From the NCBI RefSeq assembly GCF_014836535.1, contig NZ_JACSQP010000001.1:126849-190848 (forward strand): a DNA stretch of 64,000 nt. The letters run 5' to 3'. This DNA is from Microbacterium pullorum (GTDB lineage: Bacteria > Actinomycetota > Actinomycetes > Actinomycetales > Microbacteriaceae). The position numbers were made by a program, and so were the translations under genes. Within the stretch, counting starts at the first letter, position 1; the number at the start of each line of letters is the position of its first letter. The notes beneath the pieces are model-generated. The model saw nothing but the letters and a program-made list of their open reading frames with translations, searched no databases and was not told where the DNA came from. Shown piece after piece: positions 1-64,000 of the stretch.

Positions 1-1
1 G

Positions 2-2764
2 CACGTCGAAGGTGATGCCCTTGGTGGTGAACCCCAGCGTGTCGGCGAGAGGACCGATGGCGGCGAGCTTGTCGGCGATGGCGGTGTAATCGCGCTCGAC
101 GACGCTGAAGGCCGGCATGGTCTTGCCGGGGATGGGCGTCACCTCGCCCCGCGCCCAGTCCAGCGCCACACCGCCGGGCTGCGCGGTCTCTCCGGGGCTG
201 TCGTGCTGCATCGGCACCGACACCAGGTCTTTGCGCACCCCCAGGTGCACGCGCGCCTGCTTCGAGAACTCCCGCGCGATCGCGTGGAACATGTCGAAGT
301 CGCTGCGCGCCTCCCACGGTGGGTCGATCGCCGGGGTGAAAGCGTGCACGAACGGATGCATGTCGGTGGAGGACAGATCGTGCTTCTCGTACCAGGTGGC
401 GGCGGGGAAGACGACGTCGGAGAGCAGCGTCGTGGAGGTCATTCGGAAGTCCGCCGAGACCAGCAGGTCGAGCTTTCCCTGCGGCGCCTCGTCGTGCCAG
501 GCCACCTCGGTCGGGTGCACCGAGGCCTCATCGCTGCCGATGACGTTGTTCACGGTGCCGAGCAGATGCTTGAGGAAGTACTCGTTGCCCTTGCTGGAGG
601 AGCCCATGAGGTTCGAGCGCCACAGCATCAGCAGGCGCGGCCAGTTGCGGGGCGCGTCGACGTCGCTGATGGCGCTGTGCAGGCTCCCCTCCTCCCAGCG
701 TCGGGCGACATAGGATGCCGCGTCCGGTGCCTCGCCGGCATCGACCGCTGCCGTCGCCTGGTCGGCGAGGTCGAGCGGGTTGGCGTCGAACTGCGGGTAG
801 AAGGGCATCCAGCCCAGCCGCGCGGACTGGGCGATGGTGTCGGCGGTGTGCATGCCGGTGAAGCTGTCACCCGCAAGCGGTGAGGCCAAGGCGTCGGCCG
901 CGTACCCGTCGTAGCGCCACTGGTCGGTGTGCATGTACCAGTAGGCGGTGCCGATCATGGTGCGCGGCGGCCGTGCCCAGTCCAGCGCGTTGGCCAGCGA
1001 GAGCCACCCGGTGAGGGGACGGCACTTCTCCTGCCCCACATAGTGCGCCCAGCCACCGCCGTTGCGCCCCATCGCGCCGGTGAGGATCAGCATGGCCAGG
1101 ATCGCGCGGTAGCTGGCATCCCCATGGAACCACTGGCAGACCCCGGCGCCCATGATGATCATCGACCGGCCCTCGGACTCCTCGGAGTTGGCCGCGAACT
1201 CGCGCGCGATGCGGGTGCACGCCTGCGCGGGGACGCCGGTGATCTCCTCCTGCCACGCCGGCGTGTAGGGCTGGGTGGCGTCGTCATAGCCGGTCGGCCA
1301 GTCGCCGGGCAGGCCGTCGCGGACCACCCCGTATTGGGCGAGCAGCAGGTCGAGCACCGTGGTGACGAGGTGTCCGTTCACCCGTGTGGCGGGTACTCCG
1401 CGGCGCAGCACCCCCGCCGTGCCGTCGGGGGCGTCGAAGCGGGGCAGCAGCACCGTGACGGCGGCTTCGGCGACGTCGGTGTCGCGCACCGAGAGGGCCG
1501 GCTGCACGTCACCGAGCTCGAGGTTCCACCGTCCCTCACCCGAGTCGGCGTAGCGGAACCCCAGTGATCCGTTGGGCACGCGCGGCTCGCCGCTCGCGGT
1601 GTCGAGCACGACGGTCTTCCACGCGTCCTCGGGGGCACGCTCGCCGAGGTCGGCGGCGGTGAGGAACTTGCCCGGCACGAACCCGCCCTGGGCATGGTCG
1701 ACGAGGGTGATGAGGTTCGGCAGGTCGGTGTAGGAGCGGGAGAAATCGGCGAAGAACGGCACGCGGCGGTCGACGTAGTTCTCTGTGAGGATGACGTGCC
1801 CCATCGCCATCGCGAGGGCCGCGTCCGTGCCGGCCTGGCACGGCAGCCATTCGTCGGCGAACTTGGTGTTGTCGGCGTAGTCGGGGGAGACCGTGACGAC
1901 CTTGGTGCCGCGGTAGCGGACCTCTGCCATCCAGTGGGCGTCGGGGGTGCGGGTGACGGGAACGTTGGATCCCCACATCATCAGGTAGGTGGCATCCCAC
2001 CAGTCGCCCGACTCGGGCACGTCGGTCTGGTCGCCGAAGACCTGAGGGCTCGCGACGGGGAGGTCGGCGTACCAGTCGTAGAACGAGGTCATCACGCCGC
2101 CGACCAGTTGCGTGAACCGCGTTCCCACGCAGTGCGACACCATCGACATCGCCGGGATGGGGGAGAAGCCCGCCACCCGGTCGGGACCGTATTCCTTGAT
2201 GGTGTGCACGTAGCCGGCGGCGACCAGTTCGACCGATTCCGCCCAGGTCGCCCGCACCAGTCCGCCTTTGCCGCGAGCCTGCTGGTAGCGCCGGCGGGTC
2301 TCGGGATCGGTGGAGATCTCGGCGAAGGCGAGCACGGGGTCGCCGCCGTTGCGCGCCTTCGCCGCACGATAGGCCTCGAGGAGAACCCCACGCACGTAGG
2401 GGTAGCGCACGCGCGTGGGGGAGTAGGTGTACCAAGAGAACGCGGCCCCGCGGGGGCAGCCGCGGGGCTCGTACTCGGGGCGGTCGGGGCCGACGCTGGG
2501 GTAGTCGGTCTGCTGCGCCTCCCACGTGATGATGCCGTCTTTGACGTACACCTTCCACGAACAGGAGCCGGTGCAGTTGACGCCGTGGGTGGAGCGCACC
2601 ACCTTGTCGTGGCTCCAGCGGTCGCGGTAGAACGCGTCGCCGTCGCGGCCGCCCGTGAGGAACTGCGCCCGGTGGTCGTCGGTCTGCTCGCGCCTGGTGA
2701 AGAACCTTCCGGCGCTGAGCAGAGCGTCGGAAGCCGGACCGTCAACACCGATGGCGGGCGTCAT
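2..2764 (-). CDS. narG: Respiratory nitrate reductase alpha subunit NarG (5' part, runs off the left edge)
   Basis: Catalytic subunit of the membrane-bound NarGHI complex, reducing nitrate to nitrite at a bis-MGD molybdenum centre. About 921 residues are present; the family is usually about 1230, so the C-terminus and any narHJI lie outside. H60, C64, C68 (HGVNCTGSC) and C103 (PRGCPRG) match the FS0 iron-sulfur ligands of the family, and DQTDVPES carries the expected Asp ligand of Mo. The ATG is chosen because a TATCTT hexamer (2772-2777) sits 7 nt upstream, which fits a leaderless transcript. The Moco and molybdate genes at 52.8-61.1 kb would supply its cofactor. Confidence 0.95.
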   Translation of the reverse strand, partial: MTPAIGVDGPASDALLSAGRFFTRREQTDDHRAQFLTGGRDGDAFYRDRWSHDKVVRSTHGVNCTGSCSWKVYVKDGIITWEAQQTDYPSVGPDRPEYEPRGCPRGAAFSWYTYSPTRVRYPYVRGVLLEAYRAAKARNGGDPVLAFAEISTDPETRRRYQQARGKGGLVRATWAESVELVAAGYVHTIKEYGPDRVAGFSPIPAMSMVSHCVGTRFTQLVGGVMTSFYDWYADLPVASPQVFGDQTDVPESGDWWDATYLMMWGSNVPVTRTPDAHWMAEVRYRGTKVVTVSPDYADNTKFADEWLPCQAGTDAALAMAMGHVILTENYVDRRVPFFADFSRSYTDLPNLITLVDHAQGGFVPGKFLTAADLGERAPEDAWKTVVLDTASGEPRVPNGSLGFRYADSGEGRWNLELGDVQPALSVRDTDVAEAAVTVLLPRFDAPDGTAGVLRRGVPATRVNGHLVTTVLDLLLAQYGVVRDGLPGDWPTGYDDATQPYTPAWQEEITGVPAQACTRIAREFAANSEESEGRSMIIMGAGVCQWFHGDASYRAILAMLILTGAMGRNGGGWAHYVGQEKCRPLTGWLSLANALDWARPPRTMIGTAYWYMHTDQWRYDGYAADALASPLAGDSFTGMHTADTIAQSARLGWMPFYPQFDANPLDLADQATAAVDAGEAPDAASYVARRWEEGSLHSAISDVDAPRNWPRLLMLWRSNLMGSSSKGNEYFLKHLLGTVNNVIGSDEASVHPTEVAWHDEAPQGKLDLLVSADFRMTSTTLLSDVVFPAATWYEKHDLSSTDMHPFVHAFTPAIDPPWEARSDFDMFHAIAREFSKQARVHLGVRKDLVSVPMQHDSPGETAQPGGVALDWARGEVTPIPGKTMPAFSVVERDYTAIADKLAAIGPLADTLGFTTKGITFDV

Positions 2765-2842
2765 GCCGTGAAAGATACCCGCGGTCCCGCGTCACCGGAA
2801 GAGGCCCTCCGACGCACGGTGCCGCCGGCGGCGTGACCGCGG

Positions 2843-3925
2843 CTAACGCACCACGATCGCCACGTCGTTGCCGCCTTCTTGCGTGAGGCGGGCGCCGACC
2901 TGCACGATCTGAGCCTGCTCGGCGAAGCCGCCGGCGAACAGCGCCTGGCCCTGACGGAACGACGGCGCCTGGGCGAGCAGCTCGTCGGGGGCGTAGCCGA
3001 GCTGGCGGCCGAGTTCGGCGACATCCGAGAGCGAGCTCATCTTCATGAGGGCGAGGTTGTCGCACTGCGACAGCGCGTTGGGGTGCACTTTCGACGGGCG
3101 CTGCGTGGACAGCAGCAGCCACAGGCCGTACTTGCGGCCCTCCGCCGCGATCTGCACGATGCGCTCGGTGAGCAGGCGATCGACCTCGCTCGCCGGGTCG
3201 GGGGAGCACAGGTTGTGCGCCTCGTCGATGACGATCAGCCGACCCACCCGCTCGTTGCGGTTGTCCCACAGATGGTCCAGCAGCGCCAGCGCCGCCGCCT
3301 TCGGTTCGAGGGGGGTCGAGAAGCCGCCGAGGTCGATGACGGTGGCATCCGCCCGCTCGTCGATGTCGTCGATCAGGTCGCGCCCGCCCCAGGCCCACAC
3401 GTCGAGGTCCGCGATGCCGAGATTCTCCAGGCGCAGCGCCAGGCGATGCCACGCCGGGTCGTTCTGCTCGCGCAGCCATTGCACGAGGTGCCCGCGCAGA
3501 TCGGTGTGCACGAAAGACTCCAGCCGCAACATGGCGTTGTAGTCCTCGGGATCGATGATCGGGTCGATCTTCAGCACGGCGGCGCGCGCCTGCACGGTCA
3601 TCCCGAGGAACCGCACCCGCAGGCGGTCTTCTTCGGGGCCGTCGAGCCGGAGCACGCGGATGTCGCGGTCGCGCCACAGCGCGGCGGATTCCGGCGGCGC
3701 AGTGTCGCGCAGCTCGCGCATGCGCACGAAATCGGAGTTGGGATCGAGGATGACCACCGGCAACCGGGTGTCGAGGATCAACTGCTCCAGCAGAACCCCG
3801 AGCGCGTAGGTCTTGCCCGACCCGCTCTGGCCGCACCAGAACGTGTGCCGGTTCATCTTCTTCGCAAGCACATGCGCCGGGGTGCTCGACCCGAACCGAG
3901 TGCCGATGGTGAGAGCGTTCGACAT
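2843..3925 (-). CDS. HerA/VirB4-like P-loop ATPase
   Basis: A 360-residue ATP-binding protein of the HerA/FtsK-like superfamily. Walker A is GQSGSGKT at residues 32-39 and Walker B is LIVIDEAH ending at residue 237. The motif LLSTQRPSKVHPN that follows is typical of HerA-like ATPases (sensor region). No nuclease or membrane domain is seen, and no NurA-like partner lies next to it, so its substrate (DNA or protein) is unknown. TAGGTT at 3932-3937 lies 6 nt before the ATG, again a leaderless arrangement. It shares its strand with narG but has its own start signal. Confidence 0.8.
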   Translation of the reverse strand: MSNALTIGTRFGSSTPAHVLAKKMNRHTFWCGQSGSGKTYALGVLLEQLILDTRLPVVILDPNSDFVRMRELRDTAPPESAALWRDRDIRVLRLDGPEEDRLRVRFLGMTVQARAAVLKIDPIIDPEDYNAMLRLESFVHTDLRGHLVQWLREQNDPAWHRLALRLENLGIADLDVWAWGGRDLIDDIDERADATVIDLGGFSTPLEPKAAALALLDHLWDNRNERVGRLIVIDEAHNLCSPDPASEVDRLLTERIVQIAAEGRKYGLWLLLSTQRPSKVHPNALSQCDNLALMKMSSLSDVAELGRQLGYAPDELLAQAPSFRQGQALFAGGFAEQAQIVQVGARLTQEGGNDVAIVVR

Positions 3926-3989
3926 GCCCGCAACCTAGCGGCCTGCGGCCCCCGGCACCATGGTCGGATGCCGGGGCCTCAGGACGCGA

Positions 3990-4349
3990 TCAGGTCAGAG
4001 CGGTCGACGAATCCAGATGGGCCTCGTCGACGATGCCCATCGCCTCGGTGTCGAAGTGCTCGGCGATGAGCATGATGCCGCCGGACGAGTTGGCGCTGCT
4101 GGCGAGTTCCTCGACCCACGTGCGGCTCAACTGCGTGGGCTCGGGGTCGTCGAAGACGAACCGCATGGGAATGGAGGGATGGATCCAGACCGTGCTGCGA
4201 CCGCGGGGCTGGTCGTCAGGGTGACGCCACGAAACCGTGAAGCTCTCGCCACGGCGCAGCTTGGTTGCGATCACGACCTTGAGGTGGGCCAGGGCCCGGT
4301 CTTCGATGTGGACGGGCGTCGACTCGCCGCCGTAGTACAGGGTACCCAC
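3990..4349 (-). CDS. Small conserved Microbacteriaceae protein, DUF7882-type
   Basis: A 119-residue soluble protein beginning GTLYYGGEST with a conserved-looking centre (HLKVVIATKLRRGESF, then SWRHPDD and WIHPSIPMRF). From memory, relatives in Microbacteriaceae are listed as DUF7882 and were sometimes mis-named ATP-dependent DNA ligase; no ligase motif (KxDG) is present, so that name is rejected. The GTG at 4347-4349 is preferred because a GAAGGAAG ribosome site lies about 10 nt upstream; longer in-frame starts have no such site. Function unknown. Confidence 0.65.
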   Translation of the reverse strand: MGTLYYGGESTPVHIEDRALAHLKVVIATKLRRGESFTVSWRHPDDQPRGRSTVWIHPSIPMRFVFDDPEPTQLSRTWVEELASSANSSGGIMLIAEHFDTEAMGIVDEAHLDSSTALT

Positions 4350-4374
4350 AGGGCTCACACTTCCTTCTGGCTGA

Positions 4375-5547
<1,173 letters not shown>

Positions 5548-5564
5548 GCAAGCGGGAAGAAAAC

Positions 5565-5591
5565 ACGGCCCGGGCGGAGAGCCCGGGCCGT
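5565..5591 (+). terminator. Hairpin terminator after the aldo/keto reductase
   Basis: A perfect 11-bp stem (5565-5575 with 5581-5591) with a 5-nt GGAGA loop, starting 17 nt after the stop codon. There is no long T-run, as is common in high-GC actinobacteria. Confidence 0.75.
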
Positions 5592-5812
5592 CTTCCTGGC
5601 GGGGTGACCCGAACACCGCACAACCAGGGTCGAGCAGTCCAACGGTAACGCCGAGGGTCGGGAGAGCGCTCCAAGGGTGAGAACACTCTCACGGGAGGCG
5701 AGCGGATGCCGCGCCCCTCGGCCCCGCGCGGCGACGCGAGGCCGAGGGTTAGGCTGATTCGGCGGCGGCATCCGTCGCACGGGAACCGTCATCGCAGATG
5801 CGAAGGAACGCC
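5592..5812. other. Intergenic leader of the DUF2510 gene
   Basis: A gene-free stretch with two further inverted repeats. One is GTGAGA-N4-TCTCAC at about 5679-5694. The other is a stem CCCTCGGCC (5715-5723) with GGCCGAGGG (5740-5748). TAGGCT at 5750-5755 could be a -10 element giving a leader of about 50 nt. No convincing small gene. Confidence 0.35.
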
Positions 5813-6484
5813 ATGAGCACAACACCTCCGGGCTGGTACGACGACGGCAGCGGAACCCAGCGATGGTGGGACGGCTCGGCATGGACCGAGCACGTGCAGG
5901 CGGCCGCTGCGGCGGGCGGCTACCCGGGAGATGCGGCATCCGTCGCGCCCGACCACTCCGCCACCTATCAGCAGGGGCCTCCGCAGCCGGCCGCGAAGTC
6001 GAAGCTGTGGATCGTGTTCGTCGTGCTCGGTGTGATCGTGGTCGCACTCATCGTGCTGGCGGCGGTGTTCATCCCGCGCCTCATCGGTCAGATCGCCGGC
6101 GCCGGAGGCTCATCGGCGGGCGACGATGCCGAGCGCGCCGCCGTGCAGGTCGTCGAGCGCTACGACGACGCGTGGGACGACGCGGACTGCGACCTTTACT
6201 TCGAGACCACGACCGAGGGCTACCGCGAGGCGCTCGGGATGACCGACTGCGCGGCGTTCGAGTCGACGGCCGAGGTGTTCGACGAGTCGACCGATGAGTA
6301 CGAGATCCAGGTGGACACCGTTGAACGGACCGGCGAGAACATCGCGGTGCTCACGAGCGAGAGCTATCTGAGCCTCGTCGATGAGAACGGCGATCCGCGC
6401 CCGACGCCGGAGCCGGTCGCGGAGCCCCTCCAGTACACCCTCGTCCCGGCGGGGGACGGGTGGGCGATCGACGACGTGCAGTGA
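5813..6484 (+). CDS. DUF2510 membrane-anchored protein
   Basis: A 223-residue protein with three parts. Residues 5-28 are a DUF2510 motif (PPGWYDDGSGTQRWWDG), a short Trp-rich module common in actinobacterial membrane proteins. A single membrane helix lies near residues 63-86. The extracytoplasmic C-terminal domain of about 120 residues (AAVQVVERYDDAWDD onward) resembles NTF2-like/DUF4878 folds. The ATG at 5813 has GAAGGA 6 nt upstream, so the earlier in-frame ATG at 5798 is not used. The next gene starts 3 nt after the stop, so the two are likely cotranscribed. Function unknown. Confidence 0.75.
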   Translation: MSTTPPGWYDDGSGTQRWWDGSAWTEHVQAAAAAGGYPGDAASVAPDHSATYQQGPPQPAAKSKLWIVFVVLGVIVVALIVLAAVFIPRLIGQIAGAGGSSAGDDAERAAVQVVERYDDAWDDADCDLYFETTTEGYREALGMTDCAAFESTAEVFDESTDEYEIQVDTVERTGENIAVLTSESYLSLVDENGDPRPTPEPVAEPLQYTLVPAGDGWAIDDVQ

Positions 6485-6487
6485 TCG

Positions 6488-7285
6488 ATGACGGCTCCTG
6501 CTCCCCGCGCTGAGCGCAACGCGCGGTTCATCCTGTCCTGCCTGGGCGTCGGCCTCGCGGCCGGTCTGCTGTCGGGTCTGTTCGGCGTCGGCGGCGGCAC
6601 CGTCATCGTGCCGCTGCTGGTGCTGCTGCTGCACTTCGATCAGCGACTGGCGGCGGGCACCTCCCTCGCGGCCATCGTGCCGACGGCCACCGTCGGCGTC
6701 ATCTCCTATGCCGTCAACGGGTCGGTCGCATGGGTCCCGGCGCTCATCCTCGCCGCAGCGGCGGTGATCGGCGCGCAGGTGGGGTCGTGGCTGCTGGCGC
6801 GGCTCCCGCAGAACGCCCTGCGGTGGGGGTTCGTCGGATTCCTCGTCATCGTGATCGTGTCGCTGTTCGTCATCGTGCCCTCGCGTGATGCCGAACTGAC
6901 CCTCACCTGGCTCACCGGCACGGGACTGGTCGTGCTCGGCTTCATCACCGGCATCCTCGCGGGGCTCCTGGGCGTGGGCGGCGGTGTCGTCGTCGTGCCC
7001 GCCCTCATGCTGCTGTTCGGCACGAGCGACCTCATCGCCAAGGGCACGTCGCTGCTCATGATGATCCCGACGGCCCTGTCGGGAACGATCGGCAACCTGC
7101 GCCGTCACAACGTCGACCTGCTGGCGGCGGCGCTCGTCGGGGTCGCCGCGTGCACGACGACAGCGGTCGGCGCGTGGATCGCGACGCTGCTGGATCCGTT
7201 CACCGCCAACGTGCTGTTCGCGGTGTTCCTTTCCTTCATCGCCGTGCAGATGGCGCTGCGGGCGCTGCGCCAGCGTCGGTCGTGA
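6488..7285 (+). CDS. TauE/SafE family membrane permease
   Basis: A 265-residue integral membrane protein with about eight helices, made of two homologous halves. Each half opens with the family motif, GLFGVGGGTVIVP near residue 31 and GLLGVGGGVVVVP near residue 160. Members export sulfite, sulfoacetate or other small anions; the substrate here is not fixed by sequence. It follows the DUF2510 gene by 3 nt. Confidence 0.85.
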   Translation: MTAPAPRAERNARFILSCLGVGLAAGLLSGLFGVGGGTVIVPLLVLLLHFDQRLAAGTSLAAIVPTATVGVISYAVNGSVAWVPALILAAAAVIGAQVGSWLLARLPQNALRWGFVGFLVIVIVSLFVIVPSRDAELTLTWLTGTGLVVLGFITGILAGLLGVGGGVVVVPALMLLFGTSDLIAKGTSLLMMIPTALSGTIGNLRRHNVDLLAAALVGVAACTTTAVGAWIATLLDPFTANVLFAVFLSFIAVQMALRALRQRRS

Positions 7286-7316
7286 GGCCGCGAACGCCCG
7301 GTGCGGCTGTGCGAAG

Positions 7317-7775
7317 ATGGATCGCGTGTCCGTGAATCCCGAGCTCGTCGGCCGCGTCTTCCCGCCGACGCCGCCCTACCTCGTGGGGCGCGAGAAGGTG
7401 CGCGAGTTCGCGCGCGCCGTCTTCGCGACCGACCCGCAGCACACCGATCCGGCGGCCGCGCAGGCGCTCGGCTACCCCGATGTGGTCGCCCCGCCGACGT
7501 TCGCGATGGTGGTGCAGGACCTCACGCTGCAGCAGCTGCTGGCCGAGCCCGATTCCGGCATCGCGCTGGAGCGCACGATCCACGCCGAGCAGCGGTTCCG
7601 CTACACCCGGCCGATCGTCGCCGGCGACGAGCTGACCGCGACCCTCACGGTCGCCACGGTGCGCCCGTTCGGCAAGGGCGCCATGGTCACCAGCGAGGCG
7701 GAGGTGACCGATGCCGCCGGCGCCCACGTGGTCACGGCGATCTCGGTTCTCCTGATCGGAGGAGAGGACGCATGA
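7317..7775 (+). CDS. hadA: (3R)-hydroxyacyl dehydratase subunit HadA-like (MaoC N-terminal type)
   Basis: A 152-residue FAS1-type/MaoC-like hot-dog protein. Features include PTPPYLVGREKVREFA, then ATDPQHTDPAAA and VVAPPTFAMV, the hallmarks of the HadA/HadC side of the actinobacterial dehydratase. It would pair with the product of the next gene. The overlap of 4 nt (ATGA at 7772-7775) indicates translational coupling. The start could also be the GTG at 7326; ATG 7317 is kept. The hadAB-trpT-secE-nusG neighbourhood is known from mycobacteria, although Microbacterium makes no mycolates, so the role there is probably in acyl-CoA or fatty acid metabolism. Confidence 0.8.
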   Translation: MDRVSVNPELVGRVFPPTPPYLVGREKVREFARAVFATDPQHTDPAAAQALGYPDVVAPPTFAMVVQDLTLQQLLAEPDSGIALERTIHAEQRFRYTRPIVAGDELTATLTVATVRPFGKGAMVTSEAEVTDAAGAHVVTAISVLLIGGEDA

Positions 7776-8173
7776 GCGCCCTGCAGGTCGGAGACGTCGT
7801 CGCCCAGCGCACGGTGCACCTCACGCGCGAGTCACTGGTGCGCTATGCCGGCGCGTCGGGGGACTTCAACCCCATCCACTACCGCGACGACGTCGCAGCC
7901 CGCGTCGGGCTTCCCGGGGTGCTCGCCCACGGCATGCTGACGATGGGATTGGCCGTCGAGACGATCGTGCCGTGGCTGGGCGATGCCGGACGCATCCTCG
8001 AGTACGGCGTGCGGTTCACCCGACCGGTCGTCGTCGACGGCGAGGGCGGTGCCGATGTGGAGGTCACCGCGACCGTGGCCGTCATCGACGGCGACACCGC
8101 CCGCATCGACCTCACCGTCACCAGCGCCGGGACGACCGTGCTCGGCAAAGCCCAGGTGCGTGTGCGTCTCTGA
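7772..8173 (+). CDS. hadB: MaoC-family dehydratase HadB-like
   Basis: A 133-residue hot-dog protein carrying the hydratase-2 motif YAGASGDFNPIH, with the Asp and His of the catalytic pair, and LPGVLAHGMLTMG. It is the catalytic partner expected for HadA, whose gene it overlaps by 4 nt. The stop is followed after one base by the murB start, so hadA-hadB-murB form one operon. Confidence 0.88.
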   Translation: MSALQVGDVVAQRTVHLTRESLVRYAGASGDFNPIHYRDDVAARVGLPGVLAHGMLTMGLAVETIVPWLGDAGRILEYGVRFTRPVVVDGEGGADVEVTATVAVIDGDTARIDLTVTSAGTTVLGKAQVRVRL

Positions 8174-8174
8174 C

Positions 8175-9311
8175 ATGCCCGAGATCACTCCTCGGCCGAT
8201 CGCCGACCTCACCACGCTGCGCGCCGGCGGCATCCCTCGTCGCCTCGTCGAAGCGCGCACCCGCGACGAGCTGATCCAGACGATGCAGAGCGTGTGGGCC
8301 GATCACGAGCCCTGGCTCGTCGTCGGCGGCGGTTCCAACCTGCTGGTCGCCGACGAGCCGTTCGAGGGAACGGTCGTGCTGGTGCGCACGCAGGGCATCG
8401 AGCGGCTGGCTTCCCCCCGCGACGGCTTCGTGCGGTTGCGCGTCGAGGCGGGGCACGACTGGGATGAGCTCGTGTCTTACTCGGTGGCCGAAGGGCTCGC
8501 CGGCATCTCGGCCATGTCCGGCATCCCCGGCACCGCCGGCGCTGCGCCCATCCAGAACATCGGGGCATACGGCCAGGAGATCGTGCAGACCCTGGTCGAG
8601 ATCGAACTGCTCGATCAGGCGACCGGTGAGCTCGTCACCGTGCCGGCATCCGATCTCGGGCTGGGCTTTCGCACGTCCGTGCTGAAGGACCACTACGGCA
8701 TCGGCGCTGAGCGCCACGGCGTCATCGTGTCGATCACGCTGGAGTTGGCCGATGTCGGCCACGGTGAGCTGCCGGTGCGCGGCGCGCAGCTGCGCCAGGC
8801 GCTGCGCCTGGCACCGGATGCCGAGGTCTCGCTCGCCTGGATCCGGCAGACCGTGCTGGACACCCGCCGCTCGAAGGGCATGGTGCTCGACGACGCCGAT
8901 CCCGACACCTACAGCGCGGGGTCGTTCTTCCAGAACGCGATCGTCTCGGCGGCGTTCGCCCGGACCCTCCCTGCGGAGTGCCCGCGGTGGCCTGTCGCCC
9001 CCGATGTCCCCGCCATCACGGTCATTCCGCTGGACACCTTCGATGGCATCGTGCCGCCGCCGGTCGTGCACGAGTCCGAGGTCAAGGTCAGCGCGGCGTG
9101 GCTCATCGAGCACGCCGGGCTGAGCAAGGGCTTCCGTCTGCCTCGCTCGCGGGCGGGGCTCTCGACCAAGCACGCGCTCGCGATCACGAACCGCGGTTCG
9201 GCGACGGCCGCCGAGATCGCCGAGCTCGCCCGGTTCATCCAGCAGCGGGTGCAGGCCGAATTCGGTCTCATCCTGCAGCCCGAGCCCGTGCTCGTCGGCA
9301 TCCAGCTGTAG
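8175..9311 (+). CDS. murB: UDP-N-acetylenolpyruvoylglucosamine reductase MurB
   Basis: FAD-dependent NADPH enzyme making UDP-N-acetylmuramate for peptidoglycan. 378 residues, slightly longer than usual, type I form. FAD-binding VVGGGSNLLVAD is near residues 50-61, SGIPGTAGAAPIQNIGAYGQE follows, the catalytic Ser is in SAGSFFQN and the terminal Glu in LQPEPVLVG. The ATG starts 1 nt after the hadB stop, and the in-frame earlier ATG lies inside hadB and is rejected. Confidence 0.95.
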   Translation: MPEITPRPIADLTTLRAGGIPRRLVEARTRDELIQTMQSVWADHEPWLVVGGGSNLLVADEPFEGTVVLVRTQGIERLASPRDGFVRLRVEAGHDWDELVSYSVAEGLAGISAMSGIPGTAGAAPIQNIGAYGQEIVQTLVEIELLDQATGELVTVPASDLGLGFRTSVLKDHYGIGAERHGVIVSITLELADVGHGELPVRGAQLRQALRLAPDAEVSLAWIRQTVLDTRRSKGMVLDDADPDTYSAGSFFQNAIVSAAFARTLPAECPRWPVAPDVPAITVIPLDTFDGIVPPPVVHESEVKVSAAWLIEHAGLSKGFRLPRSRAGLSTKHALAITNRGSATAAEIAELARFIQQRVQAEFGLILQPEPVLVGIQL

Positions 9312-9457
9312 CTTCCCGCGCCCGCTGCGTCCGCCGCGCGCGCTGCGCCCGGCGCGCGCGCTGCGCCGGGCGCGCGCGCTGCGCCGCCCGCCGCCCGGCC
9401 GCCCGGCCGCGCCGCGCCGGGCGCCGCCCGGTGCCGTGGCCGTGGCATCCACCCGTC

Positions 9458-9522
9458 GAGAAACCACTTTCCGGCTGACACACCACGCGATGCGGTGTGT
9501 CCCAACCGAGAAGTGGTTTCTC
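9458..9522. repeat. Palindromic repeat family 1, copy A
   Basis: A 65-bp imperfect palindrome. Outer arms GAGAAACCACTT and AAGTGGTTTCTC; inner arms ACACACC and GGTGTGT. The first 40 bases are identical to copy B at 9709. An outer extension (CCGTCGA / TCGACGG) is present only in this copy. Confidence 0.85.
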
Positions 9523-9708
9523 GTCGACGGAGAGGTCCGTCAGCGGAGAGGTTCCGACGGCGGGCCGTCGCCGGCGGACCCGCCACTCGGACGCGCGCGC
9601 TCGCCCGTCCCGCGGTTCGGGTTGTCTCGCCGCGAAGCGACATCCCGCGACAGACGAGCGGCGGGCAGTCGGATGCCGCGTACGACCGGCATCCGCCACC
9701 CGCCCCTT

Positions 9709-9773
9709 GAGAAACCACTTTCCGGCTGACACACCACGCGATGCGGTGCGTCTCACCCGGAAAGTGGTTTCTC
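9709..9773. repeat. Palindromic repeat family 1, copy B
   Basis: Same orientation and exactly the same 65-bp length as copy A, start-to-start distance 251 bp. The left 40 bases match copy A exactly; the right arm has compensating and non-compensating changes (GTGCGTCTCACCCGG in place of GTGTGTCCCAACCGA) but keeps the outer GTGGTTTCTC. Confidence 0.85.
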
Positions 9774-9872
9774 GGCGCGGTGCGCGCGGGCGCGCGGAGC
9801 GGGGCGCGCGCGGCGGCGCGGCGCGGCGGCGGCGCGGGCCGCGGCGCGGGGCGCGGTGCGCGGCGGGGCGGG

Positions 9873-11072
9873 TCAGGCGAAGAGGGACTGCAGGCGCTGC
9901 ACGCCCTCGAGCAGCTGCTCGTCGCCGAGCGCGTACGACAGGCGCAGGTAGCCCGACGGCCCGAACGCCTCGCCGGGGACGACGGCCACCTCGGCGCGCT
10001 CGAGGATGAAGTCGGCCAGCTCCAACGAGGTCGTCGGGGTGACGCCGTCCCACGTGCGACCGAGCAGCCCCGTGACGTCGGGGTAGACGTAGAACGCGCC
10101 GAGTGGGTTGGGCACCGTGACGCCGTCGATCTTCGACAGCTCCTCGACGATCAGCCGGCGACGGCGGTCGAATGCCTGTCGCATCTGCTCGACCTCGTCC
10201 TGCGGCCCGGTGAGGGCGGCCAGGGCTGCGCGCTGCGCGATGTTGTTGACGTTGGAGCTCAGGTGCGACTGCAGGTTGCCCGCCAGCTTGACGGCGTCGG
10301 CGGGGCCGACCATCCAGCCCACGCGCCATCCGGTCATCGCGTAGGTCTTCGCGACGCCGTTGAGCAGCAGCGTCTGACCGGCCAGCTGCGGCACGGCCTC
10401 GACGATCGAGACGGCGCGTGCGCCGTCGTAGACGAGGTTCTGGTAGATCTCGTCGGTGATCACCCAGATGCCGTGCTCGAGCGCCCACTCGCCGATCGCC
10501 GCGGTCTCCTCGGGGGTGTAGACGGCGCCCGTGGGGTTCGAGGGCGACACGAACACCAGTGCCGTGGTCTTGTCGGTGCGGGCGGCCTCAAGCTGCTCGA
10601 CGGTGACCTTGTAGTCCTGTTCGGCGCCGGCGAAGACCTCGACGGGGGAGCCGTCGGCCAGCGCGATCGCCTCGGGGTACGTCGTCCAGTAGGGCGCCGG
10701 CAGCAGCACCTCGTCGCCGGGGTTCACGACCGTCTGGAACGCCTGGTACACCGCCTGCTTGCCGCCGTTGGTGACGACGACCTGCGCCGGGGACACCTCC
10801 AGCCCGGAGTCGCGGAGCGTCTTGGCCGCGATCGCCTCGCGCAGCACCGGCAGTCCCACCGCGGGGGTGTAGCGGAAGTTCGCCGGGTCGCGCAGCGCCT
10901 CCGCCGCGGCATCCACGATGAACTGCGGCGTCGCGAAGTCGGGCTCGCCGGCGGCGTAGGAGATGACAGGGCGGCCGGCCGCCTGCAGCGACTTCGCCTT
11001 GGCATCCACCTTGAGGGTCGCGGACTCGGCGATGGCGGACAGCTTGCGGGACAGGGGAGCGCGTTCGGTCAC
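9873..11072 (-). CDS. Class I pyridoxal-phosphate aminotransferase (aspartate aminotransferase type)
   Basis: A 399-residue fold-type I aminotransferase interconverting amino and 2-oxo acids, probably Asp/2-oxoglutarate. PLP Lys is K242 ([15 protein letters not shown]); N179 of SPSNPTG and D207/Y210 of TDEIY are the usual cofactor contacts. The GTG start is supported by TACGAT (11080-11085) 7 nt upstream, a leaderless layout. In many actinobacteria this gene stands just before tRNA-Trp-secE; here about 18 kb of other genes intervene. Confidence 0.9.
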
Positions 11073-11172
11073 GGTTGAAATCGTAGTGCGCGAGCGTGGT
11101 TCGCGCCGGGTCGCCCCGGTTCACGGGTAACTGTGCGTAGGGAAAGCGTCGCCGAAGCCGCATGCTGTATCA

Positions 11173-12087
11173 ATGGACACCGATGCCGTGCGCGTGGAGC
11201 ACCTTCGCAAGATCTACGGCGACACCCCCGTGGTCGACGACGTGAGCTTCACCATCGCGCGCGGTGAGACCTTCGCCCTGCTGGGCCCCAACGGGGCGGG
11301 CAAATCGACGACGGTCGAGATCCTCGAGGGCTACCGGCGCCGCAGCGGTGGGTCGGTGAGCGTGCTGGGGTTCGACCCCGGCACGGCCGGGCTCGCCTGG
11401 AAGGCGCGCATCGGCATCGTGCTGCAGTCGGCCGGCCAAGGCGGCCTCTACACGGTGCGCGAGCAGCTGCGCCAGTTCGCGGCGTACTACCCGCGGCCGC
11501 GCGACGTCGAAGAGGTCATCGCGGCAGTGGGTCTGGAAGCCCAGGCGGGCACCCGCATCTCGCAGCTCTCCGGAGGTCAGCAGCGACGTGTCGACGTGGC
11601 GCTGGGCATCGTCGGACGCCCCGAACTGCTGTTCCTCGACGAACCCACCACCGGCTTCGACCCGCAGGCGCGGCGGGAGTTCTGGCAACTGATCCGCGGG
11701 CTGCAGGAGGAGGGGACGACGATTCTGCTGACGACCCACTACCTCGACGAGGCTGCGCAGCTGGCTGATCGCGTGGCCGTCATCACCCACGGCCGGCTGC
11801 GCGCGATCGGCCCGGTCGCCGGGTTCGGCGGCGAGCAGGCCCGCACCCCGCGGGTCACATGGCGCGAGGGTGGCGTGCTGCGCGAGGCGCGCACCACCCG
11901 GCCGTGGGAGTTCACCGCTGCCCTGGCCGAACGACTCGGCGGCGAGCCCGAGGCGCTGGAGATCCGACGCCCGGCGCTGGAGGAGATCTACCTCGAGATG
12001 GTCGACGAGCACGATGCGGCGGCGGCGCAGGAGGCCGCAGACGACGATGCCCCGCAGACACCCGCGACCGAGGGGGCCGGCCGTTGA
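11173..12087 (+). CDS. ABC exporter ATP-binding subunit (DrrA-like)
   Basis: 304-residue nucleotide-binding protein: Walker A GPNGAGKST near residues 38-46, signature LSGGQQRR, Walker B LLFLDEP, H-loop LLTTHYLDEA. The C-terminal extension of about 90 residues matches drug- or lipid-exporter ATPases of the DrrA/CcmA class. The partner permease overlaps its stop by 3 nt (TTGA). Substrate unknown. Confidence 0.88.
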   Translation: MDTDAVRVEHLRKIYGDTPVVDDVSFTIARGETFALLGPNGAGKSTTVEILEGYRRRSGGSVSVLGFDPGTAGLAWKARIGIVLQSAGQGGLYTVREQLRQFAAYYPRPRDVEEVIAAVGLEAQAGTRISQLSGGQQRRVDVALGIVGRPELLFLDEPTTGFDPQARREFWQLIRGLQEEGTTILLTTHYLDEAAQLADRVAVITHGRLRAIGPVAGFGGEQARTPRVTWREGGVLREARTTRPWEFTAALAERLGGEPEALEIRRPALEEIYLEMVDEHDAAAAQEAADDDAPQTPATEGAGR

Positions 12088-12893
12088 GCGTGCTCGCGCT
12101 CGGCGCCCACCGTGCCGCCTACGAGGTTCGCGGCTACTTCCGTGCCGGGGACACCCTGTTCTTCACATTCCTGTTCCCGGTTTTCATGCTCGCGCTGTTC
12201 AGCACGATCTTCCAGGAGGAGGGCGGCATCGCCGGTGGCCCCGGCGTGCCCGAGCTGTCGGCCGCCGAACTGTACCTGCCGGCCATGCTCGCGGCGGGCC
12301 TGTTGCTGTCGGGGTTCCAGAACCTCGCCGTCGACATCGCGATGGAACGCTCCGACGGCACACTGAAGCGGCTCGGCGGCACACCGCTGTCGCCGGTGAG
12401 CTACTTCACCGGCAAGATCGCGCAGGTGCTCACCACCGGCATCCTGCAGGCGTTCATCCTCATCGTCGTGGCGGCTGTGGTGTTCGATGTGTCGCTGCCG
12501 ACGGATGCCGACTCGTGGATCACCTTCACGTGGGTGTTCTTCCTGGGGCTCATCGCGTCGGCGCTGCTGGGCATCGCGGTCTCCGCGCTGCCGCGGTCGG
12601 GGCGCAGCGCCACGGCGGTGGTCGTGCCCATCGCGCTCGTGCTGCAGTTCGTCTCGGGCGTGTACATCTTCTTCTGGCAGCTGCCGGACTGGCTGCAGTA
12701 CGTCGCCAGCGCCTTCCCGCTCGTGTGGATGGCGCGCGGGATGCGCGCGGCGTTCCTCCCCGCCGAGTACGCGACCCTCGAACCCGGCGACGGGTGGGAG
12801 CTGGGCTGGGTGGCGCTGGCCCTCGGTATCTGGCTGCTCGTGGGCCTCATCCTCAGCCGCGCCACCTTCCGCTGGATCCGTCGCGACGCCTGA
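12084..12893 (+). CDS. ABC-2 type permease
   Basis: A 269-residue membrane protein with six predicted helices, a typical ABC-2/DrrB fold (FTFLFPVFMLALFST at the first helix, VSYFTGKIAQVLTTGILQAF in the centre). The TTG at 12084 is chosen because AGGGGG stands 8 nt before it and it overlaps the ATPase stop; GTG 12090 is the alternative. It works with the upstream ATPase. Confidence 0.85.
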   Translation: MSVLALGAHRAAYEVRGYFRAGDTLFFTFLFPVFMLALFSTIFQEEGGIAGGPGVPELSAAELYLPAMLAAGLLLSGFQNLAVDIAMERSDGTLKRLGGTPLSPVSYFTGKIAQVLTTGILQAFILIVVAAVVFDVSLPTDADSWITFTWVFFLGLIASALLGIAVSALPRSGRSATAVVVPIALVLQFVSGVYIFFWQLPDWLQYVASAFPLVWMARGMRAAFLPAEYATLEPGDGWELGWVALALGIWLLVGLILSRATFRWIRRDA

Positions 12894-12916
12894 GTACACG
12901 CCCGCACGCCCGGGGC

Positions 12917-12943
12917 GGGCGGGGCCACGCGTCGGCCCCGCCC
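12917..12943. terminator. Terminator between convergent ABC permease and YCII genes
   Basis: A perfect 10-bp stem, GGGCGGGGCC (12917-12926) with GGCCCCGCCC (12934-12943), 7-nt loop, placed between two convergent stops. Confidence 0.7.
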
Positions 12944-12954
12944 TTCCCGGGCGA

Positions 12955-13290
12955 CTACAGATCCAGCGGCCAGGCCGGATGCAGCTGGATGACGCCCGCG
13001 GTGGCCATCGGATGCCGCGACGCGAGCTCGACGGCTTCGTCGAGGGTGTCGCATTCGAGCACGTCGAACCCGCCGATCAGCTCGTACGCCTCGGCGAAGG
13101 GACCGTCGCTGACGATCACCTCGCGACGGCGCCGCCGCACGGTCGTGGCCTCAGCGGCGGGACGCAGTCGGTCGCCCGTCACCGCCCGCCCGGTGCCGTA
13201 CGCCTCCTCGACCCACTGCTCTATCGGAACCGGCGTCTCCTCGGGCGCCTCAAGATCAGGATCGGTGAGTATCAGCATGAGATATCGCAT
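12955..13290 (-). CDS. YCII/DGPF-domain protein
   Basis: A 111-residue dimeric alpha-beta barrel protein of the YCII-related family. It shows the opening MRYLMLILTD, the DGPFAEAYE motif and a C-terminal GVIQLHPAW. In actinobacteria such genes often accompany ECF sigma factors, but none is adjacent here. GAAAGGCAG precedes the ATG. Function unknown. Confidence 0.8.
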   Translation of the reverse strand: MRYLMLILTDPDLEAPEETPVPIEQWVEEAYGTGRAVTGDRLRPAAEATTVRRRRREVIVSDGPFAEAYELIGGFDVLECDTLDEAVELASRHPMATAGVIQLHPAWPLDL

Positions 13291-13382
13291 CGCACTGCCT
13301 TTCGTTTGTGAGTGACGCTACGACATGGCGTCGCACCGGCGGCAGTGCGGATCGACATTCTGCTCCGGATTCGTCGCGCGAC

Positions 13383-13425
13383 GCGGCGGATGCCCCGGAC
13401 CGGTGTGGTCCGAGGCATCCGCCGC
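13383..13425. terminator. Terminator downstream of aceA
   Basis: A long hairpin just past the aceA stop: outer 12-bp stem (13383-13394 with 13414-13425) and inner 6-bp stem CGGACC/GGTCCG with a GGTGT loop. The outer stem is built from an inverted GGATGCC/GGCATCC pair. Confidence 0.75.
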
Positions 13426-13439
13426 GATGGTCCGGACGC

Positions 13440-15035
13440 TCAGCCGAACTGGTTCATCGTGTTGTGCTGGCCGCCGGCCTTGAGCGCCGCGGCGCCGGCG
13501 AAGTACTCCTTGTGGTTGTCGCCGATGTCGCTCCCCGCCATGTTCTGGTGCTTGACCGTCGCGATGCCCTCGCGGATCTCGCGGCGCTGCACGCCCCGCA
13601 CGTAGGCGAGCATGCCCTCGTCGCCGAAGTAGCCCTTGGCGAGGTCGTCGGTCGACAGCGCAGCCGTGTGGTAGGTCGGCAGCGTGATGAGGTGGTGGAA
13701 GATGCCGGCCCGGGCGGAGCCGTCGCGCTGGAATGTGCGGATCTTCTCGTCGGCCAGCCGGCCGAGCTCGGTGTCGTCGTAGGCGACGTTCATCAGGTCG
13801 CCGCGGTCGTAGGCGGAGACGTCCTCGCCCTGTTCGGCGAGCTGGTCGTAGGCCTGCTGGCGGAAGCTGAGCGTCCAGTTGAACGACGGGCTGTTGTTGT
13901 AGACGAGCTTCGCGTCGGGGATCTCCTCGCGGATCGCGTCGACCATGGCGGCGATCTGCTCGACGTGGGGCTTCTCCGTCTCGATCCACAGCAGGTCGGC
14001 GCCGTTGCGCAGCGACGTGATGCAGTCCAGCACCACCCGCTCTTCGCCGGTGCCCGGACGGAACTGGTAGAGGTTGCTCGGCAGGCGCTTGGGGCGCAGC
14101 AGCGCGCCGTCGCGCTTGATGACGACATCCCCGTTGCCGAGGTCCGCTTCGGAGACCTCGTCCACGTCGAGGAACGAGTTGTACTGGTCGCCGAGATCGC
14201 CCGGCTCGGCGGTGACGGCGAGCTTCTGCGTGAGGCCGGCCCCGAGCGAGTCGGTGCGGGCGACGATGATGCCGTTGTCGATGCCGAGCTCGAGGAAGGC
14301 GTACCGCACCGCGGTGAGCTTGGCGATGAAGTCCTCGTGGGGGACGGTGACCTTGCCGTCCTGGTGGCCGCACTGCTTCTCGTCCGACACCTGGTTCTCG
14401 ATCTGGATGGCGCAGGCGCCGGCCTCGATCATCTTCTTGGCCAGCAGGTAGGTGGCCTCGGGGTTGCCGAAGCCGGCGTCGATGTCGGCGATGATCGGCA
14501 CGACGTGGGTCTCGTACGCGTCGATCTGCGCCTGCACGAACTCGGCTGCCGTCTCGTCGCCGGCGCTGCGTGCCCGGTCGAGCTGGGTGAACAGCAGATC
14601 GAGCTCGCGGGCGTCAGCCTGGCGGAGGAACGTGTAGAGCTCCTCGATGAGGGCCGGGACGGACGTCTTCTCATGCATCGACTGGTCGGGGAGGGGCCCG
14701 AACTCCGAGCGGAGCGCGGCGACCATCCACCCCGAGAGGTAGAGATAGCGCTTGTTCGTGGTCTTCAGATGCTTCTTGATCGAGATGAGCTTCTGCTGGC
14801 CGATGAAGCCGTGCCAGACGCCGAGCGACTGCGTGTAGACCGACGAGTCCTGGTCGTACTCGGCCATGTCGCGCCGCATGATGTCGGCGGTGTACTGCGC
14901 GATCTCGAGTCCGGTCTTGAAGCGGTTCTGCGCCCGCATGCGGGCGACGGACTCGGGGTCGATGGCATCCCATGAGGAGCCGTGCTGCGTCTTGAGCGCC
15001 TGGATGGCGTCGATGTCGTTCTGGTAGGTGGTCAT
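13440..15035 (-). CDS. aceA: Isocitrate lyase
   Basis: First enzyme of the glyoxylate bypass, cleaving isocitrate to succinate and glyoxylate. 531 residues, the longer bacterial class. The catalytic loop is KQCGH with C222; IADIDAGFGNPEATY and WIETEKPHVEQ are conserved substrate and Mg regions. The ATG has GGAAGAG at a normal distance. It lies 32 nt after aceB on the same strand, so aceB-aceA is probably one acetate-induced operon under RamB, encoded divergently. Confidence 0.97.
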   Translation of the reverse strand: MTTYQNDIDAIQALKTQHGSSWDAIDPESVARMRAQNRFKTGLEIAQYTADIMRRDMAEYDQDSSVYTQSLGVWHGFIGQQKLISIKKHLKTTNKRYLYLSGWMVAALRSEFGPLPDQSMHEKTSVPALIEELYTFLRQADARELDLLFTQLDRARSAGDETAAEFVQAQIDAYETHVVPIIADIDAGFGNPEATYLLAKKMIEAGACAIQIENQVSDEKQCGHQDGKVTVPHEDFIAKLTAVRYAFLELGIDNGIIVARTDSLGAGLTQKLAVTAEPGDLGDQYNSFLDVDEVSEADLGNGDVVIKRDGALLRPKRLPSNLYQFRPGTGEERVVLDCITSLRNGADLLWIETEKPHVEQIAAMVDAIREEIPDAKLVYNNSPSFNWTLSFRQQAYDQLAEQGEDVSAYDRGDLMNVAYDDTELGRLADEKIRTFQRDGSARAGIFHHLITLPTYHTAALSTDDLAKGYFGDEGMLAYVRGVQRREIREGIATVKHQNMAGSDIGDNHKEYFAGAAALKAGGQHNTMNQFG

Positions 15036-15067
15036 TTCTCTTCCCTTCATCGGGCGGACGGTGGGCG

Positions 15068-16732
15068 CTACTCGGACTCGACGAGGAAGCGCGAGTAGGC
15101 GGGGAGGGTGAGGAAGGCGGGGAAGTCCTGGCCGAGGGCGACCTCGCGGAAGACCTCCGCGGCATCGTCGAACCGATCGCCATCCCGGCGCTCGGCCTCG
15201 CCCAGCACCTCGGCGATGAGTCCCTCGATGTAGTCGCGGGTGATGCGGTCGCCCTCGGCGGTGGACAGGTCCTGGTGGATCCACTGCCACACCTGCGAGC
15301 GGGAGATCTCCGCCGTCGCGGCATCCTCCATCAGGTTGTCGATCGCGACCGCGCCCTGGCCACGGAGCCACGCCTCGATGTAGCGGATCGCGACCGAGAC
15401 GTTGCCGCGCACACCGCGGGCGGTGATGGGGCGCCCGATGCGCACGTCGATCAGATCCGCCGCCGAGACGTTCACCTCGGGGCGCTGCCGGTGAAGCTGG
15501 TTGGGCCGGTCGCCCAACACGGCATCGAACTCGGCCTTCGCGGTCGGGATGAGGTCGGGGTGGGCGACCCAGGTGCCGTCGAAGCCGTCGCCGGCCTCGC
15601 GCTTCTTGTCGGCGGCGACCTTCTCGAACGCGAGCCGGGTCACCTCGGGGTCGCGGCGGTTGGGGATGAATGCGCTCATGCCGCCGATCGCGAAGGCGCC
15701 GCGGCGGTGGCATGTCGCAACGAGCAGCTCGGTGTAGGCCCGCATGAACGGCACCGTCATCGTCACCTCGCTGCGGTCGGGCAGCACGAACCGTGCGCCG
15801 CGGCCGCGGTAGTTCTTGATGATCGAGAAGATGTAGTCCCAGCGCCCGGCGTTCAGGCCCGCGCAGTGGTCGCGCAGCTCGAAGAGGATCTCCTCCATCT
15901 CGAACGCCGCCGGCAGCGTCTCGATGAGCACGGTCGCGCGGATCGTGCCGTGCGGGATGTCGATGTACTTCTCACTGAAGCTGAACACGTCGTCCCACAG
16001 CTTTGCCTCCTCGCTCGATTCGAGCTTGGCGATGTAGAAGTAGGGCCCACGACCGTTGGCGATGAGCTCGGCGGCGTTGTGGAAGAAGTAGAGGCCGAAG
16101 TCGACGAGCGAGCCGGATGCCGCCATCTCACGGCCGAACCGGTCGGTGAAGCGGAGGTGGTGCTCGGTGAGGTGCCAGCCGCGCGGGCGCATCACGATCG
16201 TGGGGGTCTGTGCGGCGGTGACCTCGTAGCGCTTGCCCTCGGGGCTCGTGAACGACAGGTCGCCGCGGATCGCGTCGCGCAGGCTCAGCTGCCCCTCGAT
16301 GACGTTCTTCCAGGTGGGGCTGGTCGCGTCCTCCTGGTCGGCCAGCCAGACCTTGGCGCCGGAGTTGAGCGCGTTGATCGTCATCTTGGGGTCTGTGGGT
16401 CCGGTGATCTCCACGCGGCGATCCTCGAGGCCCGGACCCGCGCCGGCGACCTGCCACGACTCGTCCTCGCGGATGTGCCGGGTGTCGTCGCGGAAGTTCG
16501 GGTCGTGACCGTTGCCGATCTCGAAACGGCGACGCAGGCGGTCGGCGAGCCGGTCGTGCCGCCGCGCGCCGAAGCGGTGGTGCAGCGCGATGAGGAACGC
16601 AAGGGCATCGGGAGTGAGGATCTCGTCGTACCGGGCGCCGAGGCGGCCGGTGATCTCGATCGTGGGCGCAGCGGTCGGGGTGGCGATGGCGCCGGTGTGG
16701 GTGCGCATGGGGGTGGCGGTTGCAGGTGACAT
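15068..16732 (-). CDS. aceB: Malate synthase A
   Basis: Second enzyme of the glyoxylate bypass, condensing glyoxylate with acetyl-CoA. 554 residues, class A size. Family motifs: LADQEDATSPTW, MRPRGWHLTEHH, IETLPAAFEMEEILFELRDH (Mg-binding Glu and Asp) and GTWVAHPDL. A leader of about 200 bp separates it from the divergent ramB gene and must hold its promoter. Confidence 0.97.
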   Translation of the reverse strand: MSPATATPMRTHTGAIATPTAAPTIEITGRLGARYDEILTPDALAFLIALHHRFGARRHDRLADRLRRRFEIGNGHDPNFRDDTRHIREDESWQVAGAGPGLEDRRVEITGPTDPKMTINALNSGAKVWLADQEDATSPTWKNVIEGQLSLRDAIRGDLSFTSPEGKRYEVTAAQTPTIVMRPRGWHLTEHHLRFTDRFGREMAASGSLVDFGLYFFHNAAELIANGRGPYFYIAKLESSEEAKLWDDVFSFSEKYIDIPHGTIRATVLIETLPAAFEMEEILFELRDHCAGLNAGRWDYIFSIIKNYRGRGARFVLPDRSEVTMTVPFMRAYTELLVATCHRRGAFAIGGMSAFIPNRRDPEVTRLAFEKVAADKKREAGDGFDGTWVAHPDLIPTAKAEFDAVLGDRPNQLHRQRPEVNVSAADLIDVRIGRPITARGVRGNVSVAIRYIEAWLRGQGAVAIDNLMEDAATAEISRSQVWQWIHQDLSTAEGDRITRDYIEGLIAEVLGEAERRDGDRFDDAAEVFREVALGQDFPAFLTLPAYSRFLVESE

Positions 16733-16939
16733 GTGCCTGTTCTCCTGTGGGCGAGTGCGGGTGGATGTTCCGGGACTGCTGCCCCCGGCGAGTGTGCCGG
16801 GCCGGGCAGTCCGTGATCCGCGGTTCGGATCCCTGGGTGGTGCGTCGTGTGTCCACTATCCGGTGAACTTCCCGGCCCCTCACGACCGAATCCGTTGTGA
16901 ACTTTCGAGATAGTTCTGCTTTCGTGACAGAATCGCGCC
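16733..16939. promoter_or_regulatory. Divergent aceB / ramB regulatory region
   Basis: 207 bp between divergent genes. CAGAAT (16928-16933) lies 6 nt before the ramB ATG, a leaderless promoter. Just upstream is a GAACT-N8-AGTTC inverted repeat (about 16899-16916), and GGTGAACTTCCC lies near 16861-16872. Both carry GAACTT, which resembles the AACTTTG core of RamB sites in Corynebacterium; binding here is inferred. Confidence 0.5.
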
Positions 16940-18418
16940 ATGACCATGCACCTCGAGGGCGCAACGACGAGCCTCGCGACAGACGATCATGAGGTGGACC
17001 CACTCACGATGGGCCGGCGGATCCGGCAGCTGCGCACCGCGCGGGGAATGACCCTCGACGAGCTGGCGACGGCGGTGGAGCGCGCCCCCAGCCAGTTGTC
17101 GATGATCGAGAACGGCCGGCGGGAGCCGAAGCTCACGCTGCTGCGCGCGATCGCGCGGGCCCTCGGCACGACCCTCGACGCGCTGCTGGAATCCGAGCCG
17201 CTGGACGAGCGCTCGACGCTGGAGATCCAGCTCGAGCGCGCCATGCAGGGGCAGACGTTCCAGGCGCTCGGCATCGCGCCGTTCCGCGTGGGCAAGACGG
17301 TGCCGACCGAGGCGCTGCGCGCGATGATGGCGCTGCAGGGCGAGATCGACCGCCTGCGCGACGAGCGCTCCGCCACGCCCGAGGAGGCCCGGCGGGCGAA
17401 CGTGGAGCTGCGGCGCCTCATGCGCACCCAGAACAACTACTTCCCCGACCTCGAGCAGCACGCCCGCGGCATCCTCGACACCGTCGGCCACCCCGGCGGA
17501 CCGCTCACGCAGCGCACGGCATCCGACATCGCCGCGCACCTGGGGTTCACGCTGCACTACGTGCCCGACCTGCCGCAGACGACCCGCAGCGTCGCCGACA
17601 TCAAGAACGGTCGGTTGTACCTGTCGAGCCGGGTGACGGCCAAGGCCGACCCCCGCACCGCCGTGCTGCAGGCGCTGTCGAGCCGCATCCTCGGGCATTC
17701 CGAGCCGCACAGCTATGCGGAGTTCCTGCGCCAGCGGGTGGAGACGAACTACCTCACCGGGGCCCTGCTGATCCCCGAGGCCCATGTCGTGCCGGCGCTG
17801 CGGGATGCCAAGGCTCGCCGTGCCCTGTCGATCGAGGACCTGCGCGACACGTACTCGGTGTCGTACGAGACCGCCGCGCACCGGTTCACCAACCTCGCCA
17901 CGATGCACCTGGACATCCCGGTGCACTTCCTCAAGGTGCACGAGTCGGGCACGATCACGAAGGCGTACGAGAACGACGACGTGAACTTCCCCACCGACGG
18001 CCTCGGGTCGATCGAGGGGCAGATGTGCTGCCGCAAGTGGACGAGCCGGGTGGTCTTCGACGTCGACGACCACTTCAACCCGTACTACCAGTACACCGAC
18101 ACCGGCAACGGCACCTACTGGTGCACGGCGCGGGTGGAGGGGTCCAGCGAAGGAGCGCACTCGGTGAGCGTGGGGGTGCGCTTCGACGACACCAGGTGGT
18201 TCCTCGGGCGTGACACCCCCAACCGTGGAGTGTCGAAGCACTCCGTCGAGGTGTGCTGCCGGCGGGCTCCTGCCGAACTGGAGTCGGCGTGGCGCGAGCA
18301 TTCGTGGCCGAACGTGCGCACGCCCCGGACGCTGCTGGCGACGCTCCCCACGGGGGCGTTCCCCGGTGTCGACTCGACCGAGGTGTACGAGTTCCTCCAG
18401 GCGCACGCCCCGCGCTGA
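16940..18418 (+). CDS. ramB: RamB-type regulator of acetate/glyoxylate metabolism
   Basis: A 492-residue transcription factor. Residues about 24-80 are an XRE-type helix-turn-helix (MGRRIRQLRTARGMTLDELA, SQLSMIENGRREP); the middle resembles an IrrE-like/DUF955 region, and the C-terminal third is the ScfR/DUF2083 cysteine-rich domain (GQMCCRKWTSRVVF, GTYWCTARVE, EVCCRRAP). In Corynebacterium glutamicum RamB represses aceA, aceB and pta-ack in the absence of acetate. Its position divergent to aceB-aceA supports the same job here. Confidence 0.9.
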   Translation: MTMHLEGATTSLATDDHEVDPLTMGRRIRQLRTARGMTLDELATAVERAPSQLSMIENGRREPKLTLLRAIARALGTTLDALLESEPLDERSTLEIQLERAMQGQTFQALGIAPFRVGKTVPTEALRAMMALQGEIDRLRDERSATPEEARRANVELRRLMRTQNNYFPDLEQHARGILDTVGHPGGPLTQRTASDIAAHLGFTLHYVPDLPQTTRSVADIKNGRLYLSSRVTAKADPRTAVLQALSSRILGHSEPHSYAEFLRQRVETNYLTGALLIPEAHVVPALRDAKARRALSIEDLRDTYSVSYETAAHRFTNLATMHLDIPVHFLKVHESGTITKAYENDDVNFPTDGLGSIEGQMCCRKWTSRVVFDVDDHFNPYYQYTDTGNGTYWCTARVEGSSEGAHSVSVGVRFDDTRWFLGRDTPNRGVSKHSVEVCCRRAPAELESAWREHSWPNVRTPRTLLATLPTGAFPGVDSTEVYEFLQAHAPR

Positions 18419-18448
18419 GCTCGGGCTCGCCGCCGCCGGGGCTGCTCC

Positions 18449-18500
18449 GGTGTCGCTTCCGCATAGTCACGGGGCGGCGGAAGCCGCGATTCGTGACACA
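18449..18500. repeat. Palindromic repeat family 3, copy C
   Basis: Starts 31 bp after the ramB stop. Shares GGTGTCGCTNCCGCANAGTCAC with copy A at 32143 and ends in GTGACAC followed by ACGAGCAGCGC, as in copy B. An inner stem GCTTCCGC/GCGGAAGC is special to this copy. It lies between two convergent gene ends and is followed by a G-rich tract. Confidence 0.65.
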
Positions 18501-18541
18501 CGAGCAGCGCGCGGAGTCGGGGGGGGGCGGGGGCGGACGGA

Positions 18542-20083
18542 TCAGCCCAGCGCGGCGAGGGCGGCCCAGAGTTCGGCGCGGGCGGCGAACGACGACAGGT
18601 CGCGGCCGAGCAGCGTCTGTGCGGTCCCGATGCGGGTGCGCACCGTGTGGCGGTGCACGCCGAGGGTGCGGGCGGCGCTCTCGTGCGAGCAGTCGGCGGC
18701 GAGCCAGGCGCGCACCGTGGCCACCAGCACCGTGCCGTGCGCGGCATCGTGCGCGGCGAGCGGCTGCAGCACCGCCGCCCCCAGCGCCCGGGCCTCGGGT
18801 GTCGCGAGGGCGGGGAGGATGCCATCGCGCGCCGTGTCGGCGAAGTGCGTCACCCCGGGGCCGCCGCGGTCGCGCGCGACGCGGGCCTGGTCGAGCGCGG
18901 CGGCGAACCCGTCGTAGCCGGTCGGCGCCGACACCCCGATCGACAGTGCGAACCGGTCGGCGAACTCGTCGAGCGCGCCGACGTCGCCCGCCGACACCGC
19001 CATCACCATGCCGTCCTCGCCCCGTCCGTAGAACAGTGCGCCGCGGCGCTCGTCGGCGCGCAGCTCCAGCAGCTCGCCGAGGGCGTCGGAGCCGGCGGCG
19101 GCGGCTTCGGTCACGGCCACGACGACCGGCGCGGACGGCAGCGGCCCCCACGCGTCGCGGGAGATGCGGCGGGCCAGCGCCGGGTCGCCGGTGCGCAGCG
19201 ACTGCAGCATGCCGGTGCGCAGCACGGTGCGAGCGCGCCCCAGCCGCTGGTGCTGCTCGAGGGCGAGGCTCGCCATCGAGATCACCGAGGTCACGACGTC
19301 GCGGCCCTCGCGGTCGAGCCCGCCCGCCGCGATCGCCACGACGCCCCGCAGCCGGCCGCCTCGCCCGAGCGTCTGCAGCGTGAACGCCGTGCCCTCCCGT
19401 CGCACCGATGACGCGGCGCGGGCACCGCGGCGCAGCACCGCCCCGACCTCGCCGTGCACGCTGCGGGCGGTCGCGGGATCGAGCGCACCGGCGGGGTGCT
19501 CGCGCACGAGCTCGCCGGCGCCGTCGTACATCCCCACCCAGGTGTCCAGCTGCCGGGCGAGCTCGCCGATCGTGGCATCCAACCCGTCGGGGCGGAGGGC
19601 GGCGAGCGAGATCGCGCGCTGCGCCGCCAGCGCCCAGCTGCGGCGGGCGTATGCCTGCGCGGCGACCGTCTCGGCATTGGCGCGGGCGACCGCGATGAAC
19701 GGCGTGTCATAGGGCACCTCGAACAGCGGCATCCCGGCCTCATGGCAGGCGCGGTCGAGGGCAGGCGGGATGCCGGCGCGGGCGACCTCGGTGCCGAAGC
19801 CGAGCCCGGCGACACCCCGCGCGGACAGCCGCGCGACGTAGTCGTCGTACGGCTGCGAGACGGCATCGCCGGCGTCGGCGAACTGCGTGCCGGTGGTCAG
19901 CAGCACGAGGTCGTCGGCGAGGAACGGCGTCGGGTCGGCGAGGTCGGAGCTGTGCACCCAGCGGATCGGCCGGTCGAGGGCATCGGTGGGGAGCTGCTGC
20001 GGGTCGGAGGCCAGTCGCAGGCGGAGCTCGCCGCGCCGCAGCAGGGCGCGCAGCGTCGGGTCGAGGTCGGTCGTCGTCGCCAC
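18542..20083 (-). CDS. PucR-family transcriptional regulator
   Basis: A 513-residue regulator with an N-terminal PucR purine-catabolism-type domain (LRALLRRGELRLRLAS, WVHSSDLADPTPFL, LLLTTGTQF-like) and a C-terminal PucR helix-turn-helix (WLAADCSHESAARTLGVHRHTVRTR). Members activate catabolic operons for purines, GABA or other amines. The GTG start has GGAG 6 nt upstream; longer frames would run into gabT and are shadow. It is divergent to gabT and is the probable controller of the putrescine/GABA genes. Confidence 0.88.
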   Translation of the reverse strand: MATTTDLDPTLRALLRRGELRLRLASDPQQLPTDALDRPIRWVHSSDLADPTPFLADDLVLLTTGTQFADAGDAVSQPYDDYVARLSARGVAGLGFGTEVARAGIPPALDRACHEAGMPLFEVPYDTPFIAVARANAETVAAQAYARRSWALAAQRAISLAALRPDGLDATIGELARQLDTWVGMYDGAGELVREHPAGALDPATARSVHGEVGAVLRRGARAASSVRREGTAFTLQTLGRGGRLRGVVAIAAGGLDREGRDVVTSVISMASLALEQHQRLGRARTVLRTGMLQSLRTGDPALARRISRDAWGPLPSAPVVVAVTEAAAAGSDALGELLELRADERRGALFYGRGEDGMVMAVSAGDVGALDEFADRFALSIGVSAPTGYDGFAAALDQARVARDRGGPGVTHFADTARDGILPALATPEARALGAAVLQPLAAHDAAHGTVLVATVRAWLAADCSHESAARTLGVHRHTVRTRIGTAQTLLGRDLSSFAARAELWAALAALG

Positions 20084-20097
20084 CGGCAGCTCCGCTC

Positions 20098-20135
20098 TTG
20101 TACACGATGTACTGCAATCGCATCGAAATATACAA
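20098..20135. promoter_or_regulatory. Candidate PucR operator between pucR and gabT
   Basis: A 38-bp imperfect palindrome: outer TTGTA and TACAA, inner CGATG and CATCG. It ends 8 bp before a GTGACC hexamer (20144-20149) that is 17 bp from TACGCT (20167-20172), the likely gabT -35/-10. An activator bound here would touch RNA polymerase, and the site also overlaps any pucR promoter. Confidence 0.5.
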
Positions 20136-20179
20136 CCGGGCGAGTGACCTGTGGGGTCCCGACTCCTACGCTCGCCGAC

Positions 20180-21535
20180 ATGACCCTCACCGCCGCCCCC
20201 ACGACGCCGCACGGCGGACCCGGCCTGCCACAAGTGCGCCGCCTCGCCACCGCCATCCCCGGACCTCGCTCCGCCGAGATTTTGCAGCGCAAGGCGGCCG
20301 CGGTGCCGGCGGGGGTCGGTCACACCGTGCCGATCGCTGCGGTCGCCGCCGGCGGCGGTGTGGTCGTCGACGCCGACGGCAACTCGCTCATCGACCTGGG
20401 CTCGGGCATCGCCGTGACCACCGTGGGCTCCGCCCACCCGAAAGTCGTCGAGGCGATCGCCGCACAGGCCGCCCAGTTCACCCACACCTGCTTCATGATC
20501 TCGCCGTACGAGTCGTACATCGCCGTCGCCGAGGTGCTCAACCGGCTCACCCCCGGCGACCACGAGAAGAAGACCGCGCTGTTCAACTCCGGTGCCGAAG
20601 CCGTCGAGAACGCCGTGAAGATCGCCCGCAAGCACACCGGACGCCCCGCCGTCGTCGCCTTCGACCACGGCTACCACGGCCGCACCAACCTCACCATGGC
20701 GCTCACGGCGAAATCGATGCCCTACAAGAGCGGTTTCGGCCCCTTCGCCCCCGAGATCTACCGCGCGCCGGCGTCGTACCCCCTGCGCGACGGGCTCACC
20801 GGGCCCGAAGCCGCCGCCCGCACCCTCTCGCTGATCGAGAAGCAGATCGGCGCCGAGAACCTCGCCGCCGTGGTCATCGAGCCCATTCAGGGCGAGGGCG
20901 GGTTCATCGTGCCGGCCGACGGGTTCCTGCCCGCCGTCGCCGACTGGTGCCGCGACAACGACGTGGTGTTCATCGCCGACGAGGTGCAGTCGGGCTTCGC
21001 CCGCACCGGTGCGATGTTCGCCAGCGAGCTGTTCGGCATCGTCCCTGATCTGGTCACGACGGCGAAGGGGATTGCGGGGGGCATGCCCCTCGCCGCCGTG
21101 ACCGGGCGGGCGGACATCATGGATGCCGCTCACGCGGGGGGCCTGGGCGGCACCTACGGCGGCAACCCGGTGGCCTGCGCCGCCGCGCTCGCCGCGCTCG
21201 ACGCCTTCGAGAACGACGGACTCATCGAGCGGGCCCAGCAGATCGAGCGCGTGCTCGTCGACCGCCTCGGCGCACTCGCCGCCGCCGACGACCGCATCGG
21301 GGAGGTACGCGGGCGCGGCGCCATGATGGCCGTCGAGTTCGTCGACCCGGCCGCCGGCGCCCCCGACGCAGCCCTCACCGGAGCCGTCGCGAAGGCCTGC
21401 CTCGCGGACGGCGTGATCGTGCTCACCTGCGGCACGTACGGCAACGTCATCCGATTCCTGCCGCCGCTGTCGATTCCCGACGCCCTGCTCCACGAGGGCA
21501 TCGACGTCGTGGCATCCGCCCTCGCCGCACGCTGA
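20180..21535 (+). CDS. gabT: 4-aminobutyrate--2-oxoglutarate aminotransferase
   Basis: 451-residue class III PLP aminotransferase converting GABA to succinate semialdehyde. Motifs: FNSGAEAVENAVKIARKHTGR, HGYHGRTNLTMALT, IEPIQGEGGFIVP, FIADEVQSGFARTG and the PLP lysine in TTAKGIAGGMPLAA. TACGCT stands 7 nt before the ATG (leaderless). First gene of a seven-enzyme-island transcript; amine oxidase follows after 71 nt. Confidence 0.95.
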   Translation: MTLTAAPTTPHGGPGLPQVRRLATAIPGPRSAEILQRKAAAVPAGVGHTVPIAAVAAGGGVVVDADGNSLIDLGSGIAVTTVGSAHPKVVEAIAAQAAQFTHTCFMISPYESYIAVAEVLNRLTPGDHEKKTALFNSGAEAVENAVKIARKHTGRPAVVAFDHGYHGRTNLTMALTAKSMPYKSGFGPFAPEIYRAPASYPLRDGLTGPEAAARTLSLIEKQIGAENLAAVVIEPIQGEGGFIVPADGFLPAVADWCRDNDVVFIADEVQSGFARTGAMFASELFGIVPDLVTTAKGIAGGMPLAAVTGRADIMDAAHAGGLGGTYGGNPVACAAALAALDAFENDGLIERAQQIERVLVDRLGALAAADDRIGEVRGRGAMMAVEFVDPAAGAPDAALTGAVAKACLADGVIVLTCGTYGNVIRFLPPLSIPDALLHEGIDVVASALAAR

Positions 21536-21606
21536 CCGGGCCGCAGCGTTCGCGACCACCGCCACCCGAACCCGTCACCGAACCCGCCCACGACCGAGGA
21601 GTGCAC

Positions 21607-22965
21607 ATGAGTGAGATCACGAGAGACGTCGTGATCGTGGGGGCGGGGGCCGCCGGCCTCACCGCAGCCCACGAACTGCAGAAGGCCGGCCTCTCGGTCG
21701 CGGTGCTGGAGGCGCGCGACCGCGTGGGCGGGCGACTGTGGACCGACACGATCGACGGCGCGATGCTCGAGATCGGCGGGCAGTGGGTCTCTCCCGACCA
21801 GGAAGCCCTCATCGACACCGTCGCGGAGCTGGGGCTCGAGACCTTCAGCCGCTACCGCACCGGGGACAGCGTCTACGTCGGGCCGGACGGCACAGTCTCG
21901 CGCTTCACCGGCGATGTCTTCCCGGTGGCGCCGGAGACCGAACGGACGATCGCCGAGATCACCGAGCGGCTCGACGCGATGGTCGCCGAGATCGACCCCG
22001 ACCGCCCGTACGCCCATCCGCGGGCCGAGGAGTGGGACACGATCTCGTGGGACGCCTGGCTGCGCGCCCAGACCGACGACGACGAGGCGGTGCGCAACCT
22101 CGCCTTCGCCACCGGCTCGGCGATGCTCACCAAGCCCACGCACGCGTTCTCGCTGCTGCAGTCGCTGCTCATGGCCGCCAGTGCCGGGAGCTACTCGAAC
22201 CTCGTCGACGCCGACTTCATCCTCGACAAGCGGGTCGTGGGCGGGTTGCAGCAGGTGCCGCTGCTGTTGGCCGAACGACTGGGTGAAGATGTGTTCCTCG
22301 GCCAGCCGGTGCGGACGCTGGAGTGGTCGGATGCCGGGGTGATCGCCCGCACCGACGGCATGACCGTGCGGGCGCGCTCGGCGATCCTGGCGCTCGCGCC
22401 GGTGCTCTACACCCGCATCTCGTTCGTGCCGGCGCTCCCGCGCCTGCAGCAGCAGATGCACCAGCACCTGTCGATGGGGTTCGTGATCAAGGTGCACGCC
22501 GTCTACGACCGGCCGTTCTGGCGCGAGCAGGGGCTGTCGGGCACGGCATTCAGCCCCTACGAGCTCTCGCACGAGGCGTACGACAACACCAACCACGGCG
22601 ATGAGCGCGGGACGCTGGTGGGTTTCGTCTCCGATCGCAACGCCGACGACGTCTTCCGTCTCAGCGCCGAGGAGCGCAAGGAACGCATCCTCGAGTCGCT
22701 GTCGCATTACTACGGGCCTGAGGCGAAGAACCCGGTCGTCTACTACGAGAGCGACTGGGGGAGCGAGGAGTGGACCCGCGGCGCGTACGCCGCGAGCTTC
22801 GACCTCGGCGGGCTGCACCGCTACGGCGGTGACCTGCGCACACCCGTGGGACCCATCCGCTTCGCGTGCAGCGACCTGGCCGGGGCCGGGTACCAGCACG
22901 TCGACGGCGCGATCCGCATGGGGCGGCTCGTCGCGCACGACATCATCGAGGGGAATCGCACATGA
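21607..22965 (+). CDS. puo: Putrescine oxidase (flavin monoamine oxidase)
   Basis: A 452-residue FAD amine oxidase oxidising putrescine to 4-aminobutanal, ammonia and hydrogen peroxide. The dinucleotide fold VVIVGAGAAG places GxGxxG at residues 12-17. The segments EIGGQWVSPDQ, SAGSYSNLVDADFILDKRVVGG and SDWGSEEWTRGAYAASFDLGG closely resemble remembered Rhodococcus putrescine oxidase. ATG 21607 is used because GAGGAG ends 5 nt upstream; the in-frame GTG 21601 overlaps that site. Next gene overlaps by 4 nt. Confidence 0.92.
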   Translation: MSEITRDVVIVGAGAAGLTAAHELQKAGLSVAVLEARDRVGGRLWTDTIDGAMLEIGGQWVSPDQEALIDTVAELGLETFSRYRTGDSVYVGPDGTVSRFTGDVFPVAPETERTIAEITERLDAMVAEIDPDRPYAHPRAEEWDTISWDAWLRAQTDDDEAVRNLAFATGSAMLTKPTHAFSLLQSLLMAASAGSYSNLVDADFILDKRVVGGLQQVPLLLAERLGEDVFLGQPVRTLEWSDAGVIARTDGMTVRARSAILALAPVLYTRISFVPALPRLQQQMHQHLSMGFVIKVHAVYDRPFWREQGLSGTAFSPYELSHEAYDNTNHGDERGTLVGFVSDRNADDVFRLSAEERKERILESLSHYYGPEAKNPVVYYESDWGSEEWTRGAYAASFDLGGLHRYGGDLRTPVGPIRFACSDLAGAGYQHVDGAIRMGRLVAHDIIEGNRT

Positions 22966-23849
22966 CCGCACGCATCGTCGTCGGCTACACCGCCACGAAA
23001 GCCGGCCGCGACGCGGTGGCTTTCGCGTCGCGGCTGGCTGTGGCATCCGGCGCCGAAATCGACATCGTGCTGGTGCTGCCGGCCGAGGGGCGCAGCGTCA
23101 TCACCCCGCCGGATGCCGGTTACGACCGGTACCTGCGCGACCAGGCCGACGCGTGGCTGGCCGAGGCGGCGGCGCACGTGCCCGAGCAGGTCGCGCACCG
23201 CGAGCACGCCCGCTACGCCGACTCGTTCGCCGAGGGACTCATCGACATCGCCGGGGAGCTGGGCGGCGGACTCATCGTCGTGGGCGCCGCCGACGGCAGC
23301 TCACGCGGCCGCCACCGGCTGGGGTCCACGACCAGCGAGCTGCTGCACTCCTCGGATGTGCCGGTCGTGCTCGTGCCGCGCGGCGCCCGCAAGGTCGCGC
23401 CGGAGGCGGGCATCAGCCGGCTGACGGTGGCCGTGGGGATGCGGCCCGGCGCCGAGGCGCTGCTGGACGAAGCGGTGGCGCTGTCCATCGCCACCGGCGC
23501 CCCGCTGCGGCTGCTCTCGCTCGTGACCGTCGACCTGCCGGCATCGGTCGACACCGGGGTCATCCGCATCGCCGGCGCCGCCCACGCCGACGACGTGCTC
23601 GCCGCGACCCGGCGATCGCTGCCGGCCGGAGTGGAGGCCGAAGCCGTCACCGCGCGGGGCGCCTCGATCGAAGAGGCCGTGACCCACCTCGACTGGCAGC
23701 CGGGCGAAGTGATCCTGGTCGGCTCCAGCCGTCTGGCCCAGCCTCGCCGGCTGTTCCTCGGCTCCACCGCAGCGAAGATGCTGCACGAAATCCCGGTGCC
23801 GATGGTCGTCGTACCCCGCACCCGCACCCGAGAAGAGGCAGGCCGATGA
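22962..23849 (+). CDS. Tandem universal stress protein (UspA family)
   Basis: 295 residues with two Usp domains (about 1-140 and 150-290). Both end in the usual hydrophobic strand (VPVVLVPRG and VPMVVVPRT); the second has GSSRLAQPRRLFLGST, the ATP-loop pattern. It overlaps the oxidase and permease genes by 4 nt on each side, so it is made together with a hydrogen-peroxide-producing oxidase and the transporter. A regulatory or protective role is inferred. Confidence 0.88.
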   Translation: MTARIVVGYTATKAGRDAVAFASRLAVASGAEIDIVLVLPAEGRSVITPPDAGYDRYLRDQADAWLAEAAAHVPEQVAHREHARYADSFAEGLIDIAGELGGGLIVVGAADGSSRGRHRLGSTTSELLHSSDVPVVLVPRGARKVAPEAGISRLTVAVGMRPGAEALLDEAVALSIATGAPLRLLSLVTVDLPASVDTGVIRIAGAAHADDVLAATRRSLPAGVEAEAVTARGASIEEAVTHLDWQPGEVILVGSSRLAQPRRLFLGSTAAKMLHEIPVPMVVVPRTRTREEAGR

Positions 23850-25423
23850 GCCAGCACGCGAACACGGTGAGCGGCGACGACGCCGTCACCGGGGGAATCA
23901 CGAAGAAAGGGCTGAGTGCCGGCACCGTCGGCCTCATCGGAGCCGTGGTGATCGGCATCTCGTGCATCGCCCCCGCCTACACCCTGACCGCGGCCCTCGG
24001 CCCGACGGTCTCCGAAGTCGGCTTCCAGGTGCCGGCGATCATCCTGGTCGGGTTCATCCCGATGCTGCTGGTCGCGTTCGGCTACCGCGAGCTCAACAAG
24101 GCCATGCCCGATTCGGGCACGTCGTTCACGTGGGCGGCGCGCGCCTTCGGCCCGTGGGTGGGCTGGATGGCCGGATGGGGGCTGATCGCGGCGACGATCC
24201 TGGTGCTGTCGAACCTCGCCGGCATCGCGGTGGACTTCTTGTTCCTGCTCATCGACCAGATCGCCGGCAGCCCCGGCACGATCGCCGCGCTCGCCGCCGA
24301 ACCCGCCATCAACGTCACGGTGTGTCTGCTGTTCATGCTGGGGGCGACCTTCGTCTCGTACCGTGACATGCAGACGACGCAGAAGCTGCAGTACGTGCTG
24401 GTGACGTTCCAGGTGCTCGTGCTGCTGGTGTTCTCCATCGCCGCGTTCGTGCACGTGGCCGGGGGCACCGCGTTCGACGCCAGCCCCATCGAGCTGTCGT
24501 GGTTCAACCCGTTCGCCGTCGGTTCGGTCGCCGCGGTCGTCGCCGGCCTGTCGCTGTCGATCTTCATCTTCTGGGGCTGGGACGTCACCCTGACCATGAA
24601 CGAGGAGACCAAGGACCCCGAGCGCACCCCCGGCCGCGCGGCGACGCTGACGGTGGTCACGATCGTCGTGCTGTACCTGCTGATCGCGCTCGCCCTGCTG
24701 TCGTTCGCCGGCACCGGCGACGGCGACCTGGGGCTCGGCAACCCCGACATCCAGGACAACGTCTTCTTCTTCCTGTCCGGCCCGATCCTGGGGCCGCTGG
24801 CGTTCCTCGTGTCGCTCGCGGTGCTCACCAGCTCTGCCTCGTCGCTGCAGTCCACGTTCGTGGGCCCCGCCCGCACACTGCTGGCGATGGGGCACTACGG
24901 CGCGCTGCCGCGTCGGTTCGCCACCGTGAGCCCACGGTTCTTCACGCCGGGCTTCGCCACCGTGGTCGCCGCCGTCGTGGCATCCGGGTTCTACGCCGTC
25001 ATGCGCTTCGTCAGCGAGAACGTGCTGTGGGACACCATCACCGCGCTCGGCATGATGATCTGCTTCTACTACGGCATCACCGCGTTCGCGTGCGTCTGGT
25101 ACTTCCGGCGGCAGTGGTTCGACTCGGTGCGCTCGTTCCTCTTCACGATGCTGTTCCCGCTCGTGGGCGGGCTCATCCTCGCGGTGCTGTTCGTCATCAC
25201 GCTGCGCGACAGCATGGCCCCCGACTACGGCAGCGGATCGAACATCGCCGGTGTCGGACTGGTGTTCATCCTCGGTGTCACCGTCATCCTCCTCGGTGTC
25301 GCGATCATGATCTGGCAGGCGATCAAACGCCCCGCCTTCTTCCGCGGCGAGACCCTGTCGATCGACGCGCCGGCGAGCCTGCGCCGCGGGGGGCCCCGCG
25401 CCACCACGGGACGTCGCCGATGA
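23846..25423 (+). CDS. APC-family amino acid/polyamine permease
   Basis: A 525-residue transporter with about 12 helices. It has the APC opening GLIGAVVIGISCIAPAYTLTAALG, a helix-3 region RELNKAMPDSGTSFTWAARAFG and helix-6/7 FIFWGWDVTLTMNEETKDPERTPGRA. Embedded between the putrescine oxidase/Usp and two aldehyde dehydrogenases, it is the likely uptake system for putrescine, GABA or a related amine. Overlaps of 4 nt on both sides. Confidence 0.9.
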   Translation: MSQHANTVSGDDAVTGGITKKGLSAGTVGLIGAVVIGISCIAPAYTLTAALGPTVSEVGFQVPAIILVGFIPMLLVAFGYRELNKAMPDSGTSFTWAARAFGPWVGWMAGWGLIAATILVLSNLAGIAVDFLFLLIDQIAGSPGTIAALAAEPAINVTVCLLFMLGATFVSYRDMQTTQKLQYVLVTFQVLVLLVFSIAAFVHVAGGTAFDASPIELSWFNPFAVGSVAAVVAGLSLSIFIFWGWDVTLTMNEETKDPERTPGRAATLTVVTIVVLYLLIALALLSFAGTGDGDLGLGNPDIQDNVFFFLSGPILGPLAFLVSLAVLTSSASSLQSTFVGPARTLLAMGHYGALPRRFATVSPRFFTPGFATVVAAVVASGFYAVMRFVSENVLWDTITALGMMICFYYGITAFACVWYFRRQWFDSVRSFLFTMLFPLVGGLILAVLFVITLRDSMAPDYGSGSNIAGVGLVFILGVTVILLGVAIMIWQAIKRPAFFRGETLSIDAPASLRRGGPRATTGRRR

Positions 25424-26886
25424 GTGCGGCGCGCGAAGCGCAGGTGCTCGCCGAGGTCCCCGCCCAGCTCTACATCGACGGGCAGTGGACGGATGCCACC
25501 GGCGGGCGCACCTTCGCGGTGCGCGACCCCGCGACGGGGGAGGTCATCCGTGAGATCGCGGACGCCGCCCCCGAAGACGGCATGCGCGCCCTCGATGCCG
25601 CCGTCGCCGCCCAGGAGTCGTGGGCGGCCACCCCGCCGCGCACGCGCAGCGAGATGCTGCGACGCGCCTTCGACCTCGTGCAGGAGCGTCGTGAAGACCT
25701 CGCGCTGCTGATGACGCTGGAGATGGGCAAGCCGCTCGCCGAAGCGCGCGGCGAGGTGGGCTACGGCGGAGAGTTCCTGCGGTGGTTCAGTGAGGAGGCG
25801 GTGCGCATCGCCGGCCGCTACGGGCTCAACCCCGAGGGCACCGGGCGCATGGTCGTGTCGCAGCGCCCCGTCGGGCCGTCGTTGTTCATCACCCCCTGGA
25901 ACTTCCCGTTCGCCATGGCGACCCGCAAGATCGCGCCCGCGCTCGCCGCCGGGTGCACGGTCGTGATCAAACCTCCCGAGCTGACACCGTTGACGACGCT
26001 GCTGTTCACCCGGCTGCTCACCGAGGCGGGCGTGCCCGCCGGAGTGGTCAACGTCGTCACGACCACCACCTCCGGGGCGGTGTCAGCGCCCCTCATCGCC
26101 GATCCACGCCTGCGCAAGCTCTCGTTCACCGGGTCGACCCAGGTGGGTCGCAAGCTCATCGCGCAGGCAGCCGAAGGCGTGCTGCGGGTGTCGATGGAGC
26201 TCGGCGGCAACGCGCCGTTCGTCGTCTTCGACGACGCCGACCTCGACAAGGCGGTCGCCGGGGCGATGGCGGCGAAGTTCCGCAACATCGGGCAGGCCTG
26301 CACCGCGGCGAACCGCTTCATCGTGCACACCTCGATCGCCGACGAGTTCGCGCGCCGGGTCACCGAACGCGTGAACGCCATGACCATCGGCCGCGGCACC
26401 GAGGACGGCGTGGAGATCGGGCCGCTCATCGACGACAAGGCGGTCGCCAAGGCGGCCGAACTCGTCGATGACGCGGTGGCGCGGGGCGCGCAGGTGCTCG
26501 CCGGCGGGCACGCGCTCGACGGCCCGGGCACCTTCTTCGAGCCCACCGTCATCGCCGGGGTGCCGGCGGGCAGCGCGATCCTGCGCGAGGAGATCTTCGG
26601 CCCCGTGCTCGCCATCGCGACGTTCACCGACGAAGACGAGGCCGTGCGTCTGGCCAACGACACCGAGTACGGCCTCGTGTCCTACGTCTTCACACAGGAT
26701 CTCGCCCGCGGCCACCGGATGATCGATCGGCTCGACACGGGCATGATGGGCCTCAACGTCGGGGTCGTGTCCAACGCCGCCGCGCCCTTCGGAGGCGTCA
26801 AGCAATCGGGCATCGGCCGCGAAGGCGGTGCCGAAGGCATCCACGAATATCTGTCCACCAAGTACACGCTGATCCCCGTCGACTGA
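25420..26886 (+). CDS. gabD: Succinate-semialdehyde dehydrogenase (GabD type)
   Basis: 488-residue NAD(P)-dependent aldehyde dehydrogenase. TPWNFPFAM, FTGSTQVGRKL, catalytic Glu in MELGGNAPFVV and catalytic Cys in NIGQACTAANRF. The C-terminal block LNVGVVSNAAAPFGGVKQSG and GIHEYLSTKY is the GabD signature. It would oxidise the GabT product to succinate. Next ALDH begins 17 nt after its stop. Confidence 0.9.
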   Translation: MSAAREAQVLAEVPAQLYIDGQWTDATGGRTFAVRDPATGEVIREIADAAPEDGMRALDAAVAAQESWAATPPRTRSEMLRRAFDLVQERREDLALLMTLEMGKPLAEARGEVGYGGEFLRWFSEEAVRIAGRYGLNPEGTGRMVVSQRPVGPSLFITPWNFPFAMATRKIAPALAAGCTVVIKPPELTPLTTLLFTRLLTEAGVPAGVVNVVTTTTSGAVSAPLIADPRLRKLSFTGSTQVGRKLIAQAAEGVLRVSMELGGNAPFVVFDDADLDKAVAGAMAAKFRNIGQACTAANRFIVHTSIADEFARRVTERVNAMTIGRGTEDGVEIGPLIDDKAVAKAAELVDDAVARGAQVLAGGHALDGPGTFFEPTVIAGVPAGSAILREEIFGPVLAIATFTDEDEAVRLANDTEYGLVSYVFTQDLARGHRMIDRLDTGMMGLNVGVVSNAAAPFGGVKQSGIGREGGAEGIHEYLSTKYTLIPVD

Positions 26887-26903
26887 CGGGGGAACGGAGC
26901 ACC

Positions 26904-28289
26904 ATGAGCACGTATGCGGTCGTCAACCCCGCCACCGGCGAGACCCTCGCCACCTATCCGACCGCCACCGCCGATGAGGTGGAGGCGGCCCTGACCGCCG
27001 CAGCCGCCGTCGCCCACGGCTGGCTGCGGGAGTCGTCGACCGACGAGCGGGCGCGCCTGCTGCGGCGAGTCGCAGAGCTTCACCGCGAACGCCGCGACGA
27101 TCTCGCCGCCATCATCGTGCGGGAGATGGGAAAGCCTCTGGCCGCCGCGGAGGGCGAGGTCGACTTCGCCGCCGACATCACCGAGTACTACGCCGACCAC
27201 ATCGGCGAGATCACCGGCGACACGCCCGTGGACATCCTGGGGGAGGGGACCGCGGTCATCCGTCGGTCGCCGCTCGGGGTGCTGCTGGGGATCATGCCCT
27301 GGAACTTCCCCTACTACCAGGTGGCGCGCTTCGCCGCCCCGAACATCGCGATCGGCAACGCCATCCTGCTCAAGCACGCCTCGCAGTGCCCGCAGTCGGC
27401 GCAGGCCATCGAGAAGATCTACGCCGACGCCGGGTTCCCCGCAGGCGTCTACACCGACCTGCGCCTGACCAACGAGCAGGCAGCCGACGTCATCGCCGAC
27501 CGCCGCGTGCAGGGCGTATCGGTGACAGGCTCCGAGCGCGCGGGTGCGGCCGTGGCCGAGGTGGCCGGACGCAACCTCAAGAAGGCCGTGCTGGAGCTCG
27601 GCGGCTCCGACCCGTTCCTGCTGCTGTCCACCGACGACCTCGACCAGGCTGTGCAGGCCGCCGTCGACGCGCGGCTGGACAACGTCGGGCAGTCTTGCAA
27701 CGGGGCCAAGCGCTTCCTGGTGGTGGACGATCTCTTCGACGCGTTCCTCGAGAAGTTCACCGCCGCGATGGCCGCCGCGACCGTCGGGGACCCGTTCGCC
27801 GAGGACACCGTGCTCGGGCCGCTGTCGTCGCTGACCGCCGCTGAGCGCCTCGCCGAGCAGGTCGACCGCGCGGTGGCGCAGGGGGCGACGCTCGTCACCG
27901 GGGGTACCCGCGAGGGGGCGTTCTACCCCGGCACCGTGCTCACCGACGTCACGGCGGACATGGATGCGTATCAGGAGGAGTTCTTCGGGCCCGTGGGCGT
28001 GGTGTACCGGGTGGCCGACGAAGACGAGGCGGTGCGCATCGCCAACGACACCGGATTCGGGCTCGGATCCTACGTCTTCACCACCGACCCCGAGCAGGCC
28101 GAACGTGTCGCCGACCGCATCGAGGCCGGCATGGTCTACGTGAACCTCGTGCTCGCCGATTCGCCCGAACTGCCCTTCGGCGGCGTCAAGCGCAGCGGGA
28201 CCGGGCGGGAGATGGGACTGCTGGCGGCGGACGAATTCGTCAACAAGAAGCTCATCCGCGTCGCGGCAGCCCAGGGCGAGGGCGCGTAG
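26904..28289 (+). CDS. Second aldehyde dehydrogenase, probably 4-aminobutanal or succinate semialdehyde
   Basis: 461-residue ALDH with IMPWNFPYYQ, VTGSERAGAAV, Glu in LELGGSDPFLL and Cys in NVGQSCNGAKRF. The C-terminal FGGVKRSGTGREMG and EFVNKKLI match SSADH of the Sad/GabD2 branch. In the pathway context it is the natural candidate for 4-aminobutanal to GABA, the only step not otherwise covered; SSADH activity is the alternative. A weak hairpin (AGCCCC at 28288 with GGGGCT at 28312) follows. Confidence 0.85.
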   Translation: MSTYAVVNPATGETLATYPTATADEVEAALTAAAAVAHGWLRESSTDERARLLRRVAELHRERRDDLAAIIVREMGKPLAAAEGEVDFAADITEYYADHIGEITGDTPVDILGEGTAVIRRSPLGVLLGIMPWNFPYYQVARFAAPNIAIGNAILLKHASQCPQSAQAIEKIYADAGFPAGVYTDLRLTNEQAADVIADRRVQGVSVTGSERAGAAVAEVAGRNLKKAVLELGGSDPFLLLSTDDLDQAVQAAVDARLDNVGQSCNGAKRFLVVDDLFDAFLEKFTAAMAAATVGDPFAEDTVLGPLSSLTAAERLAEQVDRAVAQGATLVTGGTREGAFYPGTVLTDVTADMDAYQEEFFGPVGVVYRVADEDEAVRIANDTGFGLGSYVFTTDPEQAERVADRIEAGMVYVNLVLADSPELPFGGVKRSGTGREMGLLAADEFVNKKLIRVAAAQGEGA

Positions 28290-28328
28290 CCCCTGGCATC
28301 CGCGCCCGGTCGGGGCTTTGATGGAGGT

Positions 28329-28766
28329 ATGGACCAGACGCAGGATCCCGTCGCCGTGCTGTCGGACGAGGAGTGCTGGGAGAAGCTGACCCAGCAGCAG
28401 CTCGGCCGCATCGTCACGCACGTCAATGCGGTCATGGACATCTTCCCGGTCAACTTCGTCGTCGACGATCACGCCATCGTGTTCCGAACGGCACCGGGCA
28501 GCAAGCTGTTCGAACTGACCGTGAACGACGAGGTGCTGTTCCAGGTCGACGACCACACCGACACCGACGCGTGGAGCGTCGTGGTGCGCGGGCGGGCGCG
28601 TGTGCTCGACGCGACCGACGAGGTGCGCGCCGCCGACGCGCTGCCGCTGCGACCGTGGGTGCCCACGCTGAAGTACCACTACGTGCGCATCGAACCCACG
28701 GCGCTGTCGGGGCGTGCGTTCGTGCGCTCGCCCGAGCCCGACCGATACGGCATCGCCGAATACTGA
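28329..28766 (+). CDS. Pyridoxamine 5'-phosphate oxidase-like flavin/F420-binding protein
   Basis: 145-residue split-barrel protein of the PNPOx-like/NimA-type group, starting LSDEECWEKLTQQQLGRI, with FPVNFVVDDHAIVFRTAPGSKL as the flavin-binding core and VVVRGRARVL after it. Members bind FMN or F420; the reaction is unknown. GGAGGT abuts the ATG. It stands between the catabolic island and tRNA-Trp. Confidence 0.8.
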   Translation: MDQTQDPVAVLSDEECWEKLTQQQLGRIVTHVNAVMDIFPVNFVVDDHAIVFRTAPGSKLFELTVNDEVLFQVDDHTDTDAWSVVVRGRARVLDATDEVRAADALPLRPWVPTLKYHYVRIEPTALSGRAFVRSPEPDRYGIAEY

Positions 28767-28825
28767 CCCGGCGTCGTGCGCCGCGCCGGGGACGGTGTGA
28801 TTCGCGGGGGCCTCCGGGCATGCCG

Positions 28826-28831
28826 TACACT
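28826..28831 (+). promoter_or_regulatory. -10 element upstream of tRNA-Trp
   Basis: TACACT, identical to the -10 hexamer proposed for the L10 leader at 39346. No clear -35 is seen at 17 bp. Confidence 0.45.
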
Positions 28832-28844
28832 GGAAAGTGCAGTC

Positions 28845-28892
28845 GAAATCTGCATTCTTTCGCCATGCCCGCGTGACGGGAGTGCAGATTTC
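28845..28892 (+). other. Structured leader before tRNA-Trp
   Basis: A perfect 10-bp stem, GAAATCTGCA (28845-28854) with TGCAGATTTC (28883-28892). It encloses a small CCCG-CGTGA-CGGG hairpin. It lies between the -10 element and the tRNA and is probably removed when the tRNA is processed. Confidence 0.55.
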
Positions 28893-28912
28893 ACCCAGGG
28901 CCTCCGGGCCTT

Positions 28913-28985
<73 letters not shown>

Positions 28986-29031
28986 CGCGTCAGCACACGC
29001 TGGCACACCAGGTCACACACAGGTGGGGTTG

Positions 29032-29295
29032 ATGGTCCAGGACGAGCCGAAGGGCGAAGTCGTCGCCTCGAGCGACGCGCCGCGCGAGAAGAAGCCCAAC
29101 TTCTTCCAGCGCATCGCTATCTTCATCCGTCAGGTCTTCGCAGAACTCCGCAAGGTCGTGACCCCGACCCGCCAGGAGCTGCTGAAGTTCACCGGCGTCG
29201 TGCTCGGCTTCGTCGTCGTGATGATGGCGATCGTGTACGGCCTCGACTGGGTGTTCACCTGGGTCGTGCAGATCGTTTTCGGCGTACCGAGCTGA
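29032..29295 (+). CDS. secE: Preprotein translocase subunit SecE
   Basis: 87-residue single-span subunit of the SecYEG channel. KPNFFQRIAIFIRQVFAELRKVVTPTRQE is split over the amphipathic helix and hinge, followed by one membrane helix (FTGVVLGFVVVMMAIVYGLD). ATG 29032 follows AGGTGG; in-frame GTG/TTG just upstream are less well placed. nusG follows, the universal secE-nusG order. Confidence 0.95.
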   Translation: MVQDEPKGEVVASSDAPREKKPNFFQRIAIFIRQVFAELRKVVTPTRQELLKFTGVVLGFVVVMMAIVYGLDWVFTWVVQIVFGVPS

Positions 29296-29364
29296 GCCGC
29301 TCCCGCTGACGCAATCCGGTGAGCCTTGCTGAGTCGCCGGAACCACGAACGGAAGAGAACCCAA

Positions 29365-30459
29365 GTGTCTGAAAAGTATGTCGACGACGCCGATTGGGCG
29401 ACCGCCGCAGAGCAGTCCAGTGAGGACGACGAAGCCCAGGAGGGCAACGTGCTCGCCGCCGAGGAGCGCTCCGTCGAGCCTGCCGAGCACGTGGCCCTGC
29501 ACATCGTCGACGAGAACGGCGACGATGACGCGGACGCGTCCGACAGCGAGATGGACGACACCGAGATCGACGACCCGGAAGCGGATGCCATCGTGAACGA
29601 CGCACTCGAGATCGATGAGACCTCCGAGGCCGAGGCTGCCGCCGAGGTGCTGACGGACTCCCTCGCCGAGGAGCAGGCCGAGCGCGTGGCCGACGAGGCC
29701 GACGAGGTCACCCCCTACGACGGCCCCGACGTCAACGGCGAGCCGGACGCGCCCGTCGAGAACGACGACTTCCTGAGCGACTTCGCCGCAGCCGCGGGTG
29801 TCGTCGCCGAGGCCGAGGGCGACGCCGACGAAGACGCCGAAGAGGACCCGTATGAGGCGTTCCGCGCGGAGCTTCGCAGCCTTCCGGGCAAGTGGTACGT
29901 CATCCACTCCTACGCCGGTTTCGAGCGCAAGGTGAAGGCCAACATCGAGCAGCGCAAGTCGACGCTCGAGGTCGAAGAGGACATCTACCAGGTCGAGGTC
30001 CCCATGGAGGACGTCGTCGAGATCAAGAACGGTCAGCGCAAGATGGTCACGCGCGTCCGGATCCCCGGCTACGTGCTCGTGCGCATGGAGCTCAACGAAG
30101 ACACCTGGTCGGTCGTGCGTCACACGCCCGGCGTCACCGGCTTCGTGGGCAACGCCCACAACCCGACGCCGCTGCGCTTCGAAGAGGCCTTCAACATGCT
30201 GAAGTCGCTCGTCGAGGTCAAGGAGGTCGCCTCCGTCAAGGGCGGCGCCAAGGGTTCCGCGACGCAGGCCCGCTCCATCCCCGCCGAGGTCGACTTCGAG
30301 GTCGGCGAGACGATCACGATCAAGGAGGGCTCGTTCGCGGGTCTTCCCGGTTCGATCAGCGAGATCAAGCCCGAGAGCGGCAAGCTCACCGTGCTCGTCT
30401 CCCTGTTCGAGCGCGAGACCCCGGTCGAGCTGTCGTTCGATCAGGTCACCAAGCTCTGA
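29365..30459 (+). CDS. nusG: Transcription termination/antitermination factor NusG
   Basis: 364 residues. The first ~170 are a very acidic, low-complexity extension (rich in D, E and A) typical of actinobacterial NusG. The NGN domain starts at [19 protein letters not shown] and holds [15 protein letters not shown]. The C-terminal KOW domain reads [20 protein letters not shown]. The GTG at 29365 has GGAAGAG upstream. It binds RNA polymerase and links it to Rho or ribosomal S10. Confidence 0.96.
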
Positions 30460-30470
30460 CATCTGTCGCG

Positions 30471-30507
30471 AGAACGCCCCGCTCGGCTCACGCCGGCGGG
30501 GCGTTCT
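30471..30507 (+). terminator. Terminator after nusG
   Basis: A perfect 12-bp stem, AGAACGCCCCGC (30471-30482) with GCGGGGCGTTCT (30496-30507), 13-nt loop, 11 nt past the nusG stop. It separates secE-nusG from rplK-rplA. Confidence 0.8.
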
Positions 30508-30896
30508 GCGTTCGCGCGGCGGTGAGCCGCGCGGGGTCGCGCGGGTCGGCGGGGTCGCGCGGGTCGGTTCGGTCGCCGGGTCGGCGCGGTCGCTGGGTCG
30601 GCTCGGTCGCCGGGGTTGCGCGCCACGGCATCCGCTTCGCCACTTCTTCGGAGAAGGCCGGTGCTTCGGGCGCGAAACCCCCACTCGCTCCGAGGAAACG
30701 GTGATCACCGAAGAACGGGCGCACCCCGCCGTCGGGCGTGGCGGGGAGCAGCCCTTCGTGTCGGGTAAGATGAGATGGTTTGCGTGTGCGCTCGCGCGCG
30801 TGCAGACGAACCGCTGTCCGGAACCGCCGGACGTGCGGGAGATGGGCAGGCCCTTCGCGCAGCGAGGGGCAGGTCCTTCGAGGAGAGGAAAGCAAC
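30508..30896. other. Interval upstream of rplK with GGGTCG repeats and long-range palindrome
   Basis: About 390 bp without a supported gene. The first part (30525-30615) is an irregular array of GGGTCG and GGTCGC units. At 30644-30715 TTCTTCGG pairs with CCGAAGAA and, inside, CTTCGG can pair with CCGAGG. TAAGAT at 30766-30771 is a possible rplK -10, giving a leader of about 120 nt, where L1 could bind to regulate rplKA. Confidence 0.5.
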
Positions 30897-31328
30897 ATGG
30901 CACCCAAGAAGAAGGTGACCGGCCTGATCAAGCTCCAGATCAAGGCCGGCGCTGCCAACCCGGCGCCGCCGATCGGCCCCGCGCTCGGTCAGCACGGCGT
31001 CAACATCATGGAGTTCTGCAAGGCGTACAACGCCGCGACCGAGTCGCAGCGCGGCAACGTCGTCCCCGTGGAGATCACCGTCTACGAGGACCGCAGCTTC
31101 ACGTTCATCCTGAAGACGCCCCCGGCCGCTGAGCTGATCAAGAAGGCCGCCGGTGTGGCCAAGGGCTCGCAGACCCCGCACACCACCAAGGTGGGCAAGC
31201 TCACCAAGGAGCAGGTGCGTCAGATCGCCGAGACCAAGCAGCCCGACCTGAACGCGAACGACATCGAGGCTGCCTCGAAGATCATCGCCGGCACCGCCCG
31301 CTCCATGGGCATCACGGTTGAGGACTGA
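30897..31328 (+). CDS. rplK: 50S ribosomal protein L11
   Basis: 143 residues, normal length. Contains [20 protein letters not shown] and the C-terminal 23S-binding stretch [25 protein letters not shown] given here in two parts. GGAGAGGAAAG precedes the ATG. Cotranscribed with rplA 14 nt downstream. Confidence 0.98.
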
Positions 31329-31342
31329 GGGGGATAACGAAC

Positions 31343-32029
31343 ATGGCTAAGTCCAAGGCTTACATCGCAGCGGCCGAGAAGATCGACCCCAACAAGTTCT
31401 ACAGCTCCACCGAAGCGGTGCAGCTGGCGAAGGAGACGGGCTCGAAGAAGTTCGACTCCACCGTCGAGGTCGCCCTCAAGCTCGCGGTCGACCCCCGCAA
31501 GGCAGACCAGATGGTGCGCGGCACCGTCATCCTGCCGCACGGCACCGGTAAGACCGCCCGCGTCATCGTGTTCGCGACCGGCCCGGCCGCTGAGGCGGCC
31601 ATCGCCGCGGGTGCGGACGAGGTCGGCGGCGCCGAGCTCATCGAGAAGGTCGCCGGCGGCTGGACCAACTTCGACGCCGCGGTGTCGACGCCCGAGCTCA
31701 TGGGCCAGGTCGGTCGTCTCGGTAAGGTGCTGGGCCCCCGTGGCCTCATGCCGAACCCGAAGACCGGCACCGTGACCCCCAACCCGGCCAAGGCCGTGGA
31801 GGAGATCAAGGGCGGAAAGATCGAATTCCGTGTCGACAAGCACGCCAACGTGCACTTCGTCGTCGGCAAGGCCTCGTTCACGGCTGAGCAGCTGGACGAG
31901 AACTTCAAGGCCGCGCTCGAAGAGATCGTGCGCCTGAAGCCGTCGAGCGCGAAGGGCCGCTACATCCAGAAGGGTGCGGTGTCGACGACGTTCGGCCCCG
32001 GCATCCCCCTGGACGTCAACGTCTTCTGA
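31343..32029 (+). CDS. rplA: 50S ribosomal protein L1
   Basis: 228 residues. Signature block [18 protein letters not shown] and [17 protein letters not shown]1 forms the L1 stalk and, in other bacteria, represses its own operon. A strong terminator follows at 32055-32090. Confidence 0.98.
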
Positions 32030-32054
32030 GCCACCGCGCTCTGAGCTGACGCTC

Positions 32055-32090
32055 ACGATGGGACCTCGCCTCCGGGCGGGGTCCCATCGT
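32055..32090 (+). terminator. Terminator after rplA
   Basis: A perfect 11-bp stem, ACGATGGGACC (32055-32065) with GGTCCCATCGT (32080-32090). The loop can fold further as CGCC-TCCG-GGCG. Begins 25 nt after the stop. Confidence 0.85.
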
Positions 32091-32142
32091 CGTTCCCGGC
32101 CCGCGCCCGGCGGCCCGGCGGCCCGCCGGCCTGCGCTGTTCC

Positions 32143-32193
32143 GGTGTCGCTACCGCACAGTCACCGGCCGAGTGACCCACCAAAAGCGACACC
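32143..32193. repeat. Palindromic repeat family 3, copy A
   Basis: 51 bp. Outer arms GGTGTCGC and GCGACACC, inner GTCAC and GTGAC. It begins 53 bp after the rplA terminator. Shares most bases with copy B (32275) and with copy C (18449). Confidence 0.8.
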
Positions 32194-32274
32194 CGAGCGG
32201 CGCTGTGCTTCCCGCGGCGCGTGTGCGGCGCGGGCGGGTTTGGTTGCGAACGCTTCGCGGGTCAGCGCGGTTCA

Positions 32275-32325
32275 GGTGTCGCCACCGCACAGTTCGTGGC
32301 TGCGGGACCCGCCAGAAGCGACACC
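32275..32325. repeat. Palindromic repeat family 3, copy B
   Basis: 51 bp, same orientation and length as copy A, start-to-start 132 bp. Outer arms GGTGTCGC/GCGACACC are identical; CACCGCACAGT and ACCCGAGCAGCGCGG flank as in the other copies. Confidence 0.8.
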
Positions 32326-32398
32326 CGAGCAGCGCGGGTCGCGGCGGGGCGCGGGGCGCGGCGGGGCGCGGCGGGGCGCGGCGGGGCGCGGGAAGGGG

Positions 32399-32674
32399 TC
32401 AGACGGTGGGGCGCACGTCGAAGCCGACGGCGTGCTGCGGGGAGCGCTCGGTGACGGCGGCGGAGTCGACGACCGATCCCGGCGGGCCCTCGGCCATCCA
32501 CGCGAGCACCGCATCGACCTCGGCAGCTGTCCCCTCGATCTCCGCCTCCACGGTTCCGTCGCGGCGGTTGCGCACCCACCCCGACGCACCGGCATCCTGA
32601 GCCACCATGCGCAGCGTGTAGCGGTAGCCGACACCCTGCACCTCACCGCGGACGATCACGTGCACCCGTCTCAT
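32399..32674 (-). CDS. acyP: Acylphosphatase
   Basis: 91 residues, the usual size. RRVHVIVRGEVQGVGYRYT holds the phosphate cradle GEVQGVGYR with the catalytic Arg, and ASGWVRNRRDGTVEAEIEG holds the catalytic Asn. Hydrolyses acyl phosphates in the cytosol. CACGAT lies 6 nt before the ATG. Confidence 0.93.
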   Translation of the reverse strand: MRRVHVIVRGEVQGVGYRYTLRMVAQDAGASGWVRNRRDGTVEAEIEGTAAEVDAVLAWMAEGPPGSVVDSAAVTERSPQHAVGFDVRPTV

Positions 32675-32729
32675 GCCCCCATCGTGCCGCCCCCGAGCGT
32701 CGGGCGCGACCGCGTGTCAGGATGCCGTC

Positions 32730-33074
32730 ATGGGAACCATCGACGACTACCTGTCGGGCCTCGCGCCCGCCGACGCCGCCGTGATCGGTCACGTCTACGA
32801 CGTCGCCCGCGAAGTCGTGCCCGAAGCGGAGCAGGGACGCGGGTACGGGATGCCGGCGCTCACCTACCGGGGCAAGCCGCTGCTGTCGGTCATGCGGGCC
32901 AAGACCCACATCGGAATGTACCCGTTCAGTCCTGAGGCGATCGTCTCGGCGGCGGCGCTGCTGGACGGCGTCGACTCGGCGAAGGGGACGATCCGGTTCG
33001 CGCCGGAGGCGCCGCTTCACGATGACGCGATCCGCGCGGTCGTCACCGCCCGGCGGGCTCAGATCGAGCGCTGA
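32730..33074 (+). CDS. DUF1801/YdhG-like protein
   Basis: 114-residue protein of the iron-chaperone/DUF1801 group: opening IDDYLSGLAPADAAVI, centre GRGYGMPALTYRGKPLLSV and HIGMYPFSPEAI, end KGTIRFAPEAPLHDD. The role is unproven. CAGGAT lies 6 nt before the ATG. It ends 2 nt from the convergent lysE stop. Confidence 0.78.
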   Translation: MGTIDDYLSGLAPADAAVIGHVYDVAREVVPEAEQGRGYGMPALTYRGKPLLSVMRAKTHIGMYPFSPEAIVSAAALLDGVDSAKGTIRFAPEAPLHDDAIRAVVTARRAQIER

Positions 33075-33076
33075 CC

Positions 33077-33859
33077 TCAGCGCGGCTGCACGAGGGTCAC
33101 GGCGAGGCCGGCCATGATCACGGCGATGGCGGCGTCGAGCATCCGCCACGCGTGGGGGCTCGCGAGCCACCGCCCGAGACACCGCGACCCGTAGGCGAGG
33201 GAGAAGAACCAGACGATGCTGGCCGCCATCGCCCCGGCCGCGAACCACCATCGACCGTCACCGTGCGTGCTCGCGACGCTGCCGACCAGGAACACCGTGT
33301 CGAGGTAGACGTGCGGGTTCAGCCAGGTCAGCGCGAGGCAGGTGAGCAGCGCCGCAGTCAGGCCGGCGGCGGTGCGCGTGCGGGGGACGGCAACGGATAC
33401 CGGCGTGACGCCCGGGGACACGGATGCCGCGTCGCCGGCAGTGGAGTGCGCGGTGACGGCGCCGGCGGATGCCGCCGGGTCGCCGGTACCGGTCGACACC
33501 GGTTCGCCGACGGCGGGGGGCGCCGCACCGCCGGTCCGCGCGTCGGTCCGCGCGTCGGCAGTCAACACCGCCCCGCTCGGACGCCACGCGCGGCGCGCGG
33601 CCAGCGCGGCGTACCCCAGCAGAAACACCGCGCCCGCCCAACGGACGACGTCGACGAGCCACGGCGCCGCCTGCAGCACGGCGCCCAGACCCGAGACGCC
33701 CGCAGCGATCAGCGCGGCATCCGACACGGCGCACACCGTCGCGACCGCGGCGACGTGCTCGAGCCGCACGCCCTGGCGCAGCACGAACAGATTCTGCGCG
33801 CCGATCGCGACGATGAGCGACAGCCCGAGCGCGAAGCCGGCGACGACGGAGGAGAGCAC
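33077..33859 (-). CDS. lysE: LysE-family basic amino acid exporter
   Basis: 260 residues, six helices. LysE motif GLSLIVAIGAQNLFVLRQG at the start, GVSGLGAVLQAAPW next and LTWLNPHVYLDTVFL near the end. The loop after helix 3 carries about 60 extra Ala/Thr/Gly-rich residues, so it is longer than the usual 200-235. TAGCGT lies 6 nt before the GTG start. Exports Lys/Arg in Corynebacterium under the adjacent divergent LysG. Confidence 0.9.
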   Translation of the reverse strand: MLSSVVAGFALGLSLIVAIGAQNLFVLRQGVRLEHVAAVATVCAVSDAALIAAGVSGLGAVLQAAPWLVDVVRWAGAVFLLGYAALAARRAWRPSGAVLTADARTDARTGGAAPPAVGEPVSTGTGDPAASAGAVTAHSTAGDAASVSPGVTPVSVAVPRTRTAAGLTAALLTCLALTWLNPHVYLDTVFLVGSVASTHGDGRWWFAAGAMAASIVWFFSLAYGSRCLGRWLASPHAWRMLDAAIAVIMAGLAVTLVQPR

Positions 33860-33930
33860 GCTTCGACGCTAGGGTGGCGCGGCAGATCAGTACAGCTCAG
33901 GATTCTTTCGCACCATTAGCATGGCTTCTG

Positions 33931-34839
33931 ATGCAGATTCCGGTCGATCTCGCCGAGACCCTCGCCATCGTCGTCGACGAGGGGACGCTCGATGCCGCTG
34001 CGCGGCGGCTGCACGTGACGCCCTCCGCCGTGAGCCAGCGCATCAAGGCGCTCGAGCAGCACGTCGGCCGGGTGCTTCTGGTGCGCTCGAAGCCCGTGCG
34101 CGCGACCGAGGCGGGCCAGGCCGTCGTCCGCCTCGCCCGCCAGCTCGCCCTGCTCGCGCACGACACGGCGCGGGAACTCGGCGGCGAGGACCAGGCAGTG
34201 ACCTCGGTACCGCTCGCGGTCAACGCCGACTCCCTCGCCACCTGGTTCCTGCCCCCGCTCGCGCGGCTGTCCGAGCGGCATCCGGTCGTGTTCGACCTGC
34301 ATCGCGATGACCAGGACTTCACCGCCGGGCTGCTCGAGAGCGGCACGGTGATGGCCGCCGTCACGTCGCAGGGCGCGCCCGTCGCGGGATGCACGTCGAC
34401 CACCCTCGGCACGTTGCGCTATGAACCGGTGGCGACGCCCGCGTTCGTGGCGCGGTGGTTCGCGGCGGGGGTGGATGCCGCCTCCCTCGCCGCCGCGCCG
34501 CTCGTGGACTTCGACCGCCGCGACGACATCCAGCGCGCGTGGCTGGCGCGGCAGGGTGTGGACCCCGCCGCACCGCCGCGGCACTACGTGCCGGCATCCC
34601 ACGACTTCGCCACCGCCGTGCGCCTGGGGCTCGGCTGGGCGATGCTGCCGCGCCTGCAGTCGCAGCAGGCGCTGGATGCCGGCGAGTTGATGCTGCTCGG
34701 CGGCGGTGCGGTCGAGGTTCCGCTGCACTGGCAGCAGTGGAACCTGCGCTCCGCCCTGCTGGACGCCGTCGCCGCCGAACTGATCGCCGAGGCGCGGCGC
34801 GTGCTCGTGCCGGGCGGCACCGGTGCCGCGCCGCGATGA
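33931..34839 (+). CDS. lysG: LysG/ArgP-type LysR regulator
   Basis: 302 residues. N-terminal winged HTH (AIVVDEGTLDAAARRLHVTPSAVSQRIKALE, shown as a block of the LysR type) and a C-terminal ligand domain ending in LHWQQWNLRSALLDAV. Divergent to lysE with a 71-bp gap, the classic LysG-LysE unit in which the regulator activates export when basic amino acids accumulate. TAGCAT lies 8 nt before the ATG. Confidence 0.9.
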   Translation: MQIPVDLAETLAIVVDEGTLDAAARRLHVTPSAVSQRIKALEQHVGRVLLVRSKPVRATEAGQAVVRLARQLALLAHDTARELGGEDQAVTSVPLAVNADSLATWFLPPLARLSERHPVVFDLHRDDQDFTAGLLESGTVMAAVTSQGAPVAGCTSTTLGTLRYEPVATPAFVARWFAAGVDAASLAAAPLVDFDRRDDIQRAWLARQGVDPAAPPRHYVPASHDFATAVRLGLGWAMLPRLQSQQALDAGELMLLGGGAVEVPLHWQQWNLRSALLDAVAAELIAEARRVLVPGGTGAAPR

Positions 34840-34851
34840 CCTGAGAGGTCA
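34837..34851. terminator. Small hairpin between lysG and the oxidoreductase
   Basis: TGACCT-GAG-AGGTCA covers the lysG stop and the convergent oxidoreductase stop. It is short, so termination is only possible. Confidence 0.4.
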
Positions 34852-35880
34852 GTCTTCGCTGATGCGCAGCACCGACTTGCCGCGGGTGTGGCCGCGTTCG
34901 AGTTCGATGTGGGCGGCGGCGGCATCGTCGAGATCGAAGACCCGGTCGAGGAACACCCGGATCGATCCCGAGTCCAGCAGACGCGCGAGCGTGCTCAGCA
35001 CGCCGCCGTCGGGGATCACCTTGTACGACGTGGCGCGCACCCCCGCCGCCGCAGCCGCCTCGGCATAGTCCGGCCAGCCACCCGTGGGCACCAGGATGTA
35101 CAGGCCGCCCGGGCGCAGCACCGACAGCGAGCGGCTGCCGGTGTCGTCGTGCACGTTGCCGACGAGGTCGATGACGACGTCGACCTGGTCGGCGACGTCT
35201 TCGAAGCGGGTCGTGGCGTAGTCGATGACCACCGACGCGCCCAGCTCCCGCAGCCACGGCAGGTTGCGCTCGGACCCGGTCGTGATGACGTGGGCGCCGA
35301 AGTACGCCGCCAGCTGCACCGCGAAGTGGCCCACGCCGCCGCTGCCGGCGTGGATGAGGATGCGCTGGCCTTCGTGCGCCCGTGCCGTCTCGACGACGAG
35401 GCCCCACGCGGTCAGCGCCGCCAGCGGCACCCCCGCCGCCTCCGCGTGCGAGAGCGAGGCGGGCTTGCGGGCGACCGACAGCGACGGCACGACCGCGTAC
35501 TGGGCGTACGTGCCACCCGAGCGCGGGAACGACGCCATGCCGTAGACCTCGGTGCCGATCGGGAGCGGATGCGACTCGTAGGGTGTCTTCACGACGACGC
35601 CGCTGAAGTCGAAGCCGAGCGTGCTCGGATACGACGGGATGCCGGCGGTCGCGCCGGCGCCCGCGCGGGTCTTCGCGTCTATCGGGTTGACCCCGGCCGC
35701 CACGACGCGCACGAGCACTTCGCTGAGCACGGGCGTCGGCACCGGCACCTCGGCGACGTGCAGCACATCGGCGGGACCGGGGCCGTCATAGACGACGGCC
35801 TTCATGGTGGACGGGGCAGTGGCGACGACGCCGAGCCCGGTTTCGGGGACGACGGTCGATCTCAGCGGCCGGAAACGCAT
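34849..35880 (-). CDS. NADP-dependent quinone-oxidoreductase-like MDR protein
   Basis: 343-residue zinc-independent medium-chain dehydrogenase. GroES-like N-terminal part (VLVRVVAAGVNPIDAKTR, LGFDFSGVV), then Rossmann motif ILIHAGSGGVGHFAVQLA. It reduces quinones or enones; the substrate is unknown. ATG 35880 has GGAAGGAG upstream. The first 30 residues before the common domain are unusual but not a signal peptide. Confidence 0.85.
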   Translation of the reverse strand: MRFRPLRSTVVPETGLGVVATAPSTMKAVVYDGPGPADVLHVAEVPVPTPVLSEVLVRVVAAGVNPIDAKTRAGAGATAGIPSYPSTLGFDFSGVVVKTPYESHPLPIGTEVYGMASFPRSGGTYAQYAVVPSLSVARKPASLSHAEAAGVPLAALTAWGLVVETARAHEGQRILIHAGSGGVGHFAVQLAAYFGAHVITTGSERNLPWLRELGASVVIDYATTRFEDVADQVDVVIDLVGNVHDDTGSRSLSVLRPGGLYILVPTGGWPDYAEAAAAAGVRATSYKVIPDGGVLSTLARLLDSGSIRVFLDRVFDLDDAAAAHIELERGHTRGKSVLRISED

Positions 35881-36071
35881 CGGTCGCTCCTTCCGTGCGC
35901 CGCGGAGGGGCGGCAGCGCTGCTCGGTATGGCCCGGAATGGGGCTGGGACACCAGTCAACCCGGATTATGTCTCGCCCGTGTTACGCGGGTGAAAAGACT
36001 CGCGCCGATCCGCCCGCCGCGCGGCATCCCGGCCGCCGGTGTCCAGTCCCGCCCCGGCACCCCACCCCACC
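35881..36071. other. Intergenic region upstream of the MDR oxidoreductase
   Basis: Holds the oxidoreductase promoter and then runs into palindrome family 2 copy A. No gene supported on either strand. Confidence 0.5.
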
Positions 36072-36140
36072 GTGAGACGAATACGGACGGACGAGACCCT
36101 GGGTGACACCCGCCGTCTCGTCCGTCGGTATTCGTCTCAC
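36072..36140. repeat. Palindromic repeat family 2, copy A
   Basis: 69 bp. The two 26-nt arms are complementary at 25 positions, starting GTGAGACGAATAC and ending GTATTCGTCTCAC; the loop contains GGGTG-ACA-CCC. The marR stop codon (36137-36139) lies inside the right arm. Confidence 0.88.
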
Positions 36141-36625
36141 GGGGTGGGCGGGGGCGGGGGCGGGGGCGGGGGCGGGGTGCCGGCGGACAGGGCGTGGAGG
36201 AGACGCGCGAGGCTGCGGATCTCGTCGACCGACCACTCCTCGAGGGAGGCGGCCAGCGCGTTCTCCTGGGGGGCGCGCGCGGCGTCCAGGCGCTCCAGCC
36301 CCTCGGGTGTCGCCGAGAGCAGGCTCGCGCGGCCGTCGGACGGGTCAGGCGTGCGCTGCACGAGGCCGAGCTGCTCGAGCTCGCGCACCGTGCGGCTGAG
36401 CTGACCCTTGTCGACCAGCAGGTGTTCGGCCAGTGCCGACTGGGTCACCGACCCCCGGCGCACGATGGTCGTGAACACCTTGTAGGCGCCGGGCAGCATG
36501 CCCGGGCTGATGCGATTCGCGTGCTCGGTGACGACACGACGGAACTGCCCGATCAGCTCTCCGAACTCGGCCTCGAGGGCGCGCACCGCTTCGGTGCGGG
36601 CAGCTCGAGACTGGTCGTCGCTCAT
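36137..36625 (-). CDS. MarR-family repressor of the adjacent MFS exporter
   Basis: 162 residues. MarR winged helix: FRRVVTEHANRISPGML, RRGSVTQSALAEHLLVDKG, LVQRTPDPSDGRASL. The tail ends in ten consecutive prolines, encoded by hexamer CGGGGG-type repeats at 36145-36178, and the stop lies in a palindrome arm. ATG 36625 begins 10 nt after the MFS stop; an upstream in-frame ATG would overlap the MFS gene and is rejected. It probably binds the three operators at 38447-38507. Confidence 0.87.
   Translation of the reverse strand: MSDDQSRAARTEAVRALEAEFGELIGQFRRVVTEHANRISPGMLPGAYKVFTTIVRRGSVTQSALAEHLLVDKGQLSRTVRELEQLGLVQRTPDPSDGRASLLSATPEGLERLDAARAPQENALAASLEEWSVDEIRSLARLLHALSAGTPPPPPPPPPPTP
36145..36178. 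repeat. CGGGGG hexanucleotide microsatellite in marR
   Basis: About five uninterrupted GGGCGG/CGGGGG units encoding the polyproline tail of MarR. A slip by one unit adds or removes two Pro without changing the frame. Confidence 0.75.
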
Positions 36626-36635
36626 CGTGCTCACT

Positions 36636-38387
36636 TTAGCGGCGGCGATCACGCACGTCGGCTGCAGCTGCAGCGTCGGCGTCGTCCCCGGCATCGGTTC
36701 GGGTGTCCGTGGGCGAGGTGGCTGCGGCATCCCCCACATGCCGGGTCGTGCCCACCGGGGCGACCGACTCCATGCCGACCGGCACCGACACCGTCGCCAG
36801 GTCGGCCTCGGCGGCGCGCATGCGCTCGGTCGTGGTCATGCGGTTCAGCGGCTTGTTGGGCAGGAACACGATCGCCACGAGACTGATCACGGCGAAGGGC
36901 ACCGCGATGAGGAACGAGCGCGAGATGCCGTTGGCGTAGATGTCCTCGAACACGACGCGCAGCGCCGCGGGCATGGCCGCGACCTGGGGGAGGGCGCCGG
37001 TCTGCAGCTGTGCGACCCAGGTCGGCGCCTCGTCGCCGAGACTCGCCAGTGCCGCCGTGATGTCGCCGGTGCGCTGGGCGACGAGGTCGGTCACGGTCGC
37101 GGCCAGGGCGGCGCCCATCACCGCGACGCCGGCGGTGCCGCCGAGGCTGCGGAAGAAGGTGACCCCCGAGCTCGCGACGCCGATCTGCTCGGGCTTGGCG
37201 GTGTTCTGCACCACGAGCACGAGGTTCTGCATCGTCATGCCGACGCCGGCGCCGAGGAGGAACATGTAGATCGAGACGAGCGTGAAGTCGGTGTCGTACT
37301 CGACCGTCGCGAGCATGGTGGCGCCGGCGATCAGCATCACCGCGCCCGTCACGAGGAACGCCTTCCATCGTCCGCTCCGGGTGATGAGCGCGCCGACCCC
37401 GATCGAGGCGATGAGCTGCCCGGCGATCATCGGGAGGGTCATGAGCCCGGCCTCGGTGGGGGTGGCCCCGCGGGCGAGCTGCATGTACTGGCTGAGGTAG
37501 ACCGCGGCGCCGAACATCGCGATGCCGGTGGCGATCGACGCGACGACGGCGAGGGTGAACGTGCGGTCGCGGAAGAGCGAGAGCGGCACCAGGGGCTCGG
37601 ACGAGCGCAGCTCCACGAGCACGAACAGGGCGGAGCCGATGAGTCCGCCGCCGACCATCAGCACCGTCTCGAGGCTCCACCAGGCGAACGTGTCGCCGGC
37701 GAGGGAGACCCAGATGAGCAGCAGCGAGACCGAGACCGCCAGCAGGACGATGCCGAGGTAGTCGATCTTCACCTTCTTGGCCGGGCGCGGCGGCACGTGG
37801 AGCGTGCGCTGCACGATGATGAGCGCGAGGACGGCGACCGGGAGGGCGACGAAGAAGTTCCAGCGCCAGCCCCAGACGTCGGCGATGACGCCGCCCAGCA
37901 GCGGGCCGCCCACGGTGGCGACGGCCATGACCGCGCCGAACAGACCCATGTACCTGCCGCGCTCTCGCGGGCTCAGGATGTCGGCCATGAGCACCTGGCT
38001 GAGGGCGGCGAGACCGCCGGCGCCGATGCCCTGCACCGCGCGGAAGGCGATCATCGTCTCGGTGTTCTGCGAGAAGCCGGCGGCCGCGGTGGCGACCACG
38101 AAGACCACGATCGCGAGCTGGAACAGCAGTTTGCGGTTGGTGAGGTCGGCGAGCTTGCCCCAGATCGGGGTGGAGATCGCCGTCGTCAGCAGCGTGGCCG
38201 TGACGACCCACGTGAACGCCGACTGGTTGCCGCCCAGGTCGTGGATGATGACCGGCAGCGACGTCGAGACGACGGTCGAGGCGAGCATCGACACGAACAT
38301 GCCGAGGAGCAGCCCGGAGAGGGCCTTGAGCACCTGGCCACGGGTCATCTTCTTCGGCGGGGTGGCGGGCATGTGCGGGGTCGGCAC
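36636..38387 (-). CDS. DHA2-type MFS multidrug exporter (14 helices)
   Basis: 583 residues with 14 hydrophobic segments, motif A GKLADLTNRK and motif C region GLFGAVMAVATVGGPLLGG. The Asp/Glu-poor C-terminal tail of about 60 residues is cytosolic. The GTG at 38387 is 8 nt from GAGGAG. The gene is first in an operon with marR, and its promoter is covered by three GTTGA-N6-TCAAC sites. Confidence 0.9.
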   Translation of the reverse strand: MPTPHMPATPPKKMTRGQVLKALSGLLLGMFVSMLASTVVSTSLPVIIHDLGGNQSAFTWVVTATLLTTAISTPIWGKLADLTNRKLLFQLAIVVFVVATAAAGFSQNTETMIAFRAVQGIGAGGLAALSQVLMADILSPRERGRYMGLFGAVMAVATVGGPLLGGVIADVWGWRWNFFVALPVAVLALIIVQRTLHVPPRPAKKVKIDYLGIVLLAVSVSLLLIWVSLAGDTFAWWSLETVLMVGGGLIGSALFVLVELRSSEPLVPLSLFRDRTFTLAVVASIATGIAMFGAAVYLSQYMQLARGATPTEAGLMTLPMIAGQLIASIGVGALITRSGRWKAFLVTGAVMLIAGATMLATVEYDTDFTLVSIYMFLLGAGVGMTMQNLVLVVQNTAKPEQIGVASSGVTFFRSLGGTAGVAVMGAALAATVTDLVAQRTGDITAALASLGDEAPTWVAQLQTGALPQVAAMPAALRVVFEDIYANGISRSFLIAVPFAVISLVAIVFLPNKPLNRMTTTERMRAAEADLATVSVPVGMESVAPVGTTRHVGDAAATSPTDTRTDAGDDADAAAAADVRDRRR

Positions 38388-38446
38388 GGGTGGGGCTCCT
38401 CGAGGGTCGTGGCGGGGCAACGGCGCGACGACACTGGCGAACGAAA

Positions 38447-38462
38447 GTTGACGCGAGTCAAC
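38447..38462. promoter_or_regulatory. MarR operator 1
   Basis: GTTGACGCGAGTCAAC, a 16-bp palindrome of form GTTGA-N6-TCAAC. Lies just downstream of the predicted transcription start. Confidence 0.7.
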
Positions 38463-38463
38463 G

Positions 38464-38479
38464 GTTGAGACTTGTCAAC
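38464..38479. promoter_or_regulatory. MarR operator 2
   Basis: GTTGAGACTTGTCAAC, same form as site 1, 17 bp centre-to-centre from it. It overlaps the -10 element. Confidence 0.72.
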
Positions 38480-38506
38480 AATAGGTCAATCGTTGATGAG
38501 CGTCAA
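38478..38506 (-). promoter_or_regulatory. Promoter of the MFS-marR operon
   Basis: On the minus strand TTGACG (38501-38506), 17 bp, then TATTGT (38478-38483), giving a leader of about 85 nt before the GTG. The -35 is within operator 3 and the -10 within operator 2, so bound repressor would exclude RNA polymerase. Confidence 0.7.
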
Positions 38507-38507
38507 C
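38492..38507. promoter_or_regulatory. MarR operator 3
   Basis: GTTGATGAGCGTCAAC, 28 bp centre-to-centre from operator 2, covering the -35 element. Confidence 0.7.
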
Positions 38508-38546
38508 CATGTTGTCGCGCGCGCCGGTGGGGCGAGTGCTCGCTCG

Positions 38547-38588
38547 GCGAGTAAGCCGCGGGCGGGGAGCGAGTAAGCCGCGGGCGGG
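38547..38588. repeat. 20-bp direct repeat beside the YqaJ gene
   Basis: GCGAGTAAGCCGCGGGCGGG occurs at 38547-38566 and 38569-38588, overlapping the YqaJ stop region. Probably a local duplication. Confidence 0.7.
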
Positions 38589-39245
38589 TCAGTCGGCGAG
38601 GGCGAGGGCGCGGAAGGGCTCGCGCGGGGCGACGGGAGATGCGGGTGGCGTGAGGAGGGTGCGGCGCTGCGTGCGGTGGTACAGCTCGTCGATGAGCGCG
38701 GTGGCGAGCTTCACGAGCTTGGCGATCTCGTCGTCGTCGCGGTCGACCCAGGCGCAGCGCGGCTCGTCGCCGATGGGCACGAAGTCGACGTGCTGCTCCC
38801 AGGTCACGAGCGTCCGCTCGGCGCCGAGCACGTGCTGCTGCCACCACACCTGCCGCATGTAGGTGCGGGGGATCGAGCGCCAGTGCTTGTTGGTGGTCTT
38901 GATCTCGGCGAGGATCACGCGCCCGTCGCCGTCGAGCCCGACGCCGTCGGGGGTCGCGAGGTGGCGCTTCTCGACGACGGCGTGGAAGAGCGCCGAGGAG
39001 GGTTGGATGCCATGGGTCGCGGCCACCCACGCCGCGATCTCCGGCTCGCGTCGGCGGCCGTGGTCGGTGTAGGCGTTGCCCGAGAACCCGGATCCGCCCA
39101 GCTTCGCGTCGGCGGCGCGCGCGATCGACTTCTCGGAGGTGAGTGCGGCGACGTCGGTCGCGGTGATCCCCCGCGAGCGCGCCCGCGTCCACGCCACCCG
39201 GTCGCGGGAGTCCGCGACGATCCTGGCAGCGAGTTCGGGTGTCAC
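38589..39245 (-). CDS. YqaJ-type (lambda exonuclease-like) nuclease
   Basis: 218 residues. Nuclease core: RGITATDVAALTSEKS, GRRREPEIAAW, then TPDGVGLDGDGR and ILAEIKTTNKHW, which give the D..ExK metal site, and QVWWQQHVL. Phage relatives degrade one strand for recombination. No single-strand annealing partner or other phage gene is near, so this is a lone chromosomal copy. The GTG start has TAGGGT (39253-39258) 7 nt upstream. Confidence 0.82.
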   Translation of the reverse strand: MTPELAARIVADSRDRVAWTRARSRGITATDVAALTSEKSIARAADAKLGGSGFSGNAYTDHGRRREPEIAAWVAATHGIQPSSALFHAVVEKRHLATPDGVGLDGDGRVILAEIKTTNKHWRSIPRTYMRQVWWQQHVLGAERTLVTWEQHVDFVPIGDEPRCAWVDRDDDEIAKLVKLATALIDELYHRTQRRTLLTPPASPVAPREPFRALALAD

Positions 39246-39561
39246 ATCATCGACCCTAACTCGCGGTCCCGACCGTCATTCACCCCGCCACGCGGTGCCA
39301 CGCCGGCCCCGCCTCCGGCGATTTGGCCGGCGGCGCGGGACGACCTACACTGGTGACAAGCCAAAGACCGTCGGTCATCGGTGTGCGCGCAAGCGCATGA
39401 CGATCGAAGCTCTGCACAGCAGGGGCCCACGCAGGTGTACAGATCGATTCTCCGGAATCCAGCTCCGTGCGCTTGCGCCGGAGCTTTTTTGTTGTCCAGG
39501 GGCCGGACCGAGGCCGGCGCCCCGCCACCGCGGAGCGCCTCGTACATACCAAGGAGTGACC
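39246..39561 (+). promoter_or_regulatory. L10 (rplJ) leader region
   Basis: 316 bp before rplJ. Promoter TTGGCC (39323-39328), 17 bp, TACACT (39346-39351), giving a leader of about 200 nt. It ends in an intrinsic terminator at 39461-39490. This layout matches ribosomal-protein leaders in which L10(L12) binding controls read-through; protein binding is inferred. Confidence 0.7.
39461..39490 (+). terminator. Intrinsic terminator/attenuator in the rplJ leader
   Basis: AGCTCCG (39461-39467) pairs with CGGAGCT (39479-39485), with inner GCGC-TT-GCGC and one bulged base. It is followed by six T (39485-39490), rare in this genome. It stands 71 nt before the rplJ ATG. Confidence 0.8.
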
Positions 39562-40050
39562 ATGGCGCAGAAGGATGCATCGGTCGCCGAGCTCACGAAG
39601 AACTTCGAGAACTCGAACGCCGTCCTGCTGACCGAGTACCGCGGTCTGACGGTTGCCCAGCTCAAGCAGCTGCGCAACAGCATCCGTCAGGACGCGCAGT
39701 ACGCCGTGGTGAAGAACACGCTGACCAAGATCGCCGCGAAGAACGCGGGGATCACGGCGCTGGACGCGGACCTCAACGGTCCGTCGGCTGTCGCGTTCGT
39801 GCACGGCGACTTCGTCGCCACCGCGAAGGCTCTGCGTGACTTCGCCAAGGCCAACCCGCTTCTCGTGATCAAGGGCGGCGTATTCGAGGGCAACGCCCTC
39901 ACCGCCGACGAGGTCAACAAGTACGCCTCGCTCGAGAGCCGTGAGGTTCTGCTTGCGAAGGCTGCGGGCATGATGAAGGCGACGATGGGCAAGGCTGCGG
40001 CCACCATCGACGCGCTTCGCGAAAAGCTGGAGACCGCTGAGGCCGCGTAA
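39562..40050 (+). CDS. rplJ: 50S ribosomal protein L10
   Basis: 162 residues. LTKNFENSNAVLLTEYRGL and TVAQLKQLRNSIR; NTLTKIAAKNAG; C-terminal helix that anchors L12 dimers. AAGGAG precedes the ATG. Cotranscribed with rplL. Confidence 0.97.
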   Translation: MAQKDASVAELTKNFENSNAVLLTEYRGLTVAQLKQLRNSIRQDAQYAVVKNTLTKIAAKNAGITALDADLNGPSAVAFVHGDFVATAKALRDFAKANPLLVIKGGVFEGNALTADEVNKYASLESREVLLAKAAGMMKATMGKAAATIDALREKLETAEAA

Positions 40051-40101
40051 GCGACCGGCGACTCTCTTTCTCACAAACCCCATCAATCTAGGAGATACAT
40101 C

Positions 40102-40482
40102 ATGGCGAAGCTCACCACCGAGGAGCTGCTGCAGCAGTTCGCTGACCTCACGCTCGTCGAGCTCAGCGAGTTCGTGAAGGCGTTCGAGGAGAAGTTCGAC
40201 GTCACCGCCGCCGCCCCCGTCGCCGTTGCCGGTGCCGCTGGTGGCGCCGCTGCCGAAGAGGTCGAGGAGAAGGACTCGTTCGACGTCATCCTCGAGGCTG
40301 CCGGCGACAAGAAGATCCAGGTCATCAAGACGGTCCGCGAGCTCACCTCGCTGGGCCTCGGCGAGGCCAAGGCCGTCGTCGACGGTGCTCCCAAGGCCGT
40401 CCTCGAGGGCGCCAACAAGGAGGCCGCCGAGAAGGCCAAGGCCGCTCTCGAAGAGGCCGGCGCGACGGTCACCCTCAAGTAA
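40102..40482 (+). CDS. rplL: 50S ribosomal protein L7/L12
   Basis: 126 residues: N-terminal dimerisation domain, Ala/Val/Gly hinge (residues about 34-52) and the C-terminal factor-binding domain ([20 protein letters not shown]). AGGAGA precedes the ATG. Confidence 0.98.
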
Positions 40483-40497
40483 TCACGCTTGTGTGAT

Positions 40498-40533
40498 CGA
40501 AGGCCCCGGATGCCACGGCATCCGGGGCCTTCG
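40498..40533. terminator. Bidirectional terminator between rplL and lacI-type gene
   Basis: A perfect 17-bp stem (40498-40514 with 40517-40533) whose tip is an inverted GGATGCC/GGCATCC pair. It ends one base before the convergent regulator stop and so serves both genes. Confidence 0.88.
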
Positions 40534-41541
40534 TCATGTCCGGGCAGCCGCGGGCGGGGCGGTGGAGTTGCGCACGATGAGCCGGGCCTCCAGCCGGTGC
40601 TCGACGGGGGCAGCGGCCGCGGTGCCCAGCGTCGACACGAGCAGCTCGGCGGCGGCGATGCCCTGATCGCGCGGCTGCTGCGCGAGGGTCGTGAGCGAGA
40701 ACATCTCGGCGTACTCGTGGTTGTCGATCCCCACGACGCTGAGTCCCGCCGGCACCGGGATCGCCAGCTGGCGGGCGGCCACGATGGCCCCGATGGCGAC
40801 CTCGTCGCACACCGCCACGAGCGCGGTCGGGCGGCGCCGGGCGTCACTGAGTTCATCGACGGCCACGGCGTAGCCGCCGGGCAGCGACGTGGGCGACGCG
40901 ATGTGCCGGGGGAGATGCCCCGCTGCCGCCATCGCCCGGCGGTAGCCCTCGTACCTCGCGGCATCCACTCGCTGCCATGGCGTCTCCGTCCCCCCGCCCA
41001 CGAACGCGATATCGGTGTGCTGCAGGGCCAGCAGGTGCTCGGTCGCGCGCTGCGCGGCGTGCGTGTCATCGATCGTCACGATGCTGATGTCGGCGCTTGC
41101 GCCGACGACGCTCACGACGGGGCGTCCGATGCGCAGCAGCCGCTCCAGCTCGTGGTCGTCGGGGTCCAGCCCGACCGCGATGAGTCCGTCGAACCGCTTT
41201 CGCGCCAGGAAATCGTCGAAGATGCGGCGTCGGCCCTCGGTGCCGGGCCGTGCGTCGTAGAGGGTCAGGTCGAGGCCGTGCCGCAGCAGCGTCGCCTGGA
41301 TGCCCTCGAGCACCTCGGCGAAGAACCAGCGGTTCAGACGCGGCATGATCACCCCGACGTTGCGCGTGCGGCCGGTCGCCAGGCTCACCGCGCTCGTGGA
41401 AGGCACATAACCCAGTTCTGCCGCCGCTTCCTGCACCCGCTGACGGGTCTGGTCCGACACCTGGGTGCTGCCGGTGAGGGCGCGGCTGGCGGTGGCCTTC
41501 GAGACCCCCGCGCGACGCGCGACATCGGCGATTCCGCTCAT
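40534..41541 (-). CDS. LacI-family repressor of the adjacent sugar ABC importer
   Basis: 335 residues. HTH at residues 3-25 (GIADVARRAGVSKATASRAL), hinge LATGRTRNVGVIMP, then a periplasmic-binding-like sugar domain. ATG 41541 has AAGGAG 8 nt upstream. A perfect operator TGGAACCGGTTCCA lies upstream of its own start and a close variant before the transporter. Confidence 0.9.
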   Translation of the reverse strand: MSGIADVARRAGVSKATASRALTGSTQVSDQTRQRVQEAAAELGYVPSTSAVSLATGRTRNVGVIMPRLNRWFFAEVLEGIQATLLRHGLDLTLYDARPGTEGRRRIFDDFLARKRFDGLIAVGLDPDDHELERLLRIGRPVVSVVGASADISIVTIDDTHAAQRATEHLLALQHTDIAFVGGGTETPWQRVDAARYEGYRRAMAAAGHLPRHIASPTSLPGGYAVAVDELSDARRRPTALVAVCDEVAIGAIVAARQLAIPVPAGLSVVGIDNHEYAEMFSLTTLAQQPRDQGIAAAELLVSTLGTAAAAPVEHRLEARLIVRNSTAPPAAART

Positions 41542-41591
41542 CAGTGAACTCCTTCGGCGCACCGGCAGCTCGGTTGTCTCGTCCTCGAGCC

Positions 41592-41605
41592 TGGAACCGG
41601 TTCCA
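41592..41605. promoter_or_regulatory. LacI operator O1
   Basis: TGGAACCGGTTCCA, a perfect 14-bp palindrome with the central CG typical of LacI sites, 51 bp upstream of the regulator ATG. Autoregulation is likely. Confidence 0.7.
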
Positions 41606-41714
41606 TCGAATGATTCCATGAGTGAGGTGGTTTTGGCCAGTGTGGAAAAAACATGCCCCGATTGGGTGGGAGCGCGACCACGACGCCTGGTTATCGAGTT
41701 GTTATCTCCGGGAG

Positions 41715-41743
41715 TTGAGTCCGGTGCCCCGGTCCTCTAGCGT
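41715..41743 (+). promoter_or_regulatory. Promoter of the sugar ABC operon
   Basis: TTGAGT (41715-41720), 17 bp, TAGCGT (41738-41743). Expected start near 41750, at the left end of operator O2. Confidence 0.55.
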
Positions 41744-41749
41744 GGGGGG

Positions 41750-41763
41750 CGGAAGCGGTTCCA
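41750..41763. promoter_or_regulatory. LacI operator O2
   Basis: CGGAAGCGGTTCCA differs from O1 at two positions. It covers the predicted transcription start of the binding-protein gene, 78 bp before its ATG. Confidence 0.65.
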
Positions 41764-41840
41764 TTACCCGCACCACTTCCCGCACGATTTGTGTACGCGA
41801 CGAAGCGCCGTGCGCGACGTCGGCTCGATGAGGAGGACAG

Positions 41841-43172
41841 ATGAAGACCATCCCGCGCAGGACCCTTGCTGCCGGATCGTTCCTGGCGGTGGGCGCGCTC
41901 GCGCTCGTCGGCTGCACCGGCGGACCCGGTTCGGGCGGCGACGGCTCCGACAGCGGCGCTGCCGGCGACAACGTCGTGACCGTCTACGGCACCATCTCCG
42001 ACACCGAGGCCGAACTGCTCGAGCAGTCGTGGGCGGACTGGGAAGAAGAGAACGACATCGACATCCAGTACGAGGCGTCGAAAGAGTTCGAAGCACAGAT
42101 CGCCGTGCGTGCGCAGGGTGGCAACGCCCCCGACATCGCGATCTTCCCGCAGCCGGGCCTCATGGGGGACATGGCCGACCTCGGCTTCCTCCAGCCCGCA
42201 TCGCAGGAGGTGGCTGACAACGTCGCCGAGTACTGGAGCGAGGACTGGGCCAAGTACGGCACCTACGACGGCACCCTGTACGGCGCGCCGCTCATGGCCA
42301 GCGTCAAGGGCTGGGTCTGGTACTCGCCGTCGTTCTTCGCAGACAACGGCTACGAGGTTCCCACCGACTGGCAGGGCCTGCTCGACCTGACCGCCCAGAT
42401 CCAGGGTGACACCGGTTCCGCGCCGTGGTGCGTGGGCTTCGGTTCGGATGCCGCGACCGGCTGGCCGGGAACGGACTGGGTCGAGGATGTCGTGCTGCGT
42501 CAATCCGGCGCCGACGTCTACGACCAGTGGGTGACCAACGAGGTTCCCTTCACCGACCCGCAGATCGCCTCGGCGTTCGATGAGGTCGGCAAGATCCTCA
42601 AGAACCCGGAGTACGTCAACGCCGGCTTCGGCGGCACCGACACCATCGTGACGACGCCGTTCGGCGACCCGGCCTCGGCGCTGGTCTCCGGTGAGTGCGC
42701 CCTGCACCACCAGGCATCGTTCTTCGACGGCTTCATCACCGACGCCGGTGGCACGGTCGCCGAAGACGGCGACATCTGGGCCTTCCTGACGCCGGCCTTC
42801 GGCGACTCGTCGTCCGAGGGTGCCGTCGTCACCGGTGGTGGCGAGATCGTCGCCGCGTTCAGCGATGACGAGGCCACCCAGCAGGTGCAGGCGTACCTGT
42901 CCAGCCCGGAGTGGGCCAACTCGCGTGTCTCCCTCGGTGGCGTCATCAGCGCCAACAAGGGCCTGGATGCCGAGAACGCCTCGAGCGACATCCTGAAGGA
43001 AGCCATCGCGATCCTGCAGGATGAAGGCACCACGTTCCGCTTCGACGCCTCGGACCTCATGCCGTCGGGTGTCGGCACGAACACCTTCTTCAAGGGCATG
43101 AACGACTGGGTCAACGGCTCCGACACGGCCACCGTGCTCGAGCAGATCGAGTCGGGCTGGCCTTCGAGCTGA
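41841..43172 (+). CDS. Sugar ABC transporter solute-binding lipoprotein (AglE-like)
   Basis: 443 residues. Lipoprotein signal with LVGC, lipid Cys at C25, then a Gly/Ser-rich linker and a family-1 sugar-binding fold (VTVYGTISDTEAELLEQSW). The closest remembered relatives bind alpha-glucosides. AGGAGGACAG precedes the ATG. Strong hairpin after it. Confidence 0.88.
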   Translation: MKTIPRRTLAAGSFLAVGALALVGCTGGPGSGGDGSDSGAAGDNVVTVYGTISDTEAELLEQSWADWEEENDIDIQYEASKEFEAQIAVRAQGGNAPDIAIFPQPGLMGDMADLGFLQPASQEVADNVAEYWSEDWAKYGTYDGTLYGAPLMASVKGWVWYSPSFFADNGYEVPTDWQGLLDLTAQIQGDTGSAPWCVGFGSDAATGWPGTDWVEDVVLRQSGADVYDQWVTNEVPFTDPQIASAFDEVGKILKNPEYVNAGFGGTDTIVTTPFGDPASALVSGECALHHQASFFDGFITDAGGTVAEDGDIWAFLTPAFGDSSSEGAVVTGGGEIVAAFSDDEATQQVQAYLSSPEWANSRVSLGGVISANKGLDAENASSDILKEAIAILQDEGTTFRFDASDLMPSGVGTNTFFKGMNDWVNGSDTATVLEQIESGWPSS

Positions 43173-43185
43173 CGGTTCCACGCAT

Positions 43186-43224
43186 AGCGGGGCCCACCGC
43201 GAGCAGCGGTCGGCCCCGCTTTTC
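43186..43224 (+). terminator. Partial terminator between binding-protein and permease genes
   Basis: AGCGGGGCC (43186-43194) pairs with GGCCCCGCT (43212-43220), inner ACCGC/GCGGT, followed by TTTTC. It lies inside the operon, so it probably trims most transcripts after the binding-protein gene. Confidence 0.75.
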
Positions 43225-43261
43225 TCGACCCGGAGTCCGCTGACGCACTCGAAAGGATCCC

Positions 43262-44395
43262 ATGTCCGCCTTCTTCCAGTGGCTGAGCAACCTCGCGCCG
43301 CTGCTGCAGATCCCGATCATCATCGGCGTATTCATCGCCGTGGTGGGGCTCATCCTGTTCTTCGTGGAGATCGCCCCCCGCCGCGGGCGCATCTACACGT
43401 TCATCCGCCTGGCGGTCTGCGTCGGTGCTCCGGCGCTGCTGCTGCTGCTGTTGAACTCCTACACGGTGGCCATAATCGGCGCCGCGCTGCTGGGGCTGCT
43501 GCTGTTCTTCCTCGACATGCGGTCGAAGGAGGGCACCGGTTCGCTCTTCGTGCTCGTCGCCTTCTTGGCTCCGGCGATGCTGCTGGTGATCATCGGGCTC
43601 ATCATCCCGGCCATCCAGACCACCGGCCAGGCGTTCATGAACCGCAACAGCACCGAGTTCATCGGCCTCGACAACTTCATCTGGATCTTCACGCAACCCC
43701 AAGGCATCCGCGTCGTGCTCAACACGATCGTGTGGGTGGTCATCGCCCCGGTCGTCTCGACCGTCGCCGGCCTCGCCTATGCCTACTTCATCGACAAGAC
43801 CCGCGGTGAGAAGTACTACAAGATCCTCGTCTTCCTGCCGATGGCGATCTCGTTCGTGGGCGCATCGATCATCTGGCGCTTCGTCTACACCGCGCGTCCC
43901 GCCGGACAGGAGCAGATCGGTCTGCTCAACCAGGTGATCGTGTGGCTCGGCGGTCAGCCGGTGAACTTCCTCGCCGTGCAGCCGTGGAACACGCTGTTCC
44001 TGATCATCGTGCTCATCTGGGTGCAGACCGGTTTCGCGATGGTGATCCTCTCCGCCGCGATCAAGGGCGTTCCCACCGAGCAGATCGAAGCGGCAGAGCT
44101 GGACGGCACGAACGGCTGGCAGCGGTTCATCAACGTGATCGTCCCCGGCATCCGCGGATCCCTCATCGTGGTGCTCACGACGATCTCGATCGCCTCGCTG
44201 AAGGTGTTCGACATCGTCCGCACGATGACCGCCGGTGCCAACAACACCTCCGTCATCGCCAATGAGATGTACACGCAGCTGCGCAGCTTCGAAGCCGGCC
44301 GCTCGGCCGCCTTCGCCGTGGTGCTGTTCGTGCTGGTGCTGCCGCTGGTGGTCTACAACGCCCGGCAGCTCAAGAAGCAGAGGGAGATCCGATGA
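43262..44395 (+). CDS. Sugar ABC permease 1 (AglF-like)
   Basis: 377 residues. Three extra N-terminal helices precede the usual six-helix core, as in AglF/MalF. The EAA loop is IEAAELDGTNGWQRFINVIV. AAAGGATC precedes the ATG. Overlaps permease 2 by 4 nt. Confidence 0.9.
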   Translation: MSAFFQWLSNLAPLLQIPIIIGVFIAVVGLILFFVEIAPRRGRIYTFIRLAVCVGAPALLLLLLNSYTVAIIGAALLGLLLFFLDMRSKEGTGSLFVLVAFLAPAMLLVIIGLIIPAIQTTGQAFMNRNSTEFIGLDNFIWIFTQPQGIRVVLNTIVWVVIAPVVSTVAGLAYAYFIDKTRGEKYYKILVFLPMAISFVGASIIWRFVYTARPAGQEQIGLLNQVIVWLGGQPVNFLAVQPWNTLFLIIVLIWVQTGFAMVILSAAIKGVPTEQIEAAELDGTNGWQRFINVIVPGIRGSLIVVLTTISIASLKVFDIVRTMTAGANNTSVIANEMYTQLRSFEAGRSAAFAVVLFVLVLPLVVYNARQLKKQREIR

Positions 44396-45366
44396 CCGCC
44401 TTCACTCCCATCGACCTTCCGGTCGATGAGCAGACCCAGCGGCGACTGCGGCGCGGTGAGCGCAAGATCGAGAAGCAATCCACCGCATCGGGCGCCAAGA
44501 AGCGGCTGACATCGCGGTGGGCGACGCTGGCGGCACTCGTCATCGCCGTGCTGTGGACGCTGCCGACCTTCGGCCTGTTCGTCTCGTCGTTCCGGCCGCG
44601 CGAGCTCATCCAGACCACCGGCTGGTGGACCGTCTTCTCCAACTGGGGATGGACGCTGGACAACTACGGTGAGGCGCTGCAGGCCGGCAACAGCCAGCTG
44701 AACATGGCGGGAGCGTTCGTCAACTCGATCGCCATCACGCTGCCGGCGACCATCATCCCGATCTCCATCGCGCTGCTGGCGGCCTACGCCTTCGCGTGGA
44801 TGAACTTCCGCGGCAAGAACATCCTGTTCATCCTGGTGTTCGCGCTGCAGATCGTGCCGATCCAGATGGCGCTGATTCCGCTGCTGCAGCTGTTCTCCAA
44901 CGGCACGCTGTTCGGGTTCCCGGTGATCGACGGGATCGGTCAGGCCGGCTACGCCCAGGTGTGGATCGCGCACACGATCTTCGCGATGCCGCTGACGATC
45001 TTCCTGCTGCACAACTTCGTCTCGGAGATCCCGGGCGAAGTCATCGAGGCGGCGCGGGTGGACGGTGCAGGGCACGGGCAGATCTTCTTCCGGATCATCC
45101 TGCCGCTGACGATGCCCGCGATCGCGTCGGTGGCGATCTTCCAGTTCCTGTGGGTGTGGAACGACCTGCTCGTGGCGCTCATCTTCGCCGACGGCGCGGT
45201 GGGTCCGATCACGAAGCTGCTGGCGGAGATGACCGGAAGCCGCGGTCAGGACTGGTATCTGCTCACGGCGGGCGCGTTCATCGCGATCATCGTGCCGCTG
45301 ATCGTGTTCCTCGCCCTGCAGCGCTACTTCGTCCGCGGCCTCCTGGCCGGCTCGACGAAGGGCTGA
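44392..45366 (+). CDS. Sugar ABC permease 2 (AglG/MalG-like)
   Basis: 324 residues: cytosolic N-terminal tail of about 40, then six helices; the EAA loop is VIEAARVDGAGHGQIFFRII. No ATPase gene follows; a shared MsmK-type ATPase elsewhere is expected. Palindrome family 2 copy B lies 30 nt after the stop. Confidence 0.9.
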   Translation: MTAFTPIDLPVDEQTQRRLRRGERKIEKQSTASGAKKRLTSRWATLAALVIAVLWTLPTFGLFVSSFRPRELIQTTGWWTVFSNWGWTLDNYGEALQAGNSQLNMAGAFVNSIAITLPATIIPISIALLAAYAFAWMNFRGKNILFILVFALQIVPIQMALIPLLQLFSNGTLFGFPVIDGIGQAGYAQVWIAHTIFAMPLTIFLLHNFVSEIPGEVIEAARVDGAGHGQIFFRIILPLTMPAIASVAIFQFLWVWNDLLVALIFADGAVGPITKLLAEMTGSRGQDWYLLTAGAFIAIIVPLIVFLALQRYFVRGLLAGSTKG

Positions 45367-45396
45367 CCCGCGCGGCGGCGCCACGCCGCCGACCGC

Positions 45397-45464
45397 TGAG
45401 ACGAAAACTGACGGCCGAGATGGTGGGTATCACCCACTGTCTCGGCCGTCGGCATTCGTCTCAC
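45397..45464. repeat. Palindromic repeat family 2, copy B
   Basis: 68 bp between the convergent ends of permease 2 and the DUF305 gene. Arms start TGAGACGAA and end TTCGTCTCA, with inner GACGGCCGAGA/TCTCGGCCGTC and loop TGGGT-ATC-ACCCA. Shares arms and the right flank CGGGGTG with copy A at 36072. Confidence 0.85.
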
Positions 45465-45470
45465 GGGGTG

Positions 45471-46133
45471 TCAGGGGGCGGGGCACCCCAGCCGCTGCTG
45501 GGCGGCGGTCATCGCGTCGATCTCGAACAGCTGGGCTTCGCGCATGCGCGCGGCGGCGGCCAGCGTGCGCGGCTCCGAACCGAGCTCCAGCACCGCTTCG
45601 GTCATCGGGATCGCCGCCTCGTGGTGGCGGACCATCAGCGACAGGAAGAGACAGTCCGCAGCGGTCCCCTCGGCTTCGGCCAGCGCCGTCAGCTCGGCGG
45701 CAGAGGCCATGCCCATCGCCTCGCGCTCCTCTTCGGCGGTGAGCGGCTCGGTACCGGTGAGCCCGTGGTCGTGACCGGCATCGGATGCCGCCATCCACGC
45801 CATCGCCGGGCCGCCGGCCTGCGGCAGCCCCCACTTGACCAGCCAGTCGAACATCTCGCCGCGCTGTGCGGCCTGGCCGGTGGCGATGTCGTACGCGAGC
45901 GCCCGGATCTCGTCATCGGCGGTCTTGCGGTGGATGGTCATGGCCATGTCGACCGCCTGCTCGTGGTGGTACTGCATGTCGCGGGCGAACCCGGCCTCGG
46001 CCGAGTCCGTGGTCGGCAGCGCCGGTCCCGACGCGCCGAACGTGGAGAAGCGCCCGGCGGCGAAGGCGACCGCGGCGACGGCGACCGCGACGAGCAACAT
46101 CGCGACCCACCGCCGCCGGGGCGCCTCGGTCAC
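45471..46133 (-). CDS. DUF305 periplasmic/surface metal-binding protein
   Basis: 220 residues. One N-terminal membrane anchor, then two halves of the DUF305 four-helix bundle with MQYHHEQAVDMAM and MVRHHEAAIPM, the His pairs that bind metal (copper in studied cases). The GTG start overlaps the stop of the DUF3105 gene by 4 nt. Confidence 0.88.
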   Translation of the reverse strand: MTEAPRRRWVAMLLVAVAVAAVAFAAGRFSTFGASGPALPTTDSAEAGFARDMQYHHEQAVDMAMTIHRKTADDEIRALAYDIATGQAAQRGEMFDWLVKWGLPQAGGPAMAWMAASDAGHDHGLTGTEPLTAEEEREAMGMASAAELTALAEAEGTAADCLFLSLMVRHHEAAIPMTEAVLELGSEPRTLAAAARMREAQLFEIDAMTAAQQRLGCPAP

Positions 46134-46846
46134 GACAGCTTGCCCGGCGCGTCGAAGGCTCCGGCGCACGCGGCGTTGGGCTCGGGCGCGTTGAGGCTGC
46201 GCCAGTAGGCGGTGAGGAAGTCATCGAGGCGGGGGTCATCCGCCGAGTCGAGTTTCAGCTGCGCGTTCCAGGCGCTGGCCACGACCGGTGCATCGAGACC
46301 CTCGTGGGGCGAGAGGATGACGTAGCTGTTCGGCAGCTTGGCCCGGATGGCGTCGACGGCGGTCTGATCGACGGCAGCCGGGTCGTAGGTGACCCAGACG
46401 GCGCCGTGCTCGAGCGAGTGCACCGCGTTGACCTCGGGCACCGGCTCGGCGTAGACGCCGCAGTTCAGCCACATCGCGTTGTGGTCGCCGCCCGCCGGCG
46501 GGGTCTGCGGGTAATCCACGTCGCCCTCCACATGGTTGGCGGTGTTCTCGAACGTCGCCACGCCCGAGATCGAGGCGCCGTCGCCGTCGCCGCGCGCGTA
46601 GGTGACGGGCTTGGGGGTGAAGATGTAGGAGGCGACGATGGCCGCGACGATCGCGATGCCCGCGGTGCTGCCGACCACCCACCACACGAGCTTGCTGCGA
46701 CGTCGCTTGGTCAGCTCCCGCTGGTACTGGGCGAGCTTCTCCTGCTTCTGCTGCTCGCGCCGCTGCTTGGCGGTCATCGCGATCTGGGCCTTGGTGGCGG
46801 GGTTTCCACTCGCGCGCTTGGCGGAGTCGGGGGGCGTCGGTGTCAT
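46130..46846 (-). CDS. DUF3105 membrane-anchored protein
   Basis: 238 residues: a Lys/Arg/Gln-rich cytosolic region, one membrane helix (KLVWWVVGSTAGIAIVAAIV) and the DUF3105 domain with VDYPQTPPAGGDHNAMW and HSLEHGAVWVTYDP, which carries conserved His/Cys residues. DUF3105 and DUF305 genes pair frequently in actinobacteria; the function is unknown, possibly copper handling. Confidence 0.88.
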   Translation of the reverse strand: MTPTPPDSAKRASGNPATKAQIAMTAKQRREQQKQEKLAQYQRELTKRRRSKLVWWVVGSTAGIAIVAAIVASYIFTPKPVTYARGDGDGASISGVATFENTANHVEGDVDYPQTPPAGGDHNAMWLNCGVYAEPVPEVNAVHSLEHGAVWVTYDPAAVDQTAVDAIRAKLPNSYVILSPHEGLDAPVVASAWNAQLKLDSADDPRLDDFLTAYWRSLNAPEPNAACAGAFDAPGKLS

Positions 46847-46948
46847 GGGGGATCTCGGCTCGGGTTGGGTGCGCGTCGCGCGGGAACCTCCTCAGCGTAT
46901 GCGTCTGCATGGGTCGTCTACCTGGGAAGACGCTAGACTCGACCGGTT

Positions 46949-46964
46949 GTCGAATCGTTTCGAC
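46949..46964. promoter_or_regulatory. Palindrome at the predicted start of the Bcr/CflA transcript
   Basis: GTCGAATCGTTTCGAC, 6-bp arms with a 4-bp spacer, 10 bp after a TAGACT -10-like hexamer (46934-46939). Possible operator. Confidence 0.4.
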
Positions 46965-46992
46965 GTGACCGCCCGCGACCGCTCTGGATACC

Positions 46993-48327
46993 GTGCACGA
47001 AACTTCTCCCGTCCCCACCGCTCCCGCATCCGCCGCTGCGCGCCCCCATACCGGCGCCATCCGGACCCTCGGCGCGAACCCGACCACTGCCCCGATCGTG
47101 CTCCACCCCGGTGACTCGCTGTCGACCGCGCGCCGCGTGATGTACATCATCCTGCTGGGCGCCCTCACGGCGCTCGGGCCGTTCACGATCGACCTTTACC
47201 TGCCGGCCTTCCCGGTGCTCGAAGCGGACTTCCAGACCTCTGCGGCCGCGATCCAGCTCACCCTCACCGGCACGATGATCGGCTTCGCGCTGGGGCAGCT
47301 TGTCGTCGGCCCGCTGAGCGACAAGGTGGGCAGGCGCGTCCCCCTCATCGTGGTCACGGCGCTGCACGTGCTCGCCAGCGCCGCGGCAGCCTTCGCCCCG
47401 ACCCTGGAACTGCTCTCGGTCGCCCGCGTGCTGATGGGCGCGGGCGCCGCCGCCGGAGGCGTGGTGGCCGCAGCGATCGTGCGCGACCTGTTCGGCGGAC
47501 GCCGCCTGGTCGTCATGCTCAGCCGGCTCGCGCTCGTCTCCGGTGTCGCACCGGTCGTCGCCCCGCTCATCGGGTCCGGGCTGCTGGCGGTCATGCCATG
47601 GCGGGGACTGTTCCTCGTGCTCGCGCTCTACGGCGCGGTCATGCTCGTGTGCGCGCTCATCTTCCTCCCCGAGACCCTCCCGCGCGCCCGGCGGCAGGAG
47701 AAGGGCTCGACCACGGTGTTGCAGCGCTACCGCAGCGTGCTGGGGGACCGTGTCTTCATCGGCGTGCTCATCATCGGCGGCATGACCTTCAGCGGACTCT
47801 TCTCCTACCTGTCGGCATCCTCGTTCCTGTTCCAGCAGACGTACGGCTTCGACGCGCAGCAATACGGGCTGCTGTTCGCCATCAACTCCGTGGGCGTCGT
47901 CATCGGCGTGCAGACGGCGTCGCGGTTGGCCACGCGCTTCGGCCCGCAGTGGGTGTTGGCGATCTCGACCGGCGTGCTCGTGTTGGCCGCAACCACGATC
48001 ATCATCGGCGATCTGCTCGGGGCGGGGCTGTGGGGCGTCATCATTCCGCTGTTCGTCTTCATGACGGCCTGTGGGTTCACTTTCCCCTGCGTGCAGGTGC
48101 TGGCGCTGGACCGTCACGGCAAGGCGGCCGGCACCGCGCAGTCGCTCATCGGCGCGGTGAACTTCGGTGTCGCCGGTCTCGTCTCACCCGTTGTCGGCTG
48201 GGTCGCCGGAGAAGCCGGCATCACCCCGACCACGATGGCGACGGTCATGGTGGGATGCTCGATCATCGCCGTCCTTTCCCTGTGGATCGTGGTGCGGCCG
48301 AAGACCGTGGCGCAGCTGGCTCCGTAG
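46993..48327 (+). CDS. Bcr/CflA-family MFS drug exporter
   Basis: 444 residues, 12 helices. Bcr signatures: LGPFTIDLYLPAFPVLEADF, QLTLTGTMIGFALGQLVVGP and LSDKVGRR. The hydrophilic N-terminus of about 45 residues is longer than usual; the internal ATG (MYIILLG) would be too short. GTG start, no clear ribosome site. Confidence 0.87.
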   Translation: MHETSPVPTAPASAAARPHTGAIRTLGANPTTAPIVLHPGDSLSTARRVMYIILLGALTALGPFTIDLYLPAFPVLEADFQTSAAAIQLTLTGTMIGFALGQLVVGPLSDKVGRRVPLIVVTALHVLASAAAAFAPTLELLSVARVLMGAGAAAGGVVAAAIVRDLFGGRRLVVMLSRLALVSGVAPVVAPLIGSGLLAVMPWRGLFLVLALYGAVMLVCALIFLPETLPRARRQEKGSTTVLQRYRSVLGDRVFIGVLIIGGMTFSGLFSYLSASSFLFQQTYGFDAQQYGLLFAINSVGVVIGVQTASRLATRFGPQWVLAISTGVLVLAATTIIIGDLLGAGLWGVIIPLFVFMTACGFTFPCVQVLALDRHGKAAGTAQSLIGAVNFGVAGLVSPVVGWVAGEAGITPTTMATVMVGCSIIAVLSLWIVVRPKTVAQLAP

Positions 48328-48390
48328 CGCCCGCGCATTCCCGGGCGCAAGCCCGGCGCCGCACCCCGCCGCAGGCGTCACAATGTGTTG

Positions 48391-49044
48391 ATGGATGCCC
48401 TTCGCCACCCGATCGCGCGCCTGCTCGTGCCGGGCCTCGTGCTCATCGCCTTCGCCTGCGGCCTGGGCGGATGGATTCTGCTGCGCGGGCCGGAGGCGTT
48501 CGACCTCGACCAGATGTGGAACACCGCGCTCGCGCACTGGCGGGTCGACGCGCTCGTGTGGATCTCGCAGGCCATGAACTGGCTGGGCGGCGGCATCGTC
48601 GGCGTCTTCGTCGTGCCGATCGGCGGCGCACTGCTGCTGGTGCTGTGGCGCCGCTACTTCGGGGCGCTGTTCTTCATCGCGGCATCCATCCTCAGCGCGG
48701 CGGGCGTGCAGGCGCTGAAGCACCTGTTCGGCCGTGCGCGGCCGGAGGACATCATCGTCATCAGCGATTACGGCTCGTACCCTTCGGGACACACCGCCAA
48801 CGCCGCGACGATCGCCGTGGTCGCGGTCGTGCTCTTCCCTCGGCTGTGGGTCGGGCTCGTCGGTGCGGCGTGGGTGCTGCTGATGGCGTTCAGTCGCACG
48901 TACCTGCACGCGCACTGGCTGAGCGACACCGTCGGCGGCGCCCTGATCGGCGCCGGCATGGCCCTCGTCGTTGCGGCGGCGTTCGCCACGCGGCTGCGGG
49001 CCGAGCAGCAGCGTGTGGGCCGGGCAGTCGCTTCGACGGGCTGA
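48391..49044 (+). CDS. PAP2-family membrane phosphatase
   Basis: 217 residues, six helices. The three phosphatase motifs are complete: KHLFGRARP, SYPSGHTAN and SRTYLHAHWLSD. Acts on lipid or undecaprenyl pyrophosphates outside the membrane. CACAAT ends 6 nt before the ATG (leaderless layout), favouring 48391 over upstream GTG/TTG. Confidence 0.88.
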   Translation: MDALRHPIARLLVPGLVLIAFACGLGGWILLRGPEAFDLDQMWNTALAHWRVDALVWISQAMNWLGGGIVGVFVVPIGGALLLVLWRRYFGALFFIAASILSAAGVQALKHLFGRARPEDIIVISDYGSYPSGHTANAATIAVVAVVLFPRLWVGLVGAAWVLLMAFSRTYLHAHWLSDTVGGALIGAGMALVVAAAFATRLRAEQQRVGRAVASTG

Positions 49045-49063
49045 TCCGCCGCCCGGCGAAGGC

Positions 49064-49133
49064 GCCCCGCCCGGGCAGGTGCCCCGCCCGGGCAGGTGCT
49101 CGAGGCCGGCCTCGACCCCGAGCACCTGGCGGG
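49064..49133. repeat. 17-bp tandem repeat and hairpin after the PAP2 gene
   Basis: GCCCCGCCCGGGCAGGT occurs at 49064-49080 and 49081-49097. It is followed by a stem CAGGTGCTCGAGG with partners CCTCGA and GAGCACCTG (to about 49128), a likely terminator between convergent genes. Confidence 0.6.
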
Positions 49134-49166
49134 CGTCGTCCGCGCCGAGTGCGGCTGCGGCCGTGG

Positions 49167-50696
49167 CTAGCGGGTCTTGCCCGCGAGCTCGGCAGCGCCG
49201 CGGGTGTCGTCGCTGCGGGCGATCAGCGTCGGCATGGTCGAGGTGTCGATGAACGGGTCCTCGACCTGGCGTTCCACGACCGCCTCGGCCTCGGCGGTGG
49301 TCTCGACCGTCGGCACCGAGCCCAGCAGCGGGCGCTTGGCGGTCTCGCGCATCGTGAGCATCGCGATGCCGCCGAGCAACGCGAAGAACATGATGTAGAA
49401 CGCCGGCATGTACGGGTTGCCGGTGAGCTCGATGAGGGCCTGGCTGAACAGCGGCGTCGTGCCGCCGAACAGCGACACCGACACGTTGTACGCGATCGCC
49501 ATCGCTCCGAAGCGCGACGCCGTCGGGAAGAGGGCGGGCAGGGCCGAAGCCGACACCGCGACGTAGAACGCCACCGGGACGGCCACCATCGTCAGCGCGA
49601 CGAACACGGCCCACTCCTGGCCGATCTGCATGACCGCGAACGCGGGCAGCATGAGCACGAGGGTGGAGCCCGCCGCGATCAGGTACACCGGGCGACGCCC
49701 GATGCGGTCGCTCAGACGCCCGATGAGCGGCAGACAGGCCGACATCACGATCAGGACCGGCACGGTCGCGACGGCCGCGCCCAGGTTCGAGATGCCGACC
49801 TCCTGCTCGAGGTAGGTGGGCATGTAGCTCGTCAGCGCGTAGCCGGCGGTGTTGGTGGCGGCCACCAGCGCGATCGCGATGAGTACGGGGCGCCAGTGGT
49901 GACGGAAGATGCCGACGACGCCGTGACGGGCCAGGGGGTCGCCGGCGTCGGCCTCGGCGTCTCGTTCGAGCTCGCTCGTGGTCTCATACGCCGGGGTCTC
50001 GGGGATGCGCAGTCGGAACCAGATGGCGACGGCGCCGAGCGGGATCGCGATGAGGAACGGGATGCGCCACCCGAAGTCGACCATCGCAGTCGGACCCCAG
50101 ATGTTCTCGGTGATCAGGGTGGTCAGGGCCACGACCGACGCGCCCACGGCGAAGCCGATGTACGACCCGACGTCGAGCCACGACGACCAGAAGCCACGGC
50201 GGCGGTCGGGGGAGAACTCCGCGACGTACGTCGAGGCACCGGCATACTCACCGCCGGTCGAGAACCCCTGCGCCATCTTCAACAGGTACAGCGGCACGAT
50301 CGCCCAGAGGCCGATCTGCTGCGAGGTCGGCAGCACGCCGATGAGGCCGGTGGCGACGGCCATGAGGGCCATCGTGAAGAACAGCACCTGCTTGCGACCG
50401 ATGCGGTCGCCGAGCGGTCCCAGCACGAGACCACCGATGGGCCGCACCAGGAACGAGATCGCGAAGCCGAAGAGGGTGACCAGCAACCCCCACGGCTCGG
50501 GGAGATCCGCGGTGAACACCACCGCGAGGGTGACGGCCAGGTAGCCGTAGATGCCGAAGTCGAACCATTCCATGAAGTTGCCGACGACCGTTCCGCTGAT
50601 GGCCGTGCGTACCCGCTTCTTGTCGACGACGATGACGTCGTCCACTTCGAGCCTCGGATGGTCGGTGTCGGAGGTTGCTTTTGCTGTCGTGGTCAT
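49167..50696 (-). CDS. MHS-type MFS transporter (ProP-like)
   Basis: 509 residues, 12 helices. Family motifs VVGNFMEWFDFGIYGYLA, RPIGGLVLGPLGDRIGRK and GFSTGGEYAGASTYVAE place it in the metabolite:H+ symporter group, with osmoprotectants or carboxylates as substrates. A cytosolic acidic C-terminal tail of about 60 residues follows. Confidence 0.9.
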   Translation of the reverse strand: MTTTAKATSDTDHPRLEVDDVIVVDKKRVRTAISGTVVGNFMEWFDFGIYGYLAVTLAVVFTADLPEPWGLLVTLFGFAISFLVRPIGGLVLGPLGDRIGRKQVLFFTMALMAVATGLIGVLPTSQQIGLWAIVPLYLLKMAQGFSTGGEYAGASTYVAEFSPDRRRGFWSSWLDVGSYIGFAVGASVVALTTLITENIWGPTAMVDFGWRIPFLIAIPLGAVAIWFRLRIPETPAYETTSELERDAEADAGDPLARHGVVGIFRHHWRPVLIAIALVAATNTAGYALTSYMPTYLEQEVGISNLGAAVATVPVLIVMSACLPLIGRLSDRIGRRPVYLIAAGSTLVLMLPAFAVMQIGQEWAVFVALTMVAVPVAFYVAVSASALPALFPTASRFGAMAIAYNVSVSLFGGTTPLFSQALIELTGNPYMPAFYIMFFALLGGIAMLTMRETAKRPLLGSVPTVETTAEAEAVVERQVEDPFIDTSTMPTLIARSDDTRGAAELAGKTR

Positions 50697-50884
50697 GTCT
50701 TCCTTCTGATCAGCTGCGCGCCACAGGGCGCAGACAGTCGCCTGGGTCCTGGGACGATACGCGAACTTCGCGCGGGTCGCCTCCGCTTGGCATCCGATCG
50801 GCGGGTTTGGTACCGTGCGCGTGCGGGAGCAGCCTGATCTCGCCCAGACTGTGCAGAAGCTGGGGATCCACGTAACGTCGGAGG

Positions 50885-52498
50885 ATGACCCGGCTCACCG
50901 CTCCCACCGGTCGCGAAGACGCCCTGCGCGCGCGACCCCGCCCCGACGGCACCGCGCCGCTCGCCCTCGTGCTCGGCGGCACCGGGTACATCGGCGGACG
51001 CCTCGTCCCGCGCCTGCGGGCCGCCGGCCACCGCGTGCGGGTGCTCGCACGCGACCCGCAGCGCGCCGCGGCGTTCCCCTGGGGCGACGACGTCGAGATC
51101 GTGGCCGGATCCGCCGACGACGCGGCCGTCATGGCCGAGGCCGTGCGCGACGTCGACGTCGTGTACTACCTCGTGCACTCGATGCGGGCCGGCGCCCGCT
51201 TCGAGGAGACCGATCTGCGCGCGGCGGAGACCGTGGCGGACGCGGCGGCTGCGGCATCCGTCGGGCGCATCGTGTACCTCGGCGGGCTGCACCCCTCGAC
51301 GGGGCAGCTCTCGCCGCACCTGCGGTCGCGGGTCGCGGTGGGGGAGACATTCCTCGCATCGGGGGTGCCCACCCTCGTCCTGCAGGCCGGTGTCGTCATC
51401 GGCTCGGGCTCGGCGTCGTTCGAGATGGTGCGTCACCTCACCGACGTGCTGCCGTACATGCCGGCGCCGCGGTGGGTGCGCAACCGCATTCAGCCCATCG
51501 CCATCCGCGACGTGCTGCACTACCTGCTGGGCGCGGCGCGGGTCGATGCCGATGTCAACCGCGCCGTCGACATCGGCGGGCCCGACGTGCTGCGATACGG
51601 ACAGATGATGAACGGCTACGCCGTCGCGGCGGGGCTGCCGCAGCGGGCGATCGCGTCGCTGCCGGTGTTCACCCCCGGGCTCGCCTCGCACTGGGTGAAC
51701 CTCGTCACGCCGATCCCGCGGTCGATCGCCCGGCCGCTCGTGGCGTCGCTGCAGAACGAGTGCGTCATGGACGACCACGCGGTCGACGCGCTCATCCCGC
51801 TGCCGGAGAGCGGGCTGATGTCGTACCGTCGCGCCGTGACGCTCGCTCTGGGCCGGGTGGCGGGGGATGACGTGGAGACCAGCTGGCAGGATGCGGAGGT
51901 GCTCGACGCCCCGTCGGACCCGCTGCCGTCGGACCCGGAGTGGGCGGGGCGCACGGTGTTCACCGACGAGCGCACCGCGCAGACGCGCGCCACACCGGAG
52001 CGGCTGTGGGGTGTGATCGCCGGCATCGGCGGGGCCAACGGCTGGTACTCGACTCCGCTGCTGTGGGCCGTGCGCGGCTGGATGGACAAGATCGCCGGTG
52101 GCGTGGGCCTGGCCCGTGGTCGCCGCAACCGCTCGCGCGTCGCGCCCGGCGATGTCATCGACTTCTGGCGGGTGGAGACGGTCGAGGAGGGGCGCGTGCT
52201 GCGGCTGCGCGCGGAGATGAAGGTTCCCGGCCAGGCGTGGCTGGAGCTGCGATGCACCCCGACCGACGAGGGCTCGCAGTACGACCAGCGGGCGGTGTTC
52301 TTCCCGCGCGGCCTCGCCGGCCGGCTGTACTGGCTCGCCGTGCTGCCGTTCCACGGGTTCGTCTTCCGCGGCATGGCCAACCGCATCACCGCCACGGCCG
52401 AGGCCGAGGCGGGTCGCGCCGACCGTGACGCCCGTCGGAATTCAGGCGGGGACGCCGTGGCGGGCGCCGCGAGGGTCGAACACACCGTCGCAGGCTGA
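50885..52498 (+). CDS. SDR NAD(P)-binding protein with C-terminal DUF2867
   Basis: 537 residues. Extended-SDR/NmrA-like N-terminus (LVLGGTGYIGGRLVPRLR, then DVDVVYYLVHSM) and a DUF2867 domain from about residue 360 (ATPERLWGVIAGIGGANGWY). The last 20 or so residues are encoded by a palindromic repeat. TAACGT (50873-50878) lies 6 nt before the ATG; GGAGG directly abuts it. Confidence 0.85.
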   Translation: MTRLTAPTGREDALRARPRPDGTAPLALVLGGTGYIGGRLVPRLRAAGHRVRVLARDPQRAAAFPWGDDVEIVAGSADDAAVMAEAVRDVDVVYYLVHSMRAGARFEETDLRAAETVADAAAAASVGRIVYLGGLHPSTGQLSPHLRSRVAVGETFLASGVPTLVLQAGVVIGSGSASFEMVRHLTDVLPYMPAPRWVRNRIQPIAIRDVLHYLLGAARVDADVNRAVDIGGPDVLRYGQMMNGYAVAAGLPQRAIASLPVFTPGLASHWVNLVTPIPRSIARPLVASLQNECVMDDHAVDALIPLPESGLMSYRRAVTLALGRVAGDDVETSWQDAEVLDAPSDPLPSDPEWAGRTVFTDERTAQTRATPERLWGVIAGIGGANGWYSTPLLWAVRGWMDKIAGGVGLARGRRNRSRVAPGDVIDFWRVETVEEGRVLRLRAEMKVPGQAWLELRCTPTDEGSQYDQRAVFFPRGLAGRLYWLAVLPFHGFVFRGMANRITATAEAEAGRADRDARRNSGGDAVAGAARVEHTVAG

Positions 52499-52506
52499 AT
52501 TCCGAC
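52434..52506. repeat. Palindromic repeat family 4, copy A
   Basis: 73 bp with perfect 12-bp outer arms GTCGGAATTCAG and CTGAATTCCGAC. The left arm is within the SDR-DUF2867 gene and its stop codon (52496-52498) is the TGA of the right arm. Confidence 0.85.
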
Positions 52507-52781
52507 AGCTGCGGGCGGTGGGCCGGTGCGGTGCGGGGCCGCCGGGGGCGCGGGCTCGGGGCCGCGGCGGGCGGCCGGGGGCGCGGGCGCGGGGCCGCGG
52601 CGGGCTGCCGGGCGGCGCGGCGGGCGGCGCGGCGGGGGTGCCGGGCGCCGCGGCGGGCTGCCGGGCGGCGCGGCGTGGCCGCCGGGCGGTGGTCGGTATT
52701 CAGGCGGCGAGGCGCCGGGGTGGCCGTGGCCGACGAAGAACATCGCCACAGCCTGAATTCCGACAGCCCTAGGCTGGGGGC
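52499..52781. other. Gene-free interval between SDR-DUF2867 and mogA
   Basis: 283 bp. Between the two family-4 palindromes lie about 185 bp of GC-rich low-complexity DNA (GGCGCGGCGGGC-type). The end holds the mogA promoter. No gene supported. Confidence 0.7.
52692..52764. repeat. Palindromic repeat family 4, copy B
   Basis: 73 bp, same length and orientation as copy A, start-to-start 258 bp. Arms GTCGGTATTCAG and CTGAATTCCGAC; the inside shares CAGGCGG and CGNNGCAGNCTGAATT-like blocks. Ends 5 bp before the mogA -10 element. Confidence 0.82.
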
Positions 52782-53261
52782 GTGCCTCACACCGCCGTCG
52801 TCGTGACCGTCTCGGATCGGTCGGCCGCGGGCGCGCGGCCCGACGCGAGCGGCCCACTCGCCGTCGCGGCACTGCGCGAAGCCGGCTACGCGTGCGCGGA
52901 TGCGGTGGTGGTCGCCGACGGCGCCGACAGTGTCGAGCGGGCGCTGCGCGCGGCGATGGATGCCGGCGCCCGGCTGATCGTGACCACCGGCGGCACCGGA
53001 ATCTCACCCCGCGACCAGACCCCCGAGGGCACCGCCCGCGTGATCGAGCGGGACCTCCCCGGCATCGTGGAGGAGCTGCGCCGCCGGGGTGCGGCGGAGA
53101 AGCCCGTCGGCATGCTCTCGCGCGGCCGCGCGGGGGTGACCGCCACCGCGCTGATCGTGAACCTCCCCGGCTCCCCGGCCGCCGTGTCCACCGGCATGCC
53201 CGTCGTCGTGTCGGTGGCGCGGCACGTCATCGACCAGCTCGCCGGGGGAGATCACGCATGA
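52782..53261 (+). CDS. mogA: Molybdopterin adenylyltransferase MogA/MoaB type
   Basis: 159 residues. Adenylates molybdopterin before molybdate insertion. MPT-binding motif TTGGTGISPRDQT at residues 68-80. TAGGCT (52770-52775) is 6 nt before the GTG start, so a leaderless mRNA is expected. Overlaps moaE by 4 nt. Confidence 0.92.
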   Translation: MPHTAVVVTVSDRSAAGARPDASGPLAVAALREAGYACADAVVVADGADSVERALRAAMDAGARLIVTTGGTGISPRDQTPEGTARVIERDLPGIVEELRRRGAAEKPVGMLSRGRAGVTATALIVNLPGSPAAVSTGMPVVVSVARHVIDQLAGGDHA

Positions 53262-53686
53262 CCGCCGTCCGCCTGGCCCGCATCAGCGCCGATCCCCTCG
53301 ACCTCGCCGTGCACCTCGCCGCGATCGACGATGACGCAGCCGGCGCCGTCACGACCTTCGTCGGGCGGGTGCGCGATCACGATCCGGATGCCACGGCCGC
53401 CGTCGTTGCGCTGGAGTACTCCGCCCATCCCGAGGCCGAGGCCCACCTGCGCGCGATCGCCGAGCGCGCCGTCGGCGACGGCCCCGCCCTCATCGCGGTG
53501 AGCCATCGCGTCGGGCGGCTGGCGGTGGGGGATCTCGCCGTCGTGGTCGCCGTCGCCTCCCCCCATCGTGCGGAGGCGTTCGAGGTGTGTCGGGCCGTGA
53601 TCGAGACGATCAAGACCGACCTCCCGGTGTGGAAGCGTCAGATCGACGCCGACGGCCGCGCGGCGTGGAAGGGCATCGGCGGCTGA
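53258..53686 (+). CDS. moaE: Molybdopterin synthase catalytic subunit MoaE
   Basis: 142 residues. GAVTTFVGRVRDHD at the start, ALEYSAHPEAE, AVSHRVGRLAVGD and the active-site lysine block IKTDLPVWKRQ. It joins MoaD (opposite strand, next gene) to convert cyclic pyranopterin to molybdopterin. Confidence 0.95.
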   Translation: MTAVRLARISADPLDLAVHLAAIDDDAAGAVTTFVGRVRDHDPDATAAVVALEYSAHPEAEAHLRAIAERAVGDGPALIAVSHRVGRLAVGDLAVVVAVASPHRAEAFEVCRAVIETIKTDLPVWKRQIDADGRAAWKGIGG

Positions 53687-53763
53687 CCGCTCGCCCCGGC
53701 ATCCGAGCCCCCTGGCCGCGACGACGATCCCCGACACCCGGGGTGCCCGGCGCCCGGGTCGGA

Positions 53764-53997
53764 TCACCCGCCGGCGAACGGCGGCAGCACGTCGACGAGG
53801 TCGTCGTCGCCGAGCGCGGTGTCGTCGCCGACACGCGCACCACCCACCAGCACGGCGCAGCGCGGCAGGATGCCCCCGAGCCCCGGCCGTTCGACGGCGA
53901 GTGCGTCGCGCAGGGACCCCAGGGTGCGTTCGGCGCGGTCCTCGGCGGCGCGGCCGGCCATCTCCTCGGCGGCGGCGAAGTAACGCACGTGCGCCAT
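53764..53997 (-). CDS. moaD: Molybdopterin synthase sulfur carrier MoaD
   Basis: 77-residue ubiquitin-like protein ending in the required Gly-Gly (LPPFAGG). VRYFAAAEEMAGRAAEDRAE at the front. Its C-terminus is adenylated and thiolated by the MoeZ homologue of the same operon. The ATG overlaps the DUF6457 stop (TGATG). Confidence 0.92.
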   Translation of the reverse strand: MAHVRYFAAAEEMAGRAAEDRAERTLGSLRDALAVERPGLGGILPRCAVLVGGARVGDDTALGDDDLVDVLPPFAGG

Positions 53998-54272
53998 CAG
54001 GAGGGGTCCTCGGCCTGCCACTCGCGTGCGAGTTCGGTGACCGCGGCCACGGCGGCGCGGCTGTCGGCGGGGGTGCCGCCGGCGCGACCGGCGACGAGGC
54101 CGGCGACGAAGGCGCTGAACGGGGCGGCGGGCCGCGCGACGCCCGCGGCCACGTCGCGCGCGAGGTCGAGGATGAGGGCGATGGGCACGTCGTCGACGGT
54201 CAGGTCGAACCGCTCGCGCAGGGCCGCAGACCACGCGTCGAGGGCTTCGGGCGGGAGGGTGCGATCGCTCAC
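53997..54272 (-). CDS. DUF6457 protein in the Moco operon
   Basis: 91 residues, mainly helical: LPPEALDAWSAALRERFDL, LDLARDVAAGVARPAAPFSAFVAGLVAGR. The GTG start overlaps mobA by 4 nt and its stop overlaps moaD by 1 nt. From memory, some actinobacterial MobA proteins carry this domain fused at the C-terminus, which suggests a role next to MobA; the function itself is unknown. Confidence 0.75.
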   Translation of the reverse strand: MSDRTLPPEALDAWSAALRERFDLTVDDVPIALILDLARDVAAGVARPAAPFSAFVAGLVAGRAGGTPADSRAAVAAVTELAREWQAEDPS

Positions 54273-54910
54273 GGTGTCTCCTCTTCGGTCGACCGGCGCC
54301 GGGCTTGGGTGAGATCCTCCCACGTGTCGACGTCGGCTGTCTCGGTCTCGGGCGCGAGGACCGTCGCGATGGCGAGGTCGTCGAGGAGCCGGTGGACGGG
54401 GGCGCCGTGGCCGTGGTCGGGGAGCGCAGCCGACCGCCGGCGCAGCGCGGCGGTGCGGTACAGGCCCACCAACCACTGCGGCCGCGAGCGGGAATCGGCC
54501 AGGCACAGACCCTCGGTGTCGGAGGGCAGCAGCACGAGGTCGCGGACGAGTCGGGCGACCGCCGCCTCGGCACCGGGCAGGTCGCAGGCGAGCACAAGGC
54601 TCCATTCGGGTGTGGCATCCCACGAATCCAGCGCCGCGACGACGCCGGCGGCGGGCCCGCCGAAGGGCGGCTGCTCCCGCACCCAGGTGACCGTGGTGGG
54701 GAGGGATGCCGCAGCGGCCGCGACCTGCGCGGTGGCGTCGGCGCTGGGCTGCGGACCGACGATCGTGAGAGGCGAGGCCCCCGCGGCCGCGGCGGCGTCG
54801 ACCGCGCGCCGCAGCAGGGTGCGGCCCCCGACCTCGAAGAGTGGTTTCGCCGCCCCGTCGACACGGGTCGCCCGCCCGCCGGCGAGGAGGATCGCGCCGA
54901 GCGTGCTCAC
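54269..54910 (-). CDS. mobA: Molybdenum cofactor guanylyltransferase MobA
   Basis: 213 residues. Nucleotidyltransferase motif LGAILLAGGRATRVDGAAKP at the N-terminus, VLACDLPGAE as the metal Asp and RPQWLVGLYR. It attaches GMP to Mo-MPT, giving the MGD form needed by NarG. Overlaps moaC and DUF6457 by 4 nt each. Confidence 0.92.
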   Translation of the reverse strand: MSTLGAILLAGGRATRVDGAAKPLFEVGGRTLLRRAVDAAAAAGASPLTIVGPQPSADATAQVAAAAASLPTTVTWVREQPPFGGPAAGVVAALDSWDATPEWSLVLACDLPGAEAAVARLVRDLVLLPSDTEGLCLADSRSRPQWLVGLYRTAALRRRSAALPDHGHGAPVHRLLDDLAIATVLAPETETADVDTWEDLTQARRRSTEEETP

Positions 54911-55383
54911 GCCTCGTCGGGGCGCGTCCACGTGCCCGAGCGCCCGCCCTCCTTCGCGGTGATGCGCACGTTCTGGATCGACGTGGACTTGTCGATCCCC
55001 TTCACCATGTCGACGACGGCGAGTGCGGCGACCGTGACGGCCGTCAGCGCCTCCATCTCGACGCCGGTGCGGTCGGCGGTGCGCACGGTGGCTTCGATCT
55101 CGACGCCGTCGTCGACGATCGTGAGGTCCACCGCTGCGCCGTGCACGCCGATGACGTGCGCGAGCGGGAGCAGGGCGGGGGTGTGTTTGGCGGCCTGGAT
55201 GCCGGCGATGCGCGCGACGGCGAGCACGTCGCCCTTGGGCACCGAGCCGTCGCGGAGGGCGGCGACCACCTCGGGTGCGCAGCGCACCGACCCGCGGGCG
55301 GTGGCGGAACGCACGGTGGGCTGCTTCGCGGTGACGTCGACCATGCGGGCGTGACCGGTGGCATCCAGGTGCGTGAAGCTCAT
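54907..55383 (-). CDS. moaC: Cyclic pyranopterin monophosphate synthase MoaC
   Basis: 158 residues. FTHLDATGHARMVDV, the GIQAAKHTPALLPLAH block and the active-site MVKGIDKS with Asp and Lys. The usual IPLCHPL reads LPLAHVI, so the Cys and Pro are replaced while the His stays. MoaA, its partner, is not in the window. Confidence 0.93.
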   Translation of the reverse strand: MSFTHLDATGHARMVDVTAKQPTVRSATARGSVRCAPEVVAALRDGSVPKGDVLAVARIAGIQAAKHTPALLPLAHVIGVHGAAVDLTIVDDGVEIEATVRTADRTGVEMEALTAVTVAALAVVDMVKGIDKSTSIQNVRITAKEGGRSGTWTRPDEA

Positions 55384-56624
55384 GACACCAGCATGACATC
55401 GACGAGGTCGCCGACGGCGATGGCGTCGACCTCCGCGGGCACCACGGCGTAGGCCTCGGCGCGGCCCAGCGCTCCCGCCAGGTGTGACCCCGAGCCGCCG
55501 GCGGTGGCGGGGCGCACGCTCCAGCGGGCGGGGTCGGTGCGGTCGACGACGGCGGGCAGGTACTGCCGGCGTCCGGGCGGGGTGCGCCAGCCCACCGTCG
55601 CGGGCAGTCGCAGCAGCGGCCGATGCAGCACCGTGCGCCCCTGCAGCGCGAGCAGTGCCGGACGCACGAACATCTCGAACGAGACGGCGGAGCTCACCGG
55701 GTTGCCGGGCAGCCCGAACAGCAGTGGACCGTCGGGCATGCGGCCGAAGCCCTGCGGCTTGCCCGGCTGCATCGCCACCCGGGTGAAGGCCATCACGCCG
55801 ACGAGTTCGTTCTTGACGACCTCGTACGCCCCGGCGCTCACACCGCCGGAGAAGACCACGACGTCGGCGGGCTCGGGGCCGCGGGTGACGCGGTCGAGCA
55901 CCAGCCGCAGCGCCGCGCCTTCGTCGTCGACGCTCTCGCGGGCGACGATGCGGGCGCCCGCCTCGACGGCGAGGGCGGCCAGCAGCGTGCTGTTGGACTC
56001 GGGGATCTGGCCGCGCCGCAGCGGCGCCCCCGGGGGGAGCAGTTCGGAGCCGGTCGAGACGACCGCCACCCGCGGCGGGCGTGTGACGACGGGCCGGGCG
56101 AGGCCGGCCGCGGCGATGGCCGCCAGCTGCAGCGGCCCGAGCAGGATGCCGGCGGGGAGCACCTCGTCGCCGCGGCGGGCGTCTTCGCCGACGCGCCGCA
56201 CGTGCGCACCGGGCGCGCGGGGTGCGCGGCGCACCACCACGGTGCCGACGGAGTCGCCGAGGCCCCCCACGGTGTCCTCGAACGGCACGATGGCGTCGGC
56301 GTCGGTCGGCACGGGGGCGCCGGTCATGATGCGGGCTGCCTCACCTCGGGCCATGGGCGGGTCGTCGGGGGCTCCGGCAGGCAGATCGGCGATGATCCGC
56401 AGGGTGACCGGCGTGCCGTCGGCGGCGGCGGCGACGTCGGCGAAGCGCACCGCGAACCCGTCCATCGCGGAGTTGTCGAACGCGGGGATGTCGACGGCGG
56501 CGTGCACCGGTTCGCGCAGGGTACGCCCGGCGGCCTGCGCGAGGGCGACGGGTGCGCCGTCGAGCAGGGGGGTGACGGTGAAGATGCCGGCGAGGTGGGC
56601 TTCGACGGATTGCAGGGCGCTCAC
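55380..56624 (-). CDS. moeA: Molybdopterin molybdenumtransferase MoeA
   Basis: 414 residues, four-domain MoeA. FDNSAMDGFAVR, MTGAPVPTDADAIVPFEDT, VVSTGSELLPPG, SGGVSAGAYE and LPGNPVSS are all present. It inserts molybdate into adenylated MPT. GTG start overlaps moeZ by 4 nt. Confidence 0.95.
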   Translation of the reverse strand: MSALQSVEAHLAGIFTVTPLLDGAPVALAQAAGRTLREPVHAAVDIPAFDNSAMDGFAVRFADVAAAADGTPVTLRIIADLPAGAPDDPPMARGEAARIMTGAPVPTDADAIVPFEDTVGGLGDSVGTVVVRRAPRAPGAHVRRVGEDARRGDEVLPAGILLGPLQLAAIAAAGLARPVVTRPPRVAVVSTGSELLPPGAPLRRGQIPESNSTLLAALAVEAGARIVARESVDDEGAALRLVLDRVTRGPEPADVVVFSGGVSAGAYEVVKNELVGVMAFTRVAMQPGKPQGFGRMPDGPLLFGLPGNPVSSAVSFEMFVRPALLALQGRTVLHRPLLRLPATVGWRTPPGRRQYLPAVVDRTDPARWSVRPATAGGSGSHLAGALGRAEAYAVVPAEVDAIAVGDLVDVMLVS

Positions 56625-57799
56625 GCGGGCGTCGTCTCGTACGGCCATGCCGCGATGCCGCCGGCGAGCACCGAGGCGTCGACACCCGCCTGGCGCAGCG
56701 CCGCGGCGGCGCGCTGAGCCCGGCCACCGGCGGCGCACACCACGATCACGGGCCGGGCTCCGGTGGCGGCTCCGGTCGGGGCGACGAGCAGGTCGGCGAG
56801 GGGGATGAGCACGGAACCGGGGATGATGCCGGCGGCCGTCTCGTGCGGCTCCCGCACGTCGAGCAGCGTCGCACCGGCATCCTGCGCCGCGCGGGCCTGC
56901 GCGGCGGTGACCTGGGGCGGAGTCGCGGCGGCCGCCGCGGCCGTGGTCTTGTCCGCCCCGGGCGTCGGCCCGCTCGCCCGGGGAGCGGCTGGCGCCGCCA
57001 CGGCCGCCGCCGGGGCGGCCGCAGCCGCGGCGGTGACGGCCCGCAGCGGCACCTCGGTCTGCCGGCCGCGCAGGGCGTCGATGACGAGCACGCGTCCGAG
57101 CAGCGGCTCACCGATGCCGGCGAGGAGTTTGACCGCCTCGATCGCCATGATGCCGCCCACCTGCAGGCAGAGCGCCCCGAGCACCCCCACCTGCGCGCAG
57201 GTGGGCACGTCGCCGACGTCGTCGGGAGGGTGCAGGTCTGCCAGGCGCACCCCGGCGACGCCGGGCGGCGGGGCACTCCAGAACACGGTGACCTGGGCGT
57301 GGAACTCCTGCAGCACGCCCCACACCAGCGGCACGCCGAGCCGTTCGCACGCGGCGGCGACCGCCGAACGGGTCGGGAACGTGTCGGTGCCGTCGATCAC
57401 GAGGTGCGCCCCGGCCAGCAGCCGGTCGGCGTTGCCCGGGGTCAGCCGCTCGCGCACCGTCCGCACGGTGGTCGTGGGGGAGAGGTCGGCCGCGCCGCGC
57501 GTCGCGGAGTCGACCTTGGGGGCGCCGATGTCGGCGTGGCGGTGCATCACCTGGCGGTGCAGGTTGGAGTGGTCGACGTCGTCGTCGTCGATCACGGTGA
57601 GGGTGCCGACGCCGGCGGCGGCGAGGGCGAGGACGACGGGAGAACCGAGGCCCCCGGCACCGACGACGGCGACGTGCGCGGCGGCGAGGCGGCGCTGGCC
57701 GAGGTCGCCGAGGCCCGCCAGCGCCCGGTGCCGTGCGGTGCGCGCGGCCTCGGTGGGGGAGAGCGCGGCGACGGGCTCGACCAACGGTGGCAGCGACAT
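56621..57799 (-). CDS. moeZ: MoeZ/MoeB-type adenylyltransferase with rhodanese domain
   Basis: 392 residues. ThiF/MoeB domain (residues about 15-260; VAVVGAGGLGSPVV, IDDDDVDHSNLHRQ, DGTDTFPTR), an Ala/Pro-rich linker, and a rhodanese domain with the active-site loop VCAAGGRAQR. Activates MoaD for thiolation. The Zn CxxC pairs of MoeB are not seen. TACGCT (57807-57812) is 7 nt before the ATG. First gene of the six-gene chain. Confidence 0.92.
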   Translation of the reverse strand: MSLPPLVEPVAALSPTEAARTARHRALAGLGDLGQRRLAAAHVAVVGAGGLGSPVVLALAAAGVGTLTVIDDDDVDHSNLHRQVMHRHADIGAPKVDSATRGAADLSPTTTVRTVRERLTPGNADRLLAGAHLVIDGTDTFPTRSAVAAACERLGVPLVWGVLQEFHAQVTVFWSAPPPGVAGVRLADLHPPDDVGDVPTCAQVGVLGALCLQVGGIMAIEAVKLLAGIGEPLLGRVLVIDALRGRQTEVPLRAVTAAAAAAPAAAVAAPAAPRASGPTPGADKTTAAAAAATPPQVTAAQARAAQDAGATLLDVREPHETAAGIIPGSVLIPLADLLVAPTGAATGARPVIVVCAAGGRAQRAAAALRQAGVDASVLAGGIAAWPYETTPA

Positions 57800-57899
57800 G
57801 ACGCCCAGCGTACGCCCGGCCCTCACCGAGGAGGAGGATGCCGCGGATGCGGCGGAATCACCCTGCCATCGCCGCGGTTGCGGGTGTATCTTCGGCGCC

Positions 57900-58292
57900 A
57901 TGGAGAGCTTCCGCATCGCCGAGGCCGCGCGCCTGCTGGGCGTCAGCGACGACACCGTACGCCGCTGGGTGGATCAGGGCACGCTCCCGACCACGGGCGA
58001 CAGCCCGGCCCGCATCCCCGGTGACGCGCTCGCCGCCCACGCCGTCGAGGTCGCCCGCAGGGTCGCTGATCCGCCCGACGTGCTCAGCAGCGCCCGCAAC
58101 CGATTCGTGGGGCTCGTGACCCGCGTGCAGATGGACGGCATCATGGCGCAGGTCGACATCCAGGCCGGCCCCCATCGGGTGGTGTCGCTGATGTCGGCCG
58201 AAGCGGTGCGCGAACTGGCGCTCGAACCCGGCTCGCTCGCGGTGGCGCTCGTGAAGGCGACCAACGTCATCGTCGAGATCGCGAAGGCCTGA
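57900..58292 (+). CDS. HTH-TOBE molybdenum-binding regulator
   Basis: 130 residues. Residues 1-55 are a MerR/excisionase-like HTH (FRIAEAARLLGVSDDTVRRW) and residues 65-130 a TOBE/Mop domain (SSARNRFVGLVTRVQ, GPHRVVSLMSAEAV), which binds molybdate in relatives. TATCTT is 7 nt before the ATG. The next gene, modA, starts 1 nt after its stop. It probably senses molybdate and controls modABC and/or the divergent moe operon 100 bp away. Confidence 0.85.
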   Translation: MESFRIAEAARLLGVSDDTVRRWVDQGTLPTTGDSPARIPGDALAAHAVEVARRVADPPDVLSSARNRFVGLVTRVQMDGIMAQVDIQAGPHRVVSLMSAEAVRELALEPGSLAVALVKATNVIVEIAKA

Positions 58293-58293
58293 C

Positions 58294-59094
58294 GTGCGCG
58301 CCGCGCGTGCGCTGCTGCTCGGGCTCGCCGCGGTGCTCGCGCTCGCCGGGTGCGCCTCGACCGCCGGCAGCGACGTCGACCCCGATGGGGCGGGCGCCGC
58401 GCCGTCGGTGATCGGGGAGCAGCTCTCCGGGGAGCTGTCGATCTTCGCGGCGGCGTCGCTGCAGGGGGCGTTCGACGAACTGGCGACGGCGTTCGAGGCG
58501 CGGCATCCGTCGCTCGAGGTGCTGCCCATCGGCTACGACGGCTCGTCCACGCTCGCGACGCAGATCGTCGAAGGGGCCGCCGTGGATGTCTTCGCCTCGG
58601 CCGACGAACCCACCATGCAGCGGGTGGTGGATGCCGGGCTGGCCGATGCCCCCGCGCCGTTCGCGACCAACACCCTCGCGCTCGTGACCCCTCCCGGCAA
58701 CCCCGCCGGGGTGGCGGGTCTGGCAGACCTCGCGGACCCCGACCTCATCGTCGTGCTGTGCGACGTCGCGGTGCCGTGCGGCGCGGCATCCATCGCCCTG
58801 CTCGACGCGGCCGGAGTGACCGCCGTCGTCGACAGCCACGAGCAGAATGTCACCGCCGTGGTGACCAAGGTCGCCACCGGCGAGGCGGATGCGGGTCTGG
58901 TGTACGTGACGGATGCCGCCGCCGCCGATCTCGACACCGTCGCGGTGCCGGGGACGGCGGACGTCGTCAACCGCTACCCGATCGTCGATCTGGCAACGTC
59001 CGCCCATCCGGCGGCCGCCGCCGCGTTCGTGGCCTTCGTGCAGAGCGCCGAGGGTCAGCGGGTGCTGGCCGCCCACGGCTTCGGTGCACCGTGA
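58294..59094 (+). CDS. modA: Molybdate ABC transporter binding lipoprotein ModA
   Basis: 266 residues. Lipobox LAGC with C20, then LSIFAAASLQGAFDELATAF, typical of ModA oxyanion binders, and QIVEGAAVDVFASADEPTM. GTG start; stop overlaps modB by 4 nt. Confidence 0.93.
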   Translation: MRAARALLLGLAAVLALAGCASTAGSDVDPDGAGAAPSVIGEQLSGELSIFAAASLQGAFDELATAFEARHPSLEVLPIGYDGSSTLATQIVEGAAVDVFASADEPTMQRVVDAGLADAPAPFATNTLALVTPPGNPAGVAGLADLADPDLIVVLCDVAVPCGAASIALLDAAGVTAVVDSHEQNVTAVVTKVATGEADAGLVYVTDAAAADLDTVAVPGTADVVNRYPIVDLATSAHPAAAAAFVAFVQSAEGQRVLAAHGFGAP

Positions 59095-59972
59095 CGGCGC
59101 CCGGCGCGTCACGGCAGCCCCGTCGCGACGACGCGCGCGTCGGCGCGGGATCGGCCCCGACGCCGCGGCCGGGCCGCACCTCGTACGGCTTCGTGCCGCC
59201 TGTGCTGGCGCTTCCCGCCGTCGTCGGGTTGGCGCTGCTGGTCGTGCCGCTGGCGGCTCTCATCGCCCGCGTGGAGTGGTCGACGCTCTGGGCCGACATC
59301 ACGGCGCCGGCGGCGCTGTCGGCGCTGGGGCTGTCGTTGCAGACCGCGCTGGTGGCCACGGCGCTGTGCCTCGTGCTGGGGGTGCCGCTGGCGCTGGTCA
59401 TCGCCCGCGCCGGCAGCCGCACGGCCGCAGCGCTCCGGGCGCTGGTGACCGTGCCGCTCGTGCTGCCGCCCATGGTGGGAGGCGTGGCGCTGCTGTTCCT
59501 GTTCGGGCGTTCCGGCTGGCTCGGGCCCGTCCTGGCGCAGTGGGGCGTGCAGGTGCCGTTCACGACGACGGCGGTCGTGCTCGCGCAGACGTTCGTCGCC
59601 CTGCCGTTCCTCGTCCTGGCGCTGGAGGGGTCGCTGCGCTCCACCGGGGTCGGCTACGAGCAGACCGCCGCCGGTCTCGGCGCGGGCCGGTGGACGACCC
59701 TCTGGCGGGTGACCCTGCCGCTGGCGACTCCGGGGCTGGTCGCCGGCACCGTGCTGAGCTTCGCCCGGGCTGTCGGCGAGTTCGGGGCCACCGCGCTGTT
59801 CGCGGGCAACGCGCCGGGGGTGACCCAGACGATGCCGCTGGCCATCTACACCGCGTTCAACGGCGCCGGGGTCACCCAGGGCAGCGCCGTGGCCCTGTCG
59901 CTGCTGCTGCTGGTGACCGCCGTATCGGTGCTGCTGCTCGTGCGGGCGTGGCGACCGGGGGTGCCGCGATGA
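59091..59972 (+). CDS. modB: Molybdate ABC permease ModB
   Basis: 293 residues, five to six helices, after an N-terminal cytosolic tail of about 35. PLVLPPMVGGVALLFLFGR, the EAA-type loop EQTAAGLGAGRWTTLWRVTL and LSFARAVGEFGATALFAG. GTGA overlap with modA, ATGA with modC. Confidence 0.94.
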   Translation: MTAPGASRQPRRDDARVGAGSAPTPRPGRTSYGFVPPVLALPAVVGLALLVVPLAALIARVEWSTLWADITAPAALSALGLSLQTALVATALCLVLGVPLALVIARAGSRTAAALRALVTVPLVLPPMVGGVALLFLFGRSGWLGPVLAQWGVQVPFTTTAVVLAQTFVALPFLVLALEGSLRSTGVGYEQTAAGLGAGRWTTLWRVTLPLATPGLVAGTVLSFARAVGEFGATALFAGNAPGVTQTMPLAIYTAFNGAGVTQGSAVALSLLLLVTAVSVLLLVRAWRPGVPR

Positions 59973-61108
59973 CCACCGCCCTGCACGTGGACGTCGACGT
60001 CGCCCGCCGCGGCTTTCGGCTGCACGCGGCTCTGGACGCGCACGCGGGTGAGACCGTTGCGGTGATGGGGCCGAGTGGGGCGGGCAAGTCCACGCTGCTC
60101 GATGTGCTCGCCGGGTTCGTGCGGCCGTCTACGGGCACCATCCGCATCGGCGACCGTGAGGTGTCGGGCCCACGCGTGCACCTCGCCCCGCATCGCCGAG
60201 GGGTGGTGCTGCTGGGGCAGGACCCGCGCCTGTTCCCCCACCTGAGCGCCCGCGACAACGTGGCGTTCGGGCTGCGCGCCGGCGGCATGGCGCGCCGTCG
60301 CGCGCGGGGCGAGGCCGACGAATGGCTTTGGCGGGTCGGGCTGCCCGGTTCGGGTGGCCACGTCCCGCGCGAACTGTCGGGCGGGCAGCAGCAGCGGGTG
60401 GCACTCGCCCGGGCGCTTGCCGCGGCGCCGGACGTGCTGCTGCTGGATGAGCCGTTGACGGCGCTGGATGCCGAAACCGCCGGCGGCATCCGCGCCATGC
60501 TGGCCGAGCAGCTCGCCGCGGTGCCCACCACGACCGTGCTCGTCACCCATGACGCGGTGGATGCCGCCGCGCTCGCGCAGCACCTGGTGCTGCTGGAGGA
60601 CGGCCGGGTGACACAGCAGGGACCCGTGCGCGAGGTGCTGCACCAGCCGGCGACCGGGTTCGGCGCCGTCATCGCGGGACTTAACCGTGTCGTCGGCGAG
60701 GTGAGGGACGGCACCTGGCGCTCCGGCGCACTGCTGCTGCCCGCTCCCGGCGCCCCGCGGACGGCGGTCGCGCTCTTCCGCCCGGGCGCCGTGCGTGTCG
60801 AGGCTGTCGCCGAGCACACCCTCACCGGCGCGCTGCGGGTCGCGGCGGCCGCGCCCGTGGTGCCGGGGGAGTGGATCGCGCGTGTCGTGCGCCTCGAACA
60901 GACGCTCGCCGGCGTGCGCGTGCACACCGAGACCCCCGCCGTCACCGCCGACGTGGCCGTGGAAGAGGTCGCTGCCCTCGGGCTCGGATCGGGCGTGCCG
61001 GTGCGGCTGCGCATCGCGGCATCCGATGTGCGGATCGTCGCGGTGTCGGCGGCGGCGACGGCGACGGCGACGGCCGTGACCGCGGCGGGTGGCAGGATGG
61101 CGCCATGA
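59969..61108 (+). CDS. modC: Molybdate ABC ATP-binding protein ModC
   Basis: 379 residues. Walker A GPSGAGKST (34-42), Q-loop GQDPRLFPHL, signature LSGGQQQR, Walker B VLLLDEP, H-loop VTHD, then a C-terminal TOBE domain. Powers ModB. Overlaps the next GNAT gene by 4 nt. Confidence 0.94.
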   Translation: MTTALHVDVDVARRGFRLHAALDAHAGETVAVMGPSGAGKSTLLDVLAGFVRPSTGTIRIGDREVSGPRVHLAPHRRGVVLLGQDPRLFPHLSARDNVAFGLRAGGMARRRARGEADEWLWRVGLPGSGGHVPRELSGGQQQRVALARALAAAPDVLLLDEPLTALDAETAGGIRAMLAEQLAAVPTTTVLVTHDAVDAAALAQHLVLLEDGRVTQQGPVREVLHQPATGFGAVIAGLNRVVGEVRDGTWRSGALLLPAPGAPRTAVALFRPGAVRVEAVAEHTLTGALRVAAAAPVVPGEWIARVVRLEQTLAGVRVHTETPAVTADVAVEEVAALGLGSGVPVRLRIAASDVRIVAVSAAATATATAVTAAGGRMAP

Positions 61109-61701
61109 GCCGCATCCGCCCCTTCCGCCCCGGCGACGAAGCAGCCCTCGCCCGCGTGTGCCTGCTGACGGCCGATGCCGGCGCGGATGCCACCGGCGTG
61201 CTGGTCGACGAGGACCTGTGGGGTGAGGTGTTCGTGCTGCCCTACGTCGCGCGGCATCCGGAGTTCGCGTTCGTGGTCGAGACCGACGACGGCCGTGTCG
61301 CCGGTTACGTCGTCGGCGCGCCCGACACGCGGGCGTTCGAGGGGTGGTTCGCGTCCGAGTGGTGGCCGCGGTTCGCCGAGCGGTGGCCGCGGCCCGCCGG
61401 GGAGCGCACCCGTCAGGATGGCGTGCTCATCTACGCCTACGGTCGCGGGCCGGGAGTCGAGCCCTACGGCGACACCCACCCCGCACACCTGCACATCGAC
61501 CTGCTGCCCGAGCTGCAGGGGCAGGGCTGGGGGCGTCGGCTGATCGACACCCTCAGCGACGCGCTCCGCGCCCAAGGCGTGGCGGCGCTGCACCTCGTGG
61601 CGTCCGCCGACAACACCGGGGCGCTGGCGTTCTACGACCGGCTCGGGTTCGAGCGGGTGCCGTCGCACGACGGCGTGCAGGTGTTCGCCCGCTCCCTCTG
61701 A
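61105..61701 (+). CDS. GNAT acetyltransferase
   Basis: 198 residues. Acetyl-CoA motif HLHIDLLPELQGQGWGRRLI and HLVASADNTGALAFYDRLGF. The acceptor is unknown; the fold resembles O-GlcNAcase-associated GNATs. CAGGAT lies 6 nt before the ATG, so it may also be transcribed from inside modC. Confidence 0.85.
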   Translation: MSRIRPFRPGDEAALARVCLLTADAGADATGVLVDEDLWGEVFVLPYVARHPEFAFVVETDDGRVAGYVVGAPDTRAFEGWFASEWWPRFAERWPRPAGERTRQDGVLIYAYGRGPGVEPYGDTHPAHLHIDLLPELQGQGWGRRLIDTLSDALRAQGVAALHLVASADNTGALAFYDRLGFERVPSHDGVQVFARSL

Positions 61702-61702
61702 C

Positions 61703-62260
61703 TCAGAGCGCCTTGACCCGGCCGCGCTCGTCGAGGGTCTGCGCATCGGGGCTGCCGGCGAGGATCACTTCGAGCTTGCGGGTGCCGTCCTCGAGCCAGC
61801 CGTGGCGCTCGTAGAAGGCCGCGGCGCGGTCGTTGCCGGCGAGCACCCACAGCTGACCGCGCGCGAAGCCGCCCTCACGCAGCGCCTGTTCCGCCCGGGT
61901 GAGCAGGGCGCGTCCGACGCCCGCATCCCAGTGCTCCGGCAGCACGTAGATCGCGTACAGCTGCCCGTCGTCGGAGTCGCCGTCGCCGTCGCCGTCGCCG
62001 TCATCGGCATCGAGAGGCGTACCCACCGCCGCCCAGCCCACCGGCTCGTCGTCGACGAAGGCGAGCAGGTCGACGTGGCGGGGGTCGGCATGCGCGACGT
62101 CCCAGCGCCGCCGGCGGTTGTCGGCGTCGCGGTGGATGTCGAGGCGGTGAAGCGCGCGCTGCGGGATGAGGCCGGCGTAGGCCGCGCGCCACGTCGTGAT
62201 CCGGATGGCGGCGATGGCGGGGGCGTCGTCGGCCGTCGCCTCGCGGATGCGGACAGTCAT
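61703..62260 (-). CDS. GNAT acetyltransferase with an Asp-Gly tract
   Basis: 185 residues. Opening VRIREATADDAPAIAAIRI, acetyl-CoA motif AIYVLPEHWDAGVGRALL, end FYERHGW. A surface insertion of alternating Asp and Gly (residues about 87-98) comes from GCCGTC hexamer repeats at 61978-62003. TACGTT is 7 nt before the ATG. Convergent with the previous GNAT, 1 nt apart. Confidence 0.85.
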   Translation of the reverse strand: MTVRIREATADDAPAIAAIRITTWRAAYAGLIPQRALHRLDIHRDADNRRRRWDVAHADPRHVDLLAFVDDEPVGWAAVGTPLDADDGDGDGDGDSDDGQLYAIYVLPEHWDAGVGRALLTRAEQALREGGFARGQLWVLAGNDRAAAFYERHGWLEDGTRKLEVILAGSPDAQTLDERGRVKAL

Positions 62261-62378
62261 AGGCCCGAACGTAGCGGACGGCCGCGCAGCAGCCATGGCG
62301 AAAGCGCGCAATGCGATGGGGAGATCTCCCCATCGCGCGAGCGGCCCCACGATGGTGCACTGGATACCAGGAGGATCG

Positions 62379-63356
62379 ATGACTGCCGCCACTGCGCACG
62401 CCTGGGATTCCGTCGCGGCCTGGACGGCGCTGCATCGTACCGAGACGACCCCGCACGAACTGGCGGCCATCGCCGCGGTGCATCCCGACTACGCGGCGCA
62501 GATCGCGGCGCATCCGCAGGCTTACCCCGCCCTCGTCGACTGGGCCGAACAGGTCGGCGCGGCGCGCCGCGCCACGCCCGACGATCCGCAGCCGGCGGAC
62601 GTCATCGACCTCGTCGGCGGCACGCGCCGGGCATCCGGTGCCCATCCACTCGCTTTCTCGGCCGATGCCGCCGCGTGGCGCGCCGCCGTGGCCGGCGTCG
62701 TGTCGCCGGCGCAGCCCGGTGCCGGAGCGGGGCAGTCCGGTGCCGGAGCGGCGCAGTCCGGTGGCGGACCGGCGCAGTCCGACGCCGGACCGGGGGAGCC
62801 CTGGTGGGTCGGGGTCGACTCCGCCATGCCCGCCGCGTCCGCCCCGACATCGTCGCCGACCGGCTCTGTCGGCGCTCCGCGCCCCGGGCACCGCGCGACG
62901 TTCGAGCCCATCGGAGCCCAGCGCGCCGAGGCGATCGCCGTCGGCACAGCCGCGGCCGCGCCGGCCGCGCCGGCCGCGCCATCCGCCGCCCCGCAGGTGC
63001 CGGAGCGCCCCGCGCTGCCGCAGCAGAGCGCGGCCGCCGCCGCACGAGCCGCCGGTGCCGCGTACGCCGCGGCATCCGCTGCGGCCGGCGCGACCGCGGT
63101 GCAGCCCGCGGGCCCGCCATCGACTCGCCGCGACGGCGAGTCGACCGCCGTCGACACCAGGGCGCTGCTCGCTTTCGTGTTCGCGTTCGTGCTGGCGCCG
63201 ATGGGGGTCGTGTTCGGGCATCTCGCGCTGCGCGGCATCGCCGCCACCGGCGCCCCCGGCCGTGGCTACGCGGTGGCGGGCCTCATCGTGGGGTACGCGA
63301 TGATCGCGACCGCCCTCGTCGCGGCGGCGGTCACCGCGCTCACGCTGCTCGGCTGA
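62379..63356 (+). CDS. LRV-domain and DUF4190 membrane protein
   Basis: 325 residues. The N-terminus (HETTPHELAAIAAVHPDYA-like, then AAHPQAYPALVDW) is of the variant leucine-rich repeat type. The middle is Ala/Gly/Pro/Gln-rich low complexity with 21-bp imperfect repeats (about 62713-62795), followed by two membrane helices of DUF4190 type (GVVFGHLALRGIAATG). GGAGG precedes the ATG. Function unknown. Confidence 0.7.
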   Translation: MTAATAHAWDSVAAWTALHRTETTPHELAAIAAVHPDYAAQIAAHPQAYPALVDWAEQVGAARRATPDDPQPADVIDLVGGTRRASGAHPLAFSADAAAWRAAVAGVVSPAQPGAGAGQSGAGAAQSGGGPAQSDAGPGEPWWVGVDSAMPAASAPTSSPTGSVGAPRPGHRATFEPIGAQRAEAIAVGTAAAAPAAPAAPSAAPQVPERPALPQQSAAAAARAAGAAYAAASAAAGATAVQPAGPPSTRRDGESTAVDTRALLAFVFAFVLAPMGVVFGHLALRGIAATGAPGRGYAVAGLIVGYAMIATALVAAAVTALTLLG

Positions 63357-63364
63357 GCGAGCGG

Positions 63365-64000
63365 TCAGCGCAGTCGGCCGCTGTCGAGCCGGGCGACGCG
63401 GTCGACCAGGCCCGCGGGCACCGACACATGCGAGATCAGCACGACGGCCTGCTCGGGGGAGACCGCCTGCAGCAGATCGGTCAGCAGCGCATCGGATGCC
63501 GCGGGGTCGACGCCCGCCGTCGGCTCGTCGAGCACGAGCACGGGGAAGCCGCGCAGGAGGGCCCGAGCCAGCGCGATGCGCTGGGCCTGCCCGCCCGACA
63601 CCAGTGCGCCGCGCTCACCGACACGCGCGTCGAGGCCACCGCGCTCGGCAAGCCACGGGCCGAGGCCCACGCGCTCGAGCACGGCGACGAGTTCGTCGTC
63701 TGTCGCGGTGTCGCGGGCGAACAGCAGGTTCTGGCGGATGTCCTCGTCGAACAGCATCGGCTGCTGCTCGCACAGCCCGACGGTGAGGCGCAGGTCGTCG
63801 GGGGCGATGTCCCGCACCGATCGGCCGCCGACCTCGTACGTGCCGCCACACTCGAGGAAGCGCACCAGCACGTGCGCGAGCGTCGACTTGCCGGCACCGC
63901 TCGACCCGACCACGAGCAGTCGCTCGCCGGCGCGCACGTCGAGGTCGACGTCGACGAGGGAGGGACGCTCGGCGCCGGGCCAGGTGGCCGAGACGCCGCG
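63365..64000 (-). CDS. CydC-like thiol-exporter ABC ATPase (C-terminal part, runs off the right edge)
   Basis: The last 211 residues of an ABC protein: Walker A GSSGAGKST, Q-loop GLCEQQPMLFDEDIRQNLL, signature VSGGQAQR, Walker B VLVLDEP, H-loop ISHV. The DDLR and CEQQPMLFD blocks resemble CydC, which with CydD exports cysteine/glutathione for cytochrome bd assembly. The membrane half lies beyond the window, so the CydC name is tentative. Confidence 0.7.
   Translation of the reverse strand, partial: RGVSATWPGAERPSLVDVDLDVRAGERLLVVGSSGAGKSTLAHVLVRFLECGGTYEVGGRSVRDIAPDDLRLTVGLCEQQPMLFDEDIRQNLLFARDTATDDELVAVLERVGLGPWLAERGGLDARVGERGALVSGGQAQRIALARALLRGFPVLVLDEPTAGVDPAASDALLTDLLQAVSPEQAVVLISHVSVPAGLVDRVARLDSGRLR

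Follow-up and report, generated by a model that had tools for sequence, protein, structure and literature searches.

Upstream of an operon that encodes an MFS efflux pump and a MarR-family regulator, Microbacterium pullorum carries three palindromic sites of the form GTTGA-N6-TCAAC, and the question that the locus raises is whether these are the operators of that regulator and, if so, what is achieved by having several of them at spacings that place neighbours on different sides of the DNA. We have addressed it in the window, by which we mean the whole 64-kb stretch of M. pullorum DNA that was analysed, and by comparison with related genomes. As judged from sequence, MarR very probably represses its own pump operon through these operators, and it is fairly likely that neighbouring MarR dimers bind to them cooperatively.

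Candidate operators and predicted promoter in the window

An exact-pattern search of the window returned GTTGA-N6-TCAAC three times, with both 5-bp half-sites exact and at the very positions given by the original prediction (38447, 38464 and 38492), against no match at all in 100 dinucleotide shuffles of the sequence. The centre spacings are likewise those claimed, 17 bp between operators 1 and 2 and 28 bp between operators 2 and 3. The N6 cores (CGCGAG, GACTTG and TGAGCG) differ, so the operators are not copies of one repeat. As 16-bp palindromes, two of which overlap the -35 and -10 elements, they fit the description of MarR-family operators (16-20 bp, at an adjacent or own promoter) in the passages of the literature on which we draw. 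The coordinates of all features are collected in Table 1.

Table 1. Features of the MFS-marR operon, its promoter and its surroundings (window coordinates).
Feature	Coordinates	Strand	Description
Operator 1	38447..38462	.	GTTGACGCGAGTCAAC; third site, 17 bp downstream of operator 2 (transcription direction)
Operator 2	38464..38479	.	GTTGAGACTTGTCAAC; -10/start site
Operator 3	38492..38507	.	GTTGATGAGCGTCAAC; minus-strand left half includes -35 TTGACG
-35 hexamer TTGACG	38501..38506	-	Promoter scan of 38300-38700
-10 hexamer TATTGT	38478..38483	-	Promoter scan of 38300-38700
DHA2-family (EmrB-type) MFS efflux pump gene	36636..38387	-	GTG start after GAGGAG ribosome-binding site
marR, MarR-family winged-helix regulator	36137..36625	-	10 nt past pump stop codon, last in operon
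YqaJ-like exonuclease gene	38589-39245	-	Ends upstream of operators, same strand as operon
Palindromic repeat element	36072..36140	.	At marR end, overlaps marR stop codon

The scan of 38300-38700 for promoters yielded a sole sigma-70-like match, on the minus strand (TTGACG-17 nt-TATTGT; shuffled mean 0.0). The original prediction had placed its -35 in site 3 and its -10 in site 2: the first placement stands, as the -35 lies entirely within operator 3, and the second does not, as the -10 merely abuts operator 2, entering it by its last two bases (GT, the first two of the operator on the minus strand) and leaving the other four in the flank. Operator 1 falls just past the predicted transcription start, near 38471. 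A single base pair separates the two neighbouring palindromes, and because the 17-bp step corresponds to 1.6 helical turns, these sites lie on different faces of the helix.

The assignment of the two genes is based on profile matches. The pump, whose start codon was picked by inspection, matches PF07690 (E 1.6e-51) and TIGR00711 efflux_EmrB (254.9 bits; cut-off 230.2), and the marR product matches both PF12802 (MarR_2; 51.8 bits, E 8.9e-14, cut-off 27) and PF01047 (MarR; 51.0 bits, E 1.3e-13, cut-off 24.6). The order of the genes, with marR at the end, is also as predicted.

Several other features of the region were recorded. The palindromic element at the marR end is a dispersed repeat, with 24 arm matches in its own genome at up to 3 mismatches (reversed control 0), several of which form inverted pairs 43 bp apart; it is possibly a terminator. 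At positions 36146-36177 the end of marR contains 5.3 perfect tandem copies of the 6-bp unit GGGCGG, where the gene encodes a ten-proline run (residues 151-160), and another perfect tandem repeat, of 1.9 copies of 22 bp, occupies 38547-38588, in the interval from the operators to the YqaJ-like gene. Beyond that gene, the segment 39360-39500, ahead of the L10-L7/L12 ribosomal protein genes, is by eye what we take to resemble an L10 leader; Rfam at its gathering threshold reported one tRNA in the whole window, and no L10 leader. A LacI-like gene (by eye) is found near the operon at 40534-41619.

In the complete genome (3,113,556 bp) the three operators are the only exact matches to the pattern, the reversed-pattern control giving 1 per strand, so that the genome search that had been suggested as a means of defining a regulon added no further site. 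Relaxing the half-site to GTTGM gives 5 sites, compared with 7 for the reversed control; the two extra sites are thus at chance level, and a wider regulon of exact or GTTGM sites in M. pullorum was rejected on these counts. Operator matches with one or two mismatches number 1521 per strand, versus 660 in the reversed control, and may include weaker sites.

Promoter architecture across relatives

The comparison was carried out on 82 non-redundant pump promoters, many of them fetched via the site pattern itself, the duplicates L073, L110 and L111 and the loci without a pump match (L080 and L102) having been dropped. A core pair of sites is present in 80 of them (the exceptions being L098 and L119), in agreement with the prediction that the operators belong to the promoter of the MFS-marR operon. 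The upstream core site bears the TTGAC of the -35, and the downstream one begins directly after the fourth base of the -10, whose hexamer is TATAGT in 52 promoters, TATCGT in 11, TATGGT in 9 and some other sequence in 8. The two sites are 28 bp apart in 48 promoters, 29 bp in 27 and 30 bp in 5; since the half-site sequence TTGAC doubles as the consensus of the -35, this spacing is set by the promoter itself. Outside the -35 site a T is found two bases before in 75 of the 80 promoters and an A two bases after in 73, symmetric positions that a wing reaching into the minor groove may contact. The N6 cores take 115 distinct forms in 160 sites and are never the same in the two members of a core pair (0/80), which indicates that what is conserved is the half-sites.

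Further sites were sought with up to 2 mismatches, at offsets of up to 60 bp outside the core pair. They occur at +17 in 35 promoters and at -17 in 11, with one each at +39 and -34; that is, 46 of the 48 matches are 17 bp away from the core pair, upstream or downstream of it, and the one at -34 (L112) represents a second 17-bp step. When at most 1 mismatch is allowed, the numbers become 35 at +17 and 4 at -17. The fetching of loci by pattern could inflate the number of sites, but not a preference for exactly 17 bp. We have repeated the count with relaxed half-sites in loci mostly chosen by MarR homology, omitting L104-L119, whose short flanks do not include marR: a site at +17 was found in 14 of 40 single-MarR loci and one at -17 in 3, while among the sister operons with two marR genes described below the site is at -17, 17 bp upstream, in 24; other offsets amount to 1 overall. 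The window's clade has its third site, where there is one, downstream of the core pair, and the paralogous clade has it upstream. On a tree of 35 MarR proteins (L099 and L199 left out) the promoters with a third site are clustered without forming a single group; 6 changes are needed, compared with a mean of 11.1 after shuffling, and well-supported branches force only 1 of them. A history with one gain of the third site was not adopted, gain and loss being alike compatible with this tree.

This near-exclusive spacing of the third site supports the earlier suggestion of something more than repression by a single dimer. Whether the dimers touch is a separate matter: MarR may bind each site independently, without any contact between dimers, which would be a variant of self-repression and not an alternative to it. 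The 28-30 bp pair would then be fixed by the distance between -35 and -10, and indeed it matches ordinary promoter spacer lengths, while the third site would be a mere extra operator; it is absent from both sides in 34 of the 80 promoters, and thus not essential. We see this variant as a serious possibility, though on balance not a probable one, because the extra sites are concentrated at 17 bp on both sides of the promoter, because no promoter element dictates the position 17 bp upstream, and because the same preference recurs in loci mostly chosen by MarR homology. Cooperative binding of neighbouring dimers, which is fairly likely, is the reading that we retain.

The location of the third site is also relevant to the idea that operator 1 acts as RNA, by forming a 5'-leader hairpin at which transcription would be terminated or attenuated. 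A terminator scan does flag operator 1 (a 6-pair stem and 4-nt loop, followed by TTTCGTT), and its hairpin is part of the predicted fold of the leader; nevertheless, the leader as a whole is no more stable than its shuffles (z -0.51), the letters of the half-sites are nearly invariant and not merely complementary, and the third site of the paralogous clade lies upstream of the -35, where it would not be transcribed from this promoter. On the strength of the leader stability and of the upstream third site we have discarded this highly improbable explanation.

Linkage of the sites to the pump and to MarR

Of the 295 genomes of the genus, 142 contain the tandem pair of exact sites (the reversed control is 0 in every row), a count of related genomes, and as such not of independent events. 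Each of the 30 pair loci that were fetched via this pattern, all from other genomes, has a pump homolog directly downstream. Across the order, 19 of the 396 genomes sampled, belonging to 5 of 109 genera, carry the tandem pair; the window's genus, of which 18 were sampled, contributes 12 of these genomes, and the other 7 are from outside it, with the pair again upstream of a pump homolog in all 7 loci (L104-L108, L118, L119). The six named MarR orthologs (63-74% identity) are all from Microbacterium, and in every case the pump is preceded by a core pair, accompanied in 4 of the 6 loci by a third site at 17 bp; 3 of the 6 (L200, L203, L204) are contigs already counted among the other loci. In the 7-kb loci of four distant MarR relatives (from Kitasatospora, two Streptomyces and a Comamonadaceae MAG), no pump homolog was found with E up to 1e-10, and there are no clustered operator sites.

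A relaxed pair (TTGA-N6-TCAA, with a gap of 13-17 nt) was found in 200 of the 295 genus genomes. It is present in 128 of 132 genomes whose best MarR match has E up to 1e-52, in 60 of 92 with a best match between 1e-52 and 1e-25, in 7 of 54 between 1e-25 and 1e-15, and in 5 of the 17 where no MarR match reaches E 1e-15 (G201, G214, G250, G265, G280). Of the four pairless genomes of the first class, two (G118, G288) have no exact site and a marR gene that is not next to a pump, and in the other two (G120, G182) the pair is altered by mismatches. From the middle class, which includes 32 pairless genomes, 12 of these were fetched. In 9 of the 12 there is a core pair that contains GTTGC halves or mismatches, in 2 marR is not accompanied by the pump, and in the last one no core pair is seen. 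The loci fetched from the class between 1e-25 and 1e-15 mostly have a -35 site of the GTTGC type.

The marR loci that lack an adjacent pump (L080, L187, L190, L195) contain no exact operator in the 2.8-3.5 kb that were fetched. At L187 (from G118), where marR adjoins a YqaJ-like neighbour (by eye), pump and operators are both absent; one deletion would explain this loss, and so the case shows linkage but not, by itself, function. Overall, the comparative evidence supports the view that the sites are tied to the MFS-marR operon.

A challenge to the identity of the binding protein comes from L102, where two perfect GTTGACGCGCGTCAAC sites, separated by 42 bp (L102:3023-3080), have a LacI-like regulator gene on one side and, on the other, a solute-binding-protein-like gene that diverges from it (both by eye). 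The pattern alone is thus not specific, and GTTGA-N6-TCAAC is probably a consensus used by another regulator family too. It is conceivable, then, that in the window the sites are bound by a regulator encoded elsewhere, for example of the LacI or TetR type, with marR a bystander or acting at some other place; the LacI-like gene at 40534-41619 is near, and the pair also occurs in 5 of the 17 genomes that lack a MarR match at E up to 1e-15. We consider this improbable, since the exact sites are unique in the genome and track the pump-marR operon, and are missing in the four loci where marR is found without the pump; moreover MexR, as described in the portions of its literature cited below, sets a precedent from the same protein family.

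Sister operons with two marR genes

A sister type of operon in the genus consists of the pump followed by two tandem marR genes (L090-L097, L120-L186; e.g. L090:450-3300). With a limit of E 1e-25, 81 of 295 genomes have a relative of MarR2, a count that includes some single-marR operons. The core pair is absent in 12 of 76 two-MarR loci, 9 of which (L130, L132, L134, L137, L168, L170, L173, L176, L182) were fetched without their promoter, judging by gene distances and contig ends; the real misses are L098, L151 and L199. Among the 64 two-MarR loci with a core pair, the -35 site has at least one GTTGC half in 58 and both halves, as GTTGC-N6-GCAAC, in 40. Most of the sister operons combine a -35 site of this kind, GTTGC-N6-GCAAC or mixed, with GTTGA-N6-TCAAC at the -10. 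Among the 40 single-MarR loci, 9 also show a C half in their -35 site, on both sides in only 1 (L178, where MarR2 alone was found). The recognition helix in the window's clade is most often DKGQ(L/I)SRTVRELE; in two-MarR loci the most frequent forms are DKSV(I/V)SRQVRMLE for MarR1 and DKSAVSR(Q/H)VRQLE for MarR2.

The two paralogs may share one promoter via separate sites, and clade history alone could also be the cause of the difference between GTTGC and GTTGA sites. The reading of mixed A/C half-sites as the target of a heterodimer was not taken as established, because the two classes of locus are separate groups of related genomes and C halves occur in single-MarR loci as well. In a broader proposal, which as a whole we regard as rather doubtful, a MarR-pump module widespread in actinobacteria would include the 17-bp spacing as a fixed unit of cooperation, found at one or the other end of the promoter according to lineage, and in the sister lineage GTTGC-N6-GCAAC at the -35 and GTTGA-N6-TCAAC at the -10 would be divided between two paralogous repressors, or bound by their heterodimer.

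Proposed mechanism and significance

In the mechanism that we propose, one MarR dimer would occupy each 16-bp palindrome, 5'-GTTGAC-N4-GTCAAC-3' with A/T-rich outer flanks, and one recognition helix would be inserted at each GTTGA half. The dimer on operator 3 would hide the -35, the dimer on operator 2 would mask the start point together with the last bases of the -10, and the dimer on operator 1, on a different face of the helix, would probably stabilise the one on operator 2; with RNA polymerase excluded, expression of the operon would be low. Upon binding of a pump substrate or related ligand to MarR, the dimers would leave the DNA, pump and repressor would be made together, and the repressor, made last, would shut the operon again. 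We infer in this scheme the binding of MarR, the cooperation of its dimers, their release by ligand, the export of a substrate or inducer by the pump, and the point at which transcription starts.

These results provide a well-defined operator for the efflux-pump repressor of a large environmental genus, together with natural variants in operator spacing and number from more than 100 loci. The 17-bp unit, found on either side of the promoter, is a natural test set for cooperation between MarR dimers, and the A/C difference in the half-sites is one for the sharing of a promoter by tandem MarR paralogs.

Comparison with known systems

Among the matches listed from the open-licence PMC literature there is no report on this operon or operator. 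By analogy, MexR appears to be the closest functional counterpart of the window MarR, which would work like MexR but is not MexR. The mexR and mexA genes are divergent, and MexR serves an RND pump from the intergenic region shared with mexA, whereas in the window the pump is of the MFS type and marR is the last gene of the same operon; there are two operators for MexR versus three in the window. The MexR chain 1lnw matches the window MarR with E 4.6e-4, behind 2nnn, 9u7b, 8ylf, Rv0880 and others, and the two proteins are thus distant members of one family.

Our facts on MexR are drawn from passages of PMC9892617 and PMC10609311. According to them, this MarR-family efflux repressor of Pseudomonas aeruginosa binds two regions that overlap the mexR and mexA promoters, PI and PII, each with inverted GTTGA sequences (PMC9892617). 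The PII oligonucleotide GTTGACCTTATCAAC has the form GTTGA-N5-TCAAC (PMC9892617), so that the half-sites are separated by N5 there and by N6 in all three window operators. As far as these passages go, MexR resembles the window MarR, acting as we propose, in that it represses both an efflux operon and its own gene through operators that overlap promoters and are built of GTTGA/TCAAC half-sites. The same source describes two adjacent sites as common in MarR-regulated operators, with a role that it calls unresolved (PMC9892617).

A structural parallel for the closely spaced neighbours is offered by Rv2887 of Mycobacterium tuberculosis, two dimers of which are reported to sit next to each other on a 30-bp DNA, on nearly opposite faces and with 15 bp each (PMC5526998). 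This is close to the 17 bp between neighbours in the window, and suggests that the arrangement is structurally ordinary. In the passages of that paper on which we rely, Rv2887 reads a G/C-rich site indirectly and not a GTTGA palindrome, and no efflux operon is mentioned (PMC5526998).

CrtR of Corynebacterium glutamicum, another member of the MarR family with homologs reported in Microbacterium, shares with the window MarR its actinobacterial origin and, by the account in the parts of the two papers used here, an autorepressor site that overlaps the -35 and -10 and a 52-bp footprint suggestive of several dimers; it differs in its essential motif, which is TTAA with no GTTGA, and in controlling carotenoid genes from a divergent position (PMC5401885, PMC6739363). 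A regulator of the CrtR type was rejected for the window, as TTAA is absent from 38440-38515 and the operon encodes an MFS pump, not carotenoid genes. Within this range of systems, the window operon is a well-conserved example of the known self-regulated MarR-pump operons in which several operators cover the promoter.
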